Assembly (NCBI RefSeq): GCF_024343615.1
Contig: NZ_RJUB01000156.1
Location: forward strand, 124,001 to 188,000
DNA from: Ferruginibacter sp. HRS2-29
Lineage (GTDB): Bacteria; Bacteroidota; Bacteroidia; Chitinophagales; Chitinophagaceae
Length of the DNA: 64,000 nucleotides
Reading direction: 5' to 3'
The notes under the pieces are model-generated. The model saw nothing but the letters and a program-made list of their open reading frames with translations, had not been told where the DNA came from and ran no database searches. Below, one piece after another: positions 1 to 64,000 of the stretch. The position numbers were made by a program, and so were the translations under genes. Every line of letters begins with the position of its first letter. The stretch's first letter is position 1.

Positions 1-4
1 TTTT

Positions 5-100
5 TAACCACAAAGTCACAAAGGGCACTAAGGATCACAAAGATGTTAAGCATAAGAAAAAGCCTTTGTGATCCCTGGTGCCTTAGTGTCTTAGTGGTTA
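5..100. repeat. Intergenic inverted repeat pair
   Basis: Positions 5-44 and 63-100 are imperfect reverse complements (roughly four in five bases match). Each arm is built of short units of the CACAAAG / CACTAAG kind. The pair lies just downstream of the minus-strand DUF1800 gene and could fold into a long hairpin in its transcript. The left neighbour is outside the window. Confidence 0.6.
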
Positions 101-106
101 GTTGGG

Positions 107-1735
107 TTAGCATAAATGAAATTCAGGTAAGTTCATGATGAATTTGAAAAGGTTCTTCAATGCCGGATCCGTTACAGCCGTATTGTTGCTGTTCCAGGCA
201 TTCGTCCATACACTGTTATCGGTTCCGTTATTCAACAAAAAGGTTCGCTTCACATAAGTTTTGGAAGCAGTAGATAACGGGTAACGCAAAAGCAGGCCCA
301 CCATATCATCTACAAAAAGATCAGGATCGGCGGGGGTGGCGGAAAGATTGGCAAAAGCCCTTACATCTATCACCGCGTCATTCACCAGGGCATCGGTAAA
401 GTCGGCCCGGCGGGGCAAGGAATTACTGTTTACCCAAAGCTCATAATGCATCGGCCCCTGCGTATACGCCGCGTAACCGGATACATCGGGTGGCTGAAAC
501 AGATCCTGCTGCATGATGGCGGCATTGTTGTACACCGAAAAAAACAACGGGTACCCCGCAGCATAATCTGTGTATGCAGGAAAATTGACATTGAATTCAC
601 GCAGTGTGCCTGCCAGGATATCATACGGGCCCTTGATATAACAGGCCTGGTTGAGCGGGTCGAAAAAATGCTGGCTTTTAAACAATGCCAGCAGCACCGG
701 TTTTATTTCGTAATTATTATTTTTCAGTAGCGTAGCCAGCGGCTGTATCACATCCGTTTCAGTAGCCGCGTCGATCTCGTAGTAAACAAACCATTTGTAC
801 AATTTGCGGCATATGAACCGGGCCGCTTCATCGGTAGCGAAAATCATATTCACCAGCGAAGTAAGCTCCTGTGCCGCATCGCCACCGCCAATGGTAGTGC
901 TGTTGTAAAAAGAAGAAAACGATTTGGAACCGGTATCATGAGCACTGGTATCGATATAAGACTCCAAAGGGTTATTGCGTATACGCCATCCCGTTAGTAC
1001 ACGTGCCGCGGCAATCACATCGTTTTCGGTAAAGTGCGAATCGTTGCCAAGGCCGATGGTAAACAGCTCCTGGAACTCCCGGGCATAATTTTCATCGGGC
1101 GCCAGTTTGGAGTTGAGGTATCCATTCAGGTGCAGCAGCATCGCGGGGTCGATGGTCACTTCACGGGCAAGCGTTTTTACATTGCCCAGCACATGCGTGC
1201 GCAACAGGTTGTGGTGGCGGTACATCATTTGTGAGTTGCCTACTTCTTCCTGCTGCACCGAGTAATGGTGGTGCCAGAAGAGCAGCATCTTTTCCTGGAT
1301 GCTTCTCTGCTGGTGCAGGATCACGCCTGCCCACCATTTGCGCAATCCCGCCATACGGAGTGCATTGATCTGCGGCCTCGCTTCCGGCGGACTGGTAAGG
1401 TTGAGGTCGTTCACCCAGGTTTGCCCGAGCGGTACGCCCACATCATCGTACATGGTATCCTCCACTTCTATGAGGCCATAATCACGCAGGGGCGGCGATG
1501 GTGTGCTTACCGTGTTGATGAGCTCTTCCACCGCGTCGTTCACCGTCATGGAAAGAAAATGATCGATGTCTGCTTTTTTTGCGCCAAACATGGTGCGCTT
1601 CAGCAGGTGCGTCACTTCATTCACCGTCCAGTCGCCGGTATAGGGCTGCAGCCCGCTGAAACCGGCACTTTGCGTAGTAGCTACATTTCTGCCAAGGGCA
1701 GCCATGAGGAATTTTTTTCTATCCATAATGAACAT
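107..1735 (-). CDS. DUF1800 family protein
   Basis: 542-residue protein of the DUF1800 family, recognised by the opening VNEVTHLLKRTMFGA-like segment (about residues 38-53), the WWAGVILHQQRSIQEKMLLFWHHH-like region near residue 135 and the NENYAREFQELFTIGLG-like motif near 215 (here DENYAREFQELF). The family's biochemical role is not established. Members are usually encoded beside a DUF1501 protein, which would be expected to the left of position 1. The N-terminus (MDRKKFLMAALGRN) resembles the short hydrophobic leader often seen in the family. The start could be the ATG at 1735 or, equally well, the in-frame ATG at 1726 (MDRKKF). Family assignment is strong; function unknown. Confidence 0.88.
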   Translation of the reverse strand: MFIMDRKKFLMAALGRNVATTQSAGFSGLQPYTGDWTVNEVTHLLKRTMFGAKKADIDHFLSMTVNDAVEELINTVSTPSPPLRDYGLIEVEDTMYDDVGVPLGQTWVNDLNLTSPPEARPQINALRMAGLRKWWAGVILHQQRSIQEKMLLFWHHHYSVQQEEVGNSQMMYRHHNLLRTHVLGNVKTLAREVTIDPAMLLHLNGYLNSKLAPDENYAREFQELFTIGLGNDSHFTENDVIAAARVLTGWRIRNNPLESYIDTSAHDTGSKSFSSFYNSTTIGGGDAAQELTSLVNMIFATDEAARFICRKLYKWFVYYEIDAATETDVIQPLATLLKNNNYEIKPVLLALFKSQHFFDPLNQACYIKGPYDILAGTLREFNVNFPAYTDYAAGYPLFFSVYNNAAIMQQDLFQPPDVSGYAAYTQGPMHYELWVNSNSLPRRADFTDALVNDAVIDVRAFANLSATPADPDLFVDDMVGLLLRYPLSTASKTYVKRTFLLNNGTDNSVWTNAWNSNNTAVTDPALKNLFKFIMNLPEFHLC

Positions 1736-1820
1736 TTTTTTTATTGGGCTGATGCGGATGCTGGTTGCTGGATGCTGGACTCATATTAATTGATCTTCGC
1801 TTATTTCTTCGCTACGATAT

Positions 1821-1869
1821 CCATTATCCATTATCCATTATCCATTATCCATTATCCATTATCCACTAT
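1821..1869. repeat. Tandem heptamer array (CCATTAT)7
   Basis: Six exact copies of CCATTAT followed by one CCACTAT, in the 266-base gap between two minus-strand genes. No facing inverted arm is visible in the same gap, unlike most repeat gaps of this window. The same heptamer recurs as inverted arms at 55861-55981. The rest of the gap (1736-1820 and 1870-2001) holds shorter echoes (GCTGGAT, GTAATTCG) and no gene. Confidence 0.9.
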
Positions 1870-2001
1870 CACCGTATCAGCAATCACTTCAGGAAACCGC
1901 ATTTTCGGCTTTTCTTACATTTTAAAATTTCACAACTTTTATTAAGCCCGCTGCCGAAAAAAAGTAATTCGTGTAATTCGATTTAATCCGTGTAATCCAT
2001 G

Positions 2002-3948
2002 CTATCTGATCAACATAAAACTCCCCTTCTGCTGATGCACTTTCTTTTGCATATCCTGGTACTGCATGATATATACAAACCCACCCGTAGGCTGAATGAT
2101 CCCTTTGTATCTTCCATCCCAACGGAAAGGCATCGACGAACTTTTAAAAACCGTTTCGCCGTATTTATTAAAGATCTGTATGCTGAACCCATCGGGCACT
2201 TTGCCCAGCGGGCCGAAGTAGTCATTCTTTCCATCGCCGTTGGGGGTAAAAGCTGTGGGCGTAAATACCACTGCATCATGGAGCACTACCAGGGTAAATT
2301 TATCTTCCACCACGCAGCCATGCGGCAGGGTATTGGTAGCGGTGTAAATGGTGGTGATGCGTGGTGTGGCTACAGGGTTGGCGCAGGCAGTGCAACTGAG
2401 TGTAGGGTCGGCCACCCAATGGATGGTGCCGTTGCCCGACGAAGGAAGTGTGAGGCTTTGGCCGATGAAGACGGTGTCCCTCTTTTTGAGGCCTTCCAGC
2501 GGGCCGCTGAGCTGTACCGGGGTATACGTTACCAATACGGAATCGTTGCCGCAGACATCCTGCAGGGTGTCTTTAAAAGGCACATAAGTGCTGATGTTGC
2601 ATACGGTAGTATCTTTTGTTTGCTCCAAAGGAATATTGAGTTTGATGATGCCGAGGTCGGCATCGCCGAACCCGTTGGTAAAGTCGCCGTACGAATCCGA
2701 ATCGCCGGCCAGGTAATATTCATCGGGCACCTGCTTGTGCAGCAGGCAGCGTAGGTTATCGTTGCCATTGCCGCCCCAATTCTGTTTCCAAATAACGTTG
2801 CCTGTGGCGCTTAGTTTTACCAGCCAGTAATCGCCTTCGCCTTTTGCGTCCGTTATGTCGCCGTCATCGGAGTAAGATATCCCGCCTACGAGGTACGAGC
2901 CATCCGTTTCAGTAAGTATGGTGTTGGCATAATCGGCATCGGTGCCGCCCAATACCTTTTGCCAGTTGAGCGTACCGCTTTGAGTAATGTTGAGTACCCA
3001 GTAATCCTGGCTGCCTTTGGGGCCGCTCACATCGCCATCAGTGCTGGTGGTGTAGCCCGCCAGGCACAGCGAGCCATCGACGCCCAACGACACCGCATAG
3101 GCCACATCATTTTGTGAGCCGCCATATATTTTGCTGTACATTTTGTTGCCACCGGCATCGAGGGCCAGCACCCACACATCGTAGTTTTTCTGGCTGGGGG
3201 GGATGTCGCCATCCACAGAGTTGGCATAACCGATGGCGTATATTTTTCCGTTTACGATCTCCATATCCAGCAGTTCATCATTCTTGCTGCCGCCAAAACA
3301 TTTGCTCCACAGCAATGCCCCCGCAGGGCTTACTTTCATCAGCAATCCATCGGTGTAGCTGTTGCTGCTGTGGTTGCCGCTGATATCACCGTCGTTAGAT
3401 GAAGTGGTGGCGGCTATCAGGTAATTGCCATCGGCCATCAGTTTTATTTTGTTGCCAATGTCGAGGCCGTTGCCGCCATATCTTTTTTGCCACAGCACAT
3501 TGCCGGTGGCCGATAATTTGATGAGCCATATATCTTTTGTGCCGCCGTATCCTGCTGCCACGCCACCATCGGTGGAGTTGGTTTCTCCCAATACCAGGTA
3601 GCCGCCATCGGCGGTGGGTACAATGTCGCGGGCGCTTTCGTAGCCGGTGCCGCCCAGCGATCTTTCCCATTGCACATTGCCGCAGGCATCGAGTTTGAGC
3701 ACCCACAGGTCCCAGTATTCGCGGTTCGGCTGCGGGTTTACCTGCCCGTCTTTGCTATCGGTGTACCCGGCTACAATGGTGCCGCCATCGGCAGTAAATT
3801 TTATGGAAAAAGGGATATCAACGGACGATCCGCCGTATTTGAGCGCCCAATTCAGCTTCGGAGCCTGAGCTCCTGCCTGTATGCAATTAAGCATACAGGA
3901 GGACACAATAAGTAGGTAAAGGTAGTTTCTCACAAGTTGTTTTTTCAC
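2002..3948 (-). CDS. Type IX-secreted surface protein with SBBP-like repeats and gliding-motility C-terminal domain
   Basis: 648 residues. A signal peptide (about residues 1-28, ending AGAQA) is followed by about seven repeats of roughly 55-60 residues built on W..KYGGS..D.A..I....DG..LVAG...S.DGD, the pattern of bacterial beta-propeller-like repeats, reaching residue ~430. A linker with CTACANP-type segment follows. The final ~90 residues (FTPTAFTPNGDGKNDYF ... WDGRYKG) form the gliding-motility-associated C-terminal domain, the type B sorting signal for the type IX secretion system. Expected location is the cell surface or medium. The binding target is unknown. It is one of two large exported proteins here with CTDs (the other is at 36710). 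The ATG start is directly followed by a clear signal peptide. Confidence 0.9.
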   Translation of the reverse strand: MKKQLVRNYLYLLIVSSCMLNCIQAGAQAPKLNWALKYGGSSVDIPFSIKFTADGGTIVAGYTDSKDGQVNPQPNREYWDLWVLKLDACGNVQWERSLGGTGYESARDIVPTADGGYLVLGETNSTDGGVAAGYGGTKDIWLIKLSATGNVLWQKRYGGNGLDIGNKIKLMADGNYLIAATTSSNDGDISGNHSSNSYTDGLLMKVSPAGALLWSKCFGGSKNDELLDMEIVNGKIYAIGYANSVDGDIPPSQKNYDVWVLALDAGGNKMYSKIYGGSQNDVAYAVSLGVDGSLCLAGYTTSTDGDVSGPKGSQDYWVLNITQSGTLNWQKVLGGTDADYANTILTETDGSYLVGGISYSDDGDITDAKGEGDYWLVKLSATGNVIWKQNWGGNGNDNLRCLLHKQVPDEYYLAGDSDSYGDFTNGFGDADLGIIKLNIPLEQTKDTTVCNISTYVPFKDTLQDVCGNDSVLVTYTPVQLSGPLEGLKKRDTVFIGQSLTLPSSGNGTIHWVADPTLSCTACANPVATPRITTIYTATNTLPHGCVVEDKFTLVVLHDAVVFTPTAFTPNGDGKNDYFGPLGKVPDGFSIQIFNKYGETVFKSSSMPFRWDGRYKGIIQPTGGFVYIMQYQDMQKKVHQQKGSFMLIR

Positions 3949-4386
3949 CTGATTATGGATGGCGGATAGTTAGCAAACTCTGTGCTAAAACTTTAAAATG
4001 TGGGCAAAACCAACAACTATTTTTCGCTGTGTAGTCGCAGTACTACAGGGTTTCAGGACAAACTGTACAAGGGCTGTAGTAAAAGTTGGAGGGTGGTGTT
4101 GGAGGAGGTTCATAATCGTTGATCTGTTTCTTAAGGCCGTACCGCAGTAGTGAATGCGGCCGTTTTTTATCATTCAAATATTTTTTAAACATGCAATACA
4201 GCTTCCACAAAATCACCAGGCAATCCGATTGCGGTGTAATGCTGCAAAACACGCTGGCCTTCCTGCAAAATGCCACGAGGTTTTTTTCACAAACGCTCCG
4301 GGGTTAGCGCAAAACCCCGGAGCGTTTCTTCTAAAATTCATAAATAATAAACCAACTGACAGATTACGAATGAGCGCCTGCTGAAC
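3949..4386. other. Gene-free intergenic stretch
   Basis: About 440 bases between the divergently placed surface-protein gene and the small ORF before uvrA2. It holds a strong hairpin (4291-4327) and a weaker one around 4136-4160 followed by a T-run. On the minus strand, 4180-4280 reads as about 33 codons with protein-like composition (…LQHYTAIGLPGDFVEAVLHV, stop), but there is no start codon and no upstream continuation. It may be a remnant of a lost gene. No other coding signal is visible. Confidence 0.5.
4291..4327. terminator. Strong 15-bp hairpin
   Basis: Arms 4291-4305 and 4313-4327 are perfect reverse complements with a 7-base loop (AGCGCAA). The stem contains CGCTCCGGGG. A short T-rich stretch follows on the plus strand and a T-run follows on the minus strand (from AAAAAAA-complement at 4281-4287). 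It could stop transcription in either direction, shielding the uvrA2 unit. No adjacent gene end explains it. Confidence 0.65.
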
Positions 4387-4530
4387 ATGGCAGGTAGGCG
4401 CAAAAGAACCGATACAGATATGTGCGATTATTTGGATATTATGGAAGGTTTAACCAGTAGGGTTACTAATGAGATGGTACAATCCTTACCGAAATTAAAG
4501 GGCATGTTTGTTGAAGTTGACTTATTATGA
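4387..4530 (+). CDS. Small ORF overlapping uvrA2 start (47 aa)
   Basis: ATG at 4387 opens a 47-codon frame (MAGRRKRTDTDMCDYLDIMEG ... VEVDLL) whose TGA at 4528-4530 overlaps the ATG of the next gene as ATGA, the usual geometry of translational coupling. A second in-frame ATG lies at 4420. The product is short, with a basic N-terminus and no membrane segment or motif that I recognise. The frame is open only from 4360. It may be a small protein, a leader peptide that controls translation of the UvrA-like gene, or chance. Confidence 0.35.
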   Translation: MAGRRKRTDTDMCDYLDIMEGLTSRVTNEMVQSLPKLKGMFVEVDLL

Positions 4531-7043
4531 CCGATAAATCATCAAATGAAAAATTTATTGAAGTAAAGGGCGCCAGGGAACACAACCTGAAAAACGTATC
4601 ACTGCGGATCCCGAGGGATCAGTTGGTAGTTTTTACCGGTGTGTCAGGATCTGGTAAATCGTCGCTTGCTTTCAGCACGCTGTACGCAGAAGCGCAAAGA
4701 CGATACCTGGAGTCGGTATCGCCGTATGCCCGGCGTTTGTTTAACCAGATGGCGGTCCCCGATGTAGACGATATTACCGGGCTTCCACCCGCCATTGCCC
4801 TTCAGCAACAGCGGGGCACGCCAACAGCAAGGTCTACCGTAGGTAGCGTTACCACTATTTCCAACCTCCTGAGGATGTTGTATTCAAGGGCGGGCGATTA
4901 TCCCAAAGGCCAGCAGTTGTTGTATGCAGAATCTTTTTCGCCCAACACGCCGCAAGGCGCTTGCCCGGAATGCCATGGCCTGGGAAGGGTTTACACGGTA
5001 ACGGAAAGATCGATGGTACCCGATGATACACTGACGATCCGTGAAAAAGCCATTGCCGCCTGGCCCACAGCCTGGCACGGCCAGAATTTACGCGAGATAC
5101 TCATCACCCTTGGGTACGATATTGATGTGCCGTGGAAAGACCTTCCAAAAAAGGATAGGGACTGGATCCTGTTTACAGAAGAACAGCCTGTAGTGCCGGT
5201 ATATACCGGGTGGAACAGCAGGCAGGTGAAGGAAGCTTTGAAGCAAAAGATAGAACCCAGTTATATGGGGACTTTTACCGGTGTAAAAAAATATGTGCTG
5301 CAAACCTTTGCCGGCAGCAACAGCGCAGCCATGAAAAAACGGGCTGCACAGTTTATGCTGGGCGATACCTGCCCCGTATGCCACGGAAAAAAACTGCAGG
5401 CAGCATCGCTCTCTGTAAAATTTGCCGGGTACGACATTGCGGAACTGTCTTCTTTATCACTGGCCCAACTATTGAAGTTGATAGGCTCGCGGGCAGGTGG
5501 CCATAATAAGGGCAAAAAAGAAGTGGCAGGCCATCCTGAAAAAACAATGGTCATCAACACGATTGGCAACGATCTCCTTGCTTCACTGGAAGTGCTGAAC
5601 GACCTGGGCCTGGGCTATCTCTCCTGCGAACGGAGTACCCCCACGCTTTCGCCCGGCGAGCTGCAACGGCTACGGCTGGCCACCCAGGTAAAGTCAAATT
5701 TGTTTGGGGTAGTATACGTGATGGATGAGCCTTCAGCCGGGCTGCATCTAGCAGACACGGCAGCCTTATTGCGTGCGCTCTCAAAATTGAAAGATGCGGG
5801 TAACTCCCTGTTTATTGTAGAGCACGAACCGGATATCATCCATTTTGCAGACTGGATAGTGGATGTAGGGCCAGGGGCGGGAACCAATGGCGGGGAGATC
5901 ATCTTCAGTGGTACGAAAACTGCGTTTCGGGATGCAAAAAACAGTGTGACGGCCAGCTACCTTTTTCATACCAATAATCGCCTCCAATCCAGGAAAAGAG
6001 CTGCTAAGGGTTACCTGCAACTCAGGGGTATCAGCAGGAACAACCTTCATCAGCTGGATGTGGATATCCCGCTCGGGATAATGACCTGTGTAACCGGGGT
6101 TTCCGGTTCGGGCAAGTCAAGCCTGGTTAGCCAGGCACTTGTGGAACTGCTGGGTAATTCGTTGGGGCAATTGCCGGAGGTGGAAGAGGAGCGGGATATT
6201 TTACAGGATGAACCGATGGATAACGTAGGTGGCAGAATTGCCGGAGGGCTGGAACAAATAAAACGGATGGTACTGGTAGATCAGAAATCGATCGGCCGCA
6301 CCCCGCGTTCTAACCTGGCCACATACACCGGCTTGTTTGATCATGTGCGAAAAATTTTTGCTGCTACCAAACAGGCCAGGGCCAGAAAATACGATGCCGG
6401 AAGATTTTCTTTCAATGTAGCAAAGGGAAGATGCGAAACCTGCCATGGCGAAGGCTTTGTGACGGTGGAATTATTGTTTCTGCCGAGTGTGTATAGTCCT
6501 TGCCCCACCTGCCACGGAAGCCGGTACAATGAAAAAACATTGGAGATAAAGTATAAGGAAAAAACCATCGCAGATGTATTGCATATGACCGTAGACACGG
6601 CGCATGATTTTTTCAGTGATGAAGCCGCGATACGGCAGGCACTGGAAACATTGAAACAGGTAGGCCTCGGATATTTGCGCCTGGGACAACCAGCCACCGA
6701 ACTTTCGGGTGGTGAAGCACAGCGTATCAAGCTGGCGACGGAACTGCAACGTAAAAGCAACGGCAGCACCATTTATATTTTAGATGAGCCTACTACCGGC
6801 CTGCATCCTGCGGATGTAGAAAGGCTGATGATACAGCTGAATCATTTGGTTGACCTGGGCAATACCGTACTGTTGGTAGAGCATGATATGAGCGTGGTGG
6901 CCGCCAGTGACTGGGTGATAGATATGGGTCCGGGTGCAGGAGATAAAGGGGGTAAGCTGGTGGCGTATGAAACGCCGGAAGCATTTGCCCGCAATACCAG
7001 CAGCATTACCGCCGCCTATTTAGTAGCATTTTTAAAAACATGA
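4527..7043 (+). CDS. UvrA-like excision ABC protein (short UvrA2 type)
   Basis: 838 residues, shorter than canonical UvrA (about 940). Two ABC ATPase halves are visible: Walker A GVSGSGKSSL at about residue 39 and again at about 525; signature LSPGELQRLRLATQ (first half) and LSGGEAQRIKLATEL (second half); Walker B VMDEPSAGLH and ILDEPTTGLHP. Zinc-finger cysteines occur as CPECHG, CPVCHG, CETCHG and CPTCHG. The first signature being LSPGE rather than LSGGE, and the reduced length, are typical of UvrA2/class II paralogs linked to damage tolerance or export of DNA-binding compounds rather than core nucleotide excision repair with UvrB. The start ATG overlaps the preceding small ORF. No uvrB is nearby, so substrate and partner cannot be read from context. 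Confidence 0.88.
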   Translation: MTDKSSNEKFIEVKGAREHNLKNVSLRIPRDQLVVFTGVSGSGKSSLAFSTLYAEAQRRYLESVSPYARRLFNQMAVPDVDDITGLPPAIALQQQRGTPTARSTVGSVTTISNLLRMLYSRAGDYPKGQQLLYAESFSPNTPQGACPECHGLGRVYTVTERSMVPDDTLTIREKAIAAWPTAWHGQNLREILITLGYDIDVPWKDLPKKDRDWILFTEEQPVVPVYTGWNSRQVKEALKQKIEPSYMGTFTGVKKYVLQTFAGSNSAAMKKRAAQFMLGDTCPVCHGKKLQAASLSVKFAGYDIAELSSLSLAQLLKLIGSRAGGHNKGKKEVAGHPEKTMVINTIGNDLLASLEVLNDLGLGYLSCERSTPTLSPGELQRLRLATQVKSNLFGVVYVMDEPSAGLHLADTAALLRALSKLKDAGNSLFIVEHEPDIIHFADWIVDVGPGAGTNGGEIIFSGTKTAFRDAKNSVTASYLFHTNNRLQSRKRAAKGYLQLRGISRNNLHQLDVDIPLGIMTCVTGVSGSGKSSLVSQALVELLGNSLGQLPEVEEERDILQDEPMDNVGGRIAGGLEQIKRMVLVDQKSIGRTPRSNLATYTGLFDHVRKIFAATKQARARKYDAGRFSFNVAKGRCETCHGEGFVTVELLFLPSVYSPCPTCHGSRYNEKTLEIKYKEKTIADVLHMTVDTAHDFFSDEAAIRQALETLKQVGLGYLRLGQPATELSGGEAQRIKLATELQRKSNGSTIYILDEPTTGLHPADVERLMIQLNHLVDLGNTVLLVEHDMSVVAASDWVIDMGPGAGDKGGKLVAYETPEAFARNTSSITAAYLVAFLKT

Positions 7044-7114
7044 CGGGTACGACAGGCGTTGGCGGAATTTAATTCTACAGACCAGCTATTTGTTGAGTAT
7101 GCATTAAAAACATA

Positions 7115-7840
7115 CTAGTCTTTTTGAAGATCGTTGGTTTGAGTGGAAGCCTTCCATTCGTGGCAGTTGCATACCGTACAGTCAGTAAAGCTGGCGCCTG
7201 CTTTAAATTGGCGGGTATCGCCACAGTTGGCACAGCTGTAAAACCCGGTACCTGAAGCCCCCAGGCATTGTCCGTGGTTTTCGCACCCGCTCTCCGCGGG
7301 CATAACGGAAAGGCCGGGTTTGATATTCCTGGGGGATTGAAAAAACACCGATACCTGCCCGGAAGTTTCAAAGAAAGCTTTTCTTACCTGCCCGAGGTGT
7401 TCTACATCTTTGCTTCGAAGCGCCCTGAAGAGGTCTTCGTGGGAGATGTTATCCTTGTCGAGATGTTGAAGGATGATCCTGCCGTTATCTACTACACATT
7501 CCGGCGTTCCTTCCATGATGGCTTCTACTTTTTTATTACGGTTGATCACCCGTTCCATACCTATCTGCAACAACGCCACGGCAGTGATGGCGGTAAGGCC
7601 ATGCAGTATCGGCACTTCGGCACCCATCATGGGATCGCCTACTGCCGAACCAAAACAAATGATGATGGCCAGCTCGAGGGTAGACAATTGGCCGATGCCG
7701 CGTTTGCCCAACACCCGCAACAAGGCAATGGTATACACATACATGATGATGGTGCGAAAGACGATCTCCAGCATGAACATAGCCGGGGCATCGCCAAATA
7801 AGATCCTGTGAAAATCGAATACTTTGAAGTGTTCATCCAT
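7115..7840 (-). CDS. DUF421 (YetF-type) membrane protein with C-terminal zinc ribbon
   Basis: 241 residues. Three N-terminal membrane helices (about 20-42, 55-70, 78-95) flank the DUF421 signature GKRGIGQLSTLELAI. A cytosolic alpha/beta segment follows to about residue 180. The last 40 residues add paired cysteines C203-x2-C206 and C221-x2-C224, the layout of a rubredoxin-like zinc ribbon, ending CHEWKAS. The zinc ribbon is not part of YetF proteins as I know them and looks like an appended domain. DUF421 proteins have no firmly known reaction in most bacteria. The gene is a single unit, divergent from the Fnr-type regulator. Confidence 0.82.
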   Translation of the reverse strand: MDEHFKVFDFHRILFGDAPAMFMLEIVFRTIIMYVYTIALLRVLGKRGIGQLSTLELAIIICFGSAVGDPMMGAEVPILHGLTAITAVALLQIGMERVINRNKKVEAIMEGTPECVVDNGRIILQHLDKDNISHEDLFRALRSKDVEHLGQVRKAFFETSGQVSVFFQSPRNIKPGLSVMPAESGCENHGQCLGASGTGFYSCANCGDTRQFKAGASFTDCTVCNCHEWKASTQTNDLQKD

Positions 7841-8102
7841 AATTTTTACATGTCCATAAACATACCAATTGTAAAATCATCCTGAAGCGCTGAGCCTCTT
7901 CCTTATTTATATAAAACCTGCGGGTGTTTCGGGAAAATTACTCCACAATACCTGCTGACGATTTTGAAAAAAATATTTCGTGGATTATTGAGCGGTTATG
8001 CTCTCTTAGCCGCAAACATTTGCCTCCGGCTATGAAAGGCATTTTCCGGCCAACAGAATAACTGCTTCGCAGAAGCCTCTTCTGTTTTGCCTGCAAATTT
8101 TG

Positions 8103-8110
8103 TACTTTTG
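8103..8110 (+). promoter_or_regulatory. Candidate -7 box for the Fnr-type regulator
   Basis: TACTTTTG matches the Bacteroidota TAnnTTTG motif 14 bases before the ATG at 8125. No -33 box at the expected 19-21 base distance is obvious, so the assignment rests on the -7 motif and would imply a very short leader. The gap 7841-8124 contains nothing else that I recognise. Confidence 0.35.
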
Positions 8111-8124
8111 CACAAACCTCCTCC

Positions 8125-8838
8125 ATGGGCTTCGAACACATAAAGAATGCAGACTGCACACATTGCTCCAAACGTTTCACCAACGTTTTCTGCAATCCTG
8201 CATACGATTCGGTAGCTGAGATCAACAAAGAAAAAGTTTGTACTGCGTATAAAAAAGGGGAGTACATTTTTAAAGAAGGCACGCGTCCACATGGGGTTTT
8301 CTGCGTTAATGTAGGCAAGATAAAACTCGTGAAATCCGGCGACGATGGCCGTGAGCATATCCTCCGCCTGGTGAAACCCGGCGACCCTCTGGGGTACCGG
8401 TCCATGCTCAGCGGCGATAAGTACAATGCCTCCGCGATAGCCCTTGAAAACTGCGGGGTGTGTTTCATTCCTAAAGAATTGTTTCTCGGCATTCTTCAAA
8501 AAGACAGCCAGTTATCGTTCGAAATGATGAAGCTGCTTTCCGATGATCTTAAGAAAGCGGAAATGCAATTGACCCATCTTGCCCAAAAACCCGTGAGGGA
8601 GCGGGTTGCAGAAGCCATCCTTTTTATCAAAGAAACCTACGGTTACGAAGAAGACGGGCAAACCATCAATGCAACGTTCAGCCGCGAAGATATCGCCAAC
8701 ATTGTAGGCACCGCTAAAGAAACGACCATCCGCCTCCTGTCGGAATTCAATAAGGATAAGATCATCCAGCTTACCGGAAAAAAGATCACCATCCTCGATC
8801 TGCCGAAGCTGGTAAGTTCGGCGAATATTACAGATTAA
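8125..8838 (+). CDS. Crp/Fnr family regulator, probable Fnr-type oxygen sensor
   Basis: 237 residues. A cyclic-nucleotide-type beta barrel (about 25-140: VFCVNVGKIKLV, LRLVKPGDPLGY) precedes a winged helix with recognition region FSREDIANIVGTAKETTIRLLSEF (about 188-212). The N-terminus carries C11-x2-C14-x8-C23, and further cysteines lie at C39, C110 and C113. This resembles the three N-terminal plus one barrel cysteines that hold the 4Fe-4S cluster in Fnr, so oxygen sensing is inferred, not shown. It lies directly upstream of the cbb3 oxidase genes, and two Fnr-type dyads (9374-9393, 12353-12368) sit in that locus, fitting a role as their low-oxygen activator. Confidence 0.85.
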   Translation: MGFEHIKNADCTHCSKRFTNVFCNPAYDSVAEINKEKVCTAYKKGEYIFKEGTRPHGVFCVNVGKIKLVKSGDDGREHILRLVKPGDPLGYRSMLSGDKYNASAIALENCGVCFIPKELFLGILQKDSQLSFEMMKLLSDDLKKAEMQLTHLAQKPVRERVAEAILFIKETYGYEEDGQTINATFSREDIANIVGTAKETTIRLLSEFNKDKIIQLTGKKITILDLPKLVSSANITD

Positions 8839-8888
8839 CTTTTTTCGGAAGATATTTAAATGATTCATTACTTCATTCGGGCTGCAGT

Positions 8889-9331
8889 TTGTAATACTCC
8901 ACGCCCGTAAGGGCGAGCGTTTGCGCCGCCCACAGCACTGAGCGGGACTGCACCTGGCAGTTTTGATATTGATATGTCTGCGCCATCAAAATCAAATTTT
9001 GTCTAAAGCAAAACCTTTCCAGCTAAGGCCGCTCTGCAAACATTGATAGTTTGTAAAAATAGAAGGAAGAGTTGAGCTATTTTAAATAGTGAGCGATATA
9101 ACATCAAGTATCTGTGGCTTAATTGTTCTGTTATTATTAAGTTTGAAATTCAAAAGCATGTTTATTTATTATTACCCTTCGTAAGAACTATCAATGTTTG
9201 CAGAGTGGCCTCAGCCGGTGGGGTTTCGACGAAGTCGAAATTTATCCCGGATGCGTAGCATTATCCGGGATAAAACCAGCGGGTGCAGCCGCGGCGCAAA
9301 CGCTCGCCCCTACGGGCGTGGAGTATTACAA
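8889..9331. repeat. Nested inverted-repeat element (443 bp, gene-free)
   Basis: Outer arms 8889-8929 and 9291-9331 are 41 bp long and match at 40 positions as reverse complements. Inner arms 9022-9051 and 9186-9215 are 30 bp and match at 28. Between outer and inner arms weaker complementarity is visible, so the whole unit is an ancient or edited palindrome. Local hairpins also occur: TTTATCCCGGAT with its complement at 9241-9275, and TTTCGAC/GTCGAAA at 9224-9240. The central 9052-9185 is A+T-rich without an ORF. The layout suggests a miniature non-coding mobile element or a large structured RNA. Clear target-site duplications were not found. Confidence 0.75.
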
Positions 9332-9373
9332 CCTTCGGCTTAAACGAACCCGCAGGTAAATAAGGAGTCTTAT

Positions 9374-9393
9374 AAGATGACAAAAATCATCTT
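9374..9393. promoter_or_regulatory. Candidate Fnr-type operator upstream of the cbb3 locus
   Basis: AAGATGA and TCATCTT are perfect reverse complements separated by six bases (CAAAAA), giving the TGA-N6-TCA core used by Crp/Fnr proteins (compare TTGAT-N4-ATCAA). It lies about 70 bases before the ATG at 9460, a plausible activator distance, and an Fnr-type gene is immediately upstream. The stretch TGACAAAAATCATCTT recurs with a single change at 12353-12368. Confidence 0.6.
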
Positions 9394-9459
9394 TTCCCCC
9401 CGCAAACATCATAGATTCCCCCGCCGCATTCCTTCAATTTTACCATCTTAAAAAAAACT

Positions 9460-9972
9460 ATGGTAACCGAACGCCTGTATTCCCTGCAACAGTTGCAGCA
9501 ATCTCATGCACTCAAGTTTATGGACGACCTGGTGAAGGAAGTATATCCTATGCTGTTTGAGCAATTGTATACCATCCAGTCTGGATTAGTATTACTGGAT
9601 AGCAGCAACAAAGCCATCCAGGTAGCGCTCTCCGAAAAGATCGGGCTGGAGATGGATGCTATCTACAGCAAGGAAAAACTGGTGTTGTTTCCCTTTATAC
9701 GCACCCTGCATTCGCGTCAGCAAAAAAGCGATTCCTGCAAACCTTTCAAGAATGTAAAGCTGCATTATTCTTCCATGCTGGCCCTGCTGATTGAGTTGAA
9801 AGCAAGCTTGTCAACGGAAGAAGAAGAAGGAAACGATGCCCTTTCTATCAACCACGTGAAACAGTTGCTCAGGTCGTTTGAAAAACAGCTGATAATGCTG
9901 CAGGTGACAAAAGACAAATACCTGTTTGCGCATTTCAAGAGCTGCCAGGGGTGCAAAATCAATACAGCATGA
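9460..9972 (+). CDS. Unknown helical protein ahead of ccoI (possibly hemerythrin/RIC-like)
   Basis: 170 residues, no signal peptide, all-alpha by composition. Segments such as EKLVLFPFIRTL (about 71-82), NVKLHYSSMLALLIEL (about 98-113) and DKYLFAHFKSCQGCKI at the C-terminus recall the helix patterns of hemerythrin-like or RIC iron-repair proteins, but the usual set of histidine ligands is incomplete, so this is only a suggestion. The C-terminal CxxC may bind metal. It is the first gene after the Fnr-type operator, and its TGA overlaps the ATG of ccoI as ATGA, so the two are probably co-translated. That points to a role in oxidase maturation, copper handling or nitrosative-stress protection. 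Confidence 0.8.
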   Translation: MVTERLYSLQQLQQSHALKFMDDLVKEVYPMLFEQLYTIQSGLVLLDSSNKAIQVALSEKIGLEMDAIYSKEKLVLFPFIRTLHSRQQKSDSCKPFKNVKLHYSSMLALLIELKASLSTEEEEGNDALSINHVKQLLRSFEKQLIMLQVTKDKYLFAHFKSCQGCKINTA

Positions 9973-12377
9973 TTGCTACGTCAACTTCAGCGATATCCAC
10001 TGCCTGCGCACATTGTGGCGAACCCTGCAAACCTTCGGGAGACCGGCGGGTGCAATTTTGCTGCACGGGTTGCCAGGCCGTATACAGCCTGCTCAATCGC
10101 GAAGGCATGTCGGATTATTATTGCCTCAACGAAACCCCCGGGGTTACCATCAAGCCTGCACGTGCCGGTAAGTTCGATTTTTTGAATGAACCGGAAACTG
10201 CCGCAAAACTGATCAGTTTTAAAGACAATACCAGCACCCGCGTTACTTTTTACCTGCCACAGATCCATTGCAGCTCCTGTGTGTGGCTGCTCGAAAACCT
10301 GCAGAAAATAAATACCGGCATTTACAGCAGCCGTGTAAATTTTATGAGTAAGATGGTGACTGTAAATTTCAATCATCATGTGATCAACCTTTCGGAAGTA
10401 GCATCATTATTGACTTCTGTGGGCTATGAGCCGCATATCAGCCTGCAAAATGAAAAAGAGGAAGACAAAAACAATTCGGTAAAAACCTGGTGGAAGCTTG
10501 GGCTTACGGGTTTTTGTTTTGCCAATATCATGCTCATCAGTTTTCCCGAGTACCTTGGGCTGGATTACGCATCCGATCCATTGCTCACTAATTTTTTCCG
10601 GTTCATCAACCTGCTGTTGTCCATCCCCGTACTGCTGATCGGGGGGCGTGAGTTTTATGAAAATGCCTTCAACGGATTTCGGCAAAGGCAGGTAAATATC
10701 GATGCCCCCATCGCTCTTGCCATCAGCATTACGTTTTGCCGGAGTGTATGGGAAATATGCACCGGGGCCAGCGGTGGCTATCTCGACAGTATGAGCGGCA
10801 TCATCTTTTTCATGCTCATTGGCCGTACGCTGCAGCAGCGTACTTTTTCGCAACTTGAATTCAATCGAAGCTACCGCTCTTATTTTTCTGTAAATATTAC
10901 TGTACTGAAAAACGATAAGGAGAAAACAAAAAAAATCAACCTCCTGGAAAAAAACGACGTGCTGCTGTTGCGCCATCTCGAAATAGTGCCGGTTGATTGT
11001 ATCCTCAGCAAAGGCGAAGGCGTGATAGATAATAGTTTTGTTACGGGAGAATCTGCCCCGGTGAATGCGGGCGTCGGCGATATCATTTATGCAGGCGGCA
11101 AAATAGCGGGCGGAAGTATAGAAGCCATAGCCATACAACCTTTTGAACAAAGCAGCTTTACCCGCTTATGGGAAAATGGCGCTTTTGCCAAAGAAAAAGA
11201 AGACCCGGTTTCGTTTGTTACCATCATCAGCCGTTATTTTTCGTTGTTGCTTTTATTGATAGCAACAACGGTGTTTATTTATTGGCAGGTAAAAGATCCG
11301 GCCAATGCCTGGAATGCCGCCACAGCCGTGCTGATCGTAGCCTGCCCCTGTACGTTATTGTTGTCCGCGTCTTTTTCTTACGGGTTCATCATGCAGTTGC
11401 TCGCCGGCAAAGGGATATTTTTCAAGAATACTGCGGCAATAGAAAAACTGGCGGCTGTCAATAAGATCGTATTCGACAAAACAGGAACCCTCACAGAAAC
11501 GGAGGCCAGGGTGAAATACGAAGGCGTTCCATTATCTATATGGGAGCGGAATATTTTTCTTTCGCTGCTTCATCAATCCATACATCCGCTTTGCCGGGCG
11601 GTGGTACGCGCTACAGATTTTTCACCGGTAGCCCTGAAAGATTGCCGCGAAATACAAGGCAAAGGCATGCGGGTAGTGGTGGATGGAAAATTATATAAAG
11701 CAGGAAGTGCCGCATTCGTTCAGGCGCCTTCCGGCGAAAATGACAAAAGCCGCATCTTTCTTTCGGTTGATGGGGTTATCCGGGGAAGTTATGCCGTGGT
11801 AAGTTCACTGCGGGAAGGAATGGGCAGTATGTTATCTTCCATCAGCGGGTACGATCCCGGGTTGCTGAGTGGCGACAACAGATCTTCTCTAAGCCAGATG
11901 GGGCAAGTGTTTCCTTCCGGGGCATTACTGTTATTCAATCAATCGCCGCAACAAAAGCTGGATCATATTCAACACCTGCAACAGCAGGGCAACAATGTAC
12001 TGATGATCGGCGACGGGCTCAATGATGCAGGGGCGTTGAAGCAGGCAGACATTGGCATATCGCTGGTAGAAGATGTTTTTTCGTTTACCCCTGCCTGTGA
12101 TGCGGTGATGAATGCTTCGCTGCTTCAGCATTTATCAGTAGTGCTGAAAGCTGCCAAAGCCGCACGTACACTCATTAGTGCATTGTTCATCTTTTCATTG
12201 TTGTATAATGTAGCCGGCATCTGGTATTCGGCTACGGCACAAATGGCACCGATGATAGCGGCTATCCTCATGCCGGCATCTTCCATCAGCGTAGTATTAC
12301 TCTCTGCACTCGGTACCAGGTATATCGGCTGGCAGATGCGGCTTCCAAAAACTGATAAAAATCATCTTCTTACCTAA
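9969..12377 (+). CDS. ccoI: CcoI/FixI copper-translocating P-type ATPase
   Basis: 802 residues from the ATG at 9969, which overlaps the upstream stop as ATGA; an in-frame ATG at 9951 would add six residues. The N-terminus has a cysteine cluster (CAHCGEPC ... CCTGC) typical of FixI-type pumps, then an HMA-like metal-binding site CSSC (around residue 100). The membrane domain carries the CPC motif (VACPCTLLLS). The cytoplasmic parts show TGES, the phosphorylation site DKTGTLTE and the hinge GDGLNDAGALKQADIGIS. These pumps move copper needed to build the CuB centre of cbb3 oxidase. The clustered ccoS, ccoNO, ccoQ, ccoP and ccoG support this role rather than general copper efflux. Confidence 0.93.
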   Translation: MIATSTSAISTACAHCGEPCKPSGDRRVQFCCTGCQAVYSLLNREGMSDYYCLNETPGVTIKPARAGKFDFLNEPETAAKLISFKDNTSTRVTFYLPQIHCSSCVWLLENLQKINTGIYSSRVNFMSKMVTVNFNHHVINLSEVASLLTSVGYEPHISLQNEKEEDKNNSVKTWWKLGLTGFCFANIMLISFPEYLGLDYASDPLLTNFFRFINLLLSIPVLLIGGREFYENAFNGFRQRQVNIDAPIALAISITFCRSVWEICTGASGGYLDSMSGIIFFMLIGRTLQQRTFSQLEFNRSYRSYFSVNITVLKNDKEKTKKINLLEKNDVLLLRHLEIVPVDCILSKGEGVIDNSFVTGESAPVNAGVGDIIYAGGKIAGGSIEAIAIQPFEQSSFTRLWENGAFAKEKEDPVSFVTIISRYFSLLLLLIATTVFIYWQVKDPANAWNAATAVLIVACPCTLLLSASFSYGFIMQLLAGKGIFFKNTAAIEKLAAVNKIVFDKTGTLTETEARVKYEGVPLSIWERNIFLSLLHQSIHPLCRAVVRATDFSPVALKDCREIQGKGMRVVVDGKLYKAGSAAFVQAPSGENDKSRIFLSVDGVIRGSYAVVSSLREGMGSMLSSISGYDPGLLSGDNRSSLSQMGQVFPSGALLLFNQSPQQKLDHIQHLQQQGNNVLMIGDGLNDAGALKQADIGISLVEDVFSFTPACDAVMNASLLQHLSVVLKAAKAARTLISALFIFSLLYNVAGIWYSATAQMAPMIAAILMPASSISVVLLSALGTRYIGWQMRLPKTDKNHLLT
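12353..12368. promoter_or_regulatory. Second Fnr-type operator, inside the end of ccoI
   Basis: TGATAAAAATCATCTT contains the dyad TGAT-AAAA-ATCA, very near the Fnr consensus. It differs by one base from the site at 9378-9393. It lies in the last codons of ccoI, centred about 65 bases upstream of the start point predicted from the -7 box at 12410-12417, close to the class I activator distance. Position inside coding sequence is a caution. Confidence 0.55.
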
Positions 12378-12386
12378 TCCACGACA

Positions 12387-12417
12387 TTTTACAGGCAACC
12401 AGCCTGGAATACTTTTG
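12387..12417 (+). promoter_or_regulatory. Internal promoter for ccoS-ccoNOQP
   Basis: TTTT (12387-12390), 19 bases, then TACTTTTG (12410-12417), matching the Bacteroidota -33/-7 arrangement. It sits in the 61-base gap between ccoI and ccoS, with an Fnr-type dyad just upstream. The structural oxidase genes could therefore be transcribed separately from ccoI. Confidence 0.5.
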
Positions 12418-12438
12418 AACAGCCAAAATCAACTACAC

Positions 12439-12594
12439 ATGACCGTTATGATAATACTGCTTTCCGTCAGCCTCAGCGTGGGTGTCTTTTTCCTGCTGGC
12501 TTATCGCTGGAGCGTGAAGAACGGGCAGTTTGAAGATGATCAGGCACCCGCTTACCGCATTTTTTTCGACGACAAAAAACAACAACCCAAATAA
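12439..12594 (+). CDS. ccoS: CcoS, cbb3 oxidase assembly protein
   Basis: 51-residue protein starting MTVMIILLSVSLSVGVFFLLAY, a single N-terminal membrane helix, followed by RWSVKNGQFEDDQAPAYRIFFDD. The W-x2-K/R-x-G-Q-F/Y-D/E-D-x-P pattern after one helix is characteristic of CcoS, which is needed for cofactor insertion (heme b and CuB) into the catalytic subunit of cbb3 oxidase. It ends five bases before ccoNO, and a promoter-like sequence precedes it. Confidence 0.92.
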   Translation: MTVMIILLSVSLSVGVFFLLAYRWSVKNGQFEDDQAPAYRIFFDDKKQQPK

Positions 12595-12599
12595 CACTT

Positions 12600-14732
12600 A
12601 TGCAGCCAGAAAAGTTTTATTACGACAACAAGATCGTTAAGCAGTTTGGAATAGCCACCATCGTCTGGGGCATCGTAGGGATGCTGGTGGGAGTGGTGAT
12701 CGCGTTTCAGCTTGCTTATCCAGCTTTAAGTTTCGGTATCCCTTACACCACATTCGGCCGGTTGAGGCCATTGCATACCAATGCCGTCATTTTTGCCTTT
12801 GTGGGCAATGCGGTATTTGCAGGTTCTTACTACATCTTTCAACGGGTGCTCAAAACACGTATGTTCAGCGATACGCTCAGTAAGATCCATCTCTGGGGGT
12901 GGCAGCTCATCATTGTTGTAGGGGCTATTTCTCTCCTGCTGGGATATACTACCGGTAAGGAATACGCGGAGCTCGAGTGGCCGGTAGATATCATGATCAC
13001 CATCGTATGGGTGATATTCGGCATCAACATGTTTGGCACTATCCTCAAACGCCGGGAGCGGCACCTGTATGTAGCCATCTGGTTCTTTATCGGCACCTGG
13101 GTAGCGGTGGCCATGCTGCATATCGTAAATTCATTCGAGCTGCCTTTCAGTATTTTCAAAAGTTATAGCCTGTATGCAGGTGTGCAGGATGCGCTGGTGC
13201 AATGGTGGTACGGCCACAATGCCGTGGCATTTTTTCTTACAACACCTTTCCTTGGGCTCATGTATTATTTTGTTCCCAAAGCCGCAGAAAGGCCGGTGTA
13301 TTCTTACCGCTGGAGCATCATCCACTTCTGGGCGCTCATCTTCATTTACATCTGGGCCGGCCCGCATCATTTATTGTATACAGCTTTGCCGGAATGGGCG
13401 CAGGCGCTGGGCACGGTTTTCAGCGTAATGCTCATATTGCCCAGCTGGGGAGGCATGCTCAACGGATTGTTTACCATCCGTGGCGCCTGGGATAAGGTGA
13501 AAGAAGATCCTGTTCTCAAAATGTTTGTGGTAGCGCTTACCGCGTATGGAATGGCCACTTTTGAAGGGCCGATGTTATCACTTAAAAGTGTGAACGCGGT
13601 CAGTCACTACACCGACTGGACCATCGCACACGTGCATGTGGGGGCGCTCGGTTTCAACGGGTTCATGATCTTCGGTATGTTGTACTGGCTGGTACCACGC
13701 ATGTGGAATACCACGCTGTTTTCAAGAAAAATGGCCAACCAGCATTTCATCATAGGCACCATCGGTATTCTAGTGTATGCGGTACCGTTATATTGGGCAG
13801 GGTTTACGCAAAGCCTCATGTGGAAAAAGTTTACAGACAGTGGCCAGCTGCAGTACCAGTTTATTGAAACGATCACCAGCATTGTACCGATGTATATCCT
13901 GAGGGCTATAGGGGGTACTGTTTACCTGGTGGGGGCTTTGATGGCGGTTTATAACCTCGCCAAAACAATGAAAAAAGGTTCATTCGTGGCCAATGAAGCT
14001 GCTGAAGCGATCCCGTTCAAATTGCAGGCGATGCCTGCTGTAAAAATGCACTGGCATAGTGTGATCGAACGCAAACCGGTACGCATGCTCATCTTAAGCC
14101 TCGTGGCCGTGGCTATTGGCGGGGCGATTGAGCTGGTGCCCACCTTCATGATAGAAAGTAATGTTCCAAGTATTGCGGCGGTAAAACCTTACACTCCGCT
14201 CGAACTGCAGGGCCGTGATATCTACGTTCGCGAAGGCTGTTATACCTGCCACTCGCAGATGATACGCCCGTTCAGGGACGAAGAAGCCCGCTACGGCGAA
14301 TATTCCAAAGCCGGTGAGTTCGTGTACGATCACCCGTTTCAATGGGGCAGCAAACGCACCGGCCCCGATCTGCATCGCGAAGGTGGTAAATACCCCGACA
14401 GCTGGCATTTCCGCCACATGCGTGATCCACAGGAAATGAGCCCCGGTAGCCTGATGCCTACTTACAACTGGCTGATTGAAAATGATATCAATATAAAATC
14501 GACACCGGCGAAAATAAGGGCGATGCAAACACTGGGTGTTCCGTATCCCAAAGGATTCGACAAGATAGCCAACGATGATCTGCACCGTCAGGCCGATTCC
14601 ATTGTGGCCGGTCTGCAAAAAGACAAAATAAAAGTAAGCCGCGATAAAGAGATCATTGCCATCATCGCTTACCTGCAAAGACTTGGAACCGATATTAAAA
14701 AGAACCAAACCACCTCCAATGAAGTTCACTAA
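12600..14732 (+). CDS. ccoNO: Fused cbb3 oxidase subunits I and II (CcoN-CcoO)
   Basis: 710 residues. Residues 1 to about 480 are the twelve-helix heme-copper catalytic subunit CcoN; visible landmarks include WWYGHNAVAFFLTTPFLG (histidine ligand region near 200) and HYTDWTIAHVHVGALGFNG near 340. Residues ~500-710 are the membrane-anchored monoheme cytochrome CcoO with C547YTCH551 and the following SQMIRPFRDE segment, plus a distal methionine candidate (SLMPTYNWL). N and O are separate proteins in proteobacteria; the fused form is known in Bacteroidota. The enzyme reduces oxygen to water at low oxygen pressure and pumps protons across the inner membrane. Confidence 0.95.
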   Translation: MQPEKFYYDNKIVKQFGIATIVWGIVGMLVGVVIAFQLAYPALSFGIPYTTFGRLRPLHTNAVIFAFVGNAVFAGSYYIFQRVLKTRMFSDTLSKIHLWGWQLIIVVGAISLLLGYTTGKEYAELEWPVDIMITIVWVIFGINMFGTILKRRERHLYVAIWFFIGTWVAVAMLHIVNSFELPFSIFKSYSLYAGVQDALVQWWYGHNAVAFFLTTPFLGLMYYFVPKAAERPVYSYRWSIIHFWALIFIYIWAGPHHLLYTALPEWAQALGTVFSVMLILPSWGGMLNGLFTIRGAWDKVKEDPVLKMFVVALTAYGMATFEGPMLSLKSVNAVSHYTDWTIAHVHVGALGFNGFMIFGMLYWLVPRMWNTTLFSRKMANQHFIIGTIGILVYAVPLYWAGFTQSLMWKKFTDSGQLQYQFIETITSIVPMYILRAIGGTVYLVGALMAVYNLAKTMKKGSFVANEAAEAIPFKLQAMPAVKMHWHSVIERKPVRMLILSLVAVAIGGAIELVPTFMIESNVPSIAAVKPYTPLELQGRDIYVREGCYTCHSQMIRPFRDEEARYGEYSKAGEFVYDHPFQWGSKRTGPDLHREGGKYPDSWHFRHMRDPQEMSPGSLMPTYNWLIENDINIKSTPAKIRAMQTLGVPYPKGFDKIANDDLHRQADSIVAGLQKDKIKVSRDKEIIAIIAYLQRLGTDIKKNQTTSNEVH

Positions 14733-14877
14733 TTATTTAAAACAGATACAGAACGTGAGCATTTATCCGCTCATATCACTCATCCTGTTCACCACCATTT
14801 TTACCATCGTCGCCATTTATGTATTCAGCGCCGATAAGAAAAAAATGGATGATCAGGCAGGCATTCCACTTCAATAA
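14719..14877 (+). CDS. ccoQ: CcoQ-like small membrane subunit
   Basis: 52-residue product from the ATG at 14719, overlapping the end of ccoNO by 14 bases. One membrane helix (about residues 16-38, YPLISLILFTTIFTIVAIYVF) is followed by a charged tail ADKKKMDDQAGIPLQ. Position between ccoNO and ccoP and the one-helix plan fit CcoQ, which stabilises the cbb3 complex. Sequence conservation in this family is low, so the call rests on context and topology. An upstream in-frame start at 14656 is less likely because it would overlap ccoNO much further. Confidence 0.85.
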   Translation: MKFTNYLKQIQNVSIYPLISLILFTTIFTIVAIYVFSADKKKMDDQAGIPLQ

Positions 14878-14888
14878 ACCCGTTTCGT

Positions 14889-16025
14889 ATGTTGATAAAA
14901 AAGAAAAAACTCCGGATAAATTTTTCAGTTTTACTGATGCTGTGTTTACTGTCCCTGGCAAGTTCCGCACAAACGGAAGCGAAGGTTCCTTCTGCGGGAG
15001 TAAGCGGCTATGATAGTTTACGATACGCCCTCATCTGCGTAGCTATCCTGCTTCTTTTTGTGATTGGCGGATTGGCCAATGTAACAGGCATTACCGCCAG
15101 GCTATTTGTTGACAAACAAAAAAAGCAGGAAACGTCAGATGCCGGCAAACCTGTTTTGCCCTTGCTGTTGCTGGGTTTGTTGCTGCCGGCCCTTTCTATG
15201 GCACAGGATAAATCAGCGGCAGCGGCGGTGTCTACGTTCTCTCTGCCGGAGGATATATGGTTTTATTTTGTTGCGATAGGCGTAGAGCTGCTGGTAGTGT
15301 TCGCTTTGGTACGCATCATCTACACATTTACAAAGATCAAAAAAGAGGTAGTAGCGAAAGCTCCGGCGAAACTGACAGTATTTCAAAAGATCATAAAACC
15401 CCAGGCGGCGGAAGAAGAAGCCCGCCTCGATCTCAATCACGACTACGATGGCATCCGTGAGCTGGATAATAATATTCCCGGCTGGTGGAAAGTTGCCTTC
15501 TTTGCCACATTCATGTTCGCGATAGTGTATATGTACAGGCTTTATGGCTCCGAAACAATGCCTAACCAGTTGCAGGAACTGGCGATGTCCAATGAAGCCG
15601 CCGATCTGCGAAAGCTTGAATACCTGAAAGAGGCTGCCAACAATATTGATGAAAACAATGTGAAGATGCTGGGTGTGGATGATATTGCGGCAGGCCGCGA
15701 ATTATTTACAAAAAACTGCGTGGCATGCCATGGCGACCGTGCCCAGGGAGGTGTTGGCCCCAATCTTACAGATGATCACTGGCTGCACAAAGGGAGCATA
15801 CATGATATTTTTTATTCCATAAAGTATGGATGGCAGGAAAAAGGGATGAAAAGCTGGAAAGAAGATTTCTCCCCACAACAGATAGCACAGCTGGCCAGTT
15901 TTATAAAAACAGTGGCCAACACCAATGTAGAAGGCGGGAAAGAAGCACAGGGAGAATTATATGTAGATGTGGCAGCCGTTGCAGCGGCAGATTCGAGTGG
16001 CAGTATTAAAACGAAAAACAACTAA
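14889..16025 (+). CDS. ccoP: CcoP, cbb3 oxidase cytochrome c subunit (monoheme)
   Basis: 378 residues. An N-terminal signal-like helix (about 10-27) and two further hydrophobic segments (about 41-65, 90-107) precede the usual CcoP core: a membrane helix near 120-145, a cytoplasmic charged stretch, the conserved LDNNIPGWWK segment with the second helix near 205-225, and one cytochrome c domain with C277VAC280H281 and GVGPNLTDDHWLH. Classical CcoP is a diheme protein; only one CxxCH is present here. The extra N-terminal hydrophobic part makes this protein longer than the classical form. It passes electrons to CcoNO. The stop is two bases before ccoG. Confidence 0.9.
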   Translation: MLIKKKKLRINFSVLLMLCLLSLASSAQTEAKVPSAGVSGYDSLRYALICVAILLLFVIGGLANVTGITARLFVDKQKKQETSDAGKPVLPLLLLGLLLPALSMAQDKSAAAAVSTFSLPEDIWFYFVAIGVELLVVFALVRIIYTFTKIKKEVVAKAPAKLTVFQKIIKPQAAEEEARLDLNHDYDGIRELDNNIPGWWKVAFFATFMFAIVYMYRLYGSETMPNQLQELAMSNEAADLRKLEYLKEAANNIDENNVKMLGVDDIAAGRELFTKNCVACHGDRAQGGVGPNLTDDHWLHKGSIHDIFYSIKYGWQEKGMKSWKEDFSPQQIAQLASFIKTVANTNVEGGKEAQGELYVDVAAVAAADSSGSIKTKNN

Positions 16026-16026
16026 A

Positions 16027-17406
16027 ATGAATGATCAGCCGGGCTTTGGAGACAGGGTGACTACAGTGGATAAGAAGGGTAAGCGGAAATGGATCTACGC
16101 ACTTCAACCCAAAGGAAAGTTTTACAACATCCGCAGTTGGGTGAGTGTAGGATACCTGGTACTTTTTTTTACGATACCCTTTATCCGGATCAATGGTTCG
16201 CCATTTTTTCTTTTTAACATCGTGGAAGCCCGGTTCATCTTTTTCGGCAAGATCTTTTTACCGCAGGATTTCATGCTGATGGGCATAGGGATGCTCACGT
16301 TCCTGCTGTTCATTATTGTGTTTACATTGGTTTTCGGGAGAGTGTTTTGCGGTTGGGCCTGCCCTCAGACGATCTTCCTGGAAATGGTTTTCCGAAGGAT
16401 CGAATTCTGGATAGAGGGTAATGCCAACAAACAACAGCTGGCGGATAAAAAAAACTGGCCTGCTGAATTATATGTAAGGAAAATAGTAAAACATATTATT
16501 TTCTTCGCCCTCTCCTTTTTGATCGCCAATACTTTCCTGGCATACATTATCGGCACGCAGGAATTATTTGCCATTATACACGAGCCGGTGGCAGAACACC
16601 TCGGCGGCTTCATTGCGTTGCTGATATTCACGATCGTGTTTTATGCAGTATATGCTTTTGTGAGGGAAATAGTGTGCACGGTGATCTGTCCGTACGGCAG
16701 GCTGCAAAGCGTTTTGCTCGACAAACAATCGATCGTGGTTTCATACGATCATTTGCGTGGCGAACCACGAAGTAAAAAGCATACGGATACTACCAAAGGG
16801 GATTGTATCGATTGCGGATTGTGCGTGCAGGTTTGCCCCACAGGGATCGACATCCGCAACGGAACGCAGATGGAATGCATCAATTGTACAGCTTGCATCG
16901 ATGCGTGCAATCTTATGATGGCAGCCGTAAACCGCCCGCCAGACCTGGTGAAATATGCCAGTGAAAAGAATATTACCGAACGAAAAAAATCGATCATCAC
17001 CTACCGCGTAAAAATGTATTCGGCGGTGCTCGTTCTTCTGATAGGCATACTTACGCTGTTGCTGGTGACCCGCCCCTTGTTTGATGCCACGGTGCTACGC
17101 GTACCCGGACAAACACTGCAGGAAAATAAAGATGGCACGATCAGCAACCTGTACCGCATCAAGATTGTAAATAAGAATTACCTGGCCAGGCCGTACCACC
17201 TGGTGCTGAATAACGAAGATGCGAAAATCACTTTCCTGGGTAAACAACTCGACTCATTGAAACCGGTTACAGAGATGGAGGAAGTTTTTTTTATTACTGT
17301 TCCGAAAGAAAAGATCAGGAAAAGAAAAGATTTTTATGAGCTCAGGGTCATGTCGGGAGATGATATCATTCAAACAAAAAAAATTGCCTTTATCGGCGAA
17401 TACTAA
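16027..17406 (+). CDS. ccoG: CcoG/FixG iron-sulfur and copper-handling protein
   Basis: 459 residues from the ATG at 16027, one base after the ccoP stop. Membrane helices (about 35-55, 75-105, 150-175, 195-215) carry CGWACPQ and CPYGRLQ motifs. A 2[4Fe-4S] ferredoxin domain follows (CIDCGLCVQVCPTGIDI and CINCTACIDACN), then one more helix near 330 and a periplasmic C-terminal Ig-like FixG domain. CcoG is linked to copper(II) reduction or cofactor supply during cbb3 assembly. The CcoI and FixH neighbours agree. An upstream in-frame ATG at 15967 lies inside ccoP and is unlikely. Confidence 0.94.
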   Translation: MNDQPGFGDRVTTVDKKGKRKWIYALQPKGKFYNIRSWVSVGYLVLFFTIPFIRINGSPFFLFNIVEARFIFFGKIFLPQDFMLMGIGMLTFLLFIIVFTLVFGRVFCGWACPQTIFLEMVFRRIEFWIEGNANKQQLADKKNWPAELYVRKIVKHIIFFALSFLIANTFLAYIIGTQELFAIIHEPVAEHLGGFIALLIFTIVFYAVYAFVREIVCTVICPYGRLQSVLLDKQSIVVSYDHLRGEPRSKKHTDTTKGDCIDCGLCVQVCPTGIDIRNGTQMECINCTACIDACNLMMAAVNRPPDLVKYASEKNITERKKSIITYRVKMYSAVLVLLIGILTLLLVTRPLFDATVLRVPGQTLQENKDGTISNLYRIKIVNKNYLARPYHLVLNNEDAKITFLGKQLDSLKPVTEMEEVFFITVPKEKIRKRKDFYELRVMSGDDIIQTKKIAFIGEY

Positions 17407-17408
17407 CC

Positions 17409-17852
17409 ATGACAAAATCATTTTTTCACGCAGGAAATGTAGTGCTGGCAGGCTTTGGCTGTATGGTGATATTTATGAGTTACCTGGTTTACCAATGTAC
17501 ACAGCATCCCAGCTCGATGATCAGCGATCATTATTACGAAAAAGAAATGTTATACCAGCAAACGATCAATGCTACCGGCAACGCATCATCTTATCATTTC
17601 AGCGCAGTAGCACAAAGGGATACATTGCATATCAACATTCCGCAGACGCTTTCCGCAAGTCTCAGCAGTGGTACGGCATACTTGTATTGTGCTTCCGAAA
17701 GTGAGCAGGATAAACAATTCCAGTTGACGCCGGGACAAGCGGATTACAATTTTGACATAAGGTCCCAAAAGAAAAGGCCTTACCTGCTCCGCCTGTCGCT
17801 GAAGAGCGGTGGCAAAGAATATTATAAAGAGTTACCCGTAACCATTCCCTGA
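17409..17852 (+). CDS. fixH: FixH/CcoH family protein
   Basis: 147 residues: short cytoplasmic start, one membrane helix (about 11-29), then a periplasmic beta-rich domain. HHYYEKEM-like segment (DHYYEKEMLYQQTINATGNA, about 39-58) is the family hallmark. FixH/CcoH is a dedicated assembly partner of cbb3 oxidase. Two bases separate it from ccoG, and its stop is directly followed by the next start codon, so the block is a tight operon. Confidence 0.88.
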   Translation: MTKSFFHAGNVVLAGFGCMVIFMSYLVYQCTQHPSSMISDHYYEKEMLYQQTINATGNASSYHFSAVAQRDTLHINIPQTLSASLSSGTAYLYCASESEQDKQFQLTPGQADYNFDIRSQKKRPYLLRLSLKSGGKEYYKELPVTIP

Positions 17853-18536
17853 TTGTCCGTTGTATTTATCATAACAGCATTGGTCATCGGTTTTGGTGGC
17901 AGCCTCCATTGTATTGCTATGTGCGGTCCGCTGGTAATGAGCATGCCTTTTAATTTTGCATCCCGCAAAACAACCGCTGTACTAATTTATATCCTGTTCA
18001 AATCACTGGCGTACGGTTGCCTGGGTATTATTATGGGATATGTTGGCCGTACATTTTCAATTCTTTCGCTGCAATCCACACTCAGCCTGGTAGCGGCCTG
18101 TTGCCTGCTGCTTATGGCGGTAGTGCCAATTGTACACAATAAATTAAAATTACCAAAATGGGTGAGTGCGATCTATGGCAAGGTATTTAACCAGCTGATG
18201 CAAAGCCCGCGCCTGCATTGGTTTGCGTTATTTGGGTTTTTGAATGGATGGCTGCCTTGTGGTACTGTTCTCAGTGCTTTGGCAGTGGCTGCAGTACCCG
18301 CATCACCTGTGGATGGATTTGTGTTCATGTTTCTGTTTGGGATCGCTACTTCGCCGGTACTGGTGAGTATCATCGTTTTTAAAAAGATAATTATGGGAAA
18401 GCGTAAATATATTTTCGCTCACCTATCCCGGATAGCAATGTTGCTGGTGGCGCTGCTGTTGTGCTGGCGCACATTTGTTCCTGTATCTCATGATGGAAAA
18501 CATCCGGTTTATTGCAGCCCCTTCACGAAAGGGTAG
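17853..18536 (+). CDS. TauE/SafE-like membrane protein of the cbb3 operon
   Basis: 227 residues, six hydrophobic helices. Motif GGSLHCIAMCGPLVMSMPF (residues 15-33) and FLNGWLPCGTVLSALAVA (about 128-145), with HC..MCGP and PCG, define the branch of the 'sulfite exporter TauE/SafE' group found with cbb3 operons and thought to help copper import or oxidase maturation. The start is TTG, immediately after the fixH TGA with no gap; no ATG lies before the conserved first helix, so the rare start is well supported. It is the last gene of the oxidase operon. Confidence 0.85.
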   Translation: MSVVFIITALVIGFGGSLHCIAMCGPLVMSMPFNFASRKTTAVLIYILFKSLAYGCLGIIMGYVGRTFSILSLQSTLSLVAACCLLLMAVVPIVHNKLKLPKWVSAIYGKVFNQLMQSPRLHWFALFGFLNGWLPCGTVLSALAVAAVPASPVDGFVFMFLFGIATSPVLVSIIVFKKIIMGKRKYIFAHLSRIAMLLVALLLCWRTFVPVSHDGKHPVYCSPFTKG

Positions 18537-18578
18537 CTGTTAAAATCCTGAGGGAATAAAAATAATATAAGGCTTTTG

Positions 18579-18610
18579 TTTGCATATTAAAAAAACGCCA
18601 TATATCTTTA
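18579..18610 (+). promoter_or_regulatory. Promoter of the four-gene PLD-HNH cluster
   Basis: TTTG (18579-18582), 20 bases, then TATCTTTA (18603-18610), close to the Bacteroidota -33/-7 pattern. It is 21 bases before the ATG at 18631 and separates the cluster from the cbb3 operon, which ends at 18536. Confidence 0.5.
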
Positions 18611-18630
18611 AGTACCTTAATCCTTACACC

Positions 18631-20295
18631 ATGCGAACAAGAACTACCGAAAATGGTATTACCATTAATGCTGTCGTGGGCACATCTGCCGTACTTCTCT
18701 CCTTTGACATCGAAAAAGCAGCAACCAAAGAATTACTTGGTTTCTATATCCGAAAGGAGAATATTTCTTCAGGAGAAGCTTATGATGTAACATCGATCAA
18801 ATATTTCAAGGAAATGGTACCGGAGCCGGAAAAGTATGCACGGTATAACACTAAATTTCATCCCTGGCAATCCTTTCTCTGGGAAGACTTCAGTATAGAG
18901 GATAAAAAAGAATATAAATATATCGTTACCCCAGTATTTGGTAAACCTACCTCGCTGCTATATGGCAAGCCTGCAACCCTGAGCATAAAAATACCTGCAC
19001 GGGAAAAAGGCGAACATGAAGTGCATTTCAACCGTGGCGTTGCCGGTAGCCAGGCCTATGCAAAGGAATTTGGTAACCAGCGCCCTGATGCAATGCCTGC
19101 AGTACAACAAAAAAAAGCATTGAAGTGGCTTTCGAAAGGATTGAAGGAAGCCATGCTGGATTTTATTGCTACGGCAAAAGATGAACGCTGGAAACTGCGG
19201 TGTTGTTTTTATGAATTTATTTTCCCGGAAGTGTTACAAGCACTTAAACGTGCAGCCGAAAATGGCGCGGATGTAAAGATCATCTATGACTCCCGCTCAG
19301 AAAAGGACAAGAATGACAAAGCTATAAAAGCGAACAAGGTTCCCCGTAAGCTGCTTATCCGGAGGGAAGCCGATCCGGATTTTTTGCAACACAATAAGTT
19401 CATGGTACTTATTAATAACGACCAACCACAACACAACCGTGTCTGGTTCGGTTCTACGAACATTACGGAAAAAGCGATCTACGGGCATTGTAATGTAGGG
19501 CATATCTTACGCAATAAAGATGTGGCGGCAAACTATCTGCGCTATTGGGAAGCATTGAAAAAAGATCCGGTTGCTGCGATAATGAAAAAAGAAACCGTAG
19601 CCATACAGGAGGATATTACCGAATTACAAAATGGGATGACCCAATTCTTTAGCCCGAGACCTACAACAAAGGCATTGAAACTATATGCAGGGCTTGTGGG
19701 CGCTTCATCTCAACTTGTTTGCGGGATGTTCCCATTCTCTTTTTATGCAGGACTGAAAGAAGCGATCAAGGCAGAAACTGAGCATCTTAAATATATTATC
19801 ATCGATAAAAAAACAAAGAACACCCTGCTCGAATCCAATGATTATGATAATGTGATCGTGTACGCCGGAGTGCTGGAAGATGAACTGTATGGATGGGCAG
19901 CCGAAACAGATAGCGGCGAACTATTTTACAGTGGGGTGAATTTTATTCATAATAAAGTGATACTGATTGACCCACTTAGCGAAGTACCGATAGTGATCAC
20001 CGGCTCAGCCAATTTTTCCAATAACTCCATCAGTAATAATGACGAGAATACGGTGATCATAAAGGGAAATAAACATGTGGCGGATCTTTATTTTACAGAA
20101 TTTGCCAGAATATTCAACCATTATTCTACAAGGCAGGATACCAAAAAGCTGACGAAAGCAAACGAAGCAAATAATTATAACCCGGCCCATCTCGATAAAA
20201 CAAATAAGTGGACACGTTCCTTTTTTAACCCCAACGGGCTCAAATGTAAGCGCCGGCTTATGTTTTCCGACATGCAGGTAGAAGAAACCAACTGA
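18631..20295 (+). CDS. PLD-superfamily protein with an N-terminal beta-sandwich-like domain
   Basis: 554 residues from the ATG at 18631 (an in-frame TTG at 18580 overlaps the promoter). Residues 1 to about 125 look like a fibronectin-type fold (LSFDIEKAATKELLGFYIRK, YKYIVTPVFG). Two phospholipase D halves follow. The first has H254-N-K256 then FMVLIN, without the usual aspartate five residues after the lysine, and FGSTNITEKA. The second has H440-N-K442-x4-D447 and GSANFSNNSISNNDEN, a complete HKD motif. No signal peptide or membrane helix is seen, so it probably acts in the cytoplasm, on nucleic acid or phospholipid. It is the first gene of a cluster that continues with a metallohydrolase and two HNH proteins. 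Confidence 0.85.
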   Translation: MRTRTTENGITINAVVGTSAVLLSFDIEKAATKELLGFYIRKENISSGEAYDVTSIKYFKEMVPEPEKYARYNTKFHPWQSFLWEDFSIEDKKEYKYIVTPVFGKPTSLLYGKPATLSIKIPAREKGEHEVHFNRGVAGSQAYAKEFGNQRPDAMPAVQQKKALKWLSKGLKEAMLDFIATAKDERWKLRCCFYEFIFPEVLQALKRAAENGADVKIIYDSRSEKDKNDKAIKANKVPRKLLIRREADPDFLQHNKFMVLINNDQPQHNRVWFGSTNITEKAIYGHCNVGHILRNKDVAANYLRYWEALKKDPVAAIMKKETVAIQEDITELQNGMTQFFSPRPTTKALKLYAGLVGASSQLVCGMFPFSFYAGLKEAIKAETEHLKYIIIDKKTKNTLLESNDYDNVIVYAGVLEDELYGWAAETDSGELFYSGVNFIHNKVILIDPLSEVPIVITGSANFSNNSISNNDENTVIIKGNKHVADLYFTEFARIFNHYSTRQDTKKLTKANEANNYNPAHLDKTNKWTRSFFNPNGLKCKRRLMFSDMQVEETN

Positions 20296-20330
20296 TAGTT
20301 CCGGATTTTTTAATTTTTTATCTTCCCGAT

Positions 20331-22106
20331 ATGACTGATCAGAATATTCAAGATGATGAACTGCCGATCATTAATTGCCATACGCATATTTTTACCGGCG
20401 ATCATGTGCCCCCTTTTCTGGCTAAAACTTTTATACCCTGGCCTTTTTATTATCTTTTTCCTGTCAACCTGATTGTCGGCATATTCAGGTTATGGTATAA
20501 CCATATTTATACCTGGCAATTCAAGCCGTGGTATGGAAAACTTAGTAATGCACTTTATAGTTTTAGAATGTTCTTCGTACGAAACGGTTTGTTAAGCATC
20601 CTTAGTTTTTTAATAGGCTCTTATATCAGCGTACAGGTATTTTTTATCCTATTCGATTGGCTTTCTTCGGTAATGCCCGCCGCGGGCGGAATAAAAAATT
20701 CTATTGAAGAGTTGCGGCGCTGGCTTGGCAGCAACTGGAACATTTATGTTCCAGAATCCACCGGCCTGAAGCTTTTAATGATAGTATTATTGCTGTTGTT
20801 TTTCAAACCTGGTCGAAACCTCATCTGGTTCCTGGTAAAAAATATCTGGACTTTTTTAGGGGTGTTGCCTGGTTCCGAGACCAAAAAACTTGCAGGCCGT
20901 TATCTTAATATAGGGCGCTATGCATTTTACCGTCAGCAGGGAAAGGTTTTCGGAAGAATCAAAAGCCAGTATCCTCCCAAAACAAAGTTCATTGTTCTTC
21001 CGATGGATATGGAGTTCATGGGTGCGGGAAGATTAAATAAAGATCATTTATATGCCGAACAGATGCGTATGCTGGCAGCGATCAAAAACAATAAAGAAAA
21101 TTCCAATATTATTTTCCCATTCGTTTTTGCTGATCCCCGCAGGATACAAAAAGAAGGTAAAGCGCATTTTGATTATAGTATTGATACCAACGGAAAGATC
21201 AGGCTGAATGATTGTTTCATCAAACGATTTATCGAAGATGAAAAATTCAGCGGGTTCAAAATATATCCTGCACTGGGTTATTTTCCTTTTGATGAATTAT
21301 TGCTTCCTCTATGGAAATATGCAGCAGACAATGCTTTGCCTGTTTTGACACATTGCATCCGGGGAACCATTTATTATCGCGGCCGTAAGAATAAAGCCTG
21401 GGATAAACACCCGGTATTTACCTGGGCGGCGGGAAATTATGTGCCGATGCCGCTTACAGAGATCAGGAACCGTGACTTCATCAATAATTTTACACATCCG
21501 CTCAATTACCTGTGTTTGCTGGAAGAACAATTGCTCAGGAAACTGGTAGCTGCTGCAAAAGATGACCGTATCCGGCAGATGTTTGGATACAAAGACGCCG
21601 ATACCAGGATGGATGCAGACCTTTCGCACCTGAAATTATGTTTTGGACACTTTGGAGGAGATGATGAATGGGATAAATTCTTTGAATCTGATCGTGATAA
21701 CTATAGCAGCCAGCTGGTAAAATATCCGGAAACCGGCATTTCGTTTATGAAAGATGAAAAGGGCAACCCGGCGCCCGGCAAGCTGGAACAAGTATGGAAA
21801 TATGTAGACTGGTATTCCACCATTTGTAGTATGATGCTGCAATATGATCATGTGTATGCAGACCTGAGCTATATCATTCACAACCCTTCCATAGAACCAC
21901 TGCTAAGGCATACATTGTCTAATAAAAAATTACTTAAAAAAGTTTTATTCGGAACAGATTTTTATGTTGTTAGAAATCATAAAACGGAAAAGCATATGCT
22001 GGCCGATGTGCTGGATTATTTGCCACGGCAGGAATTTGATCAGATAGCAAAAGTAAACCCGCGAAATTTCCTTATCAATAAAACGCATACCACAACGCTA
22101 AAATAA
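20331..22106 (+). CDS. Amidohydrolase-family protein with membrane helices inserted after the first metal motif
   Basis: 591 residues. The opening PIINCHTHIF gives H17-x-H19, the first metal-binding motif of amidohydrolase TIM barrels. An insertion then holds about three hydrophobic helices (36-54, 86-110, 145-175). The barrel resumes near residue 215 (KFIVLPMDMEFMG), with GFKIYPALGYFP (possible bridging lysine), VLTHC, LCFGHFGG and a late FGTDFYVVR aspartate motif. This order matches Amidohydro_2-type metal-dependent hydrolases, but a membrane insertion straight after HxH is unusual. Substrate unknown. The gap from the PLD gene is 35 bases and to the next gene six bases, so it is probably co-transcribed with both. 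Confidence 0.75.
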   Translation: MTDQNIQDDELPIINCHTHIFTGDHVPPFLAKTFIPWPFYYLFPVNLIVGIFRLWYNHIYTWQFKPWYGKLSNALYSFRMFFVRNGLLSILSFLIGSYISVQVFFILFDWLSSVMPAAGGIKNSIEELRRWLGSNWNIYVPESTGLKLLMIVLLLLFFKPGRNLIWFLVKNIWTFLGVLPGSETKKLAGRYLNIGRYAFYRQQGKVFGRIKSQYPPKTKFIVLPMDMEFMGAGRLNKDHLYAEQMRMLAAIKNNKENSNIIFPFVFADPRRIQKEGKAHFDYSIDTNGKIRLNDCFIKRFIEDEKFSGFKIYPALGYFPFDELLLPLWKYAADNALPVLTHCIRGTIYYRGRKNKAWDKHPVFTWAAGNYVPMPLTEIRNRDFINNFTHPLNYLCLLEEQLLRKLVAAAKDDRIRQMFGYKDADTRMDADLSHLKLCFGHFGGDDEWDKFFESDRDNYSSQLVKYPETGISFMKDEKGNPAPGKLEQVWKYVDWYSTICSMMLQYDHVYADLSYIIHNPSIEPLLRHTLSNKKLLKKVLFGTDFYVVRNHKTEKHMLADVLDYLPRQEFDQIAKVNPRNFLINKTHTTTLK

Positions 22107-22112
22107 AGCATA

Positions 22113-24275
22113 ATGATCAGGATAAACAGGAAAGAAGCGCCGTCATTCTTTTTTAGCGAAAGGGTGATGAAAGCAAGGGGTGAAATTTTAAAACATCTGG
22201 AAAACCAGGCACGACAGCAACGGCTTTTTTTTGATGTTACCCTGTTGCAAAGTATCGAACGTGACCTTGCTCACACCTTTAATTACAAATGTGCTTACTG
22301 CGAATCAAAACTGGAAATGTCGGGCAATGGGGATATCAGTCACTTTCGCCCAAAGGGCGGCGCAAGAGGATTAAAAAAAGAAGAGTATGCTCCATTGCAT
22401 TACTCGTGGCTGGCATACAGTTGGGAGAACCTGGTATTGAGCTGCACCACCTGCAACGAGAAATACAAAAGAGATTATTTTCCACTCAGTGATGAGAAAG
22501 ACCGGTGTATGATAGGGGCTACGGGTAGTCTCCTGAACAATGAAGGGGCTTTACTGATTGACCCCTGCCTCGATAACCCTGAAGAACATCTGGAGTTTGA
22601 TGAGGAAAGCGGGTTTGTACGGGAGCTTACTAAAAAAGGAAAAGTGACCATTGAAATCCTTGGCCTTAACCGAAGTGATCTTGTAGAAAAGAGGATGCAG
22701 GCAGCTAAGCATTTTTTAGAAAGGTTGCAATCATTCAGGCAAGAGGCAGGATACAGATTTATGGTAAATGATCCAACCCGGCTACTCGGGTATGTAAATG
22801 AACTTTTTTCAGACAGTCCACCGCAGGAATACAGTGCTGTATTGAGGGTGACATTTAACAGCTGGCATGAAATTAATGGGGACATCTGGAAGAGCGTGCA
22901 TTCAGCAGATACATTTGACTCAGGTAATATTGATTTTAAAAAAAGCGTAAATCCATTAAAACATTTTCCCGAAATATCAACAATCACAGAACAACTGAAA
23001 GAAATCAAACGATTTTCCATCAGATCGATAGAGATCGAAAACTTTAAGTCTATCGAAAAGCTCTCGCTGGAAGTGATGGAACACGATAGTTCAGGAGAAA
23101 AAGAGTCGTGGTTGTTGCTGCTGGGAGACAATGGTATCGGTAAAAGTTCAATCCTGCAAGCTATCACGTTGGCACTGGCCGGAGCAAAGAAGCTGGAAGA
23201 AATGCACCTTGAGGCAGAAGATTATCTCAAAAGAGGCGAAACTTCGGGTAAAGTGATCGTTAGAAGTGATCAGGATAACGAGATAGGTTTATACTTTGAT
23301 GCAAATGGATTTACCTCTTCAATTGCAGAACCTCCTGCATTTATCCTGGCTTATGGGTCTACGCGGTTGCTGCCCAAAGGCAACATTAAGGAACAAGAGC
23401 AGAAGGGTCTTTATCTGAACATCGACAATCTTTTTGATTATAGTATTGCGTTGACAGACCCGGGCAAATGGATGTCGGGTGTTGATCCTGTGGAGTTCAA
23501 TGAGCGGGTCATTCCGGCTTTTTATGATGTGCTGGCGCTGAAAGGAGAAGACAGGATATATCTTGATCAGGGAAATATCAAGATAAAACAATATGGCGAT
23601 GATCACGAACTTGAAAATAGCAGTGATGGCTATAAAGCAGTTGTAGCAATGGTTGCAGATATGATGAAAACACTTTCGGCAGACTCTGCCAGTTATCATA
23701 ATTCCTATGGGATTGTGTTGATTGATGAGATTGGAACACATCTGCACCCAAGGTGGCGGTTGAAAATTGTAAATGCATTGAGAAAGGCCTTTCCCAAATT
23801 ACAGTTTATTGTTACCACACATGAGCCATTGTGCCTGCGTGGCCTGGCCCATGGCGAAGTGAATGTGCTGATGCGGGATGCTCAAAACCAGGTTCGGGTG
23901 TTAAATAAGTCGGTGTTGCCAGACCATAGCCTGATGAGGATAGAAGAACTGCTGACATCAGATCTGTTTGGATTGATAAATGTGATGGATGAAGCAACAG
24001 AAAAAAAGTACGAAGAATATTATGCTTTACTCAGTAAAACAGAAGAAGATAAAACGGAGGAAGATAAAATAATGATCGATGATTTTTCTGCTTCACTTGC
24101 TGAAAAAGAATTGTTGGGCACTTCTCCGGTAGTGCAGGGTATGTTTAAACTTTTTAACCAGGAATATGCACAAAAACTACGTGATGAGGGTTTCAAGACA
24201 AAGGCTGACCTCAAGGAAGAAACGATAAAAACTGTACAGAATATGGTGCAGAATAAAAAAGTCGATTGGTTATGA
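22113..24275 (+). CDS. HNH nuclease fused to AAA (Septu/OLD-like) ATPase
   Basis: 720 residues. The N-terminal HNH domain shows C60-x2-C63, DISHFRPKG (H77), WENLVLSC with N106, and C111-x2-C114-N115, followed by FPLSDE; this is the TIGR02646/PtuB pattern. Residues ~300-610 form an SMC/RecF-type ATPase: IEIENFKSIEKLSL, Walker A GDNGIGKSS (338-346), signature-like SSDGYKAVVAMVADMM (503-518), Walker B IVLIDEIG (534-541) and a switch histidine in TTHEP (H570). In Septu, ATPase (PtuA) and HNH (PtuB) are separate; here they are joined, and a second HNH gene follows, overlapping as ATGA. An antiphage or nucleic-acid-sensing role is inferred. Confidence 0.88.
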   Translation: MIRINRKEAPSFFFSERVMKARGEILKHLENQARQQRLFFDVTLLQSIERDLAHTFNYKCAYCESKLEMSGNGDISHFRPKGGARGLKKEEYAPLHYSWLAYSWENLVLSCTTCNEKYKRDYFPLSDEKDRCMIGATGSLLNNEGALLIDPCLDNPEEHLEFDEESGFVRELTKKGKVTIEILGLNRSDLVEKRMQAAKHFLERLQSFRQEAGYRFMVNDPTRLLGYVNELFSDSPPQEYSAVLRVTFNSWHEINGDIWKSVHSADTFDSGNIDFKKSVNPLKHFPEISTITEQLKEIKRFSIRSIEIENFKSIEKLSLEVMEHDSSGEKESWLLLLGDNGIGKSSILQAITLALAGAKKLEEMHLEAEDYLKRGETSGKVIVRSDQDNEIGLYFDANGFTSSIAEPPAFILAYGSTRLLPKGNIKEQEQKGLYLNIDNLFDYSIALTDPGKWMSGVDPVEFNERVIPAFYDVLALKGEDRIYLDQGNIKIKQYGDDHELENSSDGYKAVVAMVADMMKTLSADSASYHNSYGIVLIDEIGTHLHPRWRLKIVNALRKAFPKLQFIVTTHEPLCLRGLAHGEVNVLMRDAQNQVRVLNKSVLPDHSLMRIEELLTSDLFGLINVMDEATEKKYEEYYALLSKTEEDKTEEDKIMIDDFSASLAEKELLGTSPVVQGMFKLFNQEYAQKLRDEGFKTKADLKEETIKTVQNMVQNKKVDWL

Positions 24276-25102
24276 TACATATAAACAAACCTGCTGCCCC
24301 ACCATGGCTCAACGAACTTGAAGGGAAATGGATAAAGGAGACGAATAAAGCCATAGCACATTATAACGGTAATGCCACCGTAAAAGCGTTTGAATTCAAT
24401 GCTTACAGCGATACAAAATTAAAGGAGGCGCTTAAAGAAGTCTTTTCAAAATGTGCATATTGCGAAAGTATTTATGGGGCTGTATCTGATGGTGATATCG
24501 AGCATTTTCGCCCGAAAGGAAGAGTAATGGAAAAGAAACCCGTAAACCCAGGGTATTATTGGCTTGCAAATGACTGGGATAATTTGTTATTGTCTTGTCA
24601 GCATTGTAACCAAAACAGGCAACATAAACTTTATGACGAAACAGTTCTGAAGAATTACGGTAAGGCGGATCAGTTCCCATTATCCGATGAAAATATGCGG
24701 GTGCATGCACACACGCATCCACTGACGGAAGAGGAAAAACACCGGCTTTTGATAAATCCATGTATAGAGGATCCTGAAAAGCATTTTAAGTATGAAAAAA
24801 AGGAAGGAGTGATTCTATCCGATACGGAAATGGGAAAAAAATCAATCGAAGTATATGCTTTGAAACGCCCGCTTCTTGTACAGCAAAGAAAAAAAATACT
24901 GATCCTGCTTTTTTCACAAATGTCCAGGGTATTGAGGGAGTTGGAGAGACTAAATAAAGAGAACACAACCGGGCAACAGCAAATATTCGATGATGAATTT
25001 GATCAACTTTTGACTTTTGGCGAAAAAGAAGCGCCCTATGCGGGAATGAGCCGGTATTTTATAAAAGAATTTTTGTTGGTAAATAACCTAAAAAAACCCT
25101 GA
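24272..25102 (+). CDS. Stand-alone HNH nuclease of TIGR02646/PtuB type
   Basis: 276 residues from the ATG at 24272, which overlaps the preceding TGA (ATGA); an in-frame TTG at 24266 is a poorer choice. The HNH core is C61-x2-C64, DIEHFRPKG (H78), DWDNLLLSC (N104), C109-x2-C112-N113 and FPLSDE, nearly the same series as in the N-terminus of the upstream fusion protein, so the two probably arose by duplication. A helical C-terminal half (about 165-276) has no recognised motif. It is likely the effector nuclease regulated by the ATPase, as PtuB is by PtuA. It is the last gene of the cluster. Confidence 0.87.
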   Translation: MIHINKPAAPPWLNELEGKWIKETNKAIAHYNGNATVKAFEFNAYSDTKLKEALKEVFSKCAYCESIYGAVSDGDIEHFRPKGRVMEKKPVNPGYYWLANDWDNLLLSCQHCNQNRQHKLYDETVLKNYGKADQFPLSDENMRVHAHTHPLTEEEKHRLLINPCIEDPEKHFKYEKKEGVILSDTEMGKKSIEVYALKRPLLVQQRKKILILLFSQMSRVLRELERLNKENTTGQQQIFDDEFDQLLTFGEKEAPYAGMSRYFIKEFLLVNNLKKP

Positions 25103-25172
25103 AGGTTAAAGCCTTGTTAAGCATTCGTCATGGCAGCTGCAATTAATTATTTACTGTCAATTGATAACACCT

Positions 25173-25180
25173 TAATTTTG
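25173..25180 (+). promoter_or_regulatory. -7 box of the cyclophilin gene
   Basis: TAATTTTG is an exact TAnnTTTG match 20 bases before the ATG at 25200. A clear -33 box is not obvious. It marks a new transcription unit after the HNH cluster. Confidence 0.5.
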
Positions 25181-25199
25181 CTCAACAAAAATTTACATC

Positions 25200-25646
25200 A
25201 TGAGCGAAACAAAACTCACTACAGGATCCATTCAGACAAATAAAGGAACCTTATCATTTGAATTATACGACGATGCGGCGCCGATAGCAGTGGCCAATTT
25301 CAAAAAATTGGCCAGCGAAGGTTATTACGATGGCGTAACCTTTCACCGTGTGATACCAAACTTTATGGTGCAAACCGGCGACCCTACAGGAACCGGTGCA
25401 GGAGGACCAGGCTGGACCATCAAGTGCGAAACTTCCGGAGAGAAACAATATCACGATCGTGGGGTGTTCTCCATGGCACACCGTGGAAAAGATACCGGCG
25501 GCTCACAATTTTTTATCTGCCACAATCGCCAGGGTACACAACATCTCGATGGAGTGCATACCTGCTTTGGAAAAGTGACTGGTGGTATTGAATTTCTTGA
25601 TGAGATAAAGGCGGGTGATAAGATGGAGAAAGTAACCATCGACTAA
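25200..25646 (+). CDS. Cyclophilin-type peptidylprolyl isomerase
   Basis: 148 residues, a compact single-domain cyclophilin without signal peptide, so cytoplasmic. Diagnostic segments are the catalytic [19 protein letters not shown] (arginine at about residue 51), [17 protein letters not shown] and the closing CFGKVTGG. It catalyses cis-trans isomerisation of X-Pro bonds in folding proteins. Single-gene unit with its own -7 box and a hairpin terminator about 100 bases downstream. Confidence 0.95.
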
Positions 25647-25855
25647 AGGCAAAGGTTCAAAAGTTTAAAAGTTTAAAAGTTCAAAGGTTCAAAATGTTCC
25701 TTCGGTTTGAAACCATTTTGTTTTTTGAACGTTCATAATCGCTGAGTTAAAAGCTATGCTTCACGCATAGCTTTTTTATTTTCTCCACTTTAGTGTAGAC
25801 GCACCTGCTTTATATCCTTCACAACCTTGAACCTCTTGAACCTTTGAACGCTTTT
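25646..25855. repeat. Intergenic inverted repeats of the GTTCAAA family
   Basis: 25646-25700 holds degenerate tandem units (AAAAGTTTAAAAGTTCAAAGG type). 25821-25855 holds the opposite orientation (CTTGAACC, CTTTGAACG). About 18 of 20 bases pair between 25675-25693 and the facing arm. The hairpin terminator lies between the arms. The remainder up to 25951 shows no gene. Confidence 0.6.
25749..25777 (+). terminator. Intrinsic terminator after the cyclophilin gene
   Basis: Arms AAAAGCTATGC (25749-25759) and GCATAGCTTTT (25765-25775) pair perfectly around a 5-base loop, and the T-run continues to 25777. Confidence 0.75.
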
Positions 25856-25951
25856 CCCTTTAACAAAAACTTACAAACCCTTCTTTAATCTTACCGCAAA
25901 AAATTTCCTCTGAGGTTTTGAACGGCTTTAAAATCCGCTTCCACCATTAAC

Positions 25952-26623
25952 ATGAAAAATAAAATTTTACTTACATTATTTGTTGGCGTTTTCACTTTCA
26001 GTTTCGCACAGGCGCAAACCCCTGTTAAATTCGGGGTTAAAGCCGGCCTTTCCAACACAGGCATGCGGGGCGACGCGGTAAACAACCTCTCCGACCTCCT
26101 TGATTTTACAGATGGCATGGTCAAAACCACCAATCGCAATGGTTTTTTCGCAGGTGGTTATGTAAACATTCCGCTCGATAACATGCTCTCCTTTGAACCC
26201 GGAATTTATTATACACAAAAAGGCTACAACCTTGCTGGTGAACCCAATGTAAAAGGCTTTGATTTTTTGGGCGCAAATGCGAAAGCTCAGTTGCAGTCGC
26301 AGTACATAGATATCCCGGTACTGCTGAAAGCTGATCTTGGTGGTTTCCAGATATTTGCCGGCCCCCAATTTTCTTACCTGGTGAAATCTGATCTGCGTAT
26401 GACCGCGGGTGTATTGGGTTTCAACCTGCTGGATAGAAAAATTGATGCTACCGATCAATTCAACAGGTGGGATGCAGGGATCACCGGTGGTGTTGGTTTC
26501 AATGTTTCAAAAAATATAAATATCTCTGCCAGCTATGATTATGGCTTGCAAAAAGTAGATGCCAATAAAAACGTGAACGCGTACAACCGCGGTTTCAAAG
26601 TGGGTATTGGTGTTGGATTTTGA
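25952..26623 (+). CDS. PorT-family outer-membrane beta-barrel protein
   Basis: 223 residues. Signal peptide (MKNKILLTLFVGVFTFSFAQAQ) followed by a series of alternating hydrophobic strands typical of eight-stranded Bacteroidota barrels: VKFGVKAGLSNTG, GFFAGGYVNIPL, LSFEPGIYYTQKGY, YIDIPVLLKADL, FQIFAGPQFSYLV, and terminal AYNRGFKVGIGVGF ending in phenylalanine, as barrels inserted by Bam usually do. Probably an outer-membrane protein of unknown ligand. The start is the ATG before the signal peptide. Confidence 0.88.
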   Translation: MKNKILLTLFVGVFTFSFAQAQTPVKFGVKAGLSNTGMRGDAVNNLSDLLDFTDGMVKTTNRNGFFAGGYVNIPLDNMLSFEPGIYYTQKGYNLAGEPNVKGFDFLGANAKAQLQSQYIDIPVLLKADLGGFQIFAGPQFSYLVKSDLRMTAGVLGFNLLDRKIDATDQFNRWDAGITGGVGFNVSKNINISASYDYGLQKVDANKNVNAYNRGFKVGIGVGF

Positions 26624-26627
26624 TTAG

Positions 26628-26660
26628 AAACCCCGGAGGTTTTTAAAACCTCCGGGGTTT
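26628..26660. terminator. Bidirectional terminator between barrel and antiporter genes
   Basis: AAACCCCGGAGGTTTT (26628-26643) and its exact complement (26645-26660) form a 16-bp stem with T-runs on both strands. It separates convergent genes, so it can serve both. Confidence 0.85.
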
Positions 26661-26662
26661 TC

Positions 26663-28888
26663 TCATAATGTTTTCATCTCTTTCTCTTCTCCCACAATAA
26701 ACACCACGTCATCCACATCAAATACAAAAGTGGAATCAGGGTTGAGGATCCTTTTGCCCCCTCTTTCAATTCCAACGATCAGCCCGTGATTGTTTTCACG
26801 GATGCCCGATTCGCGGATCATTTTTCCTGTAAAACGGGATGATTCATCCAGCACAATTCTTTTCAACACGATCTCGCCCGCTGCCTTTGCCGGTAATTCA
26901 ACTTTCTTTTTGGGCGGACGAATGATGGCCAGTAATCTTTTGATCTGCGCATCACTGCCCAATACATGCAATTCATCCGAAGGAAAGATCCGCTCGTCAC
27001 GGGTAGGCAACTGGATGTTGATATCGCCTCTGCGGATGGCTACGATATTGACGCCGGGATTATCACGCCACTGCAATTCCCCTAAAGATTTTCCCGATAT
27101 GGCTGATTGCGGATGGATCGTGAGCCGCACAATATGTGCATCCCAGGGTGCAAGCTCCGCACGGTTTTTCTTCGCGTCGGCAATTTCACGCTGGTTGTAA
27201 TTAGATAAAAAACGATGCTCAAGCCGGTCGTAAAAAGCCTGTATTCTTTGAGCAAAAACAAACAGCAGCATCAGCAGCACGATCGCCACAATTACACCTG
27301 CGTACACCGAAAAGAAACGGAACATCAGGAACCCGATGAATGCTGCAGCTAAGCATAACCGTAAGAAACGGATGAAATACAGGATGCGGCTGTATTTTTT
27401 TATTTTCACCACTTCATTGAACGCTTTGGAATAATGTGTGCGTAGCGCCATTGCCCAGAGGAACGGCGACATCAATACAAGCGTGATTGCCGCGGTGGTT
27501 ATTTTCAACCATAATGCATCACTTACATGTGTAGAAATATATGGCCATGCATATCTTGAAGAAAGCGTGGCGATGCTCAGGAGGATGATGGATAAAATGA
27601 CGATATTGATGATCTTGGTGCGTAATACTTTCTGCCAGTCGCTGCTATCGGCGGCGCTGTTGTTATTACCCGAGTTGTGATAATTTGCCAGCGAAGCTAC
27701 CCATGGGGCCGGTAATTTTTTCTCGATCCATTTTGAAAAAGGCGTGCTGTATTTTACCAGGAACGGCGTGGTAAAAGTGGTGACAGCTGAAACTGCTACC
27801 GCAATCGGGTAAAGGAATGGGCTGGTTACTTTGAGGCTCACGCCAAGTGTGGCGATGATGAAAGAGAATTCGCCGATCTGTGTAAGGCTCATCCCGGTTT
27901 GTACGGATGTCTGCAATGATTGCCCGGACAACAAGGCACCGGAAGTAGCGCCGATGAATTTACCGGTGATCACGATCACGCAAAACAGCACGATGGGGCC
28001 GGCGTATTGTGCGATCATACCGGGGTCGATCATCATGCCGACTGATACGAAGAATATGGCGCCGAACAGGTCTTTCACCGGTTTGGTGAGGTGCTCGATC
28101 TTTTCAGCTTTGGTAGTTTCGGCGAGTATGGATCCCATGATGAAAGCGCCTAATGCCGGGGAGAACCCAACTTTTACCGCAAACACTACCATCAGCAAAC
28201 ACAGGGAGAGCGACACCACCAGCAGTGTTTCATCATTCATCAGGTCTTTGGCTTTTCGTAAAAGCGTGGGAACAAAAAATATCCCGAATACGAACCATAC
28301 TATGAGGAAAAACAAGAGTTTCAACACAGAGAACAGCATATCGCCGCCGGCAAACTGCTGGCTCACAGCCATGGTGGAAAGTAATACCATGAGAAGGATG
28401 GCTACAAGATCTTCTACGATCAGCACTCCAAAAACAAGGTTTGCGAAGAGTTGTGTTTTTACATTCAACTCTTCAAAAGTACGCATGATGATGGTGGTGG
28501 AAGAAATGGAAAGTATACCACCGAGAAAGAGGCTATCAATGTTTGACCAGCCTAGCAATCGGCCTGTACCATAACCGGCCAGCAACATGAACGAAACTTC
28601 GATGAGCCCGGTGACGGATGCCGAGCCACCTACTTTAATGAGTTTTTTGAAACTGAATTCGAGACCGAGGCTGAACAATAAAAAGATCACGCCGATCTCG
28701 GCCCATATCTGGATATTTTCCTTTTCCATTACGGTTGGCAGAAAATCAAAATAAGGGCCTACAAAAAAACCGGCCATGATGTAACCCAGCACCAGAGGGA
28801 GTTTCAGTTTTTTAAAAAGTATCGTTACAAAACCTGCTGCACCCAGTATCAATGCGAGGTCGTATATGAGATTGGGTAAATGTGTCAT
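26663..28888 (-). CDS. Monovalent cation/proton antiporter (CPA2/Kef type) with RCK-C domains
   Basis: 741 residues. About twelve helices in residues 5-390 form the Na+/H+ exchanger fold (LGYIMAGFFVGPYFDFLP, EIGVIFLLFSLGLEFSF, LGAFIMGSILAETT). A second membrane segment at about 425-550 precedes a cytoplasmic tail with two TrkA-C/RCK-C-like modules (about 585-660, with SGKSLGELQWRDNPGVNIVAIRRG, and 670-741, ending VFDVDDVVFIVGEEKEMKTL), which usually bind a regulatory nucleotide or ion. It exchanges K+ or Na+ for protons. Single-gene unit; the 5' side consists of GTTGAAA-type repeats. Confidence 0.9.
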   Translation of the reverse strand: MTHLPNLIYDLALILGAAGFVTILFKKLKLPLVLGYIMAGFFVGPYFDFLPTVMEKENIQIWAEIGVIFLLFSLGLEFSFKKLIKVGGSASVTGLIEVSFMLLAGYGTGRLLGWSNIDSLFLGGILSISSTTIIMRTFEELNVKTQLFANLVFGVLIVEDLVAILLMVLLSTMAVSQQFAGGDMLFSVLKLLFFLIVWFVFGIFFVPTLLRKAKDLMNDETLLVVSLSLCLLMVVFAVKVGFSPALGAFIMGSILAETTKAEKIEHLTKPVKDLFGAIFFVSVGMMIDPGMIAQYAGPIVLFCVIVITGKFIGATSGALLSGQSLQTSVQTGMSLTQIGEFSFIIATLGVSLKVTSPFLYPIAVAVSAVTTFTTPFLVKYSTPFSKWIEKKLPAPWVASLANYHNSGNNNSAADSSDWQKVLRTKIINIVILSIILLSIATLSSRYAWPYISTHVSDALWLKITTAAITLVLMSPFLWAMALRTHYSKAFNEVVKIKKYSRILYFIRFLRLCLAAAFIGFLMFRFFSVYAGVIVAIVLLMLLFVFAQRIQAFYDRLEHRFLSNYNQREIADAKKNRAELAPWDAHIVRLTIHPQSAISGKSLGELQWRDNPGVNIVAIRRGDINIQLPTRDERIFPSDELHVLGSDAQIKRLLAIIRPPKKKVELPAKAAGEIVLKRIVLDESSRFTGKMIRESGIRENNHGLIVGIERGGKRILNPDSTFVFDVDDVVFIVGEEKEMKTL

Positions 28889-28891
28889 AAT

Positions 28892-29038
28892 AGGTTGAAA
28901 GTTGAAAGTTCGAAAAAGTTGAAAGTTGAAGGTTGAAGGTTGAAAGTTGGAAAACTCAATGCATGAAGTTGGTTCAACATAATAGCGGACTCACTGATCG
29001 TGAATCAACCTTGAACCTTCAACTTTCAACCTTCAACT
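28892..29038. repeat. Intergenic inverted repeats of the GTTGAAA/GTTGAAG family
   Basis: 28892-28950 is a degenerate tandem array of GTTGAAA, GTTGAAG and GTTCGAA units. 29006-29038 carries the reverse complement (CAACCTTGAACCTTCAACTTTC and so on). The arms can pair over about 33 bases. The left arm forms the 5' leader of the antiporter gene. Confidence 0.75.
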
Positions 29039-29043
29039 GCTTA

Positions 29044-29358
29044 TTACCAGAAATGATGCTTAGGACAAACGAAGTGTGTGGCGGGCAGGCTGCCGGAAAA
29101 AATGCAGGCTGCTATCGACGGTATTGCCACCGGTGAATATTTGTAAGAAAAAAAAGCCGTAGGTAAAAGAGTGTGTTGTATGCGTTGCGAAATATCCACC
29201 GTTTTGTCGATCTGCAGATCGCTTTTGGCATTGCCGGAAAATAACTGGCTTTTGAAGCTGGATACATTTGTAGTATGCATAGCAGTTTTAGCTGCCGACC
29301 CGATGGGTGCCAGCAGTTGAAACAGGCAAAAACATATCAACAAATAAAATATACGCAT
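29044..29358 (-). CDS. Small exported protein of unknown function
   Basis: 104 residues. The N-terminus MRIFYLLICFCLFQLLAPIGSAAKTA is a good signal peptide. The rest (DLQIDKTVDISQRIQHTLLP ... FSYKYSPVAIPSIAACIFSGSLPATHFVCPKHHFW) has no recognised domain; the hydrophobic stretch near the end could be a second membrane segment. Just upstream on the minus strand is TACCTTCG, close to a -7 box. Because the frame has no recognised relative and sits beside repeats, it may be spurious. It is divergent from the amidase gene. Confidence 0.45.
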   Translation of the reverse strand: MRIFYLLICFCLFQLLAPIGSAAKTAMHTTNVSSFKSQLFSGNAKSDLQIDKTVDISQRIQHTLLPTAFFSYKYSPVAIPSIAACIFSGSLPATHFVCPKHHFW

Positions 29359-29505
29359 TGCGGCGAAGGTACGAAAAATAGCCCGGATGGGTGATGCCAG
29401 GCGTGAAGGATTTGTAAAGGTTTAGGCACAATGGCCGTGTTATTTGCAATGTTTCACATTTCGTCTGCATTATTTGCAATAATTTTAAAAACCATAATTT
29501 ATAGC

Positions 29506-31245
29506 ATGAAAAAAAATACATGGTTTGTTTTGCTGATGTCGTTCTCAGTTATCAATGCCGTAGCGCAGGAGGCCCCGGTGATAAAACTTGTTAATCCTTT
29601 AAAAGCAGACAACAATGTTTCTACTTCCAAACAATTCATCATCGGAAGTACCTGCAAAACCTGCAGCATCAGCATTAATGATCAGCCGGTGAAAGTTTAT
29701 TCTACCGGGGCATTTGCGCTGGCGCTCGATCTCAGGCAAGGGGATACGGCATTTAATATTGTATCAACATCATCAGCTGGAAAATCCGTATCGAAACAAA
29801 TAAATTTCACTTACAAAATTCCACCTCCGGCAGATACGGTGAAGACTGTCGCTATCGCCGGCATTCAAACATTTCCCGAAGGGAACCTTGTTTTATTGCC
29901 AGGAGATGTGATCCGTTTTAAAGTGAAAGCCCTTCCTGGCGGCAATGTGAGCGTGCTCAACAACACTATGCTTTACGAAATGCCTGTAAGCCAGTCGGGC
30001 GGCATGCCTGGCATTTACCAGGGAGAATATACGATCCGGCAGACGGATGTTTTTGGCGCCTCAAAAATGATGGTTACGTTGGTTGCGCCTGATGGCCAAA
30101 GAGCTACAAAAGAAACGGGTAACACTTTCGCGGTGATGTCGCCGCTTTCGTCAGATGTCGCTATTACTAAAGGAAGATTAGCCCATCTGGAATATGGATT
30201 GGGTGATGACCGGCTTGGCGGAGCAAAGATCGGCTACTTAGATAGCAATGTTTTGCTGAAAGTGATTGGCAAAGTGGGCGCTGATTATAAAATAAAACTT
30301 GCAGATAATAAAACCGCTTACATTCCGGACGATCTTGTATCGCTGATGCCAAAGGGGACTTTTGCGGCATCGTCGCTTACCGGCCACTGGAGAGTGTATG
30401 GGGATAGCGCTTACGATTATGTAACGGTGGGGCTTTCGGCGAGGTTGCCTTACCAGTCGGTTCAACAGGTAAATCCTTCACGAATTGTGGTCGATGTTTT
30501 TGGAGCAACTAACAATACAAACTGGATCACGCAACTGGGGAACACACAAGAGGTTGCCAATGTGGATTATGAGCAGGTACAAAATGATATTTTCCGGATC
30601 ACCATACAACTTAAGCACCAGCAGCATTGGGGTCACCAGGTCTATTACCGGGGAAACCTGCTGGTAATAAAAATAAAACAGCAGCCGAAAGATCTTTCGT
30701 TGAAAAACCTGACCATTGCAATCGATGCGGGCCATGGAGGTACCAATACCGGTGCCGGCGGCGCAACAGGTTCATCGGAAAAAGCGCTTGCATTGGCAGT
30801 TTCGCTCAAATTGCAAAAAGCCTTGGAGGCAGAAGGCGCAAAAGTGCTGATGACAAGAACAACAGAAAAATTTGTAGATAATAAAGACCGGATATTACTT
30901 TTCAGAGATGCACAGCCCGATCTTCTGGTGAGCATCCATCTCAATTCGGCGGTAGATCCATTCAATGCCGGTGGTACGAGTAGCCTTTACCGTTATGTAG
31001 GTTTCAGGCCATTAAGTTTTTATATCAACAAACGAATGCTTGAACTGGGACTGAAAGAATATGGCAATATCGGCTCGTTCAATTTTATGCTCAACAGTCC
31101 TACCGAATATCCCAGCGCTCTCGTGGAAACGCTGTTTATCAGCAACCTCGAAGAAGAAGCACTTATATTGGATGAAGGCTTTCAGCAACGGATGGCCGAG
31201 AAGATAGTGCTGGGGGTGAAGGATTTTCTGGCGGCAACGAAATAA
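29506..31245 (+). CDS. N-acetylmuramoyl-L-alanine amidase (Amidase_3)
   Basis: 579 residues from the ATG at 29506, where a signal peptide begins (MKKNTWFVLLMSFSVINAVAQ); an earlier in-frame start at 29431 would bury it. Residues ~25-400 are beta-rich Ig/SH3-like and AMIN-like modules. The catalytic domain (about 405-575) shows zinc ligands in IDAGHGG, the glutamate of SSEKALAL, SIHLNS and the catalytic ALVETLFISN. It cleaves the amide between muramic acid and the peptide stem in the periplasm, as in cell separation or wall recycling. No cell-division gene is adjacent. Downstream are TTACGAA repeats. Confidence 0.9.
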   Translation: MKKNTWFVLLMSFSVINAVAQEAPVIKLVNPLKADNNVSTSKQFIIGSTCKTCSISINDQPVKVYSTGAFALALDLRQGDTAFNIVSTSSAGKSVSKQINFTYKIPPPADTVKTVAIAGIQTFPEGNLVLLPGDVIRFKVKALPGGNVSVLNNTMLYEMPVSQSGGMPGIYQGEYTIRQTDVFGASKMMVTLVAPDGQRATKETGNTFAVMSPLSSDVAITKGRLAHLEYGLGDDRLGGAKIGYLDSNVLLKVIGKVGADYKIKLADNKTAYIPDDLVSLMPKGTFAASSLTGHWRVYGDSAYDYVTVGLSARLPYQSVQQVNPSRIVVDVFGATNNTNWITQLGNTQEVANVDYEQVQNDIFRITIQLKHQQHWGHQVYYRGNLLVIKIKQQPKDLSLKNLTIAIDAGHGGTNTGAGGATGSSEKALALAVSLKLQKALEAEGAKVLMTRTTEKFVDNKDRILLFRDAQPDLLVSIHLNSAVDPFNAGGTSSLYRYVGFRPLSFYINKRMLELGLKEYGNIGSFNFMLNSPTEYPSALVETLFISNLEEEALILDEGFQQRMAEKIVLGVKDFLAATK

Positions 31246-31246
31246 A

Positions 31247-31378
31247 AATTACGAATTACGAATTACGAATTTTTTTTTGGGGGAAGCAAGATAGTGACAG
31301 TTTAAAGGAAAGTTCCTGAAATTGAGATATATCAATTAAATGAACCCATTCGTAATTCGTAATCCGTAATTCGTAATT
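31247..31378. repeat. Intergenic inverted repeats of the TTACGAA family
   Basis: 31247-31272 carries three ATTACGA units; 31348-31378 carries four units in the opposite orientation, one changed to ATCCGTA. The arms pair over about 25 bases and lie between the amidase and the response regulator. The same family recurs at 44221-44337. Confidence 0.8.
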
Positions 31379-31410
31379 GCAAGCTCCGCTTGCATACGCA
31401 TAAGTGAGTA

Positions 31411-31440
31411 TTTACAATCCTCCTATAAAGTTTAATTTTG
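31411..31440 (+). promoter_or_regulatory. Promoter of the two-component pair
   Basis: TTTA (31411-31414) and TAATTTTG (31433-31440), an exact -7 motif, with an 18-base spacer. The regulator ATG is at 31454. Confidence 0.5.
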
Positions 31441-31453
31441 CAGACTATTTGTT

Positions 31454-32083
31454 ATGGCTGATAAAATAATTTGTATCGTTGAAGACAAGCCCGACCTGCG
31501 GGAAGGTATGAGCATGATGGTTCAGTTTACCGACGGGTATGAACTCGGGGGGAGTTACGCCAATGCCGAAGAGGCGATGGAAAAGATCCCTGGTATAGTG
31601 CCTGATGCCGTACTGATGGACATCAACCTGCCGGGTGCCAGCGGTATCGCCTGCGTTACTTCGCTGAAAGCGATGTTTCCCCAAATGCTATTTTTGATGT
31701 GTACGGCTTATGAAGACAACGACAAGATATTTGATTCGTTGAAGGCCGGGGCAAGCGGTTATATTTTAAAAACGGAAGGGCCCGCCCGCATCATGGAAGC
31801 ACTGGGTGATATGCTGGAAGGTGGCAGCCCGATGAGCAGTAATATTGCCCGCAAAGTGGTAGCGAGTTTCGTCAGCATGGGTAAGGACAATCAATTGATA
31901 GAAACCCTCAGCGACCGCGAAAAAATGGTGCTGGAGCAACTGGCAAAGGGCCTGATAGGAAAAGAAGTGGCCGATGCGCTGCAGATCAGTGGCGGCACCG
32001 TACGCAAGCATGTACAGAATATCTACAAAAAACTGCATGTGAATACCCGTGTAGAAGCAGTAAATTTATACCTGAAAAGGTAG
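31454..32083 (+). CDS. LuxR/NarL-family response regulator
   Basis: 209 residues. Receiver domain (1-120) with the acidic pair E10/D11, phospho-acceptor D56 in VLMDINLPG, T84 and K106. The DNA-binding domain (about 145-209) is LuxR-type: LSDREKMVLEQLAKGLIGKEVADALQISGGTVRKHVQNIYKKLHV. It is encoded 85 bases before a histidine kinase of the matching HisKA_3 class, which is very likely its partner. The regulated genes cannot be told from the window. Confidence 0.93.
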   Translation: MADKIICIVEDKPDLREGMSMMVQFTDGYELGGSYANAEEAMEKIPGIVPDAVLMDINLPGASGIACVTSLKAMFPQMLFLMCTAYEDNDKIFDSLKAGASGYILKTEGPARIMEALGDMLEGGSPMSSNIARKVVASFVSMGKDNQLIETLSDREKMVLEQLAKGLIGKEVADALQISGGTVRKHVQNIYKKLHVNTRVEAVNLYLKR

Positions 32084-32163
32084 TTTAGAGAGTAAGGGTT
32101 GGAGTTTAGGGTATACTAAATCCGAATCCCTGTACCTAAACCCTGATCTCTAATCTCTAAGCC
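32081..32163. repeat. Intergenic imperfect inverted repeats of the TTTAGGG/TTAGAGA family
   Basis: 32081-32115 (TTAGAGAGTAAGGGTTGGAG and on) faces 32133-32163 (CTAAACCCTGATCTCTAATC and on). Pairing is imperfect. It sits between the response regulator and its kinase, so it would be transcribed as part of that unit. Confidence 0.5.
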
Positions 32164-32168
32164 TGTAA

Positions 32169-33506
32169 ATGATTCGCTTTGATAAATATTTCATTCTCTT
32201 TTTTGAAAGCGTCAGCGTTTTCATGTTCCTGTTTTTTTTATTGCAATACCTGATCATCAAAAGAAAGGAATACCTTTTTTACGCGGTTTATCTTTTATGC
32301 CTTTCTACTTATTACCTTGTGGCGATTCCCGATTTCTTTTTTGGCATATCTATGAAAGATGTGGCGGAGGTAACAAAATACGATCTGTTCAAACGGCCCC
32401 TGCAATTCATGAGCGGCGTATTTTATACACTTTTTATTGTTTACTATCTCGGGCTGGAAAAACTGAATGGCTTCCTGTATAGGTTTTTTAATTCGCTGGT
32501 AGTGATGTACATCCTGCTGGCCATCACCTGTTTTTTCCTCAATTATTTTGGTATCGATTACAATAACCCATATTATATTTTCAGCCTGCTGTTGTTTCCG
32601 TTGCAGTTGTATGTAGTGATTGCTTTGTTCAGGCATAAAGTGCCTTATTCTAACTACATCATCTGGGGAAGTATCATCACGCTGGTGGGCAGTTCGCTTA
32701 CGCTGGTGTATTATATTTATCTTTTAAAATACGACCCTGATAATCCTGATGCCAATGCACTTTCTTACTGGCCGGTCCAGGTAAGTATCCTGATGGACAT
32801 GTTCCTCTTCACCATTGCGTTGCAAAGAAAGATCGCGGACAATGAAAAGTCGCTGATCAATTCTGCATACCTGCGTCAGCAGGCCGTGTTGCTGGAAAGA
32901 GAACGTATCATCGCCGACCTGCACGACGATGTGGGTGGAGGCCTAAGCAGCATCCGCATGATGAGTGACCTGATGGCGCAACAAAGTGCAAAAGAAAATC
33001 ATCCGGCGTATGTATCGTTCGGGCAAAAAATTTCGCTTACCGCCAAAGACATCGCACAGCGCATGCATACCATCATCTGGAGCCTGAACGCGGAGAATGA
33101 TACCGTCAGCAACTTCGCAGAATATGTGCGCCAGTACGGCGTTTCATTTTTTGAAAGCTCTCCTGTTTTTTTTCGTTCCAATAATCTTGCATCACTCGGC
33201 GGGGAGACAGAGATCAGCGGGGTGAAAAGAAAAAACCTTTTCCTCATCGTTAAAGAAGCATTTCATAATATCATCAAACATTCCGGCGCTACCCAGGCAA
33301 GTGTAAATATCTCTCTTGAGAAAAAAGAGCTCCATATCAGTATTTCCGATAACGGAAAAGGTATTACCGATGAAGAAAACCCTACAGCCATTCGTTTTGG
33401 CAACGGCCTTAAAAACATGCAGAAACGTATGGATGAGATCGGGGGAAAAATCCACATCGATACCGGCGCAGGAACCTCTATCAAGATTGCAGTGAGCATA
33501 AATTAG
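32169..33506 (+). CDS. Sensor histidine kinase (7TM input, HisKA_3)
   Basis: 445 residues. The first 220 residues hold seven hydrophobic helices with short loops, like 7TMR-DISM sensor regions. A coiled linker then leads to the dimerisation and phospho-acceptor box ERERIIADLHDDVGGGLSSI with H252. The ATPase part shows NLFLIVKEAFHNIIKHSGA (N box), ISDNGKGI (G1) and FGNGLKNMQKRM (G2). This is the NarX/DegS-like class that pairs with LuxR-type regulators, and one is encoded directly upstream. No periplasmic sensor domain is present before the helices, so the signal is unknown. Confidence 0.92.
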   Translation: MIRFDKYFILFFESVSVFMFLFFLLQYLIIKRKEYLFYAVYLLCLSTYYLVAIPDFFFGISMKDVAEVTKYDLFKRPLQFMSGVFYTLFIVYYLGLEKLNGFLYRFFNSLVVMYILLAITCFFLNYFGIDYNNPYYIFSLLLFPLQLYVVIALFRHKVPYSNYIIWGSIITLVGSSLTLVYYIYLLKYDPDNPDANALSYWPVQVSILMDMFLFTIALQRKIADNEKSLINSAYLRQQAVLLERERIIADLHDDVGGGLSSIRMMSDLMAQQSAKENHPAYVSFGQKISLTAKDIAQRMHTIIWSLNAENDTVSNFAEYVRQYGVSFFESSPVFFRSNNLASLGGETEISGVKRKNLFLIVKEAFHNIIKHSGATQASVNISLEKKELHISISDNGKGITDEENPTAIRFGNGLKNMQKRMDEIGGKIHIDTGAGTSIKIAVSIN

Positions 33507-33509
33507 CGA

Positions 33510-33594
33510 TAAGTTATGAGTTTTAAGTGATGAGAGAACCATCGAAGAGTTTACTAACTTACGCCTTGTAACTCATAACTCATAATTCATAACT
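33510..33594. repeat. Intergenic inverted repeats of the GTTATGA family
   Basis: 33510-33534 (AAGTTATGAGTTTTAAGTGA and on) faces 33569-33594 (TAACTCATAACTCATAATTC and on). The pair fills nearly the whole gap between the kinase and the AhpD-like gene. Confidence 0.65.
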
Positions 33595-33598
33595 AAAA

Positions 33599-33946
33599 AT
33601 GGGCAATCTTGTAAAAGAATTCAACGACTATCGGGAACGTATGAACGAAGTTATTTTGAGCAAGGAAAACCTTGTCATCAAAAGGCTTTGGAACCTCGAT
33701 ACCAATACCTACGCTGCCGGTGCGCTGGATGTAAAAACAAAAGAACTGCTTGGGCTGGTAGCCAGCATGGTGCTGCGTTGCGACGACTGCATCAAATATC
33801 ATGTAGGCAAAGCGCATGAACTGAAAGTAAGTACGGAAGAGTTGTACGAAGTATTTGCGGTAGCCAATATTGTGGGCGGTACCATCGTGATCCCCCATAC
33901 AAGGCGTGCAGCGGAATATTGGGAAGAACTGAAGGAAACGGTTTAA
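33599..33946 (+). CDS. Carboxymuconolactone decarboxylase / AhpD-like protein
   Basis: 115 residues, all-helical. The redox motif C61-x2-C64-x3-H68 (CDDCIKYHV) followed by ANIVGGTIVIPHTRRA is typical of AhpD-like members of the carboxymuconolactone decarboxylase family, which use the CxxC pair in thiol peroxidase chemistry. With the catalytic cysteines present, a redox role is more likely than ring decarboxylation. It precedes the oxidoreductase beta subunit by about 220 bases, so a functional link is uncertain. Confidence 0.88.
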   Translation: MGNLVKEFNDYRERMNEVILSKENLVIKRLWNLDTNTYAAGALDVKTKELLGLVASMVLRCDDCIKYHVGKAHELKVSTEELYEVFAVANIVGGTIVIPHTRRAAEYWEELKETV

Positions 33947-34169
33947 TATATATAAAATCTTCAGTTCTTGTCGGGTACAAACGGGAGAAAACACCGTAAT
34001 GAACGTTTCTGCCCGGAAAGACGGAAAGAAAACAGGGGAAATATTTCTTTCTTCTTCTTCCCGTCTTCCCGGCAAATTATTCCCACAACCCACTTCTACC
34101 CTTGTTATTCCTTATTTAGTATCTCTTATTGCTGATTTCTGTGTAATTTTACGCTCAAATTTTAGCGAT

Positions 34170-35201
<1,032 letters not shown>

Positions 35202-35204
<3 letters not shown>

Positions 35205-35339
35205 CCCCTCCGCTCCCTAAAGGGGGAACTGAACGGAGCGAAGATTCGTGAAGGATTAAAAAAATTTTATAGAGAAGCCCCGAAATCTATTCGGGGCTTC
35301 TCTATAATCAGTTCCCCCTTTAGGGGGCGGAGGGGGTTA
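35202..35339. repeat. Near-perfect outer inverted repeat between convergent genes
   Basis: 35202-35232 (TAACCCCTCCGCTCCCTAAA and on) and 35308-35339 pair over about 31 bases with one substitution and one single-base gap. They enclose a second perfect hairpin (35268-35306). The left arm starts at the stop codon of the ferredoxin oxidoreductase gene and the right arm ends at the stop of asd. Confidence 0.85.
35268..35306. terminator. Perfect 17-bp hairpin between convergent genes
   Basis: TATAGAGAAGCCCCGAA (35268-35284) pairs with its exact complement (35290-35306) around ATCTA. An A-run precedes it (T-run for the minus strand). Likely a terminator shared by the two convergent genes. Confidence 0.75.
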
Positions 35340-36320
35340 TTTTTTTTGCGTCAGGTACTCTGCTATCTGCACCGCATTTGTTGCAGCACCTTTACGTAAA
35401 TTATCACTCACGATCCAGCAGTTGAGTGTGTTCGCCTGCGTTTCATCGCGGCGTATGCGGCCCACAAAAGTTTCATCCTTATCGTGTGCATTTAACGGCA
35501 TCGGGTATACGAAATTATCTATATCGTCTTCCACCACTATCCCCGGCGATTTTGCCAGCAAGGCTTTCACTTCATCCAGGTCAAAATCATTTTCAAATTC
35601 TATGTTCACGCTTTCACTGTGCCCGCCTACAGTAGGAATGCGTACACACGTGGCCGTTACCCTGATGGAATCATCTTCCATGATCTTTTTGGTTTCATTC
35701 ACCATTTTCATTTCTTCCTTCGTGTAACCGTTTTCGGTAAACACATCAATCTGTGGTATTACGTTCAGGTCGATCGGATATTTATAAGCCATTTCGCCGG
35801 AGATGCCTTTGCGCTCGTTCATCATCTGGTCTACAGCCTTCACACCGGTGCCGGTCACACTTTGGTAGGTGCTTACTACCACACGTTTGATCTTATATTT
35901 TTCGTGAAGCGGTTTTAAAACAAGCACCATCTGGATGGTGCTGCAATTTGGATTAGCGATGATCTTATCATCAGCAGTCAGCACATGTGCATTCACTTCC
36001 GGAACAACGAGTTTTTTGTCGGGATCCATGCGCCATGCGCTGGAGTTGTCGATCACCGTTATGCCGGCTTCGGCAAACTTCGGCGACCATTCGAGCGATG
36101 TTCCGCCACCGGCGGAAAAAATAGCGATCTCAGGTTTCATGTCAATTGCAGTCTGCATCCCAACGATCGTATACTTCTTGCCCTTAAAATCTACCTGCTT
36201 ACCAACAGATCTTTCAGAAGCTACCGGGATCAGTTCGGTAACAGGAAAATTTCTTTGTTCCAATACCTGTAACATTTTCGTTCCAACGAGGCCCGTTGCG
36301 CCTACTACTGCAATTCTCAT
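35337..36320 (-). CDS. asd: Aspartate-semialdehyde dehydrogenase
   Basis: 327 residues from the ATG at 36320, where the NADP-binding motif GATGLVG follows at residues 7-13; an in-frame start at 36404 would add 28 unrelated residues. Catalytic C126 lies in NPNCSTIQ, and the late EFENDFDLDE and VRIPTVGGHS segments match the family. It reduces aspartyl phosphate to aspartate semialdehyde for lysine/diaminopimelate, threonine and methionine synthesis. A terminator-like hairpin lies directly upstream in the transcript (36348-36370), hinting at attenuation. Confidence 0.95.
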   Translation of the reverse strand: MRIAVVGATGLVGTKMLQVLEQRNFPVTELIPVASERSVGKQVDFKGKKYTIVGMQTAIDMKPEIAIFSAGGGTSLEWSPKFAEAGITVIDNSSAWRMDPDKKLVVPEVNAHVLTADDKIIANPNCSTIQMVLVLKPLHEKYKIKRVVVSTYQSVTGTGVKAVDQMMNERKGISGEMAYKYPIDLNVIPQIDVFTENGYTKEEMKMVNETKKIMEDDSIRVTATCVRIPTVGGHSESVNIEFENDFDLDEVKALLAKSPGIVVEDDIDNFVYPMPLNAHDKDETFVGRIRRDETQANTLNCWIVSDNLRKGAATNAVQIAEYLTQKK

Positions 36321-36347
36321 TTTTTGTTTTTTAAAGCGTAAAAAAAT

Positions 36348-36370
36348 AGCCTCCCGTTTTGCGGAAGGCT
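36348..36370 (-). promoter_or_regulatory. Terminator-like hairpin in the asd leader
   Basis: Read on the minus strand: AGCCTTCCG, loop CAAAA, CGGGAGGCT, then ATTTTTTT. The 9-bp stem has one G-T wobble. The T-run ends about 20 bases before the asd start codon. A terminator in this place would block asd unless bypassed, so it may be an attenuator, or the end of an unseen short leader transcript. Confidence 0.45.
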
Positions 36371-36514
36371 TCTGAATATGTTGCGGCATACTATAAGAAT
36401 TCACCTTCCCTACGGGATGATCTTTATCTTAATGGTATGTTTCGTCATTGTCATGATGGCCGAAATTAATAAGAAAGCAATTATCTTCCAAATAGTATTT
36501 TTATTTTGAACCAC

Positions 36515-36673
36515 AGAGGCACGGGGTACACAGAGGAGCACAGAGAAAATTTTAATAGAACTGTCATTGCAAGGAACTGTTCTATCAGGAATTCACCCGA
36601 CATTGAAAATACCTGCATCCGAAAGTAACCCTTCAACCTTCAACCTTGAACCTTCCACTTTGAACCTTGAACC
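36515..36673. repeat. Repeat-bearing gap between asd and the lamin-tail gene
   Basis: The 36405-36709 gap has no gene. It contains a CACAGAGG-type stretch (36515-36547, akin to the arms at 5-100) and a tandem CTTCAACC/CTTGAACC array (36631-36673, same family as 28892-29038). TATCTTTA at 36685-36692 is a possible -7 box for the gene at 36710. Confidence 0.5.
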
Positions 36674-36709
36674 AAGTATTTTAGTATCTTTAAAAGCAAT
36701 AAGCTGATT

Positions 36710-39328
36710 ATGAGAAAAAAATTACTTTTTTGCCTGCTGGCGATATTCCCGTTCGTATATGCGGATGCACAGGTGAATGAAAATTTCAGTGACGGCGATT
36801 TTACCAGCAACCCTGTTTGGATCGGTAACACTGCCGACTGGATCGTAAACCCGGGCTTCCAGTTGCAAAGCAATAACCTGGTGGCCAATGCCGCCTTTTA
36901 CCTGAGCACGGTAAATACAAAAGCAACTACAACTCAATGGGATTTTTCCTGCACGATCACGTTCAATCCTTCCAGTGCCAACTATGTGGATGTATTTCTC
37001 ACAGCTTCGGCAAGCGACCTGTCATTGACTACTACCGCCGGTTATTTTGTGCGCATAGGTGGAACCGATGATGAAGTCTGTCTTTTCAGGAGAGATGCAA
37101 GCGGTACAGTCACCAAAATAATAGATGGGGCCAACGGCGTTTTGAATACAAGCAATAATGTCTTAAAAATTACGGTAGTAAGAAATTCAGCCAACCTCTG
37201 GAGCCTTTCCAGGGTGCTGAATGGCGGGGCTTCCGTTAATGAGGGAACTGTGACAGACGCGACCATCACTACTTCTGCATTTTTTGGGGTATATGTAAAA
37301 CAAAGCACGGCGAGTTTTTTTCAACGCCATTTTATCGACGATATAATCGTGCAGGATTATACTCCGGATGTTACGGCACCTGTGCTGGTTTCGGCAACAC
37401 CGGTTACCAGTACTGTTCTTGATGTATTATTCAACGAGCCTTTAGAAGTTGCCAGCAGCCAGGTTGCTGCTAATTATGTGGTGAATAACGGTATCGGCTC
37501 ACCCGTGACCGCTTTGCAGGATGGTACCAATGCATCACTTGTGCACCTTACATTCGGAACCGCTTTTCCTAACCGTACCAATCTAACACTTACCGTTAAC
37601 AATGTAAAAGACCTTGCGGGAAATACACAAACAAACGGCACGGCTAATTTCAGCTTATTTACCGCAGTGCCTTATGATGTGGTGATTGATGAACTGATGC
37701 CGGATCCTACCCCGCAGGTGCAGTTGCCCAACAATGAATGGATCGAATTGAGAAATACCACCGCATTTGATATCAACCTGCAGGGCTGGACGATCGGTGA
37801 TGCTACCGGGCAATCGGGTGCGATAGCTTCTTATGTACTCAAAGCAGATAGTTTTGTGGTGATCTGCACCAGCAGTGCTTTGGCCGCCATGTCGGCATAC
37901 GGCCCGGCGATATCGGTCACCAGCTTTCCTTCGCTGGATAATGCAGGTGATGTGATCTATCTCAGGTCATCCACCGGGCTTATCATTCATGCGGTGAATT
38001 ACAGCGATAGCTGGTACCAGAATGAATTAAAAAAAGATGGCGGCTGGTCATTGGAAATGGTGGATACAAAAAATCCATGCTCGGGTCTCAGCAACTGGAA
38101 AGCGAGTACAGATCCCAAAGGCGGAACTCCGGGCAGGAAAAATTCCGTGGATGCGGTAAACGCTGATCAGACAGCCCCCCGTTTATTACGTGCGTACGCA
38201 ACTAGTCCAACCAACGTTGTACTCATTTTTGATGAATCATTGGATAGCATCAAAGCTGCTGTGGCAGCAGGTTACACCATAAGCGATGGAATAGGTGTTG
38301 CGGTAAATGCGGCTCCTGTGGGGCCATTGTACAGCAGGGTGAGCCTCACGCTTTCATCGCCTCTTCAGCTCAATAAAGTATATACTGTTACTGCAACAAC
38401 CGTTACGGATTGCAGTGGTAATATATTAAGCACCAACGCAAATACAGCAAGGGTGGGGCTTTCCGCACAGCTGAATCGTTTTGATATCGTGGTGAATGAA
38501 ATATTATTCAACCCTACCCCTACGTCGGCGGATTATGTGGAATTGTACAATCGCAGCAACAAGATCCTTAATCTGAAAAATGTATACCTCGCCAATCGTG
38601 GAACTACGGGCACCATCGGAAGCATCACCCAGCTGAGTGCGGAAGATTATGCATTTTTCCCGGGAGACTTCATGGTAGCAACCAGTGATGTTGCGGCCAT
38701 CAAGAGGGATTTCATTACCGAAAACCCCAATGCGTTTATCGAAATTTCCACACCATCTTATAATGATGATAAAGGAAATGTGATCATACTGAATGAGCAG
38801 GGAACGATCATTGACGAGATCGCTTACCTGGATGACTGGCATTTTTCACTCATCAGCAATGATGAAGGCGTTGCGCTCGAAAGGATCAATTATAATGACA
38901 CATCGTTGGTGCAGGCTGTTCAGCAAAAGAACTGGCATTCAGCTGCATCAAGCGTTAATTACGGCACACCAACTTATAAGAACTCACAGTTCCGCATAGA
39001 CGCAGGTGTGCAGGGTACGATCACGGTTACACCGGAAATTGTTAGCCCTGATAACGATGGGATCGATGATTTCGCCACTATCAATTACACCTTCCCCGAA
39101 CCGGGTTATGTGGCCAGCATCACTATCTTCGACGCGGTGGGTCGCCCTGTGCGCTACCTGCAGCGCAATGCGCTCAATGGGTTAAACGGGTATTATCGCT
39201 GGGATGGGTTGGGTGAAAAACAACAAAGGCTAAACGCCGGAATCTATGTCATTTACACAGAAGTATTTAACCTGAACGGGAAAACGAAACGTTTCAAGAA
39301 TACGATCGTGTTGGCAAGAAGGCATTAA
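36710..39328 (+). CDS. Lamin-tail-domain secreted protein with type IX-like C-terminus
   Basis: 872 residues. Signal peptide (MRKKLLFCLLAIFPFVYADAQ). Residues ~22-215 look like a jelly-roll lectin-like module. Two Ig-like SbsA-type modules begin TAPVLVSATPVTSTVLDVLF (~222) and TAPRLLRAYATSPTNVVLIF (~486). Two lamin-tail domains lie at about 325-450 (VVIDELMPDPTP ... WIELRN) and 590-740 (IVVNEILFNPTP ... YVELYN). The end (about 785-872) is a FlgD-like sorting domain (SPDNDGIDDFATINYTF ... GIYVIYTEVF). Expected on the cell surface or released. Single-gene unit with a terminator at 39359. Confidence 0.9.
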   Translation: MRKKLLFCLLAIFPFVYADAQVNENFSDGDFTSNPVWIGNTADWIVNPGFQLQSNNLVANAAFYLSTVNTKATTTQWDFSCTITFNPSSANYVDVFLTASASDLSLTTTAGYFVRIGGTDDEVCLFRRDASGTVTKIIDGANGVLNTSNNVLKITVVRNSANLWSLSRVLNGGASVNEGTVTDATITTSAFFGVYVKQSTASFFQRHFIDDIIVQDYTPDVTAPVLVSATPVTSTVLDVLFNEPLEVASSQVAANYVVNNGIGSPVTALQDGTNASLVHLTFGTAFPNRTNLTLTVNNVKDLAGNTQTNGTANFSLFTAVPYDVVIDELMPDPTPQVQLPNNEWIELRNTTAFDINLQGWTIGDATGQSGAIASYVLKADSFVVICTSSALAAMSAYGPAISVTSFPSLDNAGDVIYLRSSTGLIIHAVNYSDSWYQNELKKDGGWSLEMVDTKNPCSGLSNWKASTDPKGGTPGRKNSVDAVNADQTAPRLLRAYATSPTNVVLIFDESLDSIKAAVAAGYTISDGIGVAVNAAPVGPLYSRVSLTLSSPLQLNKVYTVTATTVTDCSGNILSTNANTARVGLSAQLNRFDIVVNEILFNPTPTSADYVELYNRSNKILNLKNVYLANRGTTGTIGSITQLSAEDYAFFPGDFMVATSDVAAIKRDFITENPNAFIEISTPSYNDDKGNVIILNEQGTIIDEIAYLDDWHFSLISNDEGVALERINYNDTSLVQAVQQKNWHSAASSVNYGTPTYKNSQFRIDAGVQGTITVTPEIVSPDNDGIDDFATINYTFPEPGYVASITIFDAVGRPVRYLQRNALNGLNGYYRWDGLGEKQQRLNAGIYVIYTEVFNLNGKTKRFKNTIVLARRH

Positions 39329-39358
39329 TTTTAACGGAATCATTTCTTAAATAACAGG

Positions 39359-39387
39359 TCCCCGCATTCCACTGCGGGGATTTTTTT
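39359..39387 (+). terminator. Intrinsic terminator after the lamin-tail gene
   Basis: TCCCCGCA (39359-39366) and TGCGGGGA (39373-39380) form an 8-bp stem with a 6-base loop, followed by seven T. Confidence 0.85.
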
Positions 39388-39411
39388 GAGAAATGGATTA
39401 TCTTTCCAAAA

Positions 39412-40992
39412 ATGAAACCGATGAAAAAGCCCCTTTTATTTATTTGTTTTTTTTCTGCTGTAAGCGCTATCGCTCAAAAATCTTACTGGCAGCAAAGTGT
39501 AAGTTATAATATAGATGTCGCTTTGAATGATAAGGACAAAACACTGAAAGGTTCGGAAACGATCGTGTACAGGAACAATTCCCCGGAATCGCTGGATTTC
39601 ATCTGGTTCCACATCTGGCCGAATGCTTACAAGAATGATTCTACAGCGCTTTACCAGCACTTGCGCAGGGATTCATCCAAAAAACTGATGCCCAATGCAT
39701 ACGGCAGCATCAGCGGATTGAATTTTAAAGTAGATGGTGTGGCAGCTGTTACCGAGCCACATTCCAATCCAAACTACATCGATATCATCAAAGTGAAATT
39801 GCCAAAGCCGCTGAAAAGTGGCGATTCTGTAAGCATCAGCACCGGCTTCGATGTAAAGCTTCCGCCGTATTTTTCCCGTTCCGGTTACGAAGATGGTGAA
39901 TTCATGATATGCCAGTGGTACCCCAAGCCTGCCGTGTATGATAAAGACGGGTGGCATGAATTTCCTTACCTCGATATGGGAGAATACTACAGTGATTATG
40001 CATCTTTCAGAGTAAACATCACATTGCCTTCAGGTTATGTAGTGGGCGCTACAGGTGTATTACAGAATGCCGCTGAATTACAGCAATACAAAAAGATAGG
40101 TGCGGAAAATGTGGCGAAACGAAACAAAAAACCGCAGTTGTATAAACCAGCAAGCACTTCGTCTGCAAAAACGCTGACGTATGTGGCAGACAACGTTCCT
40201 GATTTTGCCTGGTTTGCCGACAAGGGTTTTGTGATACAATACGATACGGTGAAATTGCCGGCCGGTAAAGTGGTAGACGCGTTCACGTTTTATCATGATA
40301 AAAAAGAAACGCTTTGGAACAACAGCATCGATTATGTAAAAGATGCGGTAAAAAGATATAGCGGATGGATCGGCGAGTATGAGTACCCGTTAGTACAGGC
40401 GGTGGAGGGGCCAAAGAATAATTCCAGTGGCGGCATGGAATATCCTACCATCACGCTGATCACGAGCCCGGATGCAAAACCTGAGTCGCTGGATGCGGTG
40501 ATAGCGCATGAAGTGGGCCACAACTGGTTCATGAGTATGCTGGGCAGCAATGAGCGCATGCACACCTGGCAGGATGAAGGGCTCAATACCTATTTTCAAT
40601 TCAGGTATGAAGCAGAAAAATACCGCACCAATTCTATCTTCGGAGCGCAGATACCGAAAGAAGTAAAAGCGTTACCGGCCGATAAATTTTTAGATGCCGT
40701 GTATGGTGCACTCAGCGGCATCCCTATGGAAACGGCCATAGAAACTCCCGCTGACCAGTTCAAGTCTTCTGATGATTATGGATTGATATCGTATGTAAAA
40801 ACGGCGTTGTGGTTGTACCTGCTGGAAGCAGAAGTTGGCCAGGAGAAGATGAACAAGGCTTTTCAAACTTATTTCAACGAATGGCATGGCAAACATCCAC
40901 AGCCCGAAGACCTGCAGGCATCATTTGAAAAATCGTTGGGAGCTTCGCTGGGGAAATATTTTCAGCTGTTGGATAAGGTGGGGAAGTTTTAA
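39412..40992 (+). CDS. M1-family zinc metallopeptidase (exported)
   Basis: 526 residues with signal peptide (ending SAIAQ). The gluzincin active site is H366-E367-V-G-H370 with the third ligand E389 (HEVGHNWF ... WQDEGLN), and the substrate-binding GGMEYP lies 20 residues before. It lacks the long C-terminal domain of classic aminopeptidase N, ending about 135 residues after the third ligand. Probably removes N-terminal residues from peptides in the periplasm or outside. The start could also be the ATG at 39421: TATCTTTC at 39399-39406, a near -7 box, would leave almost no leader for 39412. Confidence 0.92.
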   Translation: MKPMKKPLLFICFFSAVSAIAQKSYWQQSVSYNIDVALNDKDKTLKGSETIVYRNNSPESLDFIWFHIWPNAYKNDSTALYQHLRRDSSKKLMPNAYGSISGLNFKVDGVAAVTEPHSNPNYIDIIKVKLPKPLKSGDSVSISTGFDVKLPPYFSRSGYEDGEFMICQWYPKPAVYDKDGWHEFPYLDMGEYYSDYASFRVNITLPSGYVVGATGVLQNAAELQQYKKIGAENVAKRNKKPQLYKPASTSSAKTLTYVADNVPDFAWFADKGFVIQYDTVKLPAGKVVDAFTFYHDKKETLWNNSIDYVKDAVKRYSGWIGEYEYPLVQAVEGPKNNSSGGMEYPTITLITSPDAKPESLDAVIAHEVGHNWFMSMLGSNERMHTWQDEGLNTYFQFRYEAEKYRTNSIFGAQIPKEVKALPADKFLDAVYGALSGIPMETAIETPADQFKSSDDYGLISYVKTALWLYLLEAEVGQEKMNKAFQTYFNEWHGKHPQPEDLQASFEKSLGASLGKYFQLLDKVGKF

Positions 40993-40995
40993 TAA

Positions 40996-41130
40996 GGACG
41001 ACAGACGACGGACAAGTGTACACTGACCATTGATAATGAACCACCCAATACCGACCGGATATAATTCCTGAAACGAACGTAGGCCGAATAGAATGACCGT
41101 ACGGTCGTCTGTGGTCTGTCGTCTGTGCTC
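40996..41130. repeat. Intergenic imperfect inverted repeats of the GACGACAGAC family
   Basis: 40996-41016 (GGACGACAGACGACGGACAA) faces 41102-41130 (GGTCGTCTGTGGTCTGTCGTC and on in complement). It lies between the convergent M1 peptidase and patatin genes. No conventional terminator is seen here. Confidence 0.6.
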
Positions 41131-41136
41131 GCCCGC

Positions 41137-42627
41137 TTACCAGTTATTGGGGTTTTTCCGTTGCATTTCCAACACTTCGCTGTTGTTGAAGCGTTGCTGT
41201 TTGTAATCTTCCCAGTTGAAGCCGAGTAAAAAATCTGCGGCAGCTTGTGCCCCTTTTTTAAAGATTGCTTTTTTGTCTTCGTCATTCATGAAAAAATTAA
41301 GCCACGAAAAGCCGGAGAGGTCCACTTCTTTTACGCCGAGTTCGAATGCTTTATTTTTATTGATGAAATCCTTATCAGTATTGGTGCGCAACGTAGAGAT
41401 CAGCGATGATAAATAAGAACCTACGGAGTTGATCTCATAAGCTTCCCTGATGCCGCTTCCTCCCAGCCTGATGCCGAAAGTAGGCATACGGGGAATGATA
41501 TATTTTGCATTGTAAAAAACATTGATCGGAAAGTTGGATAACACGCCTCCATCCACCATTTCCACCACTTTGGGGATATCCCCGTTCCAGTTGATAAGAT
41601 CTTTCCAGGTTTCTGCCGCATCGGATATTTCAGGGCTTACCGGAATTTTATATGTTTCAAAAAAGACCGGTATCGACATGCTTGCCCTCACAAATACGGC
41701 AGGATTTATATCGTGCAGATCTTTCCAGTACATTTTCCACATGCGGGGGAACTCGATCTTGCTGCCGGTACTGATATCGCTGGCAACAATGATGAGCATG
41801 GGGTTGGCTGGCGGTTCAATATTGATGGTGGTGGCATCACGTTTTTCATCGCGGCGCACCCATAGATCAGGCGGTGTTTTGCAAAAATGAGTTTTGAGAT
41901 CGGCAAGATCCATGATGCCGTTATCATGTAGCGCCCCGGTCATCCAGTTGTAAAAAGCACGGCCTTCATTTAATCCATAACCCGAACGTGCAATTATTTT
42001 TATACGATGAAAGAGAAAAGCGAAAATGATCCCGACGGCTGCCCAAACCGACAAAGCCGCTAACGCGACCCATTTCACCCAGGGGGCGGTTATGCTTATG
42101 GAGGCGATGAAAGAACCTACGGATAATGCGACCAGCGAAACGGACAGGATGAAAAAAGTCAGTTTGATCCGCTTCAGGTAATTTTTTTTGAGAATGAATT
42201 TCTGGATATTTCGTTTCACCCATTTGGTCGCATTCCAGTTGCCTTTTTTGCCATCCACAAAACTGAACATGTCGAGCCTCAGCAGCACATCGATTATTTT
42301 TTCCGCTTTTGTTTCCTCTTTGTTATGGATAGCGGCCATCAGCATAGTGTTGATAGCGCCGGCACTGGTTCCGGCAAGGCTGAAAAAACGGATGCCCATC
42401 TTTTCAAGGATATAAGTATAACCCAGCAAAGCCACGCCCCATACCCCGCCTCCTTCCTGCACAAGATCCACATATTGGTTGCCTGCGGAATCGTATACAT
42501 CGGAAATGATGAATGGTTTGCCGGCGGCTTTGTTCGCTTCAACCTTTTCCTGTAAACCCTTTAAAATGTCTGCAGCGCCGGAGGACTGTATGAACGCTTC
42601 TACATTTATTTCTTTCTCTTTTGCCAT
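41137..42627 (-). CDS. Patatin-like phospholipase with two inserted membrane helices
   Basis: 496 residues. The patatin fold is shown by the oxyanion loop EGGGVWG (58-64), nucleophile S88 in GTSAG, and the dyad aspartate D359 in VDGGVLSNFP. Between them, residues ~155-178 and 184-206 are two strong hydrophobic helices flanked by basic residues, so the enzyme is probably anchored in a membrane through an insertion in its catalytic domain. No signal peptide. It likely hydrolyses ester bonds in phospholipids. It follows the dipeptidase-like gene by 11 bases on the same strand, so the two form an operon. Confidence 0.88.
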   Translation of the reverse strand: MAKEKEINVEAFIQSSGAADILKGLQEKVEANKAAGKPFIISDVYDSAGNQYVDLVQEGGGVWGVALLGYTYILEKMGIRFFSLAGTSAGAINTMLMAAIHNKEETKAEKIIDVLLRLDMFSFVDGKKGNWNATKWVKRNIQKFILKKNYLKRIKLTFFILSVSLVALSVGSFIASISITAPWVKWVALAALSVWAAVGIIFAFLFHRIKIIARSGYGLNEGRAFYNWMTGALHDNGIMDLADLKTHFCKTPPDLWVRRDEKRDATTINIEPPANPMLIIVASDISTGSKIEFPRMWKMYWKDLHDINPAVFVRASMSIPVFFETYKIPVSPEISDAAETWKDLINWNGDIPKVVEMVDGGVLSNFPINVFYNAKYIIPRMPTFGIRLGGSGIREAYEINSVGSYLSSLISTLRTNTDKDFINKNKAFELGVKEVDLSGFSWLNFFMNDEDKKAIFKKGAQAAADFLLGFNWEDYKQQRFNNSEVLEMQRKNPNNW

Positions 42628-42638
42628 GAATAAATTTT

Positions 42639-44213
42639 TTACTTAAAATTCACTTTGAGAAAATCAAGGGCATTGTTGAAAAATATCCCTTCGAGTAAAT
42701 CATCTGCATCTACCTGCTCACGCCGGATAGAAAGTGGTTGCCAGAAAGAAGGGCGTCGCGTAAGTATCTGCCGCAGGTATGTTTTGAAACCACCGAGCTC
42801 TTCTACAGTGCGGCAGCAATCGAGTGTGTTGATAAGGCCATCAAAATCGGAACCGATGCAAATACACCTGGCAGCTTCGCTGATAGGAATGCCGGCTTTT
42901 TTTGCCACCTGTAAAATGTGAAATACCTGGTTGAGAAAATAATAATAGTGGTATTCAAAACTATTTTCCCCATGCACCAGCGCTTCGTCGCCGGTAAGCA
43001 CATCATCTCCGGGAATATAAAACGGGATGTCTGCAGGATCATCATATCCACGAAAAAATATTTCATCTTCCGAATGTGCTACAAATTCCTGGTCGTACGG
43101 ATAATCATTGAGCTGGTAAGCCACACTGTCTGTGGGAAAACCTAGGATGCGTTGATCCAGTGAAATTCCAATAAGCCCTTTGGAGCGGATGATGCGTATG
43201 ATCTCATCATCATAAAGATTAATGCTGCTAAGATTAAAAGCGCTGTCCTGCACACTGCCTTTCAGTTTGTGGTGACGGATACGCCATACACCGTTCTGCA
43301 ACTTAGGACGTGTGTTTAAATATTTATAACGGTTGTCGCTATGGCAACCGGTCAAACCCGCATGCGTGCAGATCAAGGGTATATCTTCGAAACCCTGCAG
43401 GCTTCGTTGGGCGATCAATTGAGTACGGGTATAAAAACTCATGTGCTTGAAATCGATGAGTATTTTATTGTCGTACAATTTTTTCACCAGGCGTTTACCC
43501 CACTCCGTTAGTCCGCTGCCATTCGGATAAAACAATTCTTCTTTGATGATCTGCATGCCGAATGCATGATTGGCTGCCGGAAAGTCCTGCATATGCGGAA
43601 TGTTGACCGCGAATATCCTGGTATTGTACCGCTGCTGAAAATCGGCGAAGTTGGCATCAAACTCCGCTTCCGCATCAGCGCTGAACGGATCGTTGCAAAA
43701 ATCATGAAGTCCTTCCAGTATCAGGATGCCGTGTACGGTATTGGTGTCGTTGCGATCGAATTCTTCGATTTTATTGATGAATTTAAACCTGGCCGATTTG
43801 GGTGCAATGCCTGCAGGAGGAGATGGATTGTTCACCAATGCGTCCATGGTCCGCTTCGTCCATTCGTAGTAGTTATTGCCGCTCTGAAGTTCCCGCATTT
43901 TAGCCGGGTCCATCAGGTTGATCTTTCCGGAACTGGCGATCTTTCTTTCGAGGATGCCTTGTGCGATTTTATTTTCAATACTGTAAATGACGACTCCGGC
44001 AAGTTGCACCCCGGCCCTTTGCATCTGCTTCAGATTACTTTGCGAATTGAATACGCCATTAAAAAGACTGTTGATGCCGATAGAAGTTTCCCGGCCGAAA
44101 AGTTTCCCGATCTTGAGTTTAACCTTCAGGTCGTGCCAGGGAGTCAGGTTTTCGCCGGGGGCGGATAACATTTGTTTGAGAGAGGGGTGGCAGTGGAAGT
44201 CGAAGAAAGGCAT
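42639..44213 (-). CDS. M19 membrane-dipeptidase-like metallohydrolase
   Basis: 524 residues, longer than the roughly 350-400 residues usual for M19. FDFHCHPS gives the N-terminal H7-x-H9 metal motif. DFKHMS and THAGLTGCHS supply later histidines, and CIGSDFDGLIN near residue 450 is the typical GSDFDG motif of renal-dipeptidase-type enzymes. No signal peptide or clear membrane helix, so it is probably cytoplasmic. Substrate uncertain: dipeptides, beta-lactam-like or other amide compounds are known in the family. It is the first gene of a two-gene operon with a membrane-inserted patatin, which suggests a joint pathway, perhaps lipid-linked. Confidence 0.78.
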   Translation of the reverse strand: MPFFDFHCHPSLKQMLSAPGENLTPWHDLKVKLKIGKLFGRETSIGINSLFNGVFNSQSNLKQMQRAGVQLAGVVIYSIENKIAQGILERKIASSGKINLMDPAKMRELQSGNNYYEWTKRTMDALVNNPSPPAGIAPKSARFKFINKIEEFDRNDTNTVHGILILEGLHDFCNDPFSADAEAEFDANFADFQQRYNTRIFAVNIPHMQDFPAANHAFGMQIIKEELFYPNGSGLTEWGKRLVKKLYDNKILIDFKHMSFYTRTQLIAQRSLQGFEDIPLICTHAGLTGCHSDNRYKYLNTRPKLQNGVWRIRHHKLKGSVQDSAFNLSSINLYDDEIIRIIRSKGLIGISLDQRILGFPTDSVAYQLNDYPYDQEFVAHSEDEIFFRGYDDPADIPFYIPGDDVLTGDEALVHGENSFEYHYYYFLNQVFHILQVAKKAGIPISEAARCICIGSDFDGLINTLDCCRTVEELGGFKTYLRQILTRRPSFWQPLSIRREQVDADDLLEGIFFNNALDFLKVNFK

Positions 44214-44220
44214 GGGACTA

Positions 44221-44337
44221 AGAATTAAAAATTACGAATTACGAATTACGAATTACGAATTCTTTCCACCCGAAGTTACTAATCCATATCGAAAGAATCA
44301 GTAATCCGCAGCATTCGTAATTTGTAATTCTTAATTT
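44221..44337. repeat. Intergenic inverted repeats of the TTACGAA family
   Basis: 44221-44262 carries four ATTACGA units after AGAATTAAAA. 44313-44337 carries the complement (ATTCGTAATTTGTAATTC and on). It is the same family as 31247-31378, about 13 kb away. The right arm runs into the stop codon of the next minus-strand gene. Confidence 0.8.
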
Positions 44338-46736
44338 CCGAAGGTTTTCTCTTCCCTCGTCAACTGCCCCAGCCTGTTCATACCTTCAATGACCACTCTT
44401 ATTTTTTTACAATTATCTGTATTGAAAAAAGGGATTTTGATGCGGCGGGTATTTTTATCAAAGATCAGGAACGGGTTCCAGTAAAGTGTGATGCGGAAAT
44501 CATCGGGGTTGTTGAAATCAAGCGGCTTGTCGTAATCGGGGCTGTAAAACTCTTTTATCGCCGAGTAGCCCGCGATGCTGGTAAAGTCGAGACCCTTTAC
44601 ATTATCGTTGGAAGCGCCTCCCTTTTTCAGGTATACCGCCACGGCCCCACCTGCGCCACTTCCGCCCGCGCCAAAGAAGGGTGGACGAAAGACTTTGATC
44701 ATCGCCACATCATTCATAGAGATCGATTTGATCATGCTCACATCGGAAGGAGACTCATTGAGAAACACCGCCGTTGCACTTCCACGCCAGGTAATGGAAC
44801 CTTCGCCGGAGGTAGAGACCTGCATCCCGGCCGCTTTGGAAACGAGGTAATCCAATATTGTCATGGCGCTCTTTGCAAACGGGTCATTTTCTGTAATGAA
44901 TGTATAACCATCCGAACCCGTGAAGAAACCGGATGTATATTCTTCATTCATTTTTTCTTCCGGGGTCTTCACTTTCGCTTTCACTGTCACCACGGCAAGA
45001 TCCTTTACCTTATTGCCTTCTATGAATTGTTCGAGCGCAAGCCTGTTGATCGTTTTATTCTTTTTTATGGTAATGCTGTCGGGGGCCGCTGCAGGCGAAA
45101 GCGATGCGAATAAATTTGTAGTAGGTTTTGGGGATTTGCTATAACTCGGATTGAAAGTGAAGGAAGAAATATCGGTGAGTTTTTTATCCTTGTCGTTATT
45201 GAATTGATAATATAGTTTGACAGTGTCGAAAAAGATCACCGGCTCAATCCTGAACCGGCCATCCTGCTCAACAGGAATGGTGAAAATATCCGCACCGCCA
45301 TTTTTCGAGCGCATGATGGCGCTGAGCTGCTTGCCTTTCAATACATTTTTTGCCGGACCAAAAACAGTCCCGCTGATAGAAAGGTTGTTTTCCGGCAGGT
45401 AAGTGATCGGGGGCAATTTGTCGGCAAGGATGTCTTCCCATTTAAACCTTCTCCAGCCGTTGGTCATCATTACCAGATCGAGCTGTGCCTTAACGGAGTC
45501 ATCGTCGGAAGAAAAATATTGCGCAGCATTATATACATTCCCTTTCAGGTCGCTGGAAAGCAACAAATGCGAAAAGATGCTTTCTTTGTTCAGCGGAGGT
45601 GTTGTAAGGCTTTCATCTGTAACCGAAATGGAAAGATTGCTGGTGATATCTCCGCCCACATCTATCTGGAGGCTATTCTTCTTACGTTTGTCCATGTTGA
45701 GCTCCAGCGTATGCAGATCGGTAATGAAAGAATAATTATTATGGTTGATGAATACGATCCTTTCTGCCACCGGAACTTCAACGGCATTGAACAAAGTGAT
45801 CTTCATTATTCCATCGGCCAGGCTATCCGCCGGAATGGGGGCCGATACTTTATTTTTACTGCTCAGGTTGAGTTTGGCGCTGTACACCAGTTGCTGCTGC
45901 ATTTCGGCGATGATGTAAAAAAAGCGCAGTTCCTCTCCTGCCTCGGCAGGGCGCTCCACAGTAAACCTGACCTGGTTATTCTGGTTGATCACATTCAAAA
46001 CTGCACCCTGGGTTTTTACCTTCGGAAGCGGCGTTTCATGCGCTACTCCTTTTTTATCTTTCCAGGCAGCTTTATAGGTTTCATTTCCTGAAGGGGTAAA
46101 AGAAAAATAACCCATACCATCATGTGTGGAGCTGAAGCTGGCTTGCTTTGCACCTTTGCTGTCGGTTATCGTGCCAGAAATATTAAATGGAACGGCATCC
46201 TGGTCGGTGGCTTTAAAAGCTACATTAGTTGCAACACCTGCTACAAGATCGCCGCCTTCAGGAAAAAATGTGACTGAATACACCGGCTTTGCAGCAACAG
46301 GTTTTGCGGCGGTATTGATGATGCGTATCGGCTTGAGGTATATCAGGGCCGAATCGAAGTTGAGCATCCAGGCGGTATAAGCTTTTATATAAAGTTGTGT
46401 GGCTTTCAACGTATCCGGCAGGTCAAACGAGGAGGCTGCCCCGTATTCGATCACAGGCATCACTTTGCGTTGCAATATCGTGCCCTTGTCATTGATCAGC
46501 TCGGCATAAACGGTTTTGCTGAGTGGAGAAGGCTGGTTGGAGGCAGTGAGATAGGCTTTGAACCAGATGGTTTCGCCGGGGTTGTAATAGGGACGGTCGT
46601 ATTGCAGGTATAATTTTTCCTGCGGAAATTTACTGTCTACCGCAATCGACATGGAATCGATCCTCTGGGCACGGGTGGTTTGTGCGGTTACAAGAAATAG
46701 TATGCTTAAAAGAAAAGAGGAGATCCTGCGTATCAT
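44331..46736 (-). CDS. MG2-domain protein with TonB-receptor plug-like C-terminus
   Basis: About 801 residues from the ATG at 46736, which starts a signal peptide (MIRRISSFLLSILFLVTAQ); an upstream in-frame TTG at 46763 coincides with the -7 box. The N-terminal FPQEKLYLQYDRPYYNPGETIWFKAYL segment is the macroglobulin MG2 pattern. Middle Ig-like domains follow. Near 610-700 a plug-like segment appears (MTILDYLVSKAAGMQVS ... AVFLNE ... VFRPPFFGAGG). There is no beta-barrel domain, so it is not a transporter itself; a periplasmic or outer-membrane-associated role is inferred. Such proteins are common in Bacteroidota, with unknown function. Confidence 0.82.
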   Translation of the reverse strand: MIRRISSFLLSILFLVTAQTTRAQRIDSMSIAVDSKFPQEKLYLQYDRPYYNPGETIWFKAYLTASNQPSPLSKTVYAELINDKGTILQRKVMPVIEYGAASSFDLPDTLKATQLYIKAYTAWMLNFDSALIYLKPIRIINTAAKPVAAKPVYSVTFFPEGGDLVAGVATNVAFKATDQDAVPFNISGTITDSKGAKQASFSSTHDGMGYFSFTPSGNETYKAAWKDKKGVAHETPLPKVKTQGAVLNVINQNNQVRFTVERPAEAGEELRFFYIIAEMQQQLVYSAKLNLSSKNKVSAPIPADSLADGIMKITLFNAVEVPVAERIVFINHNNYSFITDLHTLELNMDKRKKNSLQIDVGGDITSNLSISVTDESLTTPPLNKESIFSHLLLSSDLKGNVYNAAQYFSSDDDSVKAQLDLVMMTNGWRRFKWEDILADKLPPITYLPENNLSISGTVFGPAKNVLKGKQLSAIMRSKNGGADIFTIPVEQDGRFRIEPVIFFDTVKLYYQFNNDKDKKLTDISSFTFNPSYSKSPKPTTNLFASLSPAAAPDSITIKKNKTINRLALEQFIEGNKVKDLAVVTVKAKVKTPEEKMNEEYTSGFFTGSDGYTFITENDPFAKSAMTILDYLVSKAAGMQVSTSGEGSITWRGSATAVFLNESPSDVSMIKSISMNDVAMIKVFRPPFFGAGGSGAGGAVAVYLKKGGASNDNVKGLDFTSIAGYSAIKEFYSPDYDKPLDFNNPDDFRITLYWNPFLIFDKNTRRIKIPFFNTDNCKKIRVVIEGMNRLGQLTREEKTFGN

Positions 46737-46760
46737 TGATATAGGTTGGTTTTGGAGGTT

Positions 46761-46768
46761 CAAATTTA
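46761..46768 (-). promoter_or_regulatory. -7 box for the MG2-domain gene
   Basis: TAAATTTG on the minus strand is an exact TAnnTTTG match, 24 bases before the ATG at 46736. It supports that start over the earlier in-frame TTG. Confidence 0.5.
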
Positions 46769-46830
46769 GCCTTAAAAAATACTAAAGGAATGCTAATACT
46801 TATCCGCTTACAAGTTACGCCATAAAGCAT

Positions 46831-46856
46831 AAAAAAACCGAAGCCAGGGCTTCGGT
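46831..46856 (-). terminator. Terminator after the small membrane protein gene
   Basis: ACCGAAGC (46837-46844) and GCTTCGGT (46849-46856) pair around a 4-base loop. On the minus strand a T-run follows (A7 at 46831-46837). It ends the kinase/membrane-protein unit. Confidence 0.75.
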
Positions 46857-46878
46857 CAGGGTATCTTGTTAAATGAGC

Positions 46879-47148
46879 TTAATATTCATCATCCGTCCGG
46901 GCGGGTGTTTTCTGGAGGGTTGCATGCACCAGCAAGTAACCGCCCAGTCCGCAGAATACGGCGAAAAGGTTGATCGCTATCAGGTTTTTGGTGCCAAACA
47001 TATTGATGGCGAAAGCCATTCCAAAAAACTCTGCAAGCATCCAGGCTACTACAGTAAAGATGATCCACGTGCCACGTTTCAATCCTTTTGCAACAGCGAT
47101 CCTGCCGATATGCCGGGCAAGAAAAAATAATAAGATCAGATCAATCAT
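46879..47148 (-). CDS. Small membrane protein of unknown function
   Basis: 89 residues with three hydrophobic segments (about 2-13, 27-49, 53-76) and a charged tail KTPARTDDEY. No family recognised. Eight bases separate it from the end of the PfkB kinase gene on the same strand, and the shared terminator lies just downstream, so the two are co-transcribed. The composition and tight packing argue that it is real. Confidence 0.75.
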   Translation of the reverse strand: MIDLILLFFLARHIGRIAVAKGLKRGTWIIFTVVAWMLAEFFGMAFAINMFGTKNLIAINLFAVFCGLGGYLLVHATLQKTPARTDDEY

Positions 47149-47156
47149 GCTTTCGC

Positions 47157-48080
47157 TTATACTAAATCAATATCGAAATTCACCAGTTGCACAAATTCGG
47201 CGATGCGTTCGTCGATATCTGCCTTGGTAATTTCCTGCATCCTTTGCGGACCAAATTTCTCTACGCAGAAGCTTGCCATGGCGCTTCCTACGATGATAGC
47301 CGTTTTCATATTTTCAAAACTGATATCCTTTGTTTTTGCCAGGTGGCCGATGAACCCGCCGGCGAAAGTATCGCCTGCACCGGTAGGGTCAAACACTTCT
47401 TCCAGTGGCAATGCAGGAGCAAAGAACACGTGGTTTTCGTGGAATAACAAAGCTCCGTGCTCCCCTTTTTTGATGATGAGGAACTTAGGCCCCATGGCCA
47501 GTATTTTGCGGGCAGCTTTTACCAGTGAAACTTCCTCGCTCAATTGCCTTGCTTCGCCATCATTTACCAGTAATACATCTACTTCTTTCAATACGGCTTT
47601 CAGGTCGTCCATCGCGAGGTCCATCCAGAAATTCATGGTGTCCATTACGATGAGCTTGGGCCTTGTTCTCAGTTGTTTAATAACGCTCAGCTGCAGGCTT
47701 GGCATCAGGTTGCCCAGCATCAGGAACTCAGCGCCCTGGTAGCTTTCAGGAACGATCGGGTTGAAATCCGCCAGTACGTTCAGGTCGGTCACCAATGTAT
47801 CGCGGGTATTCATATCAATGTGATATTTACCACTCCAGAAGAAAGATTTTTTGTCAGGAACGATTTCCACACCATCCAGTTCCACACCACGGCTGGTGAG
47901 CTGATCCATTTCTTCCTGCGGAAAATCATTGCCCACGATGGAGATCTGCTGTACAGGTTTGATGAAATTGCTGGCCGCATACGCTACATAAGTCGCCGAG
48001 CCACCAATGATCTTGTCTACTTTGCCGAAAGGTGTTTCAATAGCGTCGAAAGCCATTGTACCAACACTGATTAAAGACAT
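47157..48080 (-). CDS. PfkB-family carbohydrate/nucleoside kinase
   Basis: 307 residues. The PfkB signature is DPTGAGDTFAGGF near residue 250, where the aspartate of GAGD is the catalytic base. An N-terminal GGSATYVAYAASNF segment binds the sugar. Family members phosphorylate sugars or nucleosides (ribokinase, adenosine kinase). The substrate cannot be fixed from sequence alone and no sugar-pathway gene is adjacent. A perfect -7 box (TACTTTTG) lies 42 bases upstream. Confidence 0.9.
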   Translation of the reverse strand: MSLISVGTMAFDAIETPFGKVDKIIGGSATYVAYAASNFIKPVQQISIVGNDFPQEEMDQLTSRGVELDGVEIVPDKKSFFWSGKYHIDMNTRDTLVTDLNVLADFNPIVPESYQGAEFLMLGNLMPSLQLSVIKQLRTRPKLIVMDTMNFWMDLAMDDLKAVLKEVDVLLVNDGEARQLSEEVSLVKAARKILAMGPKFLIIKKGEHGALLFHENHVFFAPALPLEEVFDPTGAGDTFAGGFIGHLAKTKDISFENMKTAIIVGSAMASFCVEKFGPQRMQEITKADIDERIAEFVQLVNFDIDLV

Positions 48081-48121
48081 AATGTTGTTTGGTTTGGTGT
48101 AAAATGATGTAAAAAACGCTG

Positions 48122-48129
48122 CAAAAGTA
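48122..48129 (-). promoter_or_regulatory. -7 box of the PfkB kinase gene
   Basis: TACTTTTG on the minus strand, exact TAnnTTTG, 42 bases before the start codon at 48080. The arms of the AATAAGG repeat begin just upstream. Confidence 0.5.
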
Positions 48130-48136
48130 AAGTAAA

Positions 48137-48280
48137 ATAAGGAAAGAAATGAGGAATAAGAAATAAGGGATGAGAAAGTGGGGGTTCTTTTATACTTTTA
48201 GGTTCAATTATTGGAATATAGCTCCGAAATAAAGAACCGGCTTCCTTATTTGTATTATTCATTTCTTATTCCTTATTTCC
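48137..48280. repeat. Intergenic inverted repeats of the GAATAAG/AATAAGG family
   Basis: 48137-48169 (AATAAGGAAAGAAATGAGGA and on) faces 48244-48280 (complement, with CTTATTCCTTATTTCC). The gap is between divergent genes (kinase and threonylcarbamoyl-AMP synthase), so the pair spans both promoter regions. Confidence 0.7.
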
Positions 48281-48281
48281 T

Positions 48282-48896
48282 ATGCTTTTACAGATACATC
48301 CCGAAAATCCACAGCCGCGGCTGATAAAACAGTTGGCAGAATGCCTGCTCGACGGGGGAGTGATCATTTACCCGACAGATACTATTTATGGCATCGGCTG
48401 CGATATTTTTCAGCATAAAGCGATAGAACGGGTGGCTAAGATCAAGAATGTAGACCCTCAAAAAGCGCAACTTTCCTTTATCTGCCGCGACCTGAGCAAC
48501 CTCAGCGATTATACCAAAAGCATCGATACCCCGCTTTACAGGATGCTCAAAAATCATCTTCCGGGCCCGTACACGTTCATCCTTCCTGCCAGCAAACAGG
48601 TGCCGAAAATTTTGCAGAGTAAAAAATCTACCATCGGGTTGAGGGTGCCGGACAACGAGATCTGCCGTCACATATTGGAATTGCTCGAACACCCGTTGCT
48701 GAGCGCTTCGCTCCCCGGCGATATGGTAGAGGAATATACCGACCCCGAAGTGATGTACGAAAGATTTGGCGACAAAGTGGATTTTGTGGTGGACGGGGGT
48801 ATCGGCGGGATGGTGCCCTCTACCGTGGTGGATTGTACCACCGATCAGTGGACGGTGATCAGGCAGGGATTGGGTGAATTTGAAGAAACGGAGTAG
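48282..48896 (+). CDS. L-threonylcarbamoyladenylate synthase family (Sua5/YciO/YrdC)
   Basis: 204 residues, one YrdC domain. GGVIIYPTDTIYGIGCD (about 25-41), SFICRDLSNLSDY, PGPYTFILPAS and STIGLRVPDN are typical; the R..LSDY and L-P-G-P-Y-T-F forms favour the YciO subtype. The family condenses threonine, bicarbonate and ATP into the intermediate for t6A at tRNA position 37; whether YciO-type members do so in vivo is less certain. Starts directly at the edge of the repeat arm. Confidence 0.9.
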   Translation: MLLQIHPENPQPRLIKQLAECLLDGGVIIYPTDTIYGIGCDIFQHKAIERVAKIKNVDPQKAQLSFICRDLSNLSDYTKSIDTPLYRMLKNHLPGPYTFILPASKQVPKILQSKKSTIGLRVPDNEICRHILELLEHPLLSASLPGDMVEEYTDPEVMYERFGDKVDFVVDGGIGGMVPSTVVDCTTDQWTVIRQGLGEFEETE

Positions 48897-48898
48897 GA

Positions 48899-49076
48899 TG
48901 ATCGCAGATTTCAAAGGGATGAGGAAGATTGCACAGATTGTTTTGCTCCGCAAAAATAAAATGCAGTGTATAAATTTCAAACTCAGTAAGAGTTATCAGA
49001 ATTTATACACTGCATTTAAGTTTCACGCAGTGAAACAATCTGCGAAATCCGCGTAATCACCTGAAATCTGTGATTA
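48899..49076. repeat. Large intergenic hairpin element, copy 1
   Basis: Outer arms about 48901-48943 and 49035-49076 (ATCGCAGATTTCAAAGGGAT facing ATCACAGATTTC-complement) pair imperfectly; the inner arms AAATGCAGTGTATAAATT (48959-48976) and 49000-49018 pair almost perfectly. It includes CACGCAGTGAAACAATCTG, also found in copy 2 (49482-49664), so the two are related elements on either side of the gene at 49074. Confidence 0.75.
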
Positions 49077-49376
49077 ATTCCTGTCGCGGTTATTATGTTT
49101 CTTGATGTAAATATTAGCGTCTGCTTTTTTCTTTTTTGCATGGATGTCTTGTCTTTCTTCAGCGGTAACTACTCCATCGCTTTTGGCAGCCACTTTGGTG
49201 CGGCGTATGCGGCGCTGCTGACGTACCAGCTTTTTTGTTTCCCCTTTGGTAAGTTCCCCGTTTTTTACGCCGTTGGCGATCTTGGCTTTGTCCGAAACCT
49301 GCGGAGCCTGTGCATTGGCAGAAACGGCGATCATCAATAAAAATGAAAATGCGAGAAGGATTCTTGTTAGTTTCAT
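49074..49376 (-). CDS. Small basic exported protein
   Basis: 100 residues. Signal peptide MKLTRILLAFSFLLMIAVSANAQ, then a short soluble domain rich in lysine and arginine (KGETKKLVRQQRRIRRTKVAAKSDGVVTAEERQDIHAKKKKADANIYIKKHNNRDRN). The SDGVVTAEERQDI segment loosely resembles an EF-hand-like loop and helix. Periplasmic; function unknown. It stands alone between two copies of a large hairpin element. Confidence 0.8.
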   Translation of the reverse strand: MKLTRILLAFSFLLMIAVSANAQAPQVSDKAKIANGVKNGELTKGETKKLVRQQRRIRRTKVAAKSDGVVTAEERQDIHAKKKKADANIYIKKHNNRDRN

Positions 49377-49481
49377 GATGTTTTTTATTTAAAAGTTATC
49401 AGCAAAAGTGCTGGGCGGGGTTAAGACCAATGCCTTTTAAAAAAGTTTAATGGCAGGAAGATTTTTAAAAAGAGAAGAAAG

Positions 49482-49664
49482 AGGATCACAGATTTCAAAT
49501 TGATTAGGGGATTACACAGATTGTCTCACTGCGTGAAACCCCAAAATGCAGCTTGTAAAATATGGGGAATTGTTCTGAGCTTAAAATTTGATGAACTGCA
49601 TTTTTCGTTTTGCGAAGCAAAACAATCTGTGTAATCGCCTAATCAATTTGAAATCTGTGATCCT
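49482..49664. repeat. Large intergenic hairpin element, copy 2
   Basis: Arms 49482-49524 and 49622-49664 are 43 bp and pair with a single mismatch (AGGATCACAGATTTCAAATT and on). Inner segments (CACTGCGTGAAACC, AAAATGCAGC / CTGCATTTTT) match parts of copy 1 at 48899-49076. The region between holds no gene. Confidence 0.88.
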
Positions 49665-49673
49665 GTTCCCTAC

Positions 49674-50270
49674 CTAAAATAAACCTATCTGCGGGTTGAG
49701 GATATTAAAACTCCTGCGGTGATATTTACAAATGCCCGTTTCTTCAATGGCTTTACGGTGTACAGCCGTGCCGTATCCTTTATTGGTATCCCAGCCGTAG
49801 TGGCTGAATTCTTTGTGCAGTTGCAACATGTGCTCGTCGCGGTAAGTTTTGGCGAGTACGCTTGCCGCCGCGATGGACGCATATCTTCCATCTCCTTGTA
49901 TAAGGCAACGGTGAGGAATATCCCTGTAAGGCTTGAACCGGTTGCCATCCACCAGCAGCAATTGCGGAACGGCCATCAGTTTGTCGAGCGCCAGGTGCAT
50001 CGCTTTAAAAGATGCCTGCAGGATATTGATGGAGTCTATCTCATCATTGTCTACCGAGGCTACCGCAAAATGGATGCTTTCCTTTTCGATAACAGGACGG
50101 AGGAGGTCGCGTTCTTTTTCAGAAAGTTGTTTGCTGTCATTCAGCAACGGGTGATGGAATTTTTTGGGGAGAATGACCGCTGCCGCAAAAACCGGCCCGG
50201 CATAACAACCACGCCCGGCTTCATCCAGCCCGGCTTCTACTTTTGTTTTATATAAATAGGGTTCCAACAT
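49674..50270 (-). CDS. rnhB: Ribonuclease HII
   Basis: 198 residues, the usual length. GLDEAGRGCYAGPV (D16, E17) gives the first two active-site acids, and LLVDGN plus DGRYASIAAASVLAK the others. It cuts the RNA strand of RNA-DNA hybrids, including single ribonucleotides left in DNA. Divergent from the heme A synthase gene, with GATATTTG as a possible -7 box on the minus strand (50279-50286). Confidence 0.96.
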   Translation of the reverse strand: MLEPYLYKTKVEAGLDEAGRGCYAGPVFAAAVILPKKFHHPLLNDSKQLSEKERDLLRPVIEKESIHFAVASVDNDEIDSINILQASFKAMHLALDKLMAVPQLLLVDGNRFKPYRDIPHRCLIQGDGRYASIAAASVLAKTYRDEHMLQLHKEFSHYGWDTNKGYGTAVHRKAIEETGICKYHRRSFNILNPQIGLF

Positions 50271-50310
50271 ACCGGCTGCAAATATCTGTTAAAAACAATC
50301 ATGGCTTTAC

Positions 50311-50318
50311 TAACTTTG
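50311..50318 (+). promoter_or_regulatory. -7 box of the heme A synthase gene
   Basis: TAACTTTG, exact TAnnTTTG, 17 bases before the ATG at 50335. TGTT at 50287-50290 is a weak -33 candidate at 20 bases. Confidence 0.5.
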
Positions 50319-50334
50319 CAGCAATTTTATCAAC

Positions 50335-51270
50335 ATGCGTGCAATCAAAAACTGGGTGCTGGCTACTTTCATATTGACTTTTCTTGTGATCATTGCCGGG
50401 GGCATCGTAAGAACAACTCAAAGCGGAATGGGCTGCCCGGACTGGCCAAGGTGTTTTGGCAAATGGATTCCGCCAACCAATGCCTCGGAGCTGCCCGCCG
50501 ATTTTGAACGCTACCTCAGCAAGCAGGATATTGATCATACTTTTAATGTATACCACACCTGGATCGAGTATTTCAACCGCCTGTTCGGGGCATTGCTCGG
50601 CGTGTTTGCCATCATCCAGGTAGCCTTGCTGTTCCGCAAAAAAACGGTGATGAAACCGGCTTACCGGCTGGCGATCGCTTTTTTGGTAACAGTTATCCTT
50701 ACCGGGCTGTTTGGTGCGCTGGTGGTAAAATTCAACCTGGCTCATTTCAGCATCTCGGTGCATTTGTTATTCGCACTGATCCTCACGCAGCTGCAGCTGG
50801 CGCTGGTATTGAGCGTGAAGCATAAAGTAAAAACACTGGCGGTACCAGCTAAAATAAAAAAGTTGCTGATAGGGTTACTGGTGCTCCTCGTATTCCAGAG
50901 CGTATTGGGAACGATGGTGCGCATATACATAGACGATATTTCCAAACACCTCGATTACCAGCAGCGTGAAACCTGGCTGGCATCTACACCTGTCGCGTTC
51001 CTTATCCACCGCAGTTTTTCATGGGCTGTATTGCTGGCTACGCTCGCATATACCTGGTATTGCCGTAGTTTTTCTGCCATAAAAAACAAGGTCTTTCTGC
51101 TTACAGGAATTATCCTGCTGAGCATGGCTACCGGCATCATATTATTTTATCTGGATATGCCGGCAGTGGCGCAGCCATTGCACCTGTTGCTGGCAACGCT
51201 TGGCATTACGCAGGTGCTCAATATCCTATTGCAACTCAGAACAAAGGAGGCAGCCGCAGAAATCGCCTAG
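50335..51270 (+). CDS. ctaA: Heme A synthase (COX15/CtaA family)
   Basis: 311 residues with eight hydrophobic helices. Conserved features: GGIVRTTQSGMGCPDWPRCFGKWIPP (about 23-47), YHTWIEYFNRLFGALLG with heme-ligand candidates, and the second-half LIHRSFSWAVLL. It oxidises the methyl group of heme O to make heme A for aa3-type oxidases, so the organism should have an aa3 oxidase besides the cbb3 enzyme in this window; ctaB and the cox genes are not nearby. Confidence 0.92.
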   Translation: MRAIKNWVLATFILTFLVIIAGGIVRTTQSGMGCPDWPRCFGKWIPPTNASELPADFERYLSKQDIDHTFNVYHTWIEYFNRLFGALLGVFAIIQVALLFRKKTVMKPAYRLAIAFLVTVILTGLFGALVVKFNLAHFSISVHLLFALILTQLQLALVLSVKHKVKTLAVPAKIKKLLIGLLVLLVFQSVLGTMVRIYIDDISKHLDYQQRETWLASTPVAFLIHRSFSWAVLLATLAYTWYCRSFSAIKNKVFLLTGIILLSMATGIILFYLDMPAVAQPLHLLLATLGITQVLNILLQLRTKEAAAEIA

Positions 51271-51380
51271 TGTGGAAAAATAGTTGCCAGCCTGACAAAA
51301 TTTTGACGGGTTTAAATTCCAAACATCAATACCACATAAATTGCTGCGGGATTAATCGTATTTTTAAGCAACGATTTTAT

Positions 51381-53597
51381 ATGAAGCTGCTTATAAAAAA
51401 CATCTATTATTCATTACCTGTGCAGCTCTTTATCCTGCATTTCAGAAAATTCCAGGTATTACTCATCTTCTGGTATGTATTATTCAGTACCATTTCGAGC
51501 GGCTTCATGAAAACATTCGGCGCTGATGCGCTTTTCTTTTCACCCGAATATCTTGGTAAGGTTAATATAGTCGGGGCGCTCATTGTAGGGGTTGCGCTCG
51601 GTGTTTATATGATGAGCTGGAATATCACCACATTTATTTTGCATAGCAAACGATTTAAATTCCTCGCTGCTACCTCCAACCCGTTCTTAAAATATTGTAT
51701 CAACAATGCCATACTGCCGCTGATCTTCCTGTTCTATTATTTTGTGCGGCTTTATATGTTCAATACTGAAAAAGAACTGATGGAAACAAAAGATGTGTTC
51801 ATCATGATATTAGGTGTGATCATTGGTTTTGTCACCCTGGTGATGGTTTCCTTTGGATATTTTTTTGGTGCAGGAAAAACCATCGAACGTACAATGGCGC
51901 CTATCATTTCCAATCCGGAATTATTTAAGAAAACATACGGTTCACGGGGCATCCGCGATGAATTCGGGCTGAAAGTAAAATATTATCTCAACGCAACACT
52001 GGGCATCAATAAAGTGAGGAGCGTGGGGCATTACCGCCAGGCATTCATCGATGCGCTTTTTAAAAGGCATCACCTCGCGGCGATAGCCAGCATATTGCTG
52101 GCATTCATTTTTCTTTTCACCGTTGGCTTTTTTCTTGACCACAGGTTGTTTGAAATGCCCGCTGCAGCCAGCATCCTGGTATTCTTCGGACTGATGATCG
52201 CATTGATCGGTGCATTATCCTATTTCCTCGAAAGCTGGAGCCTGCCGGTGGCCATCATCTTCATTATATTTATCAATTACCTGTATAAAAAGGAGATCAT
52301 CGATCCGCGGAACAAAGCTTATGGCTTGAATTATATCAACAAAGAAAAGCGGGCGATATATGACAAACATTCTTTGCAGCAACTTTGTATGCCAGAAAAG
52401 CTGGCGGCCGACAAAGCCAATATGATCAATATTCTCAACAACTGGAAAGCGAAACAACAGGAAGAAAAACCGCTTATGATCTTTGTGAATGTCAGCGGCG
52501 GTGGCTTGCGGAGTGCAGCTTTTGTGATGAATACTTTTCAAAAGATCGACAGCATTACAAAAGGAAAACTGATGAAACAGACGTTCCTCATCAGCGGGGC
52601 CAGCGGCGGCATGTTAGCGGCTACCTATTACCGTGAGTTGTACCGCAATAATCTTCATGGAAAAACATTTAACCTCCACGATACGAAGTATACGGATCAT
52701 ATCGCCGGCGATCTGCTCAACCCGGTTTTTACTTCATTGATGGCGCGTGACCTTCTCACGCCCACACAAAAATTTTCGGTGGGGGATTACCGTTATGTGA
52801 AAGACCGTGGATATGCATTTGAAAAAAAACTGGCCGCCAACACCGAAGGTGTGCTGGATGTACAGATGAAAGACCTCGTTGCTGACGAGTCTGCGGCAAA
52901 TGTGCCGCTAATCATTTTTAATTCGGTGATAAAAAGTGACGGGCGAAAGATGATGGTAAGCACCCAGCCACTCAGTTTTATGATGAAGGCGCAGGAGTTT
53001 CAGGACGATACCACTGTAAGCCCCGATGCGGTTGACTTTGCGGCGTTGTTCAAATACCAGGATCCGATGCACCTGCGTATGCTCACCGCTCTGCGCATGA
53101 ATGCTACTTTCCCTTATGTGTTGCCAAACGTATGGCTTCCCAGCAACCCGGTAATTGATGTGATGGATGCGGGCTTGCGGGATAATTACGGGCAGGAAAC
53201 CACGTTGCGTTTCCTGGATAATTTCAGGGATTGGATACAACAGAACACACGTGGCGTGTTGATATTACAGATACGCGACCGGGCAACGGATAATTGGATC
53301 CAGCCTTTTGAAACGAAATCAGTAACGGATATGATCGTTACCCCGGCTACGATGCTGCAGCATAACTGGTTCAAACTGCAGGATTATTTTCAAACGGATC
53401 AGTTTAGTTATTATAAAACTCCCGCCGATTCGATGTTGCAAAAAATAACCATCATGTACCTGGCGGAGAAAGAGGAAAAAACCGCAGCATTGAATTTTCA
53501 TCTTACCAACCAGGAAAAGCGGGATGTGAAACAATCCTTTAATAATGCGATGAACTCCGGGGCTCTGAAGAAGATCGAGGCGTTGATAGGGAATTAA
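51381..53597 (+). CDS. Large membrane patatin-like phospholipase
   Basis: 738 residues from the ATG at 51381; an in-frame start at 51270 would extend into ctaA's stop region. Six or so hydrophobic helices occupy about 20-330. The patatin domain follows: oxyanion FVNVSGGGLRSAAF, nucleophile S408 in GASGG, and an aspartate in VMDAGLRDNYG (DAG in place of the usual DGG). The catalytic domain would face the cytoplasm. Lipid acyl hydrolase activity is inferred. It is unrelated in layout to the shorter patatin at 41137, whose helices are inserted inside the fold. Confidence 0.85.
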   Translation: MKLLIKNIYYSLPVQLFILHFRKFQVLLIFWYVLFSTISSGFMKTFGADALFFSPEYLGKVNIVGALIVGVALGVYMMSWNITTFILHSKRFKFLAATSNPFLKYCINNAILPLIFLFYYFVRLYMFNTEKELMETKDVFIMILGVIIGFVTLVMVSFGYFFGAGKTIERTMAPIISNPELFKKTYGSRGIRDEFGLKVKYYLNATLGINKVRSVGHYRQAFIDALFKRHHLAAIASILLAFIFLFTVGFFLDHRLFEMPAAASILVFFGLMIALIGALSYFLESWSLPVAIIFIIFINYLYKKEIIDPRNKAYGLNYINKEKRAIYDKHSLQQLCMPEKLAADKANMINILNNWKAKQQEEKPLMIFVNVSGGGLRSAAFVMNTFQKIDSITKGKLMKQTFLISGASGGMLAATYYRELYRNNLHGKTFNLHDTKYTDHIAGDLLNPVFTSLMARDLLTPTQKFSVGDYRYVKDRGYAFEKKLAANTEGVLDVQMKDLVADESAANVPLIIFNSVIKSDGRKMMVSTQPLSFMMKAQEFQDDTTVSPDAVDFAALFKYQDPMHLRMLTALRMNATFPYVLPNVWLPSNPVIDVMDAGLRDNYGQETTLRFLDNFRDWIQQNTRGVLILQIRDRATDNWIQPFETKSVTDMIVTPATMLQHNWFKLQDYFQTDQFSYYKTPADSMLQKITIMYLAEKEEKTAALNFHLTNQEKRDVKQSFNNAMNSGALKKIEALIGN

Positions 53598-53675
53598 AAA
53601 TTAAAGATTAAAAATTAACAGGACTTGACCCTTGAAGATATTTCGAAGGTTCGATTCCTTAATTTTTAATTAACC
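53591..53675. repeat. Intergenic inverted repeats of the ATTAAAA family
   Basis: 53591-53622 (GAATTAAAAATTAAAGATTA and on) faces 53657-53675 (CCTTAATTTTTAATTAACC). It separates the convergent patatin and DAG kinase genes and may help end transcription. Confidence 0.6.
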
Positions 53676-53678
53676 ATT

Positions 53679-54578
53679 TTACGGCTGTAGTAGGTTGAAT
53701 GCTTTTTCAATAATCTTTATTTCGAAACTTTCTGCAGTATTGGCCGGGTCGCCATCTATGTGCAGCGGAGCCTGCTCAGGGTTTTGAATAGTTACGGCCC
53801 TGGCCTGGTAGTAATAAATATCTTTGGCGCTGTATTTTTTTTGATGTGCACCATCTACCTGTCCGGCTGTTACCTGTTTGGCGATGGCGTATAAAAGTTT
53901 CATCTTACTCATCTTGCTCACTACAACAATATCCAGCAAACCATCGCTGATGCTGGCTTTTGGGGCGATTGTGACATTGTTTCCAAACTGGTTGCTATTG
54001 GCTATACTGATGAAAAAAGCCTCTGTGGTTACCGTCATATCATTGATCTGCAAAATGAAATTATAGGTTTTTGCATGGATGAAGTTTTTGATCGTTTGTT
54101 TGATATAAGTGATGAGGCCGCGTTTTTTCTGCTTCGCAAAATCATGGGCCACTTGCGCATCAAAGCCCAGGCCGCAAAGCATGCAGCTGAAATTTCCATT
54201 GATATAAAAGCTGTCGATAGGGGCAGCATTGCCTTTGAAAATAATATCCAATGCTTTATCGGGACTACGTTTTATGCCCGCTGCAAGAGCGAGTCCGTTA
54301 CCTGAGCCCATAGGGACGATGCCGATGTTTACTGCAGTGCCTTGCAGGGTTGCCGCAATCTGGTTCACAGTTCCATCGCCGCCACAAACAATTACATCGG
54401 TTATTTTTTCTGTAGCGATCTTTTCCAGAAGATAATCGTATCTGCCTTCGGCGTTTGTGTGTAGTATTTCAAACGGGATGTTTTTTTTGTCGGTCCGCCT
54501 TTTGATGAGCGCCAACAATTCGTCCTTATTTTTTGTACCGGAGATGGGGTTGATGAAATAGACAAATTTCCTCTGCAT
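53679..54578 (-). CDS. Diacylglycerol/lipid kinase family protein
   Basis: 299 residues. Nucleotide-binding CGGDGTVNQIAA (G66-T70), NPISGT at residues 10-15 and PMGSGNGLALAAG near 108-120 define the DagK/YegS/sphingosine kinase family. It phosphorylates diacylglycerol or a related lipid with ATP at the inner membrane. The C-terminal HIDGDP segment is also conserved. Single unit between two repeat gaps. Confidence 0.93.
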   Translation of the reverse strand: MQRKFVYFINPISGTKNKDELLALIKRRTDKKNIPFEILHTNAEGRYDYLLEKIATEKITDVIVCGGDGTVNQIAATLQGTAVNIGIVPMGSGNGLALAAGIKRSPDKALDIIFKGNAAPIDSFYINGNFSCMLCGLGFDAQVAHDFAKQKKRGLITYIKQTIKNFIHAKTYNFILQINDMTVTTEAFFISIANSNQFGNNVTIAPKASISDGLLDIVVVSKMSKMKLLYAIAKQVTAGQVDGAHQKKYSAKDIYYYQARAVTIQNPEQAPLHIDGDPANTAESFEIKIIEKAFNLLQP

Positions 54579-54608
54579 GTAAGGGCGCTTTACTGAGCAT
54601 GCAATTTA

Positions 54609-54756
54609 GTGAATAGTGAATGGTCAATGGTGAAAGCTTTGTACTATTTTATTAAGTAAAACGTCATGATATCCGCATCTTAAAACTACTGAGATAAAAA
54701 ATGCTCTGAAAATAGCAAACCTTCGAAGGTTTCACCATTGACCATTCACCATTCAC
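54609..54756. repeat. Intergenic inverted repeats of the GTGAATG family
   Basis: 29-base arms at 54609-54637 and 54728-54756 pair at 27 positions (units GTGAATA, GTGAATG, GTCAATG, GTGAAAG). It lies between two minus-strand genes, ending five bases from the fabH stop codon. The 90 bases between the arms show no gene. Confidence 0.85.
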
Positions 54757-54760
54757 TTCC

Positions 54761-55810
54761 CTACCATCGCAGTAAAGCGCTTCCCCAGGTAAACCCGCTT
54801 CCGAAAGCGGCCAGGCAAACCAGATCTCCTTCTTTCACTTTTCCCTGCTCCCATGCTTCGCACAATGCTATCGGTATGGATGCGGCCGTGGTGTTGCCAT
54901 AACGTTCGATATTGTTGTAAACCTGGCTATCGGTCAGTTGCAGCTTTTGTTGTACATATTGCGCAATGCGCAGATTGGCCTGATGCGGGATCAACAGGTG
55001 GAGATCAGACGCCTTGAGGTTATTTTTTTCCAAAGCTTCGACGATCACTTCCGGGAATTTGACGATCGCTTTTTTGAATACCGCGGGCCCATCCATGTTG
55101 GGAAAGTTCTGTGCTTTATCGATCATCTCGTGGCTCATAAACATTTCGCCGATAGGCGCATCCGCAAAATCGGCCACAGGCTCCGGCACCCAATGATTGC
55201 CGTGCGTACCCGGGTTGAACATCGCCAGTATTTCGGCGCTTTCTCCATCGCTGTGCAGGTGTGTGCTGAGTATTCCCTGGTTTTCTTTTTCGGTTGGCTG
55301 CAATACCACAGCGCCGGCGCCATCTCCAAAGATCACGGATACATTTCTGCCGCGGGTACTGAAGTCGAGCCCGAAAGAATGTTTTTCGCTGGCCACCAGT
55401 AAAATGTTTTTATACATGCCGGTCTTGATAAACTGATCGGCTATCGATAAGGCATACACGAAACCGCTGCATTGGTTGCGTACATCCAGCGCACCTATCT
55501 CCTTTATCTTCATTGCACGCTGCAGCAGCACGCCACATCCCGGAAAATAATAATCAGGGCTGATGGTAGCAAAAATGATAAAATCTACATCGTCTTTTGT
55601 GATGCCCGCCCGCTCAATCGCGATCTTCGCGGCTTCCACACCCATGGTAGTAGTGGTTTCATCGGTGCGATGTGCATATCGGCGCTCTTTGATGCCTGTT
55701 CGTTCCTGTATCCACTCGTCGGAAGTATCCATGTATTTCAGGAGGTCGTTGTTGGTAACAACATTGGAAGGGACGTAATAGCCGATCCCGGCAATTCTTG
55801 TTTGTGGCAT
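54761..55810 (-). CDS. 3-oxoacyl-ACP synthase III (FabH family)
   Basis: 349 residues from the ATG at 55810 (MPQTRIAGIGYYVPSNVVTN); an earlier in-frame start at 55921 would read through repeat sequence. Catalytic triad candidates: C114 in NQCSGFVYAL, H in IPHQANLRI and N in GNTTAASIP. It condenses acyl-CoA with malonyl-ACP to start fatty-acid synthesis. The length is slightly above that of a plain FabH; some paralogs act in secondary lipid synthesis, and as no fab genes are adjacent the main FabH may be elsewhere. Confidence 0.92.
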   Translation of the reverse strand: MPQTRIAGIGYYVPSNVVTNNDLLKYMDTSDEWIQERTGIKERRYAHRTDETTTTMGVEAAKIAIERAGITKDDVDFIIFATISPDYYFPGCGVLLQRAMKIKEIGALDVRNQCSGFVYALSIADQFIKTGMYKNILLVASEKHSFGLDFSTRGRNVSVIFGDGAGAVVLQPTEKENQGILSTHLHSDGESAEILAMFNPGTHGNHWVPEPVADFADAPIGEMFMSHEMIDKAQNFPNMDGPAVFKKAIVKFPEVIVEALEKNNLKASDLHLLIPHQANLRIAQYVQQKLQLTDSQVYNNIERYGNTTAASIPIALCEAWEQGKVKEGDLVCLAAFGSGFTWGSALLRW

Positions 55811-55850
55811 ATCCAATCGATTTATATCCACAAAATAAACAATAAACAAC

Positions 55851-55981
55851 GGATATAGTGTAATGGATAATGTTATAATGGATAATGGATAATGCTTTCG
55901 GCTTAAAGATGTAACTGTCACTGAGACTCACTTTAAGCCGAAAGCATTATCCATTCATTAGTTATCCATTATCCATTATTT
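55851..55981. repeat. Intergenic inverted repeats of the ATAATGG family
   Basis: 55861-55908 (TAATGGATAATG units, then CTTTCGGCTTAAAG) faces 55931-55981, with about nine in ten bases paired. The innermost GCTTTCGGCTTAAAG pairs perfectly (22-base loop), while the outer parts are tandem ATAATGG units that vary between arms. The unit is the complement of the CCATTAT array at 1821-1869. Confidence 0.85.
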
Positions 55982-56788
55982 ATATCCATGCCAGATCTTA
56001 TTGGTGATGTCAAACAACCAGAAGATATCGTTGGCATAGCTGAAGCAAAGCATATTTTCTGCAGGTGCATCTTCCGGCAGCTTCGAACTTTTGGTCATAT
56101 AGCCTGTTTTGGAATCGTAAAAATCGATCGTTTTTTCTGTGACATTCAGCAAGGCAAATTCAGCTTTTGGAATGCCTGTATAGATAACGGTCGTATAATT
56201 TACGTCTTCAGGTGTTGTGTCCGAGTCGTATAATGCGCCCCAGACATCCGCTTCACTTTCATTTTTAGCATTTACATACAGCCTTATTTTTTTAGCCTCA
56301 TCAAATTTGCTGGCATTGTAAGCGATCACCCACTGGCCTTTGAGAAAATAAACGTAGTTATTTTTTGCATCGAAAGAGCCAACGCTATGCACATCCGGCT
56401 GATTCATGTATTCCACATCGTGTGTAAGACCGGTAGGGATGCCATATTTGTCGAGTGTGTAAGTGGCCCAGCCATAATCGTTGTATCCGTTGGCAGAAAA
56501 AGTTTTGAGTTTTGGATTGTACCAAAAACCCCTGATATCGAAGTCCGTTTTCAGGTTCGGTGGAGAAACAAGGTTTCCTTTCGGGTCAAAAATGCCCATG
56601 GAATAAGAAGCGTTGCCCGATTTAGGCGCATAATATCTTTTCAGGATCGGGTGCCAGGCAATGGAAGATGCCCTCGCCCCTGGATCGGTAGGCATTTGGA
56701 GGATCATCGTTTCCTGGAGGGAGGCTTTCTGGGCCGATGACGACAGCGAAGCCGCCGCCAGCAGGCATACTACAAATAATTTCTTCAT
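55976..56788 (-). CDS. Exported protein of unknown function (beta-rich)
   Basis: 270 residues. Signal peptide MKKLFVVCLLAAASLSSSAQ. The remainder is beta-rich with WD/YD-type repeats (SIAWHPILKRYYAPKSG, FWYNPKLKTFSANGYNDYGW, NNYVYFLKGQWVIAYN, ISFANDIFWLF-like SYANDIFWLFD), suggesting a small propeller-like fold. No catalytic motif recognised. Probably periplasmic. The stop codon lies in the edge of a repeat arm. Confidence 0.85.
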   Translation of the reverse strand: MKKLFVVCLLAAASLSSSAQKASLQETMILQMPTDPGARASSIAWHPILKRYYAPKSGNASYSMGIFDPKGNLVSPPNLKTDFDIRGFWYNPKLKTFSANGYNDYGWATYTLDKYGIPTGLTHDVEYMNQPDVHSVGSFDAKNNYVYFLKGQWVIAYNASKFDEAKKIRLYVNAKNESEADVWGALYDSDTTPEDVNYTTVIYTGIPKAEFALLNVTEKTIDFYDSKTGYMTKSSKLPEDAPAENMLCFSYANDIFWLFDITNKIWHGYK

Positions 56789-56853
56789 GACTTTTTAGTT
56801 TTGTTAAAAGTATAACCCAGACCCCATAATTCAAATACCTGCCATTGGGTATT

Positions 56854-57777
56854 TTATAAAACGTGCGCCAAAGAGCCTGTCAGTTCCATCAGCATCGCGA
56901 CGCCGATGTGCACCAATATTCCGCCCCATACATTTTTGGTGTGATAACTGATGATGCCCAGCAGCATGCCGCCCCAGAAACTGCTGATCGCTTCGCCCAT
57001 GGGCTTGCCAAAATGAATGCAACAATAAAAACAGGCCGCCGGAATGATGCAGCGCATTCCGCAGATGCGGATGAAAGTGACGATCAGGAATCCCCTGAAA
57101 AAGAATTCGATGCTGATGAAATCAAATGCGTAGCTCAGCTCGAAAAGCAGGTAGCGCAAAGGTTTGAAAGGAATATCCAGCGGGGCTATCACCTGGGCCC
57201 GGGGATAAGTATGTAAAAAAGAAGGTTGTGTGCCGGCTATTACAATCAACGGAAGCATGAGGGCTATTAAAAGCAGGTATGCCTTACTGTTAGTAAGCCC
57301 TTTTATGCTGTAAACATTCGCCATTTTATTTCGCAACGCAATAAAGCAGACTATGAGTATGACGAAAACCGCACGTATCAGCCAGTTGGTGCACTTAAGC
57401 CAGAACAACAATTCATCACCTTGAAAAATTTTTTTAACCAGGGGAATATGTAATGTAAAATTAACCCGCAAGGCAAAAATAGCCGGGGCAAATAGCAGCA
57501 TCAGGAGCAGCCATTTGTTTTTCAGGTAGCCGTTACCGTTATAAAACAATCCCTGTAAAAAATAAGCTGCCGCAAAGGGGAGCGAATACAACAGGTAAGA
57601 GGAGATGAAATCATTTTGCCATTGATTGCCTGAACCGTAGAACTTTGGCAGTCGGCCATAATAATTCAACCATATCAATCCGGCCATCATGGCCAGTATC
57701 GTCAGCAGGTAAAGCCATTTCAGGCCTTTGGCAAACGAACGGATATATTTAAAGACGACAGAAAAATCTTCCTTCAT
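56854..57777 (-). CDS. CPBP/CAAX-type intramembrane endopeptidase
   Basis: 307 residues, about eight helices. Motif 1 IEFFFRG (near residue 228) is a variant of EExxxR with the first glutamate replaced by isoleucine. Motif 2 is CFYCCIHFGKP with its histidine, and motif 3 GILVHIGVAM. These place it in the CPBP (Abi/CAAX protease) family; the altered first motif makes activity less certain. Role unknown; family members process peptides or prenylated proteins in the membrane. It is 24 bases downstream of obgE on the same strand. Confidence 0.85.
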   Translation of the reverse strand: MKEDFSVVFKYIRSFAKGLKWLYLLTILAMMAGLIWLNYYGRLPKFYGSGNQWQNDFISSYLLYSLPFAAAYFLQGLFYNGNGYLKNKWLLLMLLFAPAIFALRVNFTLHIPLVKKIFQGDELLFWLKCTNWLIRAVFVILIVCFIALRNKMANVYSIKGLTNSKAYLLLIALMLPLIVIAGTQPSFLHTYPRAQVIAPLDIPFKPLRYLLFELSYAFDFISIEFFFRGFLIVTFIRICGMRCIIPAACFYCCIHFGKPMGEAISSFWGGMLLGIISYHTKNVWGGILVHIGVAMLMELTGSLAHVL

Positions 57778-57801
57778 TTTAAATATATCATAGGGTGATG
57801 G

Positions 57802-58803
57802 TTACGCGATGGCCGTATTGAGTGTGTTCCACAAAATATCTTTAAGCTGGGGCAGGCCGCTTCCGGTTACGGATGAAATGAAAATATGAGGAATATGTTT
57901 CGGCAGTTCCTGCTCGATCGCTTCTTTCAGCTCGTCATCCAACATATCCGATTTGCTGATAGCGATCACGAAATCTTTTTGAAGCATATCGGGATTGTAT
58001 TGTTCCAGTTCGCTTTTGAGAATCTCAAACTCGGCAGCATGATCTTTACTGTCAGCCGGGATGAGGAATAACAAGATGGAGTTGCGTTCTATATGTCGCA
58101 GGAAACGATGCCCGAGGCCTTTTCCTTCGGCGGCGCCTTCGATGATGCCCGGCAGATCGGCGATGCAAAAACTTTTGCCATCCCTGTAGTCCACCATGCC
58201 AAGCTGGGGAACCAGTGTTGTAAATGCGTAATCGGCGATCTTTGGTTTGGCTGCGGTAATGCTGCTCAGCAAAGTGGATTTTCCTGCGTTGGGAAAACCA
58301 ACCAGTCCTACATCGGCCAATACTTTGAGTTCGAGTACCTTGATGCCTTCTACCCCTTCTTCCCCAGGCTGGGCATATTCGGGAGCCTGGTTGGTAGCCG
58401 ATTTGAAGTTACTGTTTCCAAGTCCGCCACGGCCACCTTTGAGCCAGATGATCTCCTCGCCGTCGTGCAGGATCTCGGCTTCTTTCTCTCCTGTTTCTTC
58501 ATCGCGGGCAATGGTGCCCAACGGAACTTCAATGACAATATCTTTTCCGTTCTTTCCGCTGGAATGGTTCCCTGCGCCATTGCCACCATCTTCGGCCAAT
58601 ACGTTTTTGTAATAACGGAGGTGAAGCAAGGTCCAGAGCTGGGCGTTGCCTTTTAATATGATATGTGCGCCACGGCCACCATCGCCCCCATCGGGACCGC
58701 CATGTGCAGTAAGTTTATTGCGTAAAAAATGTTTGCTGCCGGCGCCACCATGGCCTGTACGGCAAAAAATCTTGATCTGGTCTACAAAATTTGATCTTTC
58801 CAT
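57802..58803 (-). CDS. obgE: GTPase ObgE/CgtA
   Basis: 333 residues. The glycine-rich Obg domain occupies about 1-158 ([18 protein letters not shown]). The G domain follows: P-loop GFPNAGKST (169-177), switch DLPGIIEGA, and SKSD-type base motif (AISKSDML). It binds ribosomal large-subunit precursors and couples growth to GTP level. The C-terminal OCT extension is absent, as in many Bacteroidota. GAACTTTG at 58809-58816 (minus strand) is a near -7 box just before the start. Confidence 0.96.
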
Positions 58804-58881
58804 TGGCGCAAAGTTCTGTTTTTTTATCCATAAGCCGGTCTCGCATCGCTAATTTAAAATGGCAGGGTTTTCGCACTGCTG

Positions 58882-58889
58882 TATTTTTG
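58882..58889 (+). promoter_or_regulatory. -7 box of the DUF6970-like lipoprotein gene
   Basis: TATTTTTG, exact TAnnTTTG, 17 bases before the ATG at 58906. Confidence 0.5.
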
Positions 58890-58905
58890 CACTTAAACTC
58901 AACCG

Positions 58906-59334
58906 ATGAAAATAGTTACGTTCATAGCCACGGTTATCATTCTGGTAAGTTGCGCCACCCAAAAAACTGCGGAATCTCCCATAAAAAATGCCGATACTAC
59001 TCTGATAGCCAGAGATACGGCTATTTTGCCTGCACCCGACGAAAAAATGGGCAACGATAGCATCCCGGCCTGCATCAGCAAAATGATAGCCGGTTTTACA
59101 GCAGTTCCCGTTGGCAATCCGCCGCGGAAAATATGGAGCTATACGTACCAAAACCGCACTGTATACTATGTACAACCTGAATGTTGCGATCAATTCAGCG
59201 ACCTCTACGATGCCGGCTGCACGTTACTTGGCCACCCGGATGGCGGATTTTGGGGCAGGGGCGATGGCAATTTTCCCGATTTTACAAAGGAAAGAAGCAA
59301 CGAAAAACTGGTCTGGCAAGATAAACGCAAATAG
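58906..59334 (+). CDS. Lipoprotein with DUF6970-like domain
   Basis: 142 residues. Lipobox VILVSC at residues 11-16 gives a lipid-anchored protein. The conserved part runs CISKMIAGFTAVPVGNPPRK ... WSYTYQNRTVYYVQPECCDQFSDLYDAGC ... HPDGGFWGRGDG, a small domain seen in other Bacteroidota lipoproteins and known to me only as an unknown-function family. Cysteine pairs (CC, C) may form disulfides. It is a monocistronic unit convergent with the amidohydrolase. Confidence 0.82.
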   Translation: MKIVTFIATVIILVSCATQKTAESPIKNADTTLIARDTAILPAPDEKMGNDSIPACISKMIAGFTAVPVGNPPRKIWSYTYQNRTVYYVQPECCDQFSDLYDAGCTLLGHPDGGFWGRGDGNFPDFTKERSNEKLVWQDKRK

Positions 59335-59413
59335 CTTTAGTCAACCGCTTTTCACGATAACAGATCTACTGAAACCCAACAAGCATTGGTTGGCGCATTT
59401 TTCACCAGCGCTC

Positions 59414-61066
59414 TTATTTCTTATAAACCTGCTCTCCATTAATGAAAGTGCGAAGCACATTCGTTTTCAAAATATCTTCCGGCTTGCATTTCATGATGTC
59501 CTTGTCGAGCATGACCAGGTCGGCCCACTTTCCTGCTACCAGGCTGCCTTTTTCTTTTTCTTCAAAAGCTGCTTTTGCCGCCCAAATGGTCATCCCTTTG
59601 AGTGCCTCCTGCCTGCTCAGCGCATTCTCCATCTGGAACCCCCCTTCCGGAAATCCTTTGGCATCCTGCCTTACCACGGCAGCATAAAAAGTTTTGAACG
59701 GGCTGATATCTTCCACCGGAAAATCGGTGCCGAGTGGCATCCATCTATTGGTTTCCAGCAATTGTTTATAGGCATACGCTTCTTTTATCCGCACGGGCCC
59801 AAGCCTTTGCCCGGCCCAGTACATGTCGCTGGTGGTGTGGGTGGGCTGTACAGACGGGATGATACGATGGTCTTTAAAATAATGCATATCGGCTATATCC
59901 ACCACCTGTGCATGTTCTATCCGCCAGCGGCGGTCGTTATTGGCGGGTAATATTTGGCTGTACAATTTCAGGATAGCGCGGTTGCCGCTATCGCCAATGG
60001 CATGGGTGCACAGCTGAAGCCTTGAGTTGAACAATTTGTGCGCTACATCGGCAAAGTGGCCGGTATCGCTCAGCAGGAATCCCTTCAAACCGGGCTTATC
60101 TGTATAATCCTGCAGCAGGCAGGCCCCACGGCTTCCCAATGCCCCATCGGCATATAATTTAAAGCCACCCACGTGCAGCCGGCTGGTGATGTAAGGCCCT
60201 TTCTTTATCCAGCGATCGTAATATTGTGCGCTGTCCGACAGCAAAGCATATACTTTCATTTTCAGCAAACCGTCTTTCTGCGCCGCATCCAGCAGTTCTA
60301 TCGTGTGCTCTCCCACTCCACAGTCGTGCACCCCGGCAAGCCCCTGCGCAAAACAAAGCTGCTGAGCCTGCAGGAAAAACTGTTGCGCCAGGCTATCGGG
60401 TATCTGTGGTATTTTGGTATCTACCAGGTCCATCGCGTTATCTATCAGTATGCCCGTAAGCCGGCCGTTCTTTATTTCGATGCTGCCGCCGGCTACCTTG
60501 GTTTCGGCGGTGATGCCTGCCATGTCCAGCGCTTTTTGATTCACCAGCGCCGCATGCCCGTCTATCCTTTTCAAAAACACCGGCCTGTCGCTGAAAAGGC
60601 TGTCGAGTATCTGCCTGTCCGGAAACTCTTTTACCTCCCAGTCGTTCTGGTCCCATCCGCGGCCATATATCCATTGCACCTGCGAGGTATCGCTGTAAGC
60701 GGCTATCCTATCTACAATGTCGTTGAAAGACCGGGTACCTGTAAGGTCGCATTTCCACATATCGGTGGCAAAGCCGGTAAAGTGGCAGTGGGCATCTATG
60801 AAGCCCGGCAATATCGCTTTGCCCCCGGCATCTACCAGGTTATCGGCTTCGTAGTTTTTCAACACCTCATCGTTGCTGCCTGTGAGCACTATCTTTCCAT
60901 CGGTGATCACAATGGCCTCGGCCGTATCATTGTTGGCGTTGGCGGTATAGATGATGGCGTGATGAATGATGGTATCGGCCTTCTGGCGGAACTTGCAGGA
61001 AGAGATGGCCAGCAATAAAAAACTGCCGGCGAGAAATAATGAACGATGGTGAAATATGGATGACAT
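59414..61066 (-). CDS. YtcJ-type amidohydrolase (lipoprotein)
   Basis: 550 residues. The N-terminus has a lipobox (LLLAISSC), so it is probably anchored in the outer part of the envelope. The metal site begins GFIDAHCHF (about residues 96-104); HAIGDSGNRA, RIEHAQVV and LGTDFPVE supply the later ligands. The YtcJ group hydrolyses formamide-like or N-acyl substrates; the exact substrate is unknown. Single-gene unit, 52 bases from the XRE regulator. Confidence 0.9.
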   Translation of the reverse strand: MSSIFHHRSLFLAGSFLLLAISSCKFRQKADTIIHHAIIYTANANNDTAEAIVITDGKIVLTGSNDEVLKNYEADNLVDAGGKAILPGFIDAHCHFTGFATDMWKCDLTGTRSFNDIVDRIAAYSDTSQVQWIYGRGWDQNDWEVKEFPDRQILDSLFSDRPVFLKRIDGHAALVNQKALDMAGITAETKVAGGSIEIKNGRLTGILIDNAMDLVDTKIPQIPDSLAQQFFLQAQQLCFAQGLAGVHDCGVGEHTIELLDAAQKDGLLKMKVYALLSDSAQYYDRWIKKGPYITSRLHVGGFKLYADGALGSRGACLLQDYTDKPGLKGFLLSDTGHFADVAHKLFNSRLQLCTHAIGDSGNRAILKLYSQILPANNDRRWRIEHAQVVDIADMHYFKDHRIIPSVQPTHTTSDMYWAGQRLGPVRIKEAYAYKQLLETNRWMPLGTDFPVEDISPFKTFYAAVVRQDAKGFPEGGFQMENALSRQEALKGMTIWAAKAAFEEKEKGSLVAGKWADLVMLDKDIMKCKPEDILKTNVLRTFINGEQVYKK

Positions 61067-61118
61067 GGCAACGGTTTTTGGGATGCAATTTAATCAATGG
61101 CGGATGAAGCGATACGCT

Positions 61119-61379
61119 TTATCTTCTTCTGGCATTGATCAGATCGATCGGGTTGGAAAATAACATACCTACATCGATCTGCAGGCAACTGGCGATCTGC
61201 TGTAGCCTGTCGCTGTTAGCAGTTGATTTGTTATTTTCAATATTACTCATCGCTCCTGCGGTAATGCCCAGCTGGCTTGCGAGTAACTGCTGCTTGATGT
61301 TTCGGAGCTCTCTCCATTTTCGTATATTATCCCCCACAGAAACGGGAGCTTTCGCCAGTTTTGTGTTTTTTTTACTCAT
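61119..61379 (-). CDS. Small XRE-type helix-turn-helix regulator
   Basis: 86 residues, a single lambda-repressor-like domain (about 18-72): VGDNIRKWRELRNIKQQLLASQLGITAGAMSNIENNKST. No effector domain. It may control the neighbouring amidohydrolase, which is encoded 52 bases downstream on the same strand, but no operator can be named. The gap 61380-61677 contains no gene or repeat that I recognise. Confidence 0.88.
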   Translation of the reverse strand: MSKKNTKLAKAPVSVGDNIRKWRELRNIKQQLLASQLGITAGAMSNIENNKSTANSDRLQQIASCLQIDVGMLFSNPIDLINARRR

Positions 61380-61677
61380 AGCTGATTAGTTTAAATGCCT
61401 TTCTGTATGATCTTATTTCCAGAACGAAATTAAACCGGCCTGTCGAAAAATACAAGGGAAAAACAACAGCTTTTTGAAAGAAAAATCCCCGGCATTTTTG
61501 TAGATAAGACATCCTTCCGGCGGTATTTTTATACAATGAGTATGGGCAAAAAAATAATATGCAGTAACACTAAAGTTTGTTTAGCGTCAAAATTTTGCAG
61601 CCGGTTTTTTATGATGGAGTTTTGTGGAATCATTGGCCGATGATGTAACAATTTTAAGAAACATTCAAATTTTAAAG

Positions 61678-62172
61678 ATGAAAAAAATAATATTGATCGT
61701 GATGATTATTGCGGGAGCGCAGGCAGGATTTGGCCAGGTTAATAAAAATGCACCAGGTTCAGAAGGGGTACCTAGTTGCCCGCCCGGATTTTGTGCCTAT
61801 TGGCAATACATATTTGAAACATTTAATTTCCACAGACCACGGACTGACTGTAAAACAGGGTTTGGGTTGTGTATAAAAGGCCGCCAGGAAAGCGGTTGCC
61901 GCCCTTGTGCTTCAAAGACTCCTGTAGGAACTAAAATTGAAAATGGAAAAGCCACCTGTATTGCGGAAGTGAAAAATGGCAAGCTGGAGTTGCGTATTCC
62001 TGCAGGTATAAAAACATCTGCAAGTCTGGATGCTTCCGATATGTCTGATTTTACTCTCGATAAAGGCGTGCTGAATGGCATTGTTGACGGAAAATTTAAA
62101 ACTAACCGTGAAGGAACTTACCCGGTTAAACTCATCGAAAATGAGTATGTAGTGCTGATTGACCTTGAATAA
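61678..62172 (+). CDS. Exported cysteine-rich protein of unknown function
   Basis: 164 residues from the ATG at 61678 (signal peptide MKKIILIVMIIAGAQAGFGQ); an upstream in-frame start at 61624 would place 18 residues before it. Residues ~30-75 contain eight cysteines (CPPGFCAYWQ ... DCKTGFGLC ... SGCRPC ... ATC), probably disulfide-bonded. The C-terminal part is beta-rich. No family recognised. A strong terminator follows directly, so it may be transcribed separately from the next gene. Confidence 0.75.
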   Translation: MKKIILIVMIIAGAQAGFGQVNKNAPGSEGVPSCPPGFCAYWQYIFETFNFHRPRTDCKTGFGLCIKGRQESGCRPCASKTPVGTKIENGKATCIAEVKNGKLELRIPAGIKTSASLDASDMSDFTLDKGVLNGIVDGKFKTNREGTYPVKLIENEYVVLIDLE

Positions 62173-62181
62173 ATATAGTAT

Positions 62182-62208
62182 GGCCGCAGTAATTGCTGCG
62201 GCCTTTTT
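62182..62208 (+). terminator. Intrinsic terminator
   Basis: GGCCGCAG (62182-62189) and CTGCGGCC (62196-62203) pair perfectly around TAATTG, followed by T5. It separates the cysteine-rich protein gene from the next gene 20 bases on. Confidence 0.8.
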
Positions 62209-62228
62209 CACCTTTTAATCTACCCGTT

Positions 62229-62834
62229 ATGATTTCAAAAATGAAAATCCTGATAACCATGTGTGCAGTACTTGTAATTTTTTCAGGGTGCATTAAAATG
62301 GCCGTGAAAAAGTATAAGTTAGGCCGTCAGTTTGGAGATATAAAAAAGGAAGAATATCTCCGGCAAATAAGTATAGAAAACGCGGTTGACCCATCGCTGT
62401 TTTTATATCCGGACTCTGCCTCTTATATACCTTTCGGAAGCTCTTCGTCGATTAATCTGTATTACGGCTGTTTTATCAATGATTCGGTATCGATTAAAAA
62501 ATCTGATTTTTTGCTGGATAATCAATCCTGTATTGGCCGCATCAATAAAGAGATCGAAAATATTATTATTTCCAGGCAGATAGATTCTTTCGCAAAAGAT
62601 ACAGGGATCAATCTCTCCCGGCTTAATTTTTTAAGATTGGCGGATGACCAAAAAGTAAAGCTTGTTAATGGAGAAAAGAAACTATCGATAATCCTGATCT
62701 ATATGTATGCTTTCGGTACATATTATAAAGGTCTTTATAAAGAGATAACAGACGTATGTAAAAAGTACGAGCAGTATTGCGATCTGCATATTATCAGCAT
62801 GGATCCAATTTATATTCAACAGATATCAAAATAA
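62229..62834 (+). CDS. Lipoprotein of unknown function
   Basis: 201 residues from the ATG at 62229 (MISKMKILITMC); another in-frame ATG at 62241 is also possible. A lipobox VIFSGC is present about residue 20. The rest is helical and charged, with a late stretch LSIILIYMYAFGTYYKGLYKEITDVCKKYEQYC that may be thioredoxin-like in secondary structure but has no CxxC. It is followed after 26 bases by another exported protein on the same strand, so the two probably form one unit. Confidence 0.7.
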   Translation: MISKMKILITMCAVLVIFSGCIKMAVKKYKLGRQFGDIKKEEYLRQISIENAVDPSLFLYPDSASYIPFGSSSSINLYYGCFINDSVSIKKSDFLLDNQSCIGRINKEIENIIISRQIDSFAKDTGINLSRLNFLRLADDQKVKLVNGEKKLSIILIYMYAFGTYYKGLYKEITDVCKKYEQYCDLHIISMDPIYIQQISK

Positions 62835-62860
62835 CATCTATCATTTTTTAAGCGGGCATC

Positions 62861-63892
62861 ATGCGTTGGAAAATAATTATTTGTTTCACCCTCTCTTTTA
62901 TTTTTCTGGGCTATAAAAATGGGGCTTGTATGGGTGTGAATGCAGATACCGGGTTGAATTTTAATCCCGGGCAGAAACAATTTCTGGCGACAGCACGGCT
63001 GATTGATGCCGCGATCAACTCCATCAATTCTCTAAACAGCTTAATAAAGAAAGAAAGCTATCGCAACAAAGTCACCGCATTTAATAATCCGGCGAGTTCG
63101 GAATTAGGGTTCAGTTTACAAGCCGAAATACAAAATGCGCTGAAACCGTTGCTGGATAAAGCAAAAAACACGAATACGGGTAAGTTTTCAGGAGTCGTTT
63201 CATCCATTATAAATACCCAATTCAAAAACCAGCCCATTGCCGGCATGTTTGCTACAACCGGGATTTTCAGTTCGCTGATCAGTCTTGTTGGAAATCTGGC
63301 ACTACATGAAAAGAGGATATCGCGGCAAGACCTTGATTCTTTTGTAGTAACGCTGAATAAATATTTTATTCAGTATGAAAAACTCAGTACCGCTAATAAA
63401 AGTTTCGACGCGGATATCAATAAACTGAATGCAAGGTTGACTGAGCTTCAGTTTGACACCAAAGAGTATCTGATGGATATGATAACAGTATTATATAAGG
63501 TAAATTCCAGGGAATCATTAAGTCAAAAAGGCCTGGAAGAATTGTTGCTGAAATATATGGACAAGGAAACCCTGGAAGATAGCATCCATAAAAGATCTGC
63601 CACCAAATATCCAGGGGATGGAATAAAGACGGCAAAAGAAATAGTGTATGGGATACAAAAATTATTCAATGAATATCAGCAGGTCTACTCAGGGAATTTT
63701 AATGAGATAAAAACAATTTTACAACAGAATAAAGATCTCGGCAAAAACATAGATGTAAAACAAATAGAGATTACGATAAGTGTATTGCAAAACCTGTATG
63801 AAGAAAGCCGGAATGCGGATATGTTGAATCTTCGTCTTACTACTTTGGCAGAAAGGCTGAAAGCGCTAACCATTACAGAACAGATAGAATAA
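62861..63892 (+). CDS. Exported helical protein of unknown function
   Basis: 343 residues. Signal-like N-terminus (MRWKIIICFTLSFIFLGY). One hydrophobic segment near 128-145 (IAGMFATTGIFSSLISLVGNLAL). Otherwise long amphipathic helices with heptad patterning (about 155-200 and 255-340), suggesting coiled coils. No family recognised. The next frame begins 12 bases after its stop, so the unit continues past the window. Confidence 0.75.
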   Translation: MRWKIIICFTLSFIFLGYKNGACMGVNADTGLNFNPGQKQFLATARLIDAAINSINSLNSLIKKESYRNKVTAFNNPASSELGFSLQAEIQNALKPLLDKAKNTNTGKFSGVVSSIINTQFKNQPIAGMFATTGIFSSLISLVGNLALHEKRISRQDLDSFVVTLNKYFIQYEKLSTANKSFDADINKLNARLTELQFDTKEYLMDMITVLYKVNSRESLSQKGLEELLLKYMDKETLEDSIHKRSATKYPGDGIKTAKEIVYGIQKLFNEYQQVYSGNFNEIKTILQQNKDLGKNIDVKQIEITISVLQNLYEESRNADMLNLRLTTLAERLKALTITEQIE

Positions 63893-63904
63893 TGCTGGTC
63901 TTAT

Positions 63905-64000
63905 ATGCAGGTAAATAATTATTCTGCGCTCAAAAATTTTACCTTTGAGCCCAAGGAAAATTTTATGTACACCAACGATCAGACAAAAAAACTCCAGGCA
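63905..64000 (+). CDS. Start of a further gene, cut by the window end
   Basis: From the ATG at 63905 a frame stays open to the window edge (32 codons: MQVNNYSALKNFTFEPKENF and on). It begins 12 bases after the preceding stop and has ordinary composition, so it is likely the next gene of the unit. Too short to identify. Confidence 0.45.
   Translation, partial: MQVNNYSALKNFTFEPKENFMYTNDQTKKLQA

What the first reader, a model, noticed from the sequence alone, without database searches (positions are those of the whole stretch)
18631..25102. Four-gene cluster: PLD protein, membrane-inserted amidohydrolase, HNH-AAA fusion and second HNH nuclease
The genes are packed (gaps 35 and 6 bases, then an ATGA overlap), share one strand and follow their own promoter-like sequence. 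The last two resemble the Septu antiphage pair (PtuA ATPase, PtuB HNH of TIGR02646 type). The first two add a PLD-family enzyme and a metal-dependent hydrolase with membrane helices. I do not know of a described defence system with this set. A layered design is possible: ATPase-HNH senses or cuts foreign DNA while the PLD and hydrolase act on lipid or nucleotide at the membrane. The function is inference; domains and order are read from the sequence.
Basis: partly seen in the sequence, partly recalled or inferred. Interest (0 to 1): 0.8.

Follow-up and report, generated by a model that had tools for sequence, protein, structure and literature searches.

The report
Septu antiphage pair with membrane amidohydrolase
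A bacterial gene cluster joins a known type of antivirus nuclease pair to an undescribed membrane-anchored enzyme, and relatives of that enzyme sit beside several different immune-type nuclease and protease genes in other bacteria, so it may be a shared part of bacterial immunity that has gone unnoticed.

Summary
In detail: four co-directional genes (gaps 35 and 6 bases, then an ATGA overlap). The last two are Septu: PtuA with a fused HNH (already modelled by PADLOC) and PtuB. Gene 1 is a nuclease-like PLD protein. Gene 2 (AMH) is an ACMSD-fold amidohydrolase with a transmembrane hairpin and a conserved metal site.

The four-gene order was not seen in any other locus opened. PLD is the loose part: none of 15 PLD loci from the order held AMH or Septu; one PLD-MBL-AMH operon exists. 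AMH with Septu recurs: 11 of 80 AMH loci, 10 adjacent and co-directional. AMH also lies near caspase plus MBL-nuclease genes (9), HExxH plus MBL (9, plus one HExxH alone) and other conflict genes: 38 of 80. The modules with models were found in 34 of 80 AMH loci and in 0 of 12 loci of distant amidohydrolases.

Best reading: a Septu variant with a membrane-tethered hydrolase, probably a regulator that can be coupled to interchangeable nuclease effectors. AMH's role is inferred. 42 of 80 loci show no such partner, and most HNH-PtuA loci lack AMH. My paper searches found no description of this enzyme in defence.

The parts
18631..20295 (+). PLD-family protein, 554 aa, two HKD motifs (H254/K256; H440/K442/D447), nuclease-like; loosely attached partner
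   Evidence: without AMH/Septu in 15 of 15 PLD loci opened in the order; PLD-MBL-AMH operon once elsewhere (L083)
20331..22106 (+). AMH: membrane-anchored ACMSD-fold amidohydrolase, 591 aa; presumed metal-site residues H17, H19, H341, H440, D543 plus K310
   Evidence: 77-78 of 78 rows conserved; AF2 pLDDT 89.6; Foldseek best ACMSD 4ifk, E 1.8e-6
20586..20864 (+). predicted transmembrane hairpin (residues about 86-178) inserted between the HxH strand and the rest of the barrel
22113..24275 (+). PtuA with N-terminal HNH domain (about residues 1-260) and ABC-type ATPase (about 300-660)
   Evidence: PADLOC PtuA1 PDLC00292 E 7.7e-188; nearest solved chains are retron/Septu-type PtuA
24272..25102 (+). 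PtuB, TIGR02646-like HNH endonuclease, 276 aa; conserved H78 and N104
   Evidence: ATGA overlap with PtuA
18579..18609 (+). promoter-like TTTG-N20-TATCTTT upstream of the PLD ATG
   Evidence: (16 such sites in the window, 10.07 expected): weak

Best explanation
A Septu-family antiphage locus of Bacteroidota in which the PtuA-PtuB effector pair is coupled to a membrane-anchored amidohydrolase (AMH) with an intact active site. PtuA (ABC-type ATPase with a fused HNH) and PtuB (HNH) are expected to assemble and, on infection, cleave nucleic acid (tRNA in a studied relative), stopping phage growth. AMH, held at the inner membrane by a helical hairpin with its barrel probably on the cytoplasmic side, most likely controls the effector: it turns over a small molecule or senses a change at the membrane and so sets when PtuAB is released. 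The same enzyme family is joined to other effector cassettes (caspase + gated-type MBL nuclease, HExxH protein + MBL and others). The PLD protein is an optional extra nuclease. Shown: gene identities, recurrence, conserved active sites, partner exchange on trees. Inferred: defence, regulation, direction of control, substrate, membrane topology.
For: PADLOC full-length PtuA1 (E 7.7e-188) and PtuB1 (E 7e-85) hits. Septu within 4 genes of AMH in 11 of 80 AMH loci; 10 adjacent and co-directional, 8 with AMH upstream and 2 (L121, L123) downstream. Recurrence is not one inheritance: SEPTU needs at least 3 changes on the AMH tree; AMH-linked PtuA are one side of a branch in 0% of 200 bootstrap trees; L101 pairs an AMH nearest L098/L099/L100 with a PtuA nearest L121/L123. 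38 of 80 AMH loci carry a conflict-type partner (recount); one caspase-linked MBL matches the PADLOC LmuA, RTasMBL and Avs1a models (E 1e-86, 6e-57, 2e-48), a family whose activation by proteases is published (PMC12799240). Modules with models occur in 34 of 80 AMH loci and in 0 of 12 distant amidohydrolase loci. Active-site residues kept in 77-78 of 78 AMH. None of 10 genus relatives opened has the cluster after the conserved cco genes.
Against: 42 of 80 AMH loci show no conflict-type partner by these tests (only chosen neighbours were scanned), so AMH may have a life of its own. HNH-PtuA also occurs without it: of 12 genomes with HNH-PtuA found have AMH beside it (4 have a methylase + HerA-like set, 4 nothing obvious); in 12 plasmid loci opened of 14 hits none has this AMH family. 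On the PtuA tree the well-supported branches alone force only one change. No substrate, no tested phage defence, no AMH-PtuAB contact shown.
Confidence: 0.6

Rival explanations
1. AMH is a second toxic effector: once released it destroys a metabolite or lipid head group at the membrane in parallel with PtuAB, so that two hits stop the phage.
For: The active site is conserved; AMH loci can hold several hydrolases together (patatin, DUF2779 and EEP genes after AMH in L121); R. etli L207 has an EEP nuclease, a distant amidohydrolase and Septu in a row.
Against: AMH is the constant part while nucleases and proteases change around it, which suits a control part better than one more effector (inference); a free-standing toxic hydrolase would not be expected without partner in so many loci.
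Confidence: 0.25
2. AMH is an ordinary Bacteroidota membrane enzyme; defence modules settle beside it because its locus is a favoured landing site.
For: 42 of 80 loci show no conflict-type partner; L045 has Septu on the other strand, past two intervening genes.
Against: In the 10 adjacent Septu loci AMH and Septu are separated by 2-34 bases or overlap, on either side of AMH; all 9 caspase hits lie within 3 and all 10 HExxH hits within 4 genes of AMH although 814 of 1276 neighbouring ORFs lie beyond 3 (the models were made from genes within 5, so partly circular); distant amidohydrolases show none of the modelled modules (0 of 12).
Confidence: 0.2
3. The four genes as such form one four-component system, the PLD nuclease included.
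For: Same strand, 35-base gap; PLD of the same family heads a PLD-MBL-AMH operon in Confluentibacter (L083); a PLD-family gene lies next to PtuB, on the other strand, on a Rhizobium plasmid (L209).
Against: None of the 15 PLD loci opened in the order (some cut short by contig ends) has AMH or Septu nearby; the four-gene order was seen only here.
Confidence: 0.3
4. PLD and AMH are parts or cargo of interbacterial or injection-system weaponry rather than antiphage defence.
For: Single cases near tail-sheath-like (L068, by eye), annotated VgrG (L213) or tail-collar-like (L166, by eye) genes.
Against: Few among the loci opened; AMH has a predicted membrane hairpin; Septu and MBL-nuclease partners belong to antiphage families.
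Confidence: 0.08

Closest known systems
Septu (PtuAB; Septu type I)
   Same: PtuA ATPase followed by PtuB HNH, overlapping genes, full-length PADLOC hits for both.
   Different: PtuA carries its own N-terminal HNH (known to PADLOC), and a membrane amidohydrolase is joined upstream; the PADLOC paper's Septu passages name no such component, and searches found none.
Septu type II / retron I-A (Ec78, Eco7)
   Same: Same PtuAB effector pair coupled to an extra gene (there a reverse transcriptase; passages read).
   Different: No reverse transcriptase beside the window cluster; the extra gene is a hydrolase. HNH-PtuA with an RT nearby does occur on plasmids (L178, L180).
Canu and other nuclease-protease modules (Tuck et al. 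2025, PMC12799240)
   Same: AMH relatives sit in caspase-CL7-MBL gene sets of canu-like make-up (9 of 80), the MBL of one tested (L057) matching LmuA/RTasMBL/Avs1a models.
   Different: The window cluster has no caspase or MBL; the paper holds no occurrence of 'amidohydrolase'. CL7 was not compared with CanB.
ACMSD / amidohydrolase-2 decarboxylases and hydrolases
   Same: Barrel fold and metal-site residues (Foldseek rank 1, E 1.8e-6).
   Different: Predicted transmembrane hairpin inserted after the first strand; at most 16% identity to the 50 structures listed; no PDB sequence match at E <= 1.

Membership tests
Septu | PtuA: ABC-type ATPase with Walker motifs | tested here: met
   PADLOC PDLC00292 E 7.7e-188 over 1-716; GDNGIGKSS and VLIDEIG present
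Septu | PtuB: TIGR02646-type HNH endonuclease with conserved H and N | tested here: met
   PADLOC PDLC00319 E 7e-85; H78 and N104 invariant in 12 of 12 PtuB rows, taken by position as the H and N of the HNH motif; NCBIfam TIGR02646 only 39.4 bits against a cut-off of 52.15
Septu | ptuA and ptuB adjacent, same strand | tested here: met
   ATGA overlap
Septu | protects from phage | not testable with these tools
   needs plaque assays
Septu type II / retron I-A | reverse transcriptase beside ptuAB | tested here: not met
   the two flanking genes scanned are a DsbD_2 family protein and a peptidyl-prolyl isomerase, and none of the four genes is an RT
Canu / gated nuclease-protease pair | protease plus MBL nuclease genes | tested here: not met
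   absent from the window cluster and its two flanking genes; present beside AMH in other loci
DISARM (DrmC) | PLD protein that reaches the DrmC family cut-off | tested here: not met
   36.2 bits against a cut-off of 133
Amidohydrolase superfamily (Amidohydro_2) | TIM-like barrel with HxH, two further His and Asp metal site | tested here: met
   the ligand set is recalled for this superfamily; Pfam score 25 against a cut-off of 26.4

The most novel reading that the evidence does not exclude
AMH is the common core of an undescribed class of Bacteroidota immune systems: a membrane-tethered amidohydrolase that senses or signals infection through a small molecule and drives exchangeable effector cassettes (PtuAB, caspase or HExxH protease with a gated MBL nuclease, trypsin-nuclease, CHAT-STAND, SIR2, PLD).
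Probability: 0.4. Interest if true: 0.88.

Novelty: new variant of a known kind. Interest (0 to 1): 0.68.

Why it matters
What triggers Septu outside its retron form is, as far as I know, open. A recurrent enzyme with a conserved active site, predicted to sit in the membrane and encoded next to PtuAB, gives a direct handle: remove it, break its metal site, and ask whether PtuAB fires wrongly or not at all. If the same enzyme also controls caspase-nuclease and protease-nuclease pairs, it would point to a shared small-molecule or membrane signal behind several nuclease-based defences, and give a marker gene for finding more of them.

Tried and rejected
Rejected: PLD as DISARM DrmC (below cut-off); PLD as lipase (nearest solved structures are Nuc, mitochondrial cardiolipin hydrolases, NucT and PLD3, though the list includes one phospholipase, 7e0m); the HNH-AAA fusion as novel (PADLOC holds it); AMH as a phage or plasmid gene (no match in viral contigs, plasmids or phages); the four-gene order as a recurrent unit.

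Led nowhere: AlphaFold2 of the PLD (mean pLDDT 36, two sequences; not used). Empty-site test: the genus members share the cco genes at low identity and the PPIase is not beside them there, so it shows absence of the cluster in the 10 loci opened (of 25 genomes with a match, 40 searched), not an insertion point. The reverse frequency is a minimum, because the genome search scored only 1-3 candidates per genome for PtuA. Tree rows dropped: L055 (ORF of 911 aa), L067 (AMH in two ORFs) and L072 (short), so 77 of 80 loci plus the window. Pfam and PADLOC scans covered chosen neighbours only, not every neighbour of all 80 loci; weak or opposite-strand cases such as L081 (M19, under cut-off), L114 (MBL) and L122 (DUF2779-type cluster) were not counted in the 38. 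The module HMMs come from genes within 5 of AMH, so one search is partly circular; one search used models of the same clusters on other loci, but single-case partners (trypsin, SIR2, CHAT and others) had no model there. Two plasmid PtuA hits (H10, H11) were not opened. Papers with 'amidohydrolase' in the listings were checked in part: PMC11672841, PMC11037411 and PMC12707154 use the word for other things; PMC10638138 and PMC12724294 were not opened.

Full report
OBSERVATION. The PLD could start at a TTG at 18580, but most aligned relatives start at the residue coded by the ATG at 18631. The cluster follows genes of a cco (cbb3 oxidase) type and precedes a peptidyl-prolyl isomerase. In 10 genus relatives whose cco-type region I opened (of 25 with a match among 40 searched), the four genes are absent. 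The window's genome is 5.07 Mb; that it is Bacteroidota is inferred from its relatives.

IDENTITIES. PtuA: full-length PADLOC PtuA1 match (PDLC00292, E 7.7e-188, residues 1-716), so the HNH-ATPase fusion is an architecture PADLOC already models; PtuB: PDLC00319, E 7e-85. Their best-scoring solved relatives are PtuA/PtuB-type chains of retron and Septu systems. PtuB's H78 and N104 are invariant in 12 of 12 aligned PtuB, whereas the matching His in the HNH fused to PtuA is replaced in 4 of 10 (L048 N, L098 and L100 L, L123 R; kept in the window), so in part of the family the fused copy may be structural. PLD: two HKD motifs, the first without its Asp; nearest solved protein the endonuclease Nuc (1byr, E 1.7e-16), then mitochondrial cardiolipin hydrolase, NucT, a phospholipase and PLD3. 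AMH: no PDB sequence match; AlphaFold2 on 53 sequences gives pLDDT 89.6, pTM 0.88, and Foldseek ranks ACMSD and dihydroxybenzoate decarboxylases first (best E 1.8e-6, TM-score about 0.5 by target). Two hydrophobic stretches (about 86-114 and 144-178) form a hairpin just after the HxH strand. Lys/Arg-rich stretches flank it, which by the positive-inside rule (recalled) puts the barrel in the cytoplasm. H17, H19, H341, H440, D543 and K310 are kept in 77-78 of 78 members.

RECURRENCE OF AMH WITH SEPTU. In 298 genomes of the order, full-length AMH relatives occur in four (window, G171, G269, G203); two of these carry Septu beside it, and those are the only two genomes in which HNH-PtuA reached E 1e-40. 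A pattern-seeded scan of the 84,980 species genomes kept the best 80 of 121 AMH relatives, all Bacteroidota by title. Septu lies within 4 genes in 11 of 80: L045, L048, L098, L099, L100, L101, L111, L112, L117, L121, L123; 10 are adjacent and co-directional (2-34 bases apart or overlapping), L045 is on the other strand. Nine carry HNH-PtuA, L045 and L117 plain PtuA. AMH precedes PtuA in 8 and follows PtuB in 2. On the AMH tree (77 loci plus window) the Septu label needs at least 3 changes. On a PtuA tree of 24 rows AMH-linked PtuA need 2 changes and are one group in 0% of 200 bootstrap trees, though the well-supported branches alone force only 1 and several rows are long. AMH and PtuA identities correlate over 10 pairs (r 0.59, 0 of 5000 permutations as high), yet L101 combines an AMH close to L098/L099 (57-58%) with a PtuA close to L121/L123 (51-53%). 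So pairs are inherited together and have also been re-made.

OTHER PARTNERS OF AMH. Clustering of neighbours and Pfam/PADLOC scans of chosen members show: caspase + CL7 + MBL in 9 loci; HExxH protein + MBL in 9 and HExxH alone in one (L092); CL28 + MBL in 2 (L061, L074); PLD + MBL in L083; trypsin-Endonuclease_NS fusion in L064; CHAT + nSTAND1 in L069; SIR2 + EAD11 in L067; EEP nuclease in L116; type I restriction-modification in L109. With Septu that is 38 of 80 loci (recount); 42 have none of these by my tests, but not every neighbour was scanned. HExxH is my reading of the sequence; Pfam gave no hit. In L087 the HExxH-MBL pair is on the opposite strand; in L120 it is 3-4 genes away. The L057 MBL matches PADLOC LmuA (E 1e-86), RTasMBL (6e-57) and Avs1a (2e-48) models; the L080 and L083 MBLs match LmuA less strongly (3e-19, 7e-8). 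Tuck et al. 2025 (PMC12799240; I read parts 1 and 2 of 6 and searched the rest for terms) show that MBL pro-nucleases are activated by partner proteases in Hachiman and AVAST and by a caspase in canu. Sister AMHs have different partners (L082 caspase-MBL, L084 HExxH-MBL, support 99). Control: 12 loci of distant amidohydrolases from the same order carry none of the modelled module families, against 34 of 80 AMH loci that hold Septu, caspase, HExxH, CL28-MBL or PLD-MBL sets. Distances: all 9 caspase hits lie within 3 genes and all 10 HExxH hits within 4, though 814 of 1276 neighbouring ORFs lie beyond 3; the models were built from genes within 5, so this is partly circular.

THE REVERSE QUESTION. 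HNH-PtuA does not need AMH. In three genome samples (298 of the order, 395 of the phylum, 397 of a Flavobacterium-type family, called Flavobacteriaceae here because its members match named Flavobacteriaceae loci) 12 distinct genomes hold it: AMH beside it in 4 (window, G171, G935, G1068), a methylase + HerA-like + about 446-aa gene set in 4 (G316, G350, G756, G816; Pfam run on the G350 set only), nothing obvious in 4 (G751, G876, G891, G1044). The scans scored few candidates per genome, so these are minima. On plasmids, 12 of 14 PtuA hits were opened: none has this AMH family, two lie near a reverse transcriptase (L178, L180), one follows an EEP nuclease and a distant amidohydrolase with a lipoprotein-like leader (L207), one stands beside HExxH + MBL genes and a PLD-family gene (L209, its PtuA in two overlapping ORFs).

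PLD. 85 of 298 order genomes match the PLD at E 0.001, mostly partial; 15 loci were opened and none holds AMH, Septu or the other modelled modules, some being cut short by contig ends. Of 77 plasmid records with a match, 5 were opened; one (L214, R. leguminosarum) has S1/P1 nuclease, DNA/RNA endonuclease and CHAT genes downstream. The PLD-AMH link rests on the window and L083. It is a plausible optional nuclease, not a fixed component.

MECHANISM. Shown: identities, conserved active sites, recurrent tight linkage, partner exchange. From the literature: a Septu system inhibits phage by cleaving tRNA-Tyr and needs both the ATPase and HNH motifs (PMC13096335, abstract start, passages, which also state tRNA-Tyr cleavage by retron-Eco7; of PMC11555353 I saw only the start of the abstract); a reverse transcriptase precedes ptuAB in Septu type II (PMC8565338, passages read). 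Inferred: AMH takes the control position, as the constant partner among changing nucleases; it may make or remove a small ligand, or report on the membrane. A second-effector role is the main rival.

KNOWN OR NOT. Searches for amidohydrolase with Septu, PtuA, conflict-system or antiphage terms listed no paper that I could tie to this enzyme in defence (one search listed 15 of 73, apparently about septa; three papers checked by passage use the word otherwise, two were not opened); PLD with PtuA and 'defense system' gave none. The library holds open-licence papers only, so absence there is weak evidence. AMH matched no PADLOC (2023) and no NCBIfam model at E <= 1. I rate it a new variant of a known kind (Septu with an amidohydrolase); the shared-core reading is the bolder case.

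Noticed in passing
L174:4020-11489, L175:4131-11600, L201:6275-13743, L202:3377-10840: Four Flavobacteriaceae-type loci with a conserved order DNA methylase - HerA-like (DUF87) - about 446-aa protein - HNH-PtuA - PtuB (Pfam on L175 only): another Septu combination.
   Followed up: partly
PtuA of L048, L098, L100, L123: The presumed catalytic His of the HNH fused to PtuA is lost in 4 of 10 sequences while PtuB keeps it in 12 of 12.
   Followed up: partly
L209:397-9402: Rhizobium ruizarguesonis plasmid: HExxH protein, MBL, PtuA (in two overlapping ORFs), PtuB and a PLD-family gene side by side.
   Followed up: partly
L207:1728-8864: Rhizobium etli plasmid: EEP nuclease, amidohydrolase with a lipoprotein-like leader, HNH-PtuA, PtuB in a row.
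   Followed up: partly
L214:6001-13686: R. leguminosarum plasmid: PLD of the window's family followed by S1/P1 nuclease, DNA/RNA endonuclease and CHAT genes.
   Followed up: no
L080:6420-8465, L057:7365-8855, L117:592-2313, L061:12596-15055: Protein families CL4 (HExxH by eye), CL7, CL17 and CL28 recur beside AMH and have no Pfam match.
   Followed up: no
L067:7597-8742: SIR2-EAD11 gene directly before an AMH that is split over two ORFs.
   Followed up: no
L121:9971-18491 and L200:3-8957: Septu-AMH operon apparently continued by DUF2779 and EEP-nuclease genes, plus a patatin gene in L121.
   Followed up: partly
L180:4340-5860 and L091:15242-16588: An alpha/beta-hydrolase-like protein (by eye) beside a plasmid Septu is 32% identical to a gene next to an AMH-HExxH-MBL operon.
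   Followed up: no
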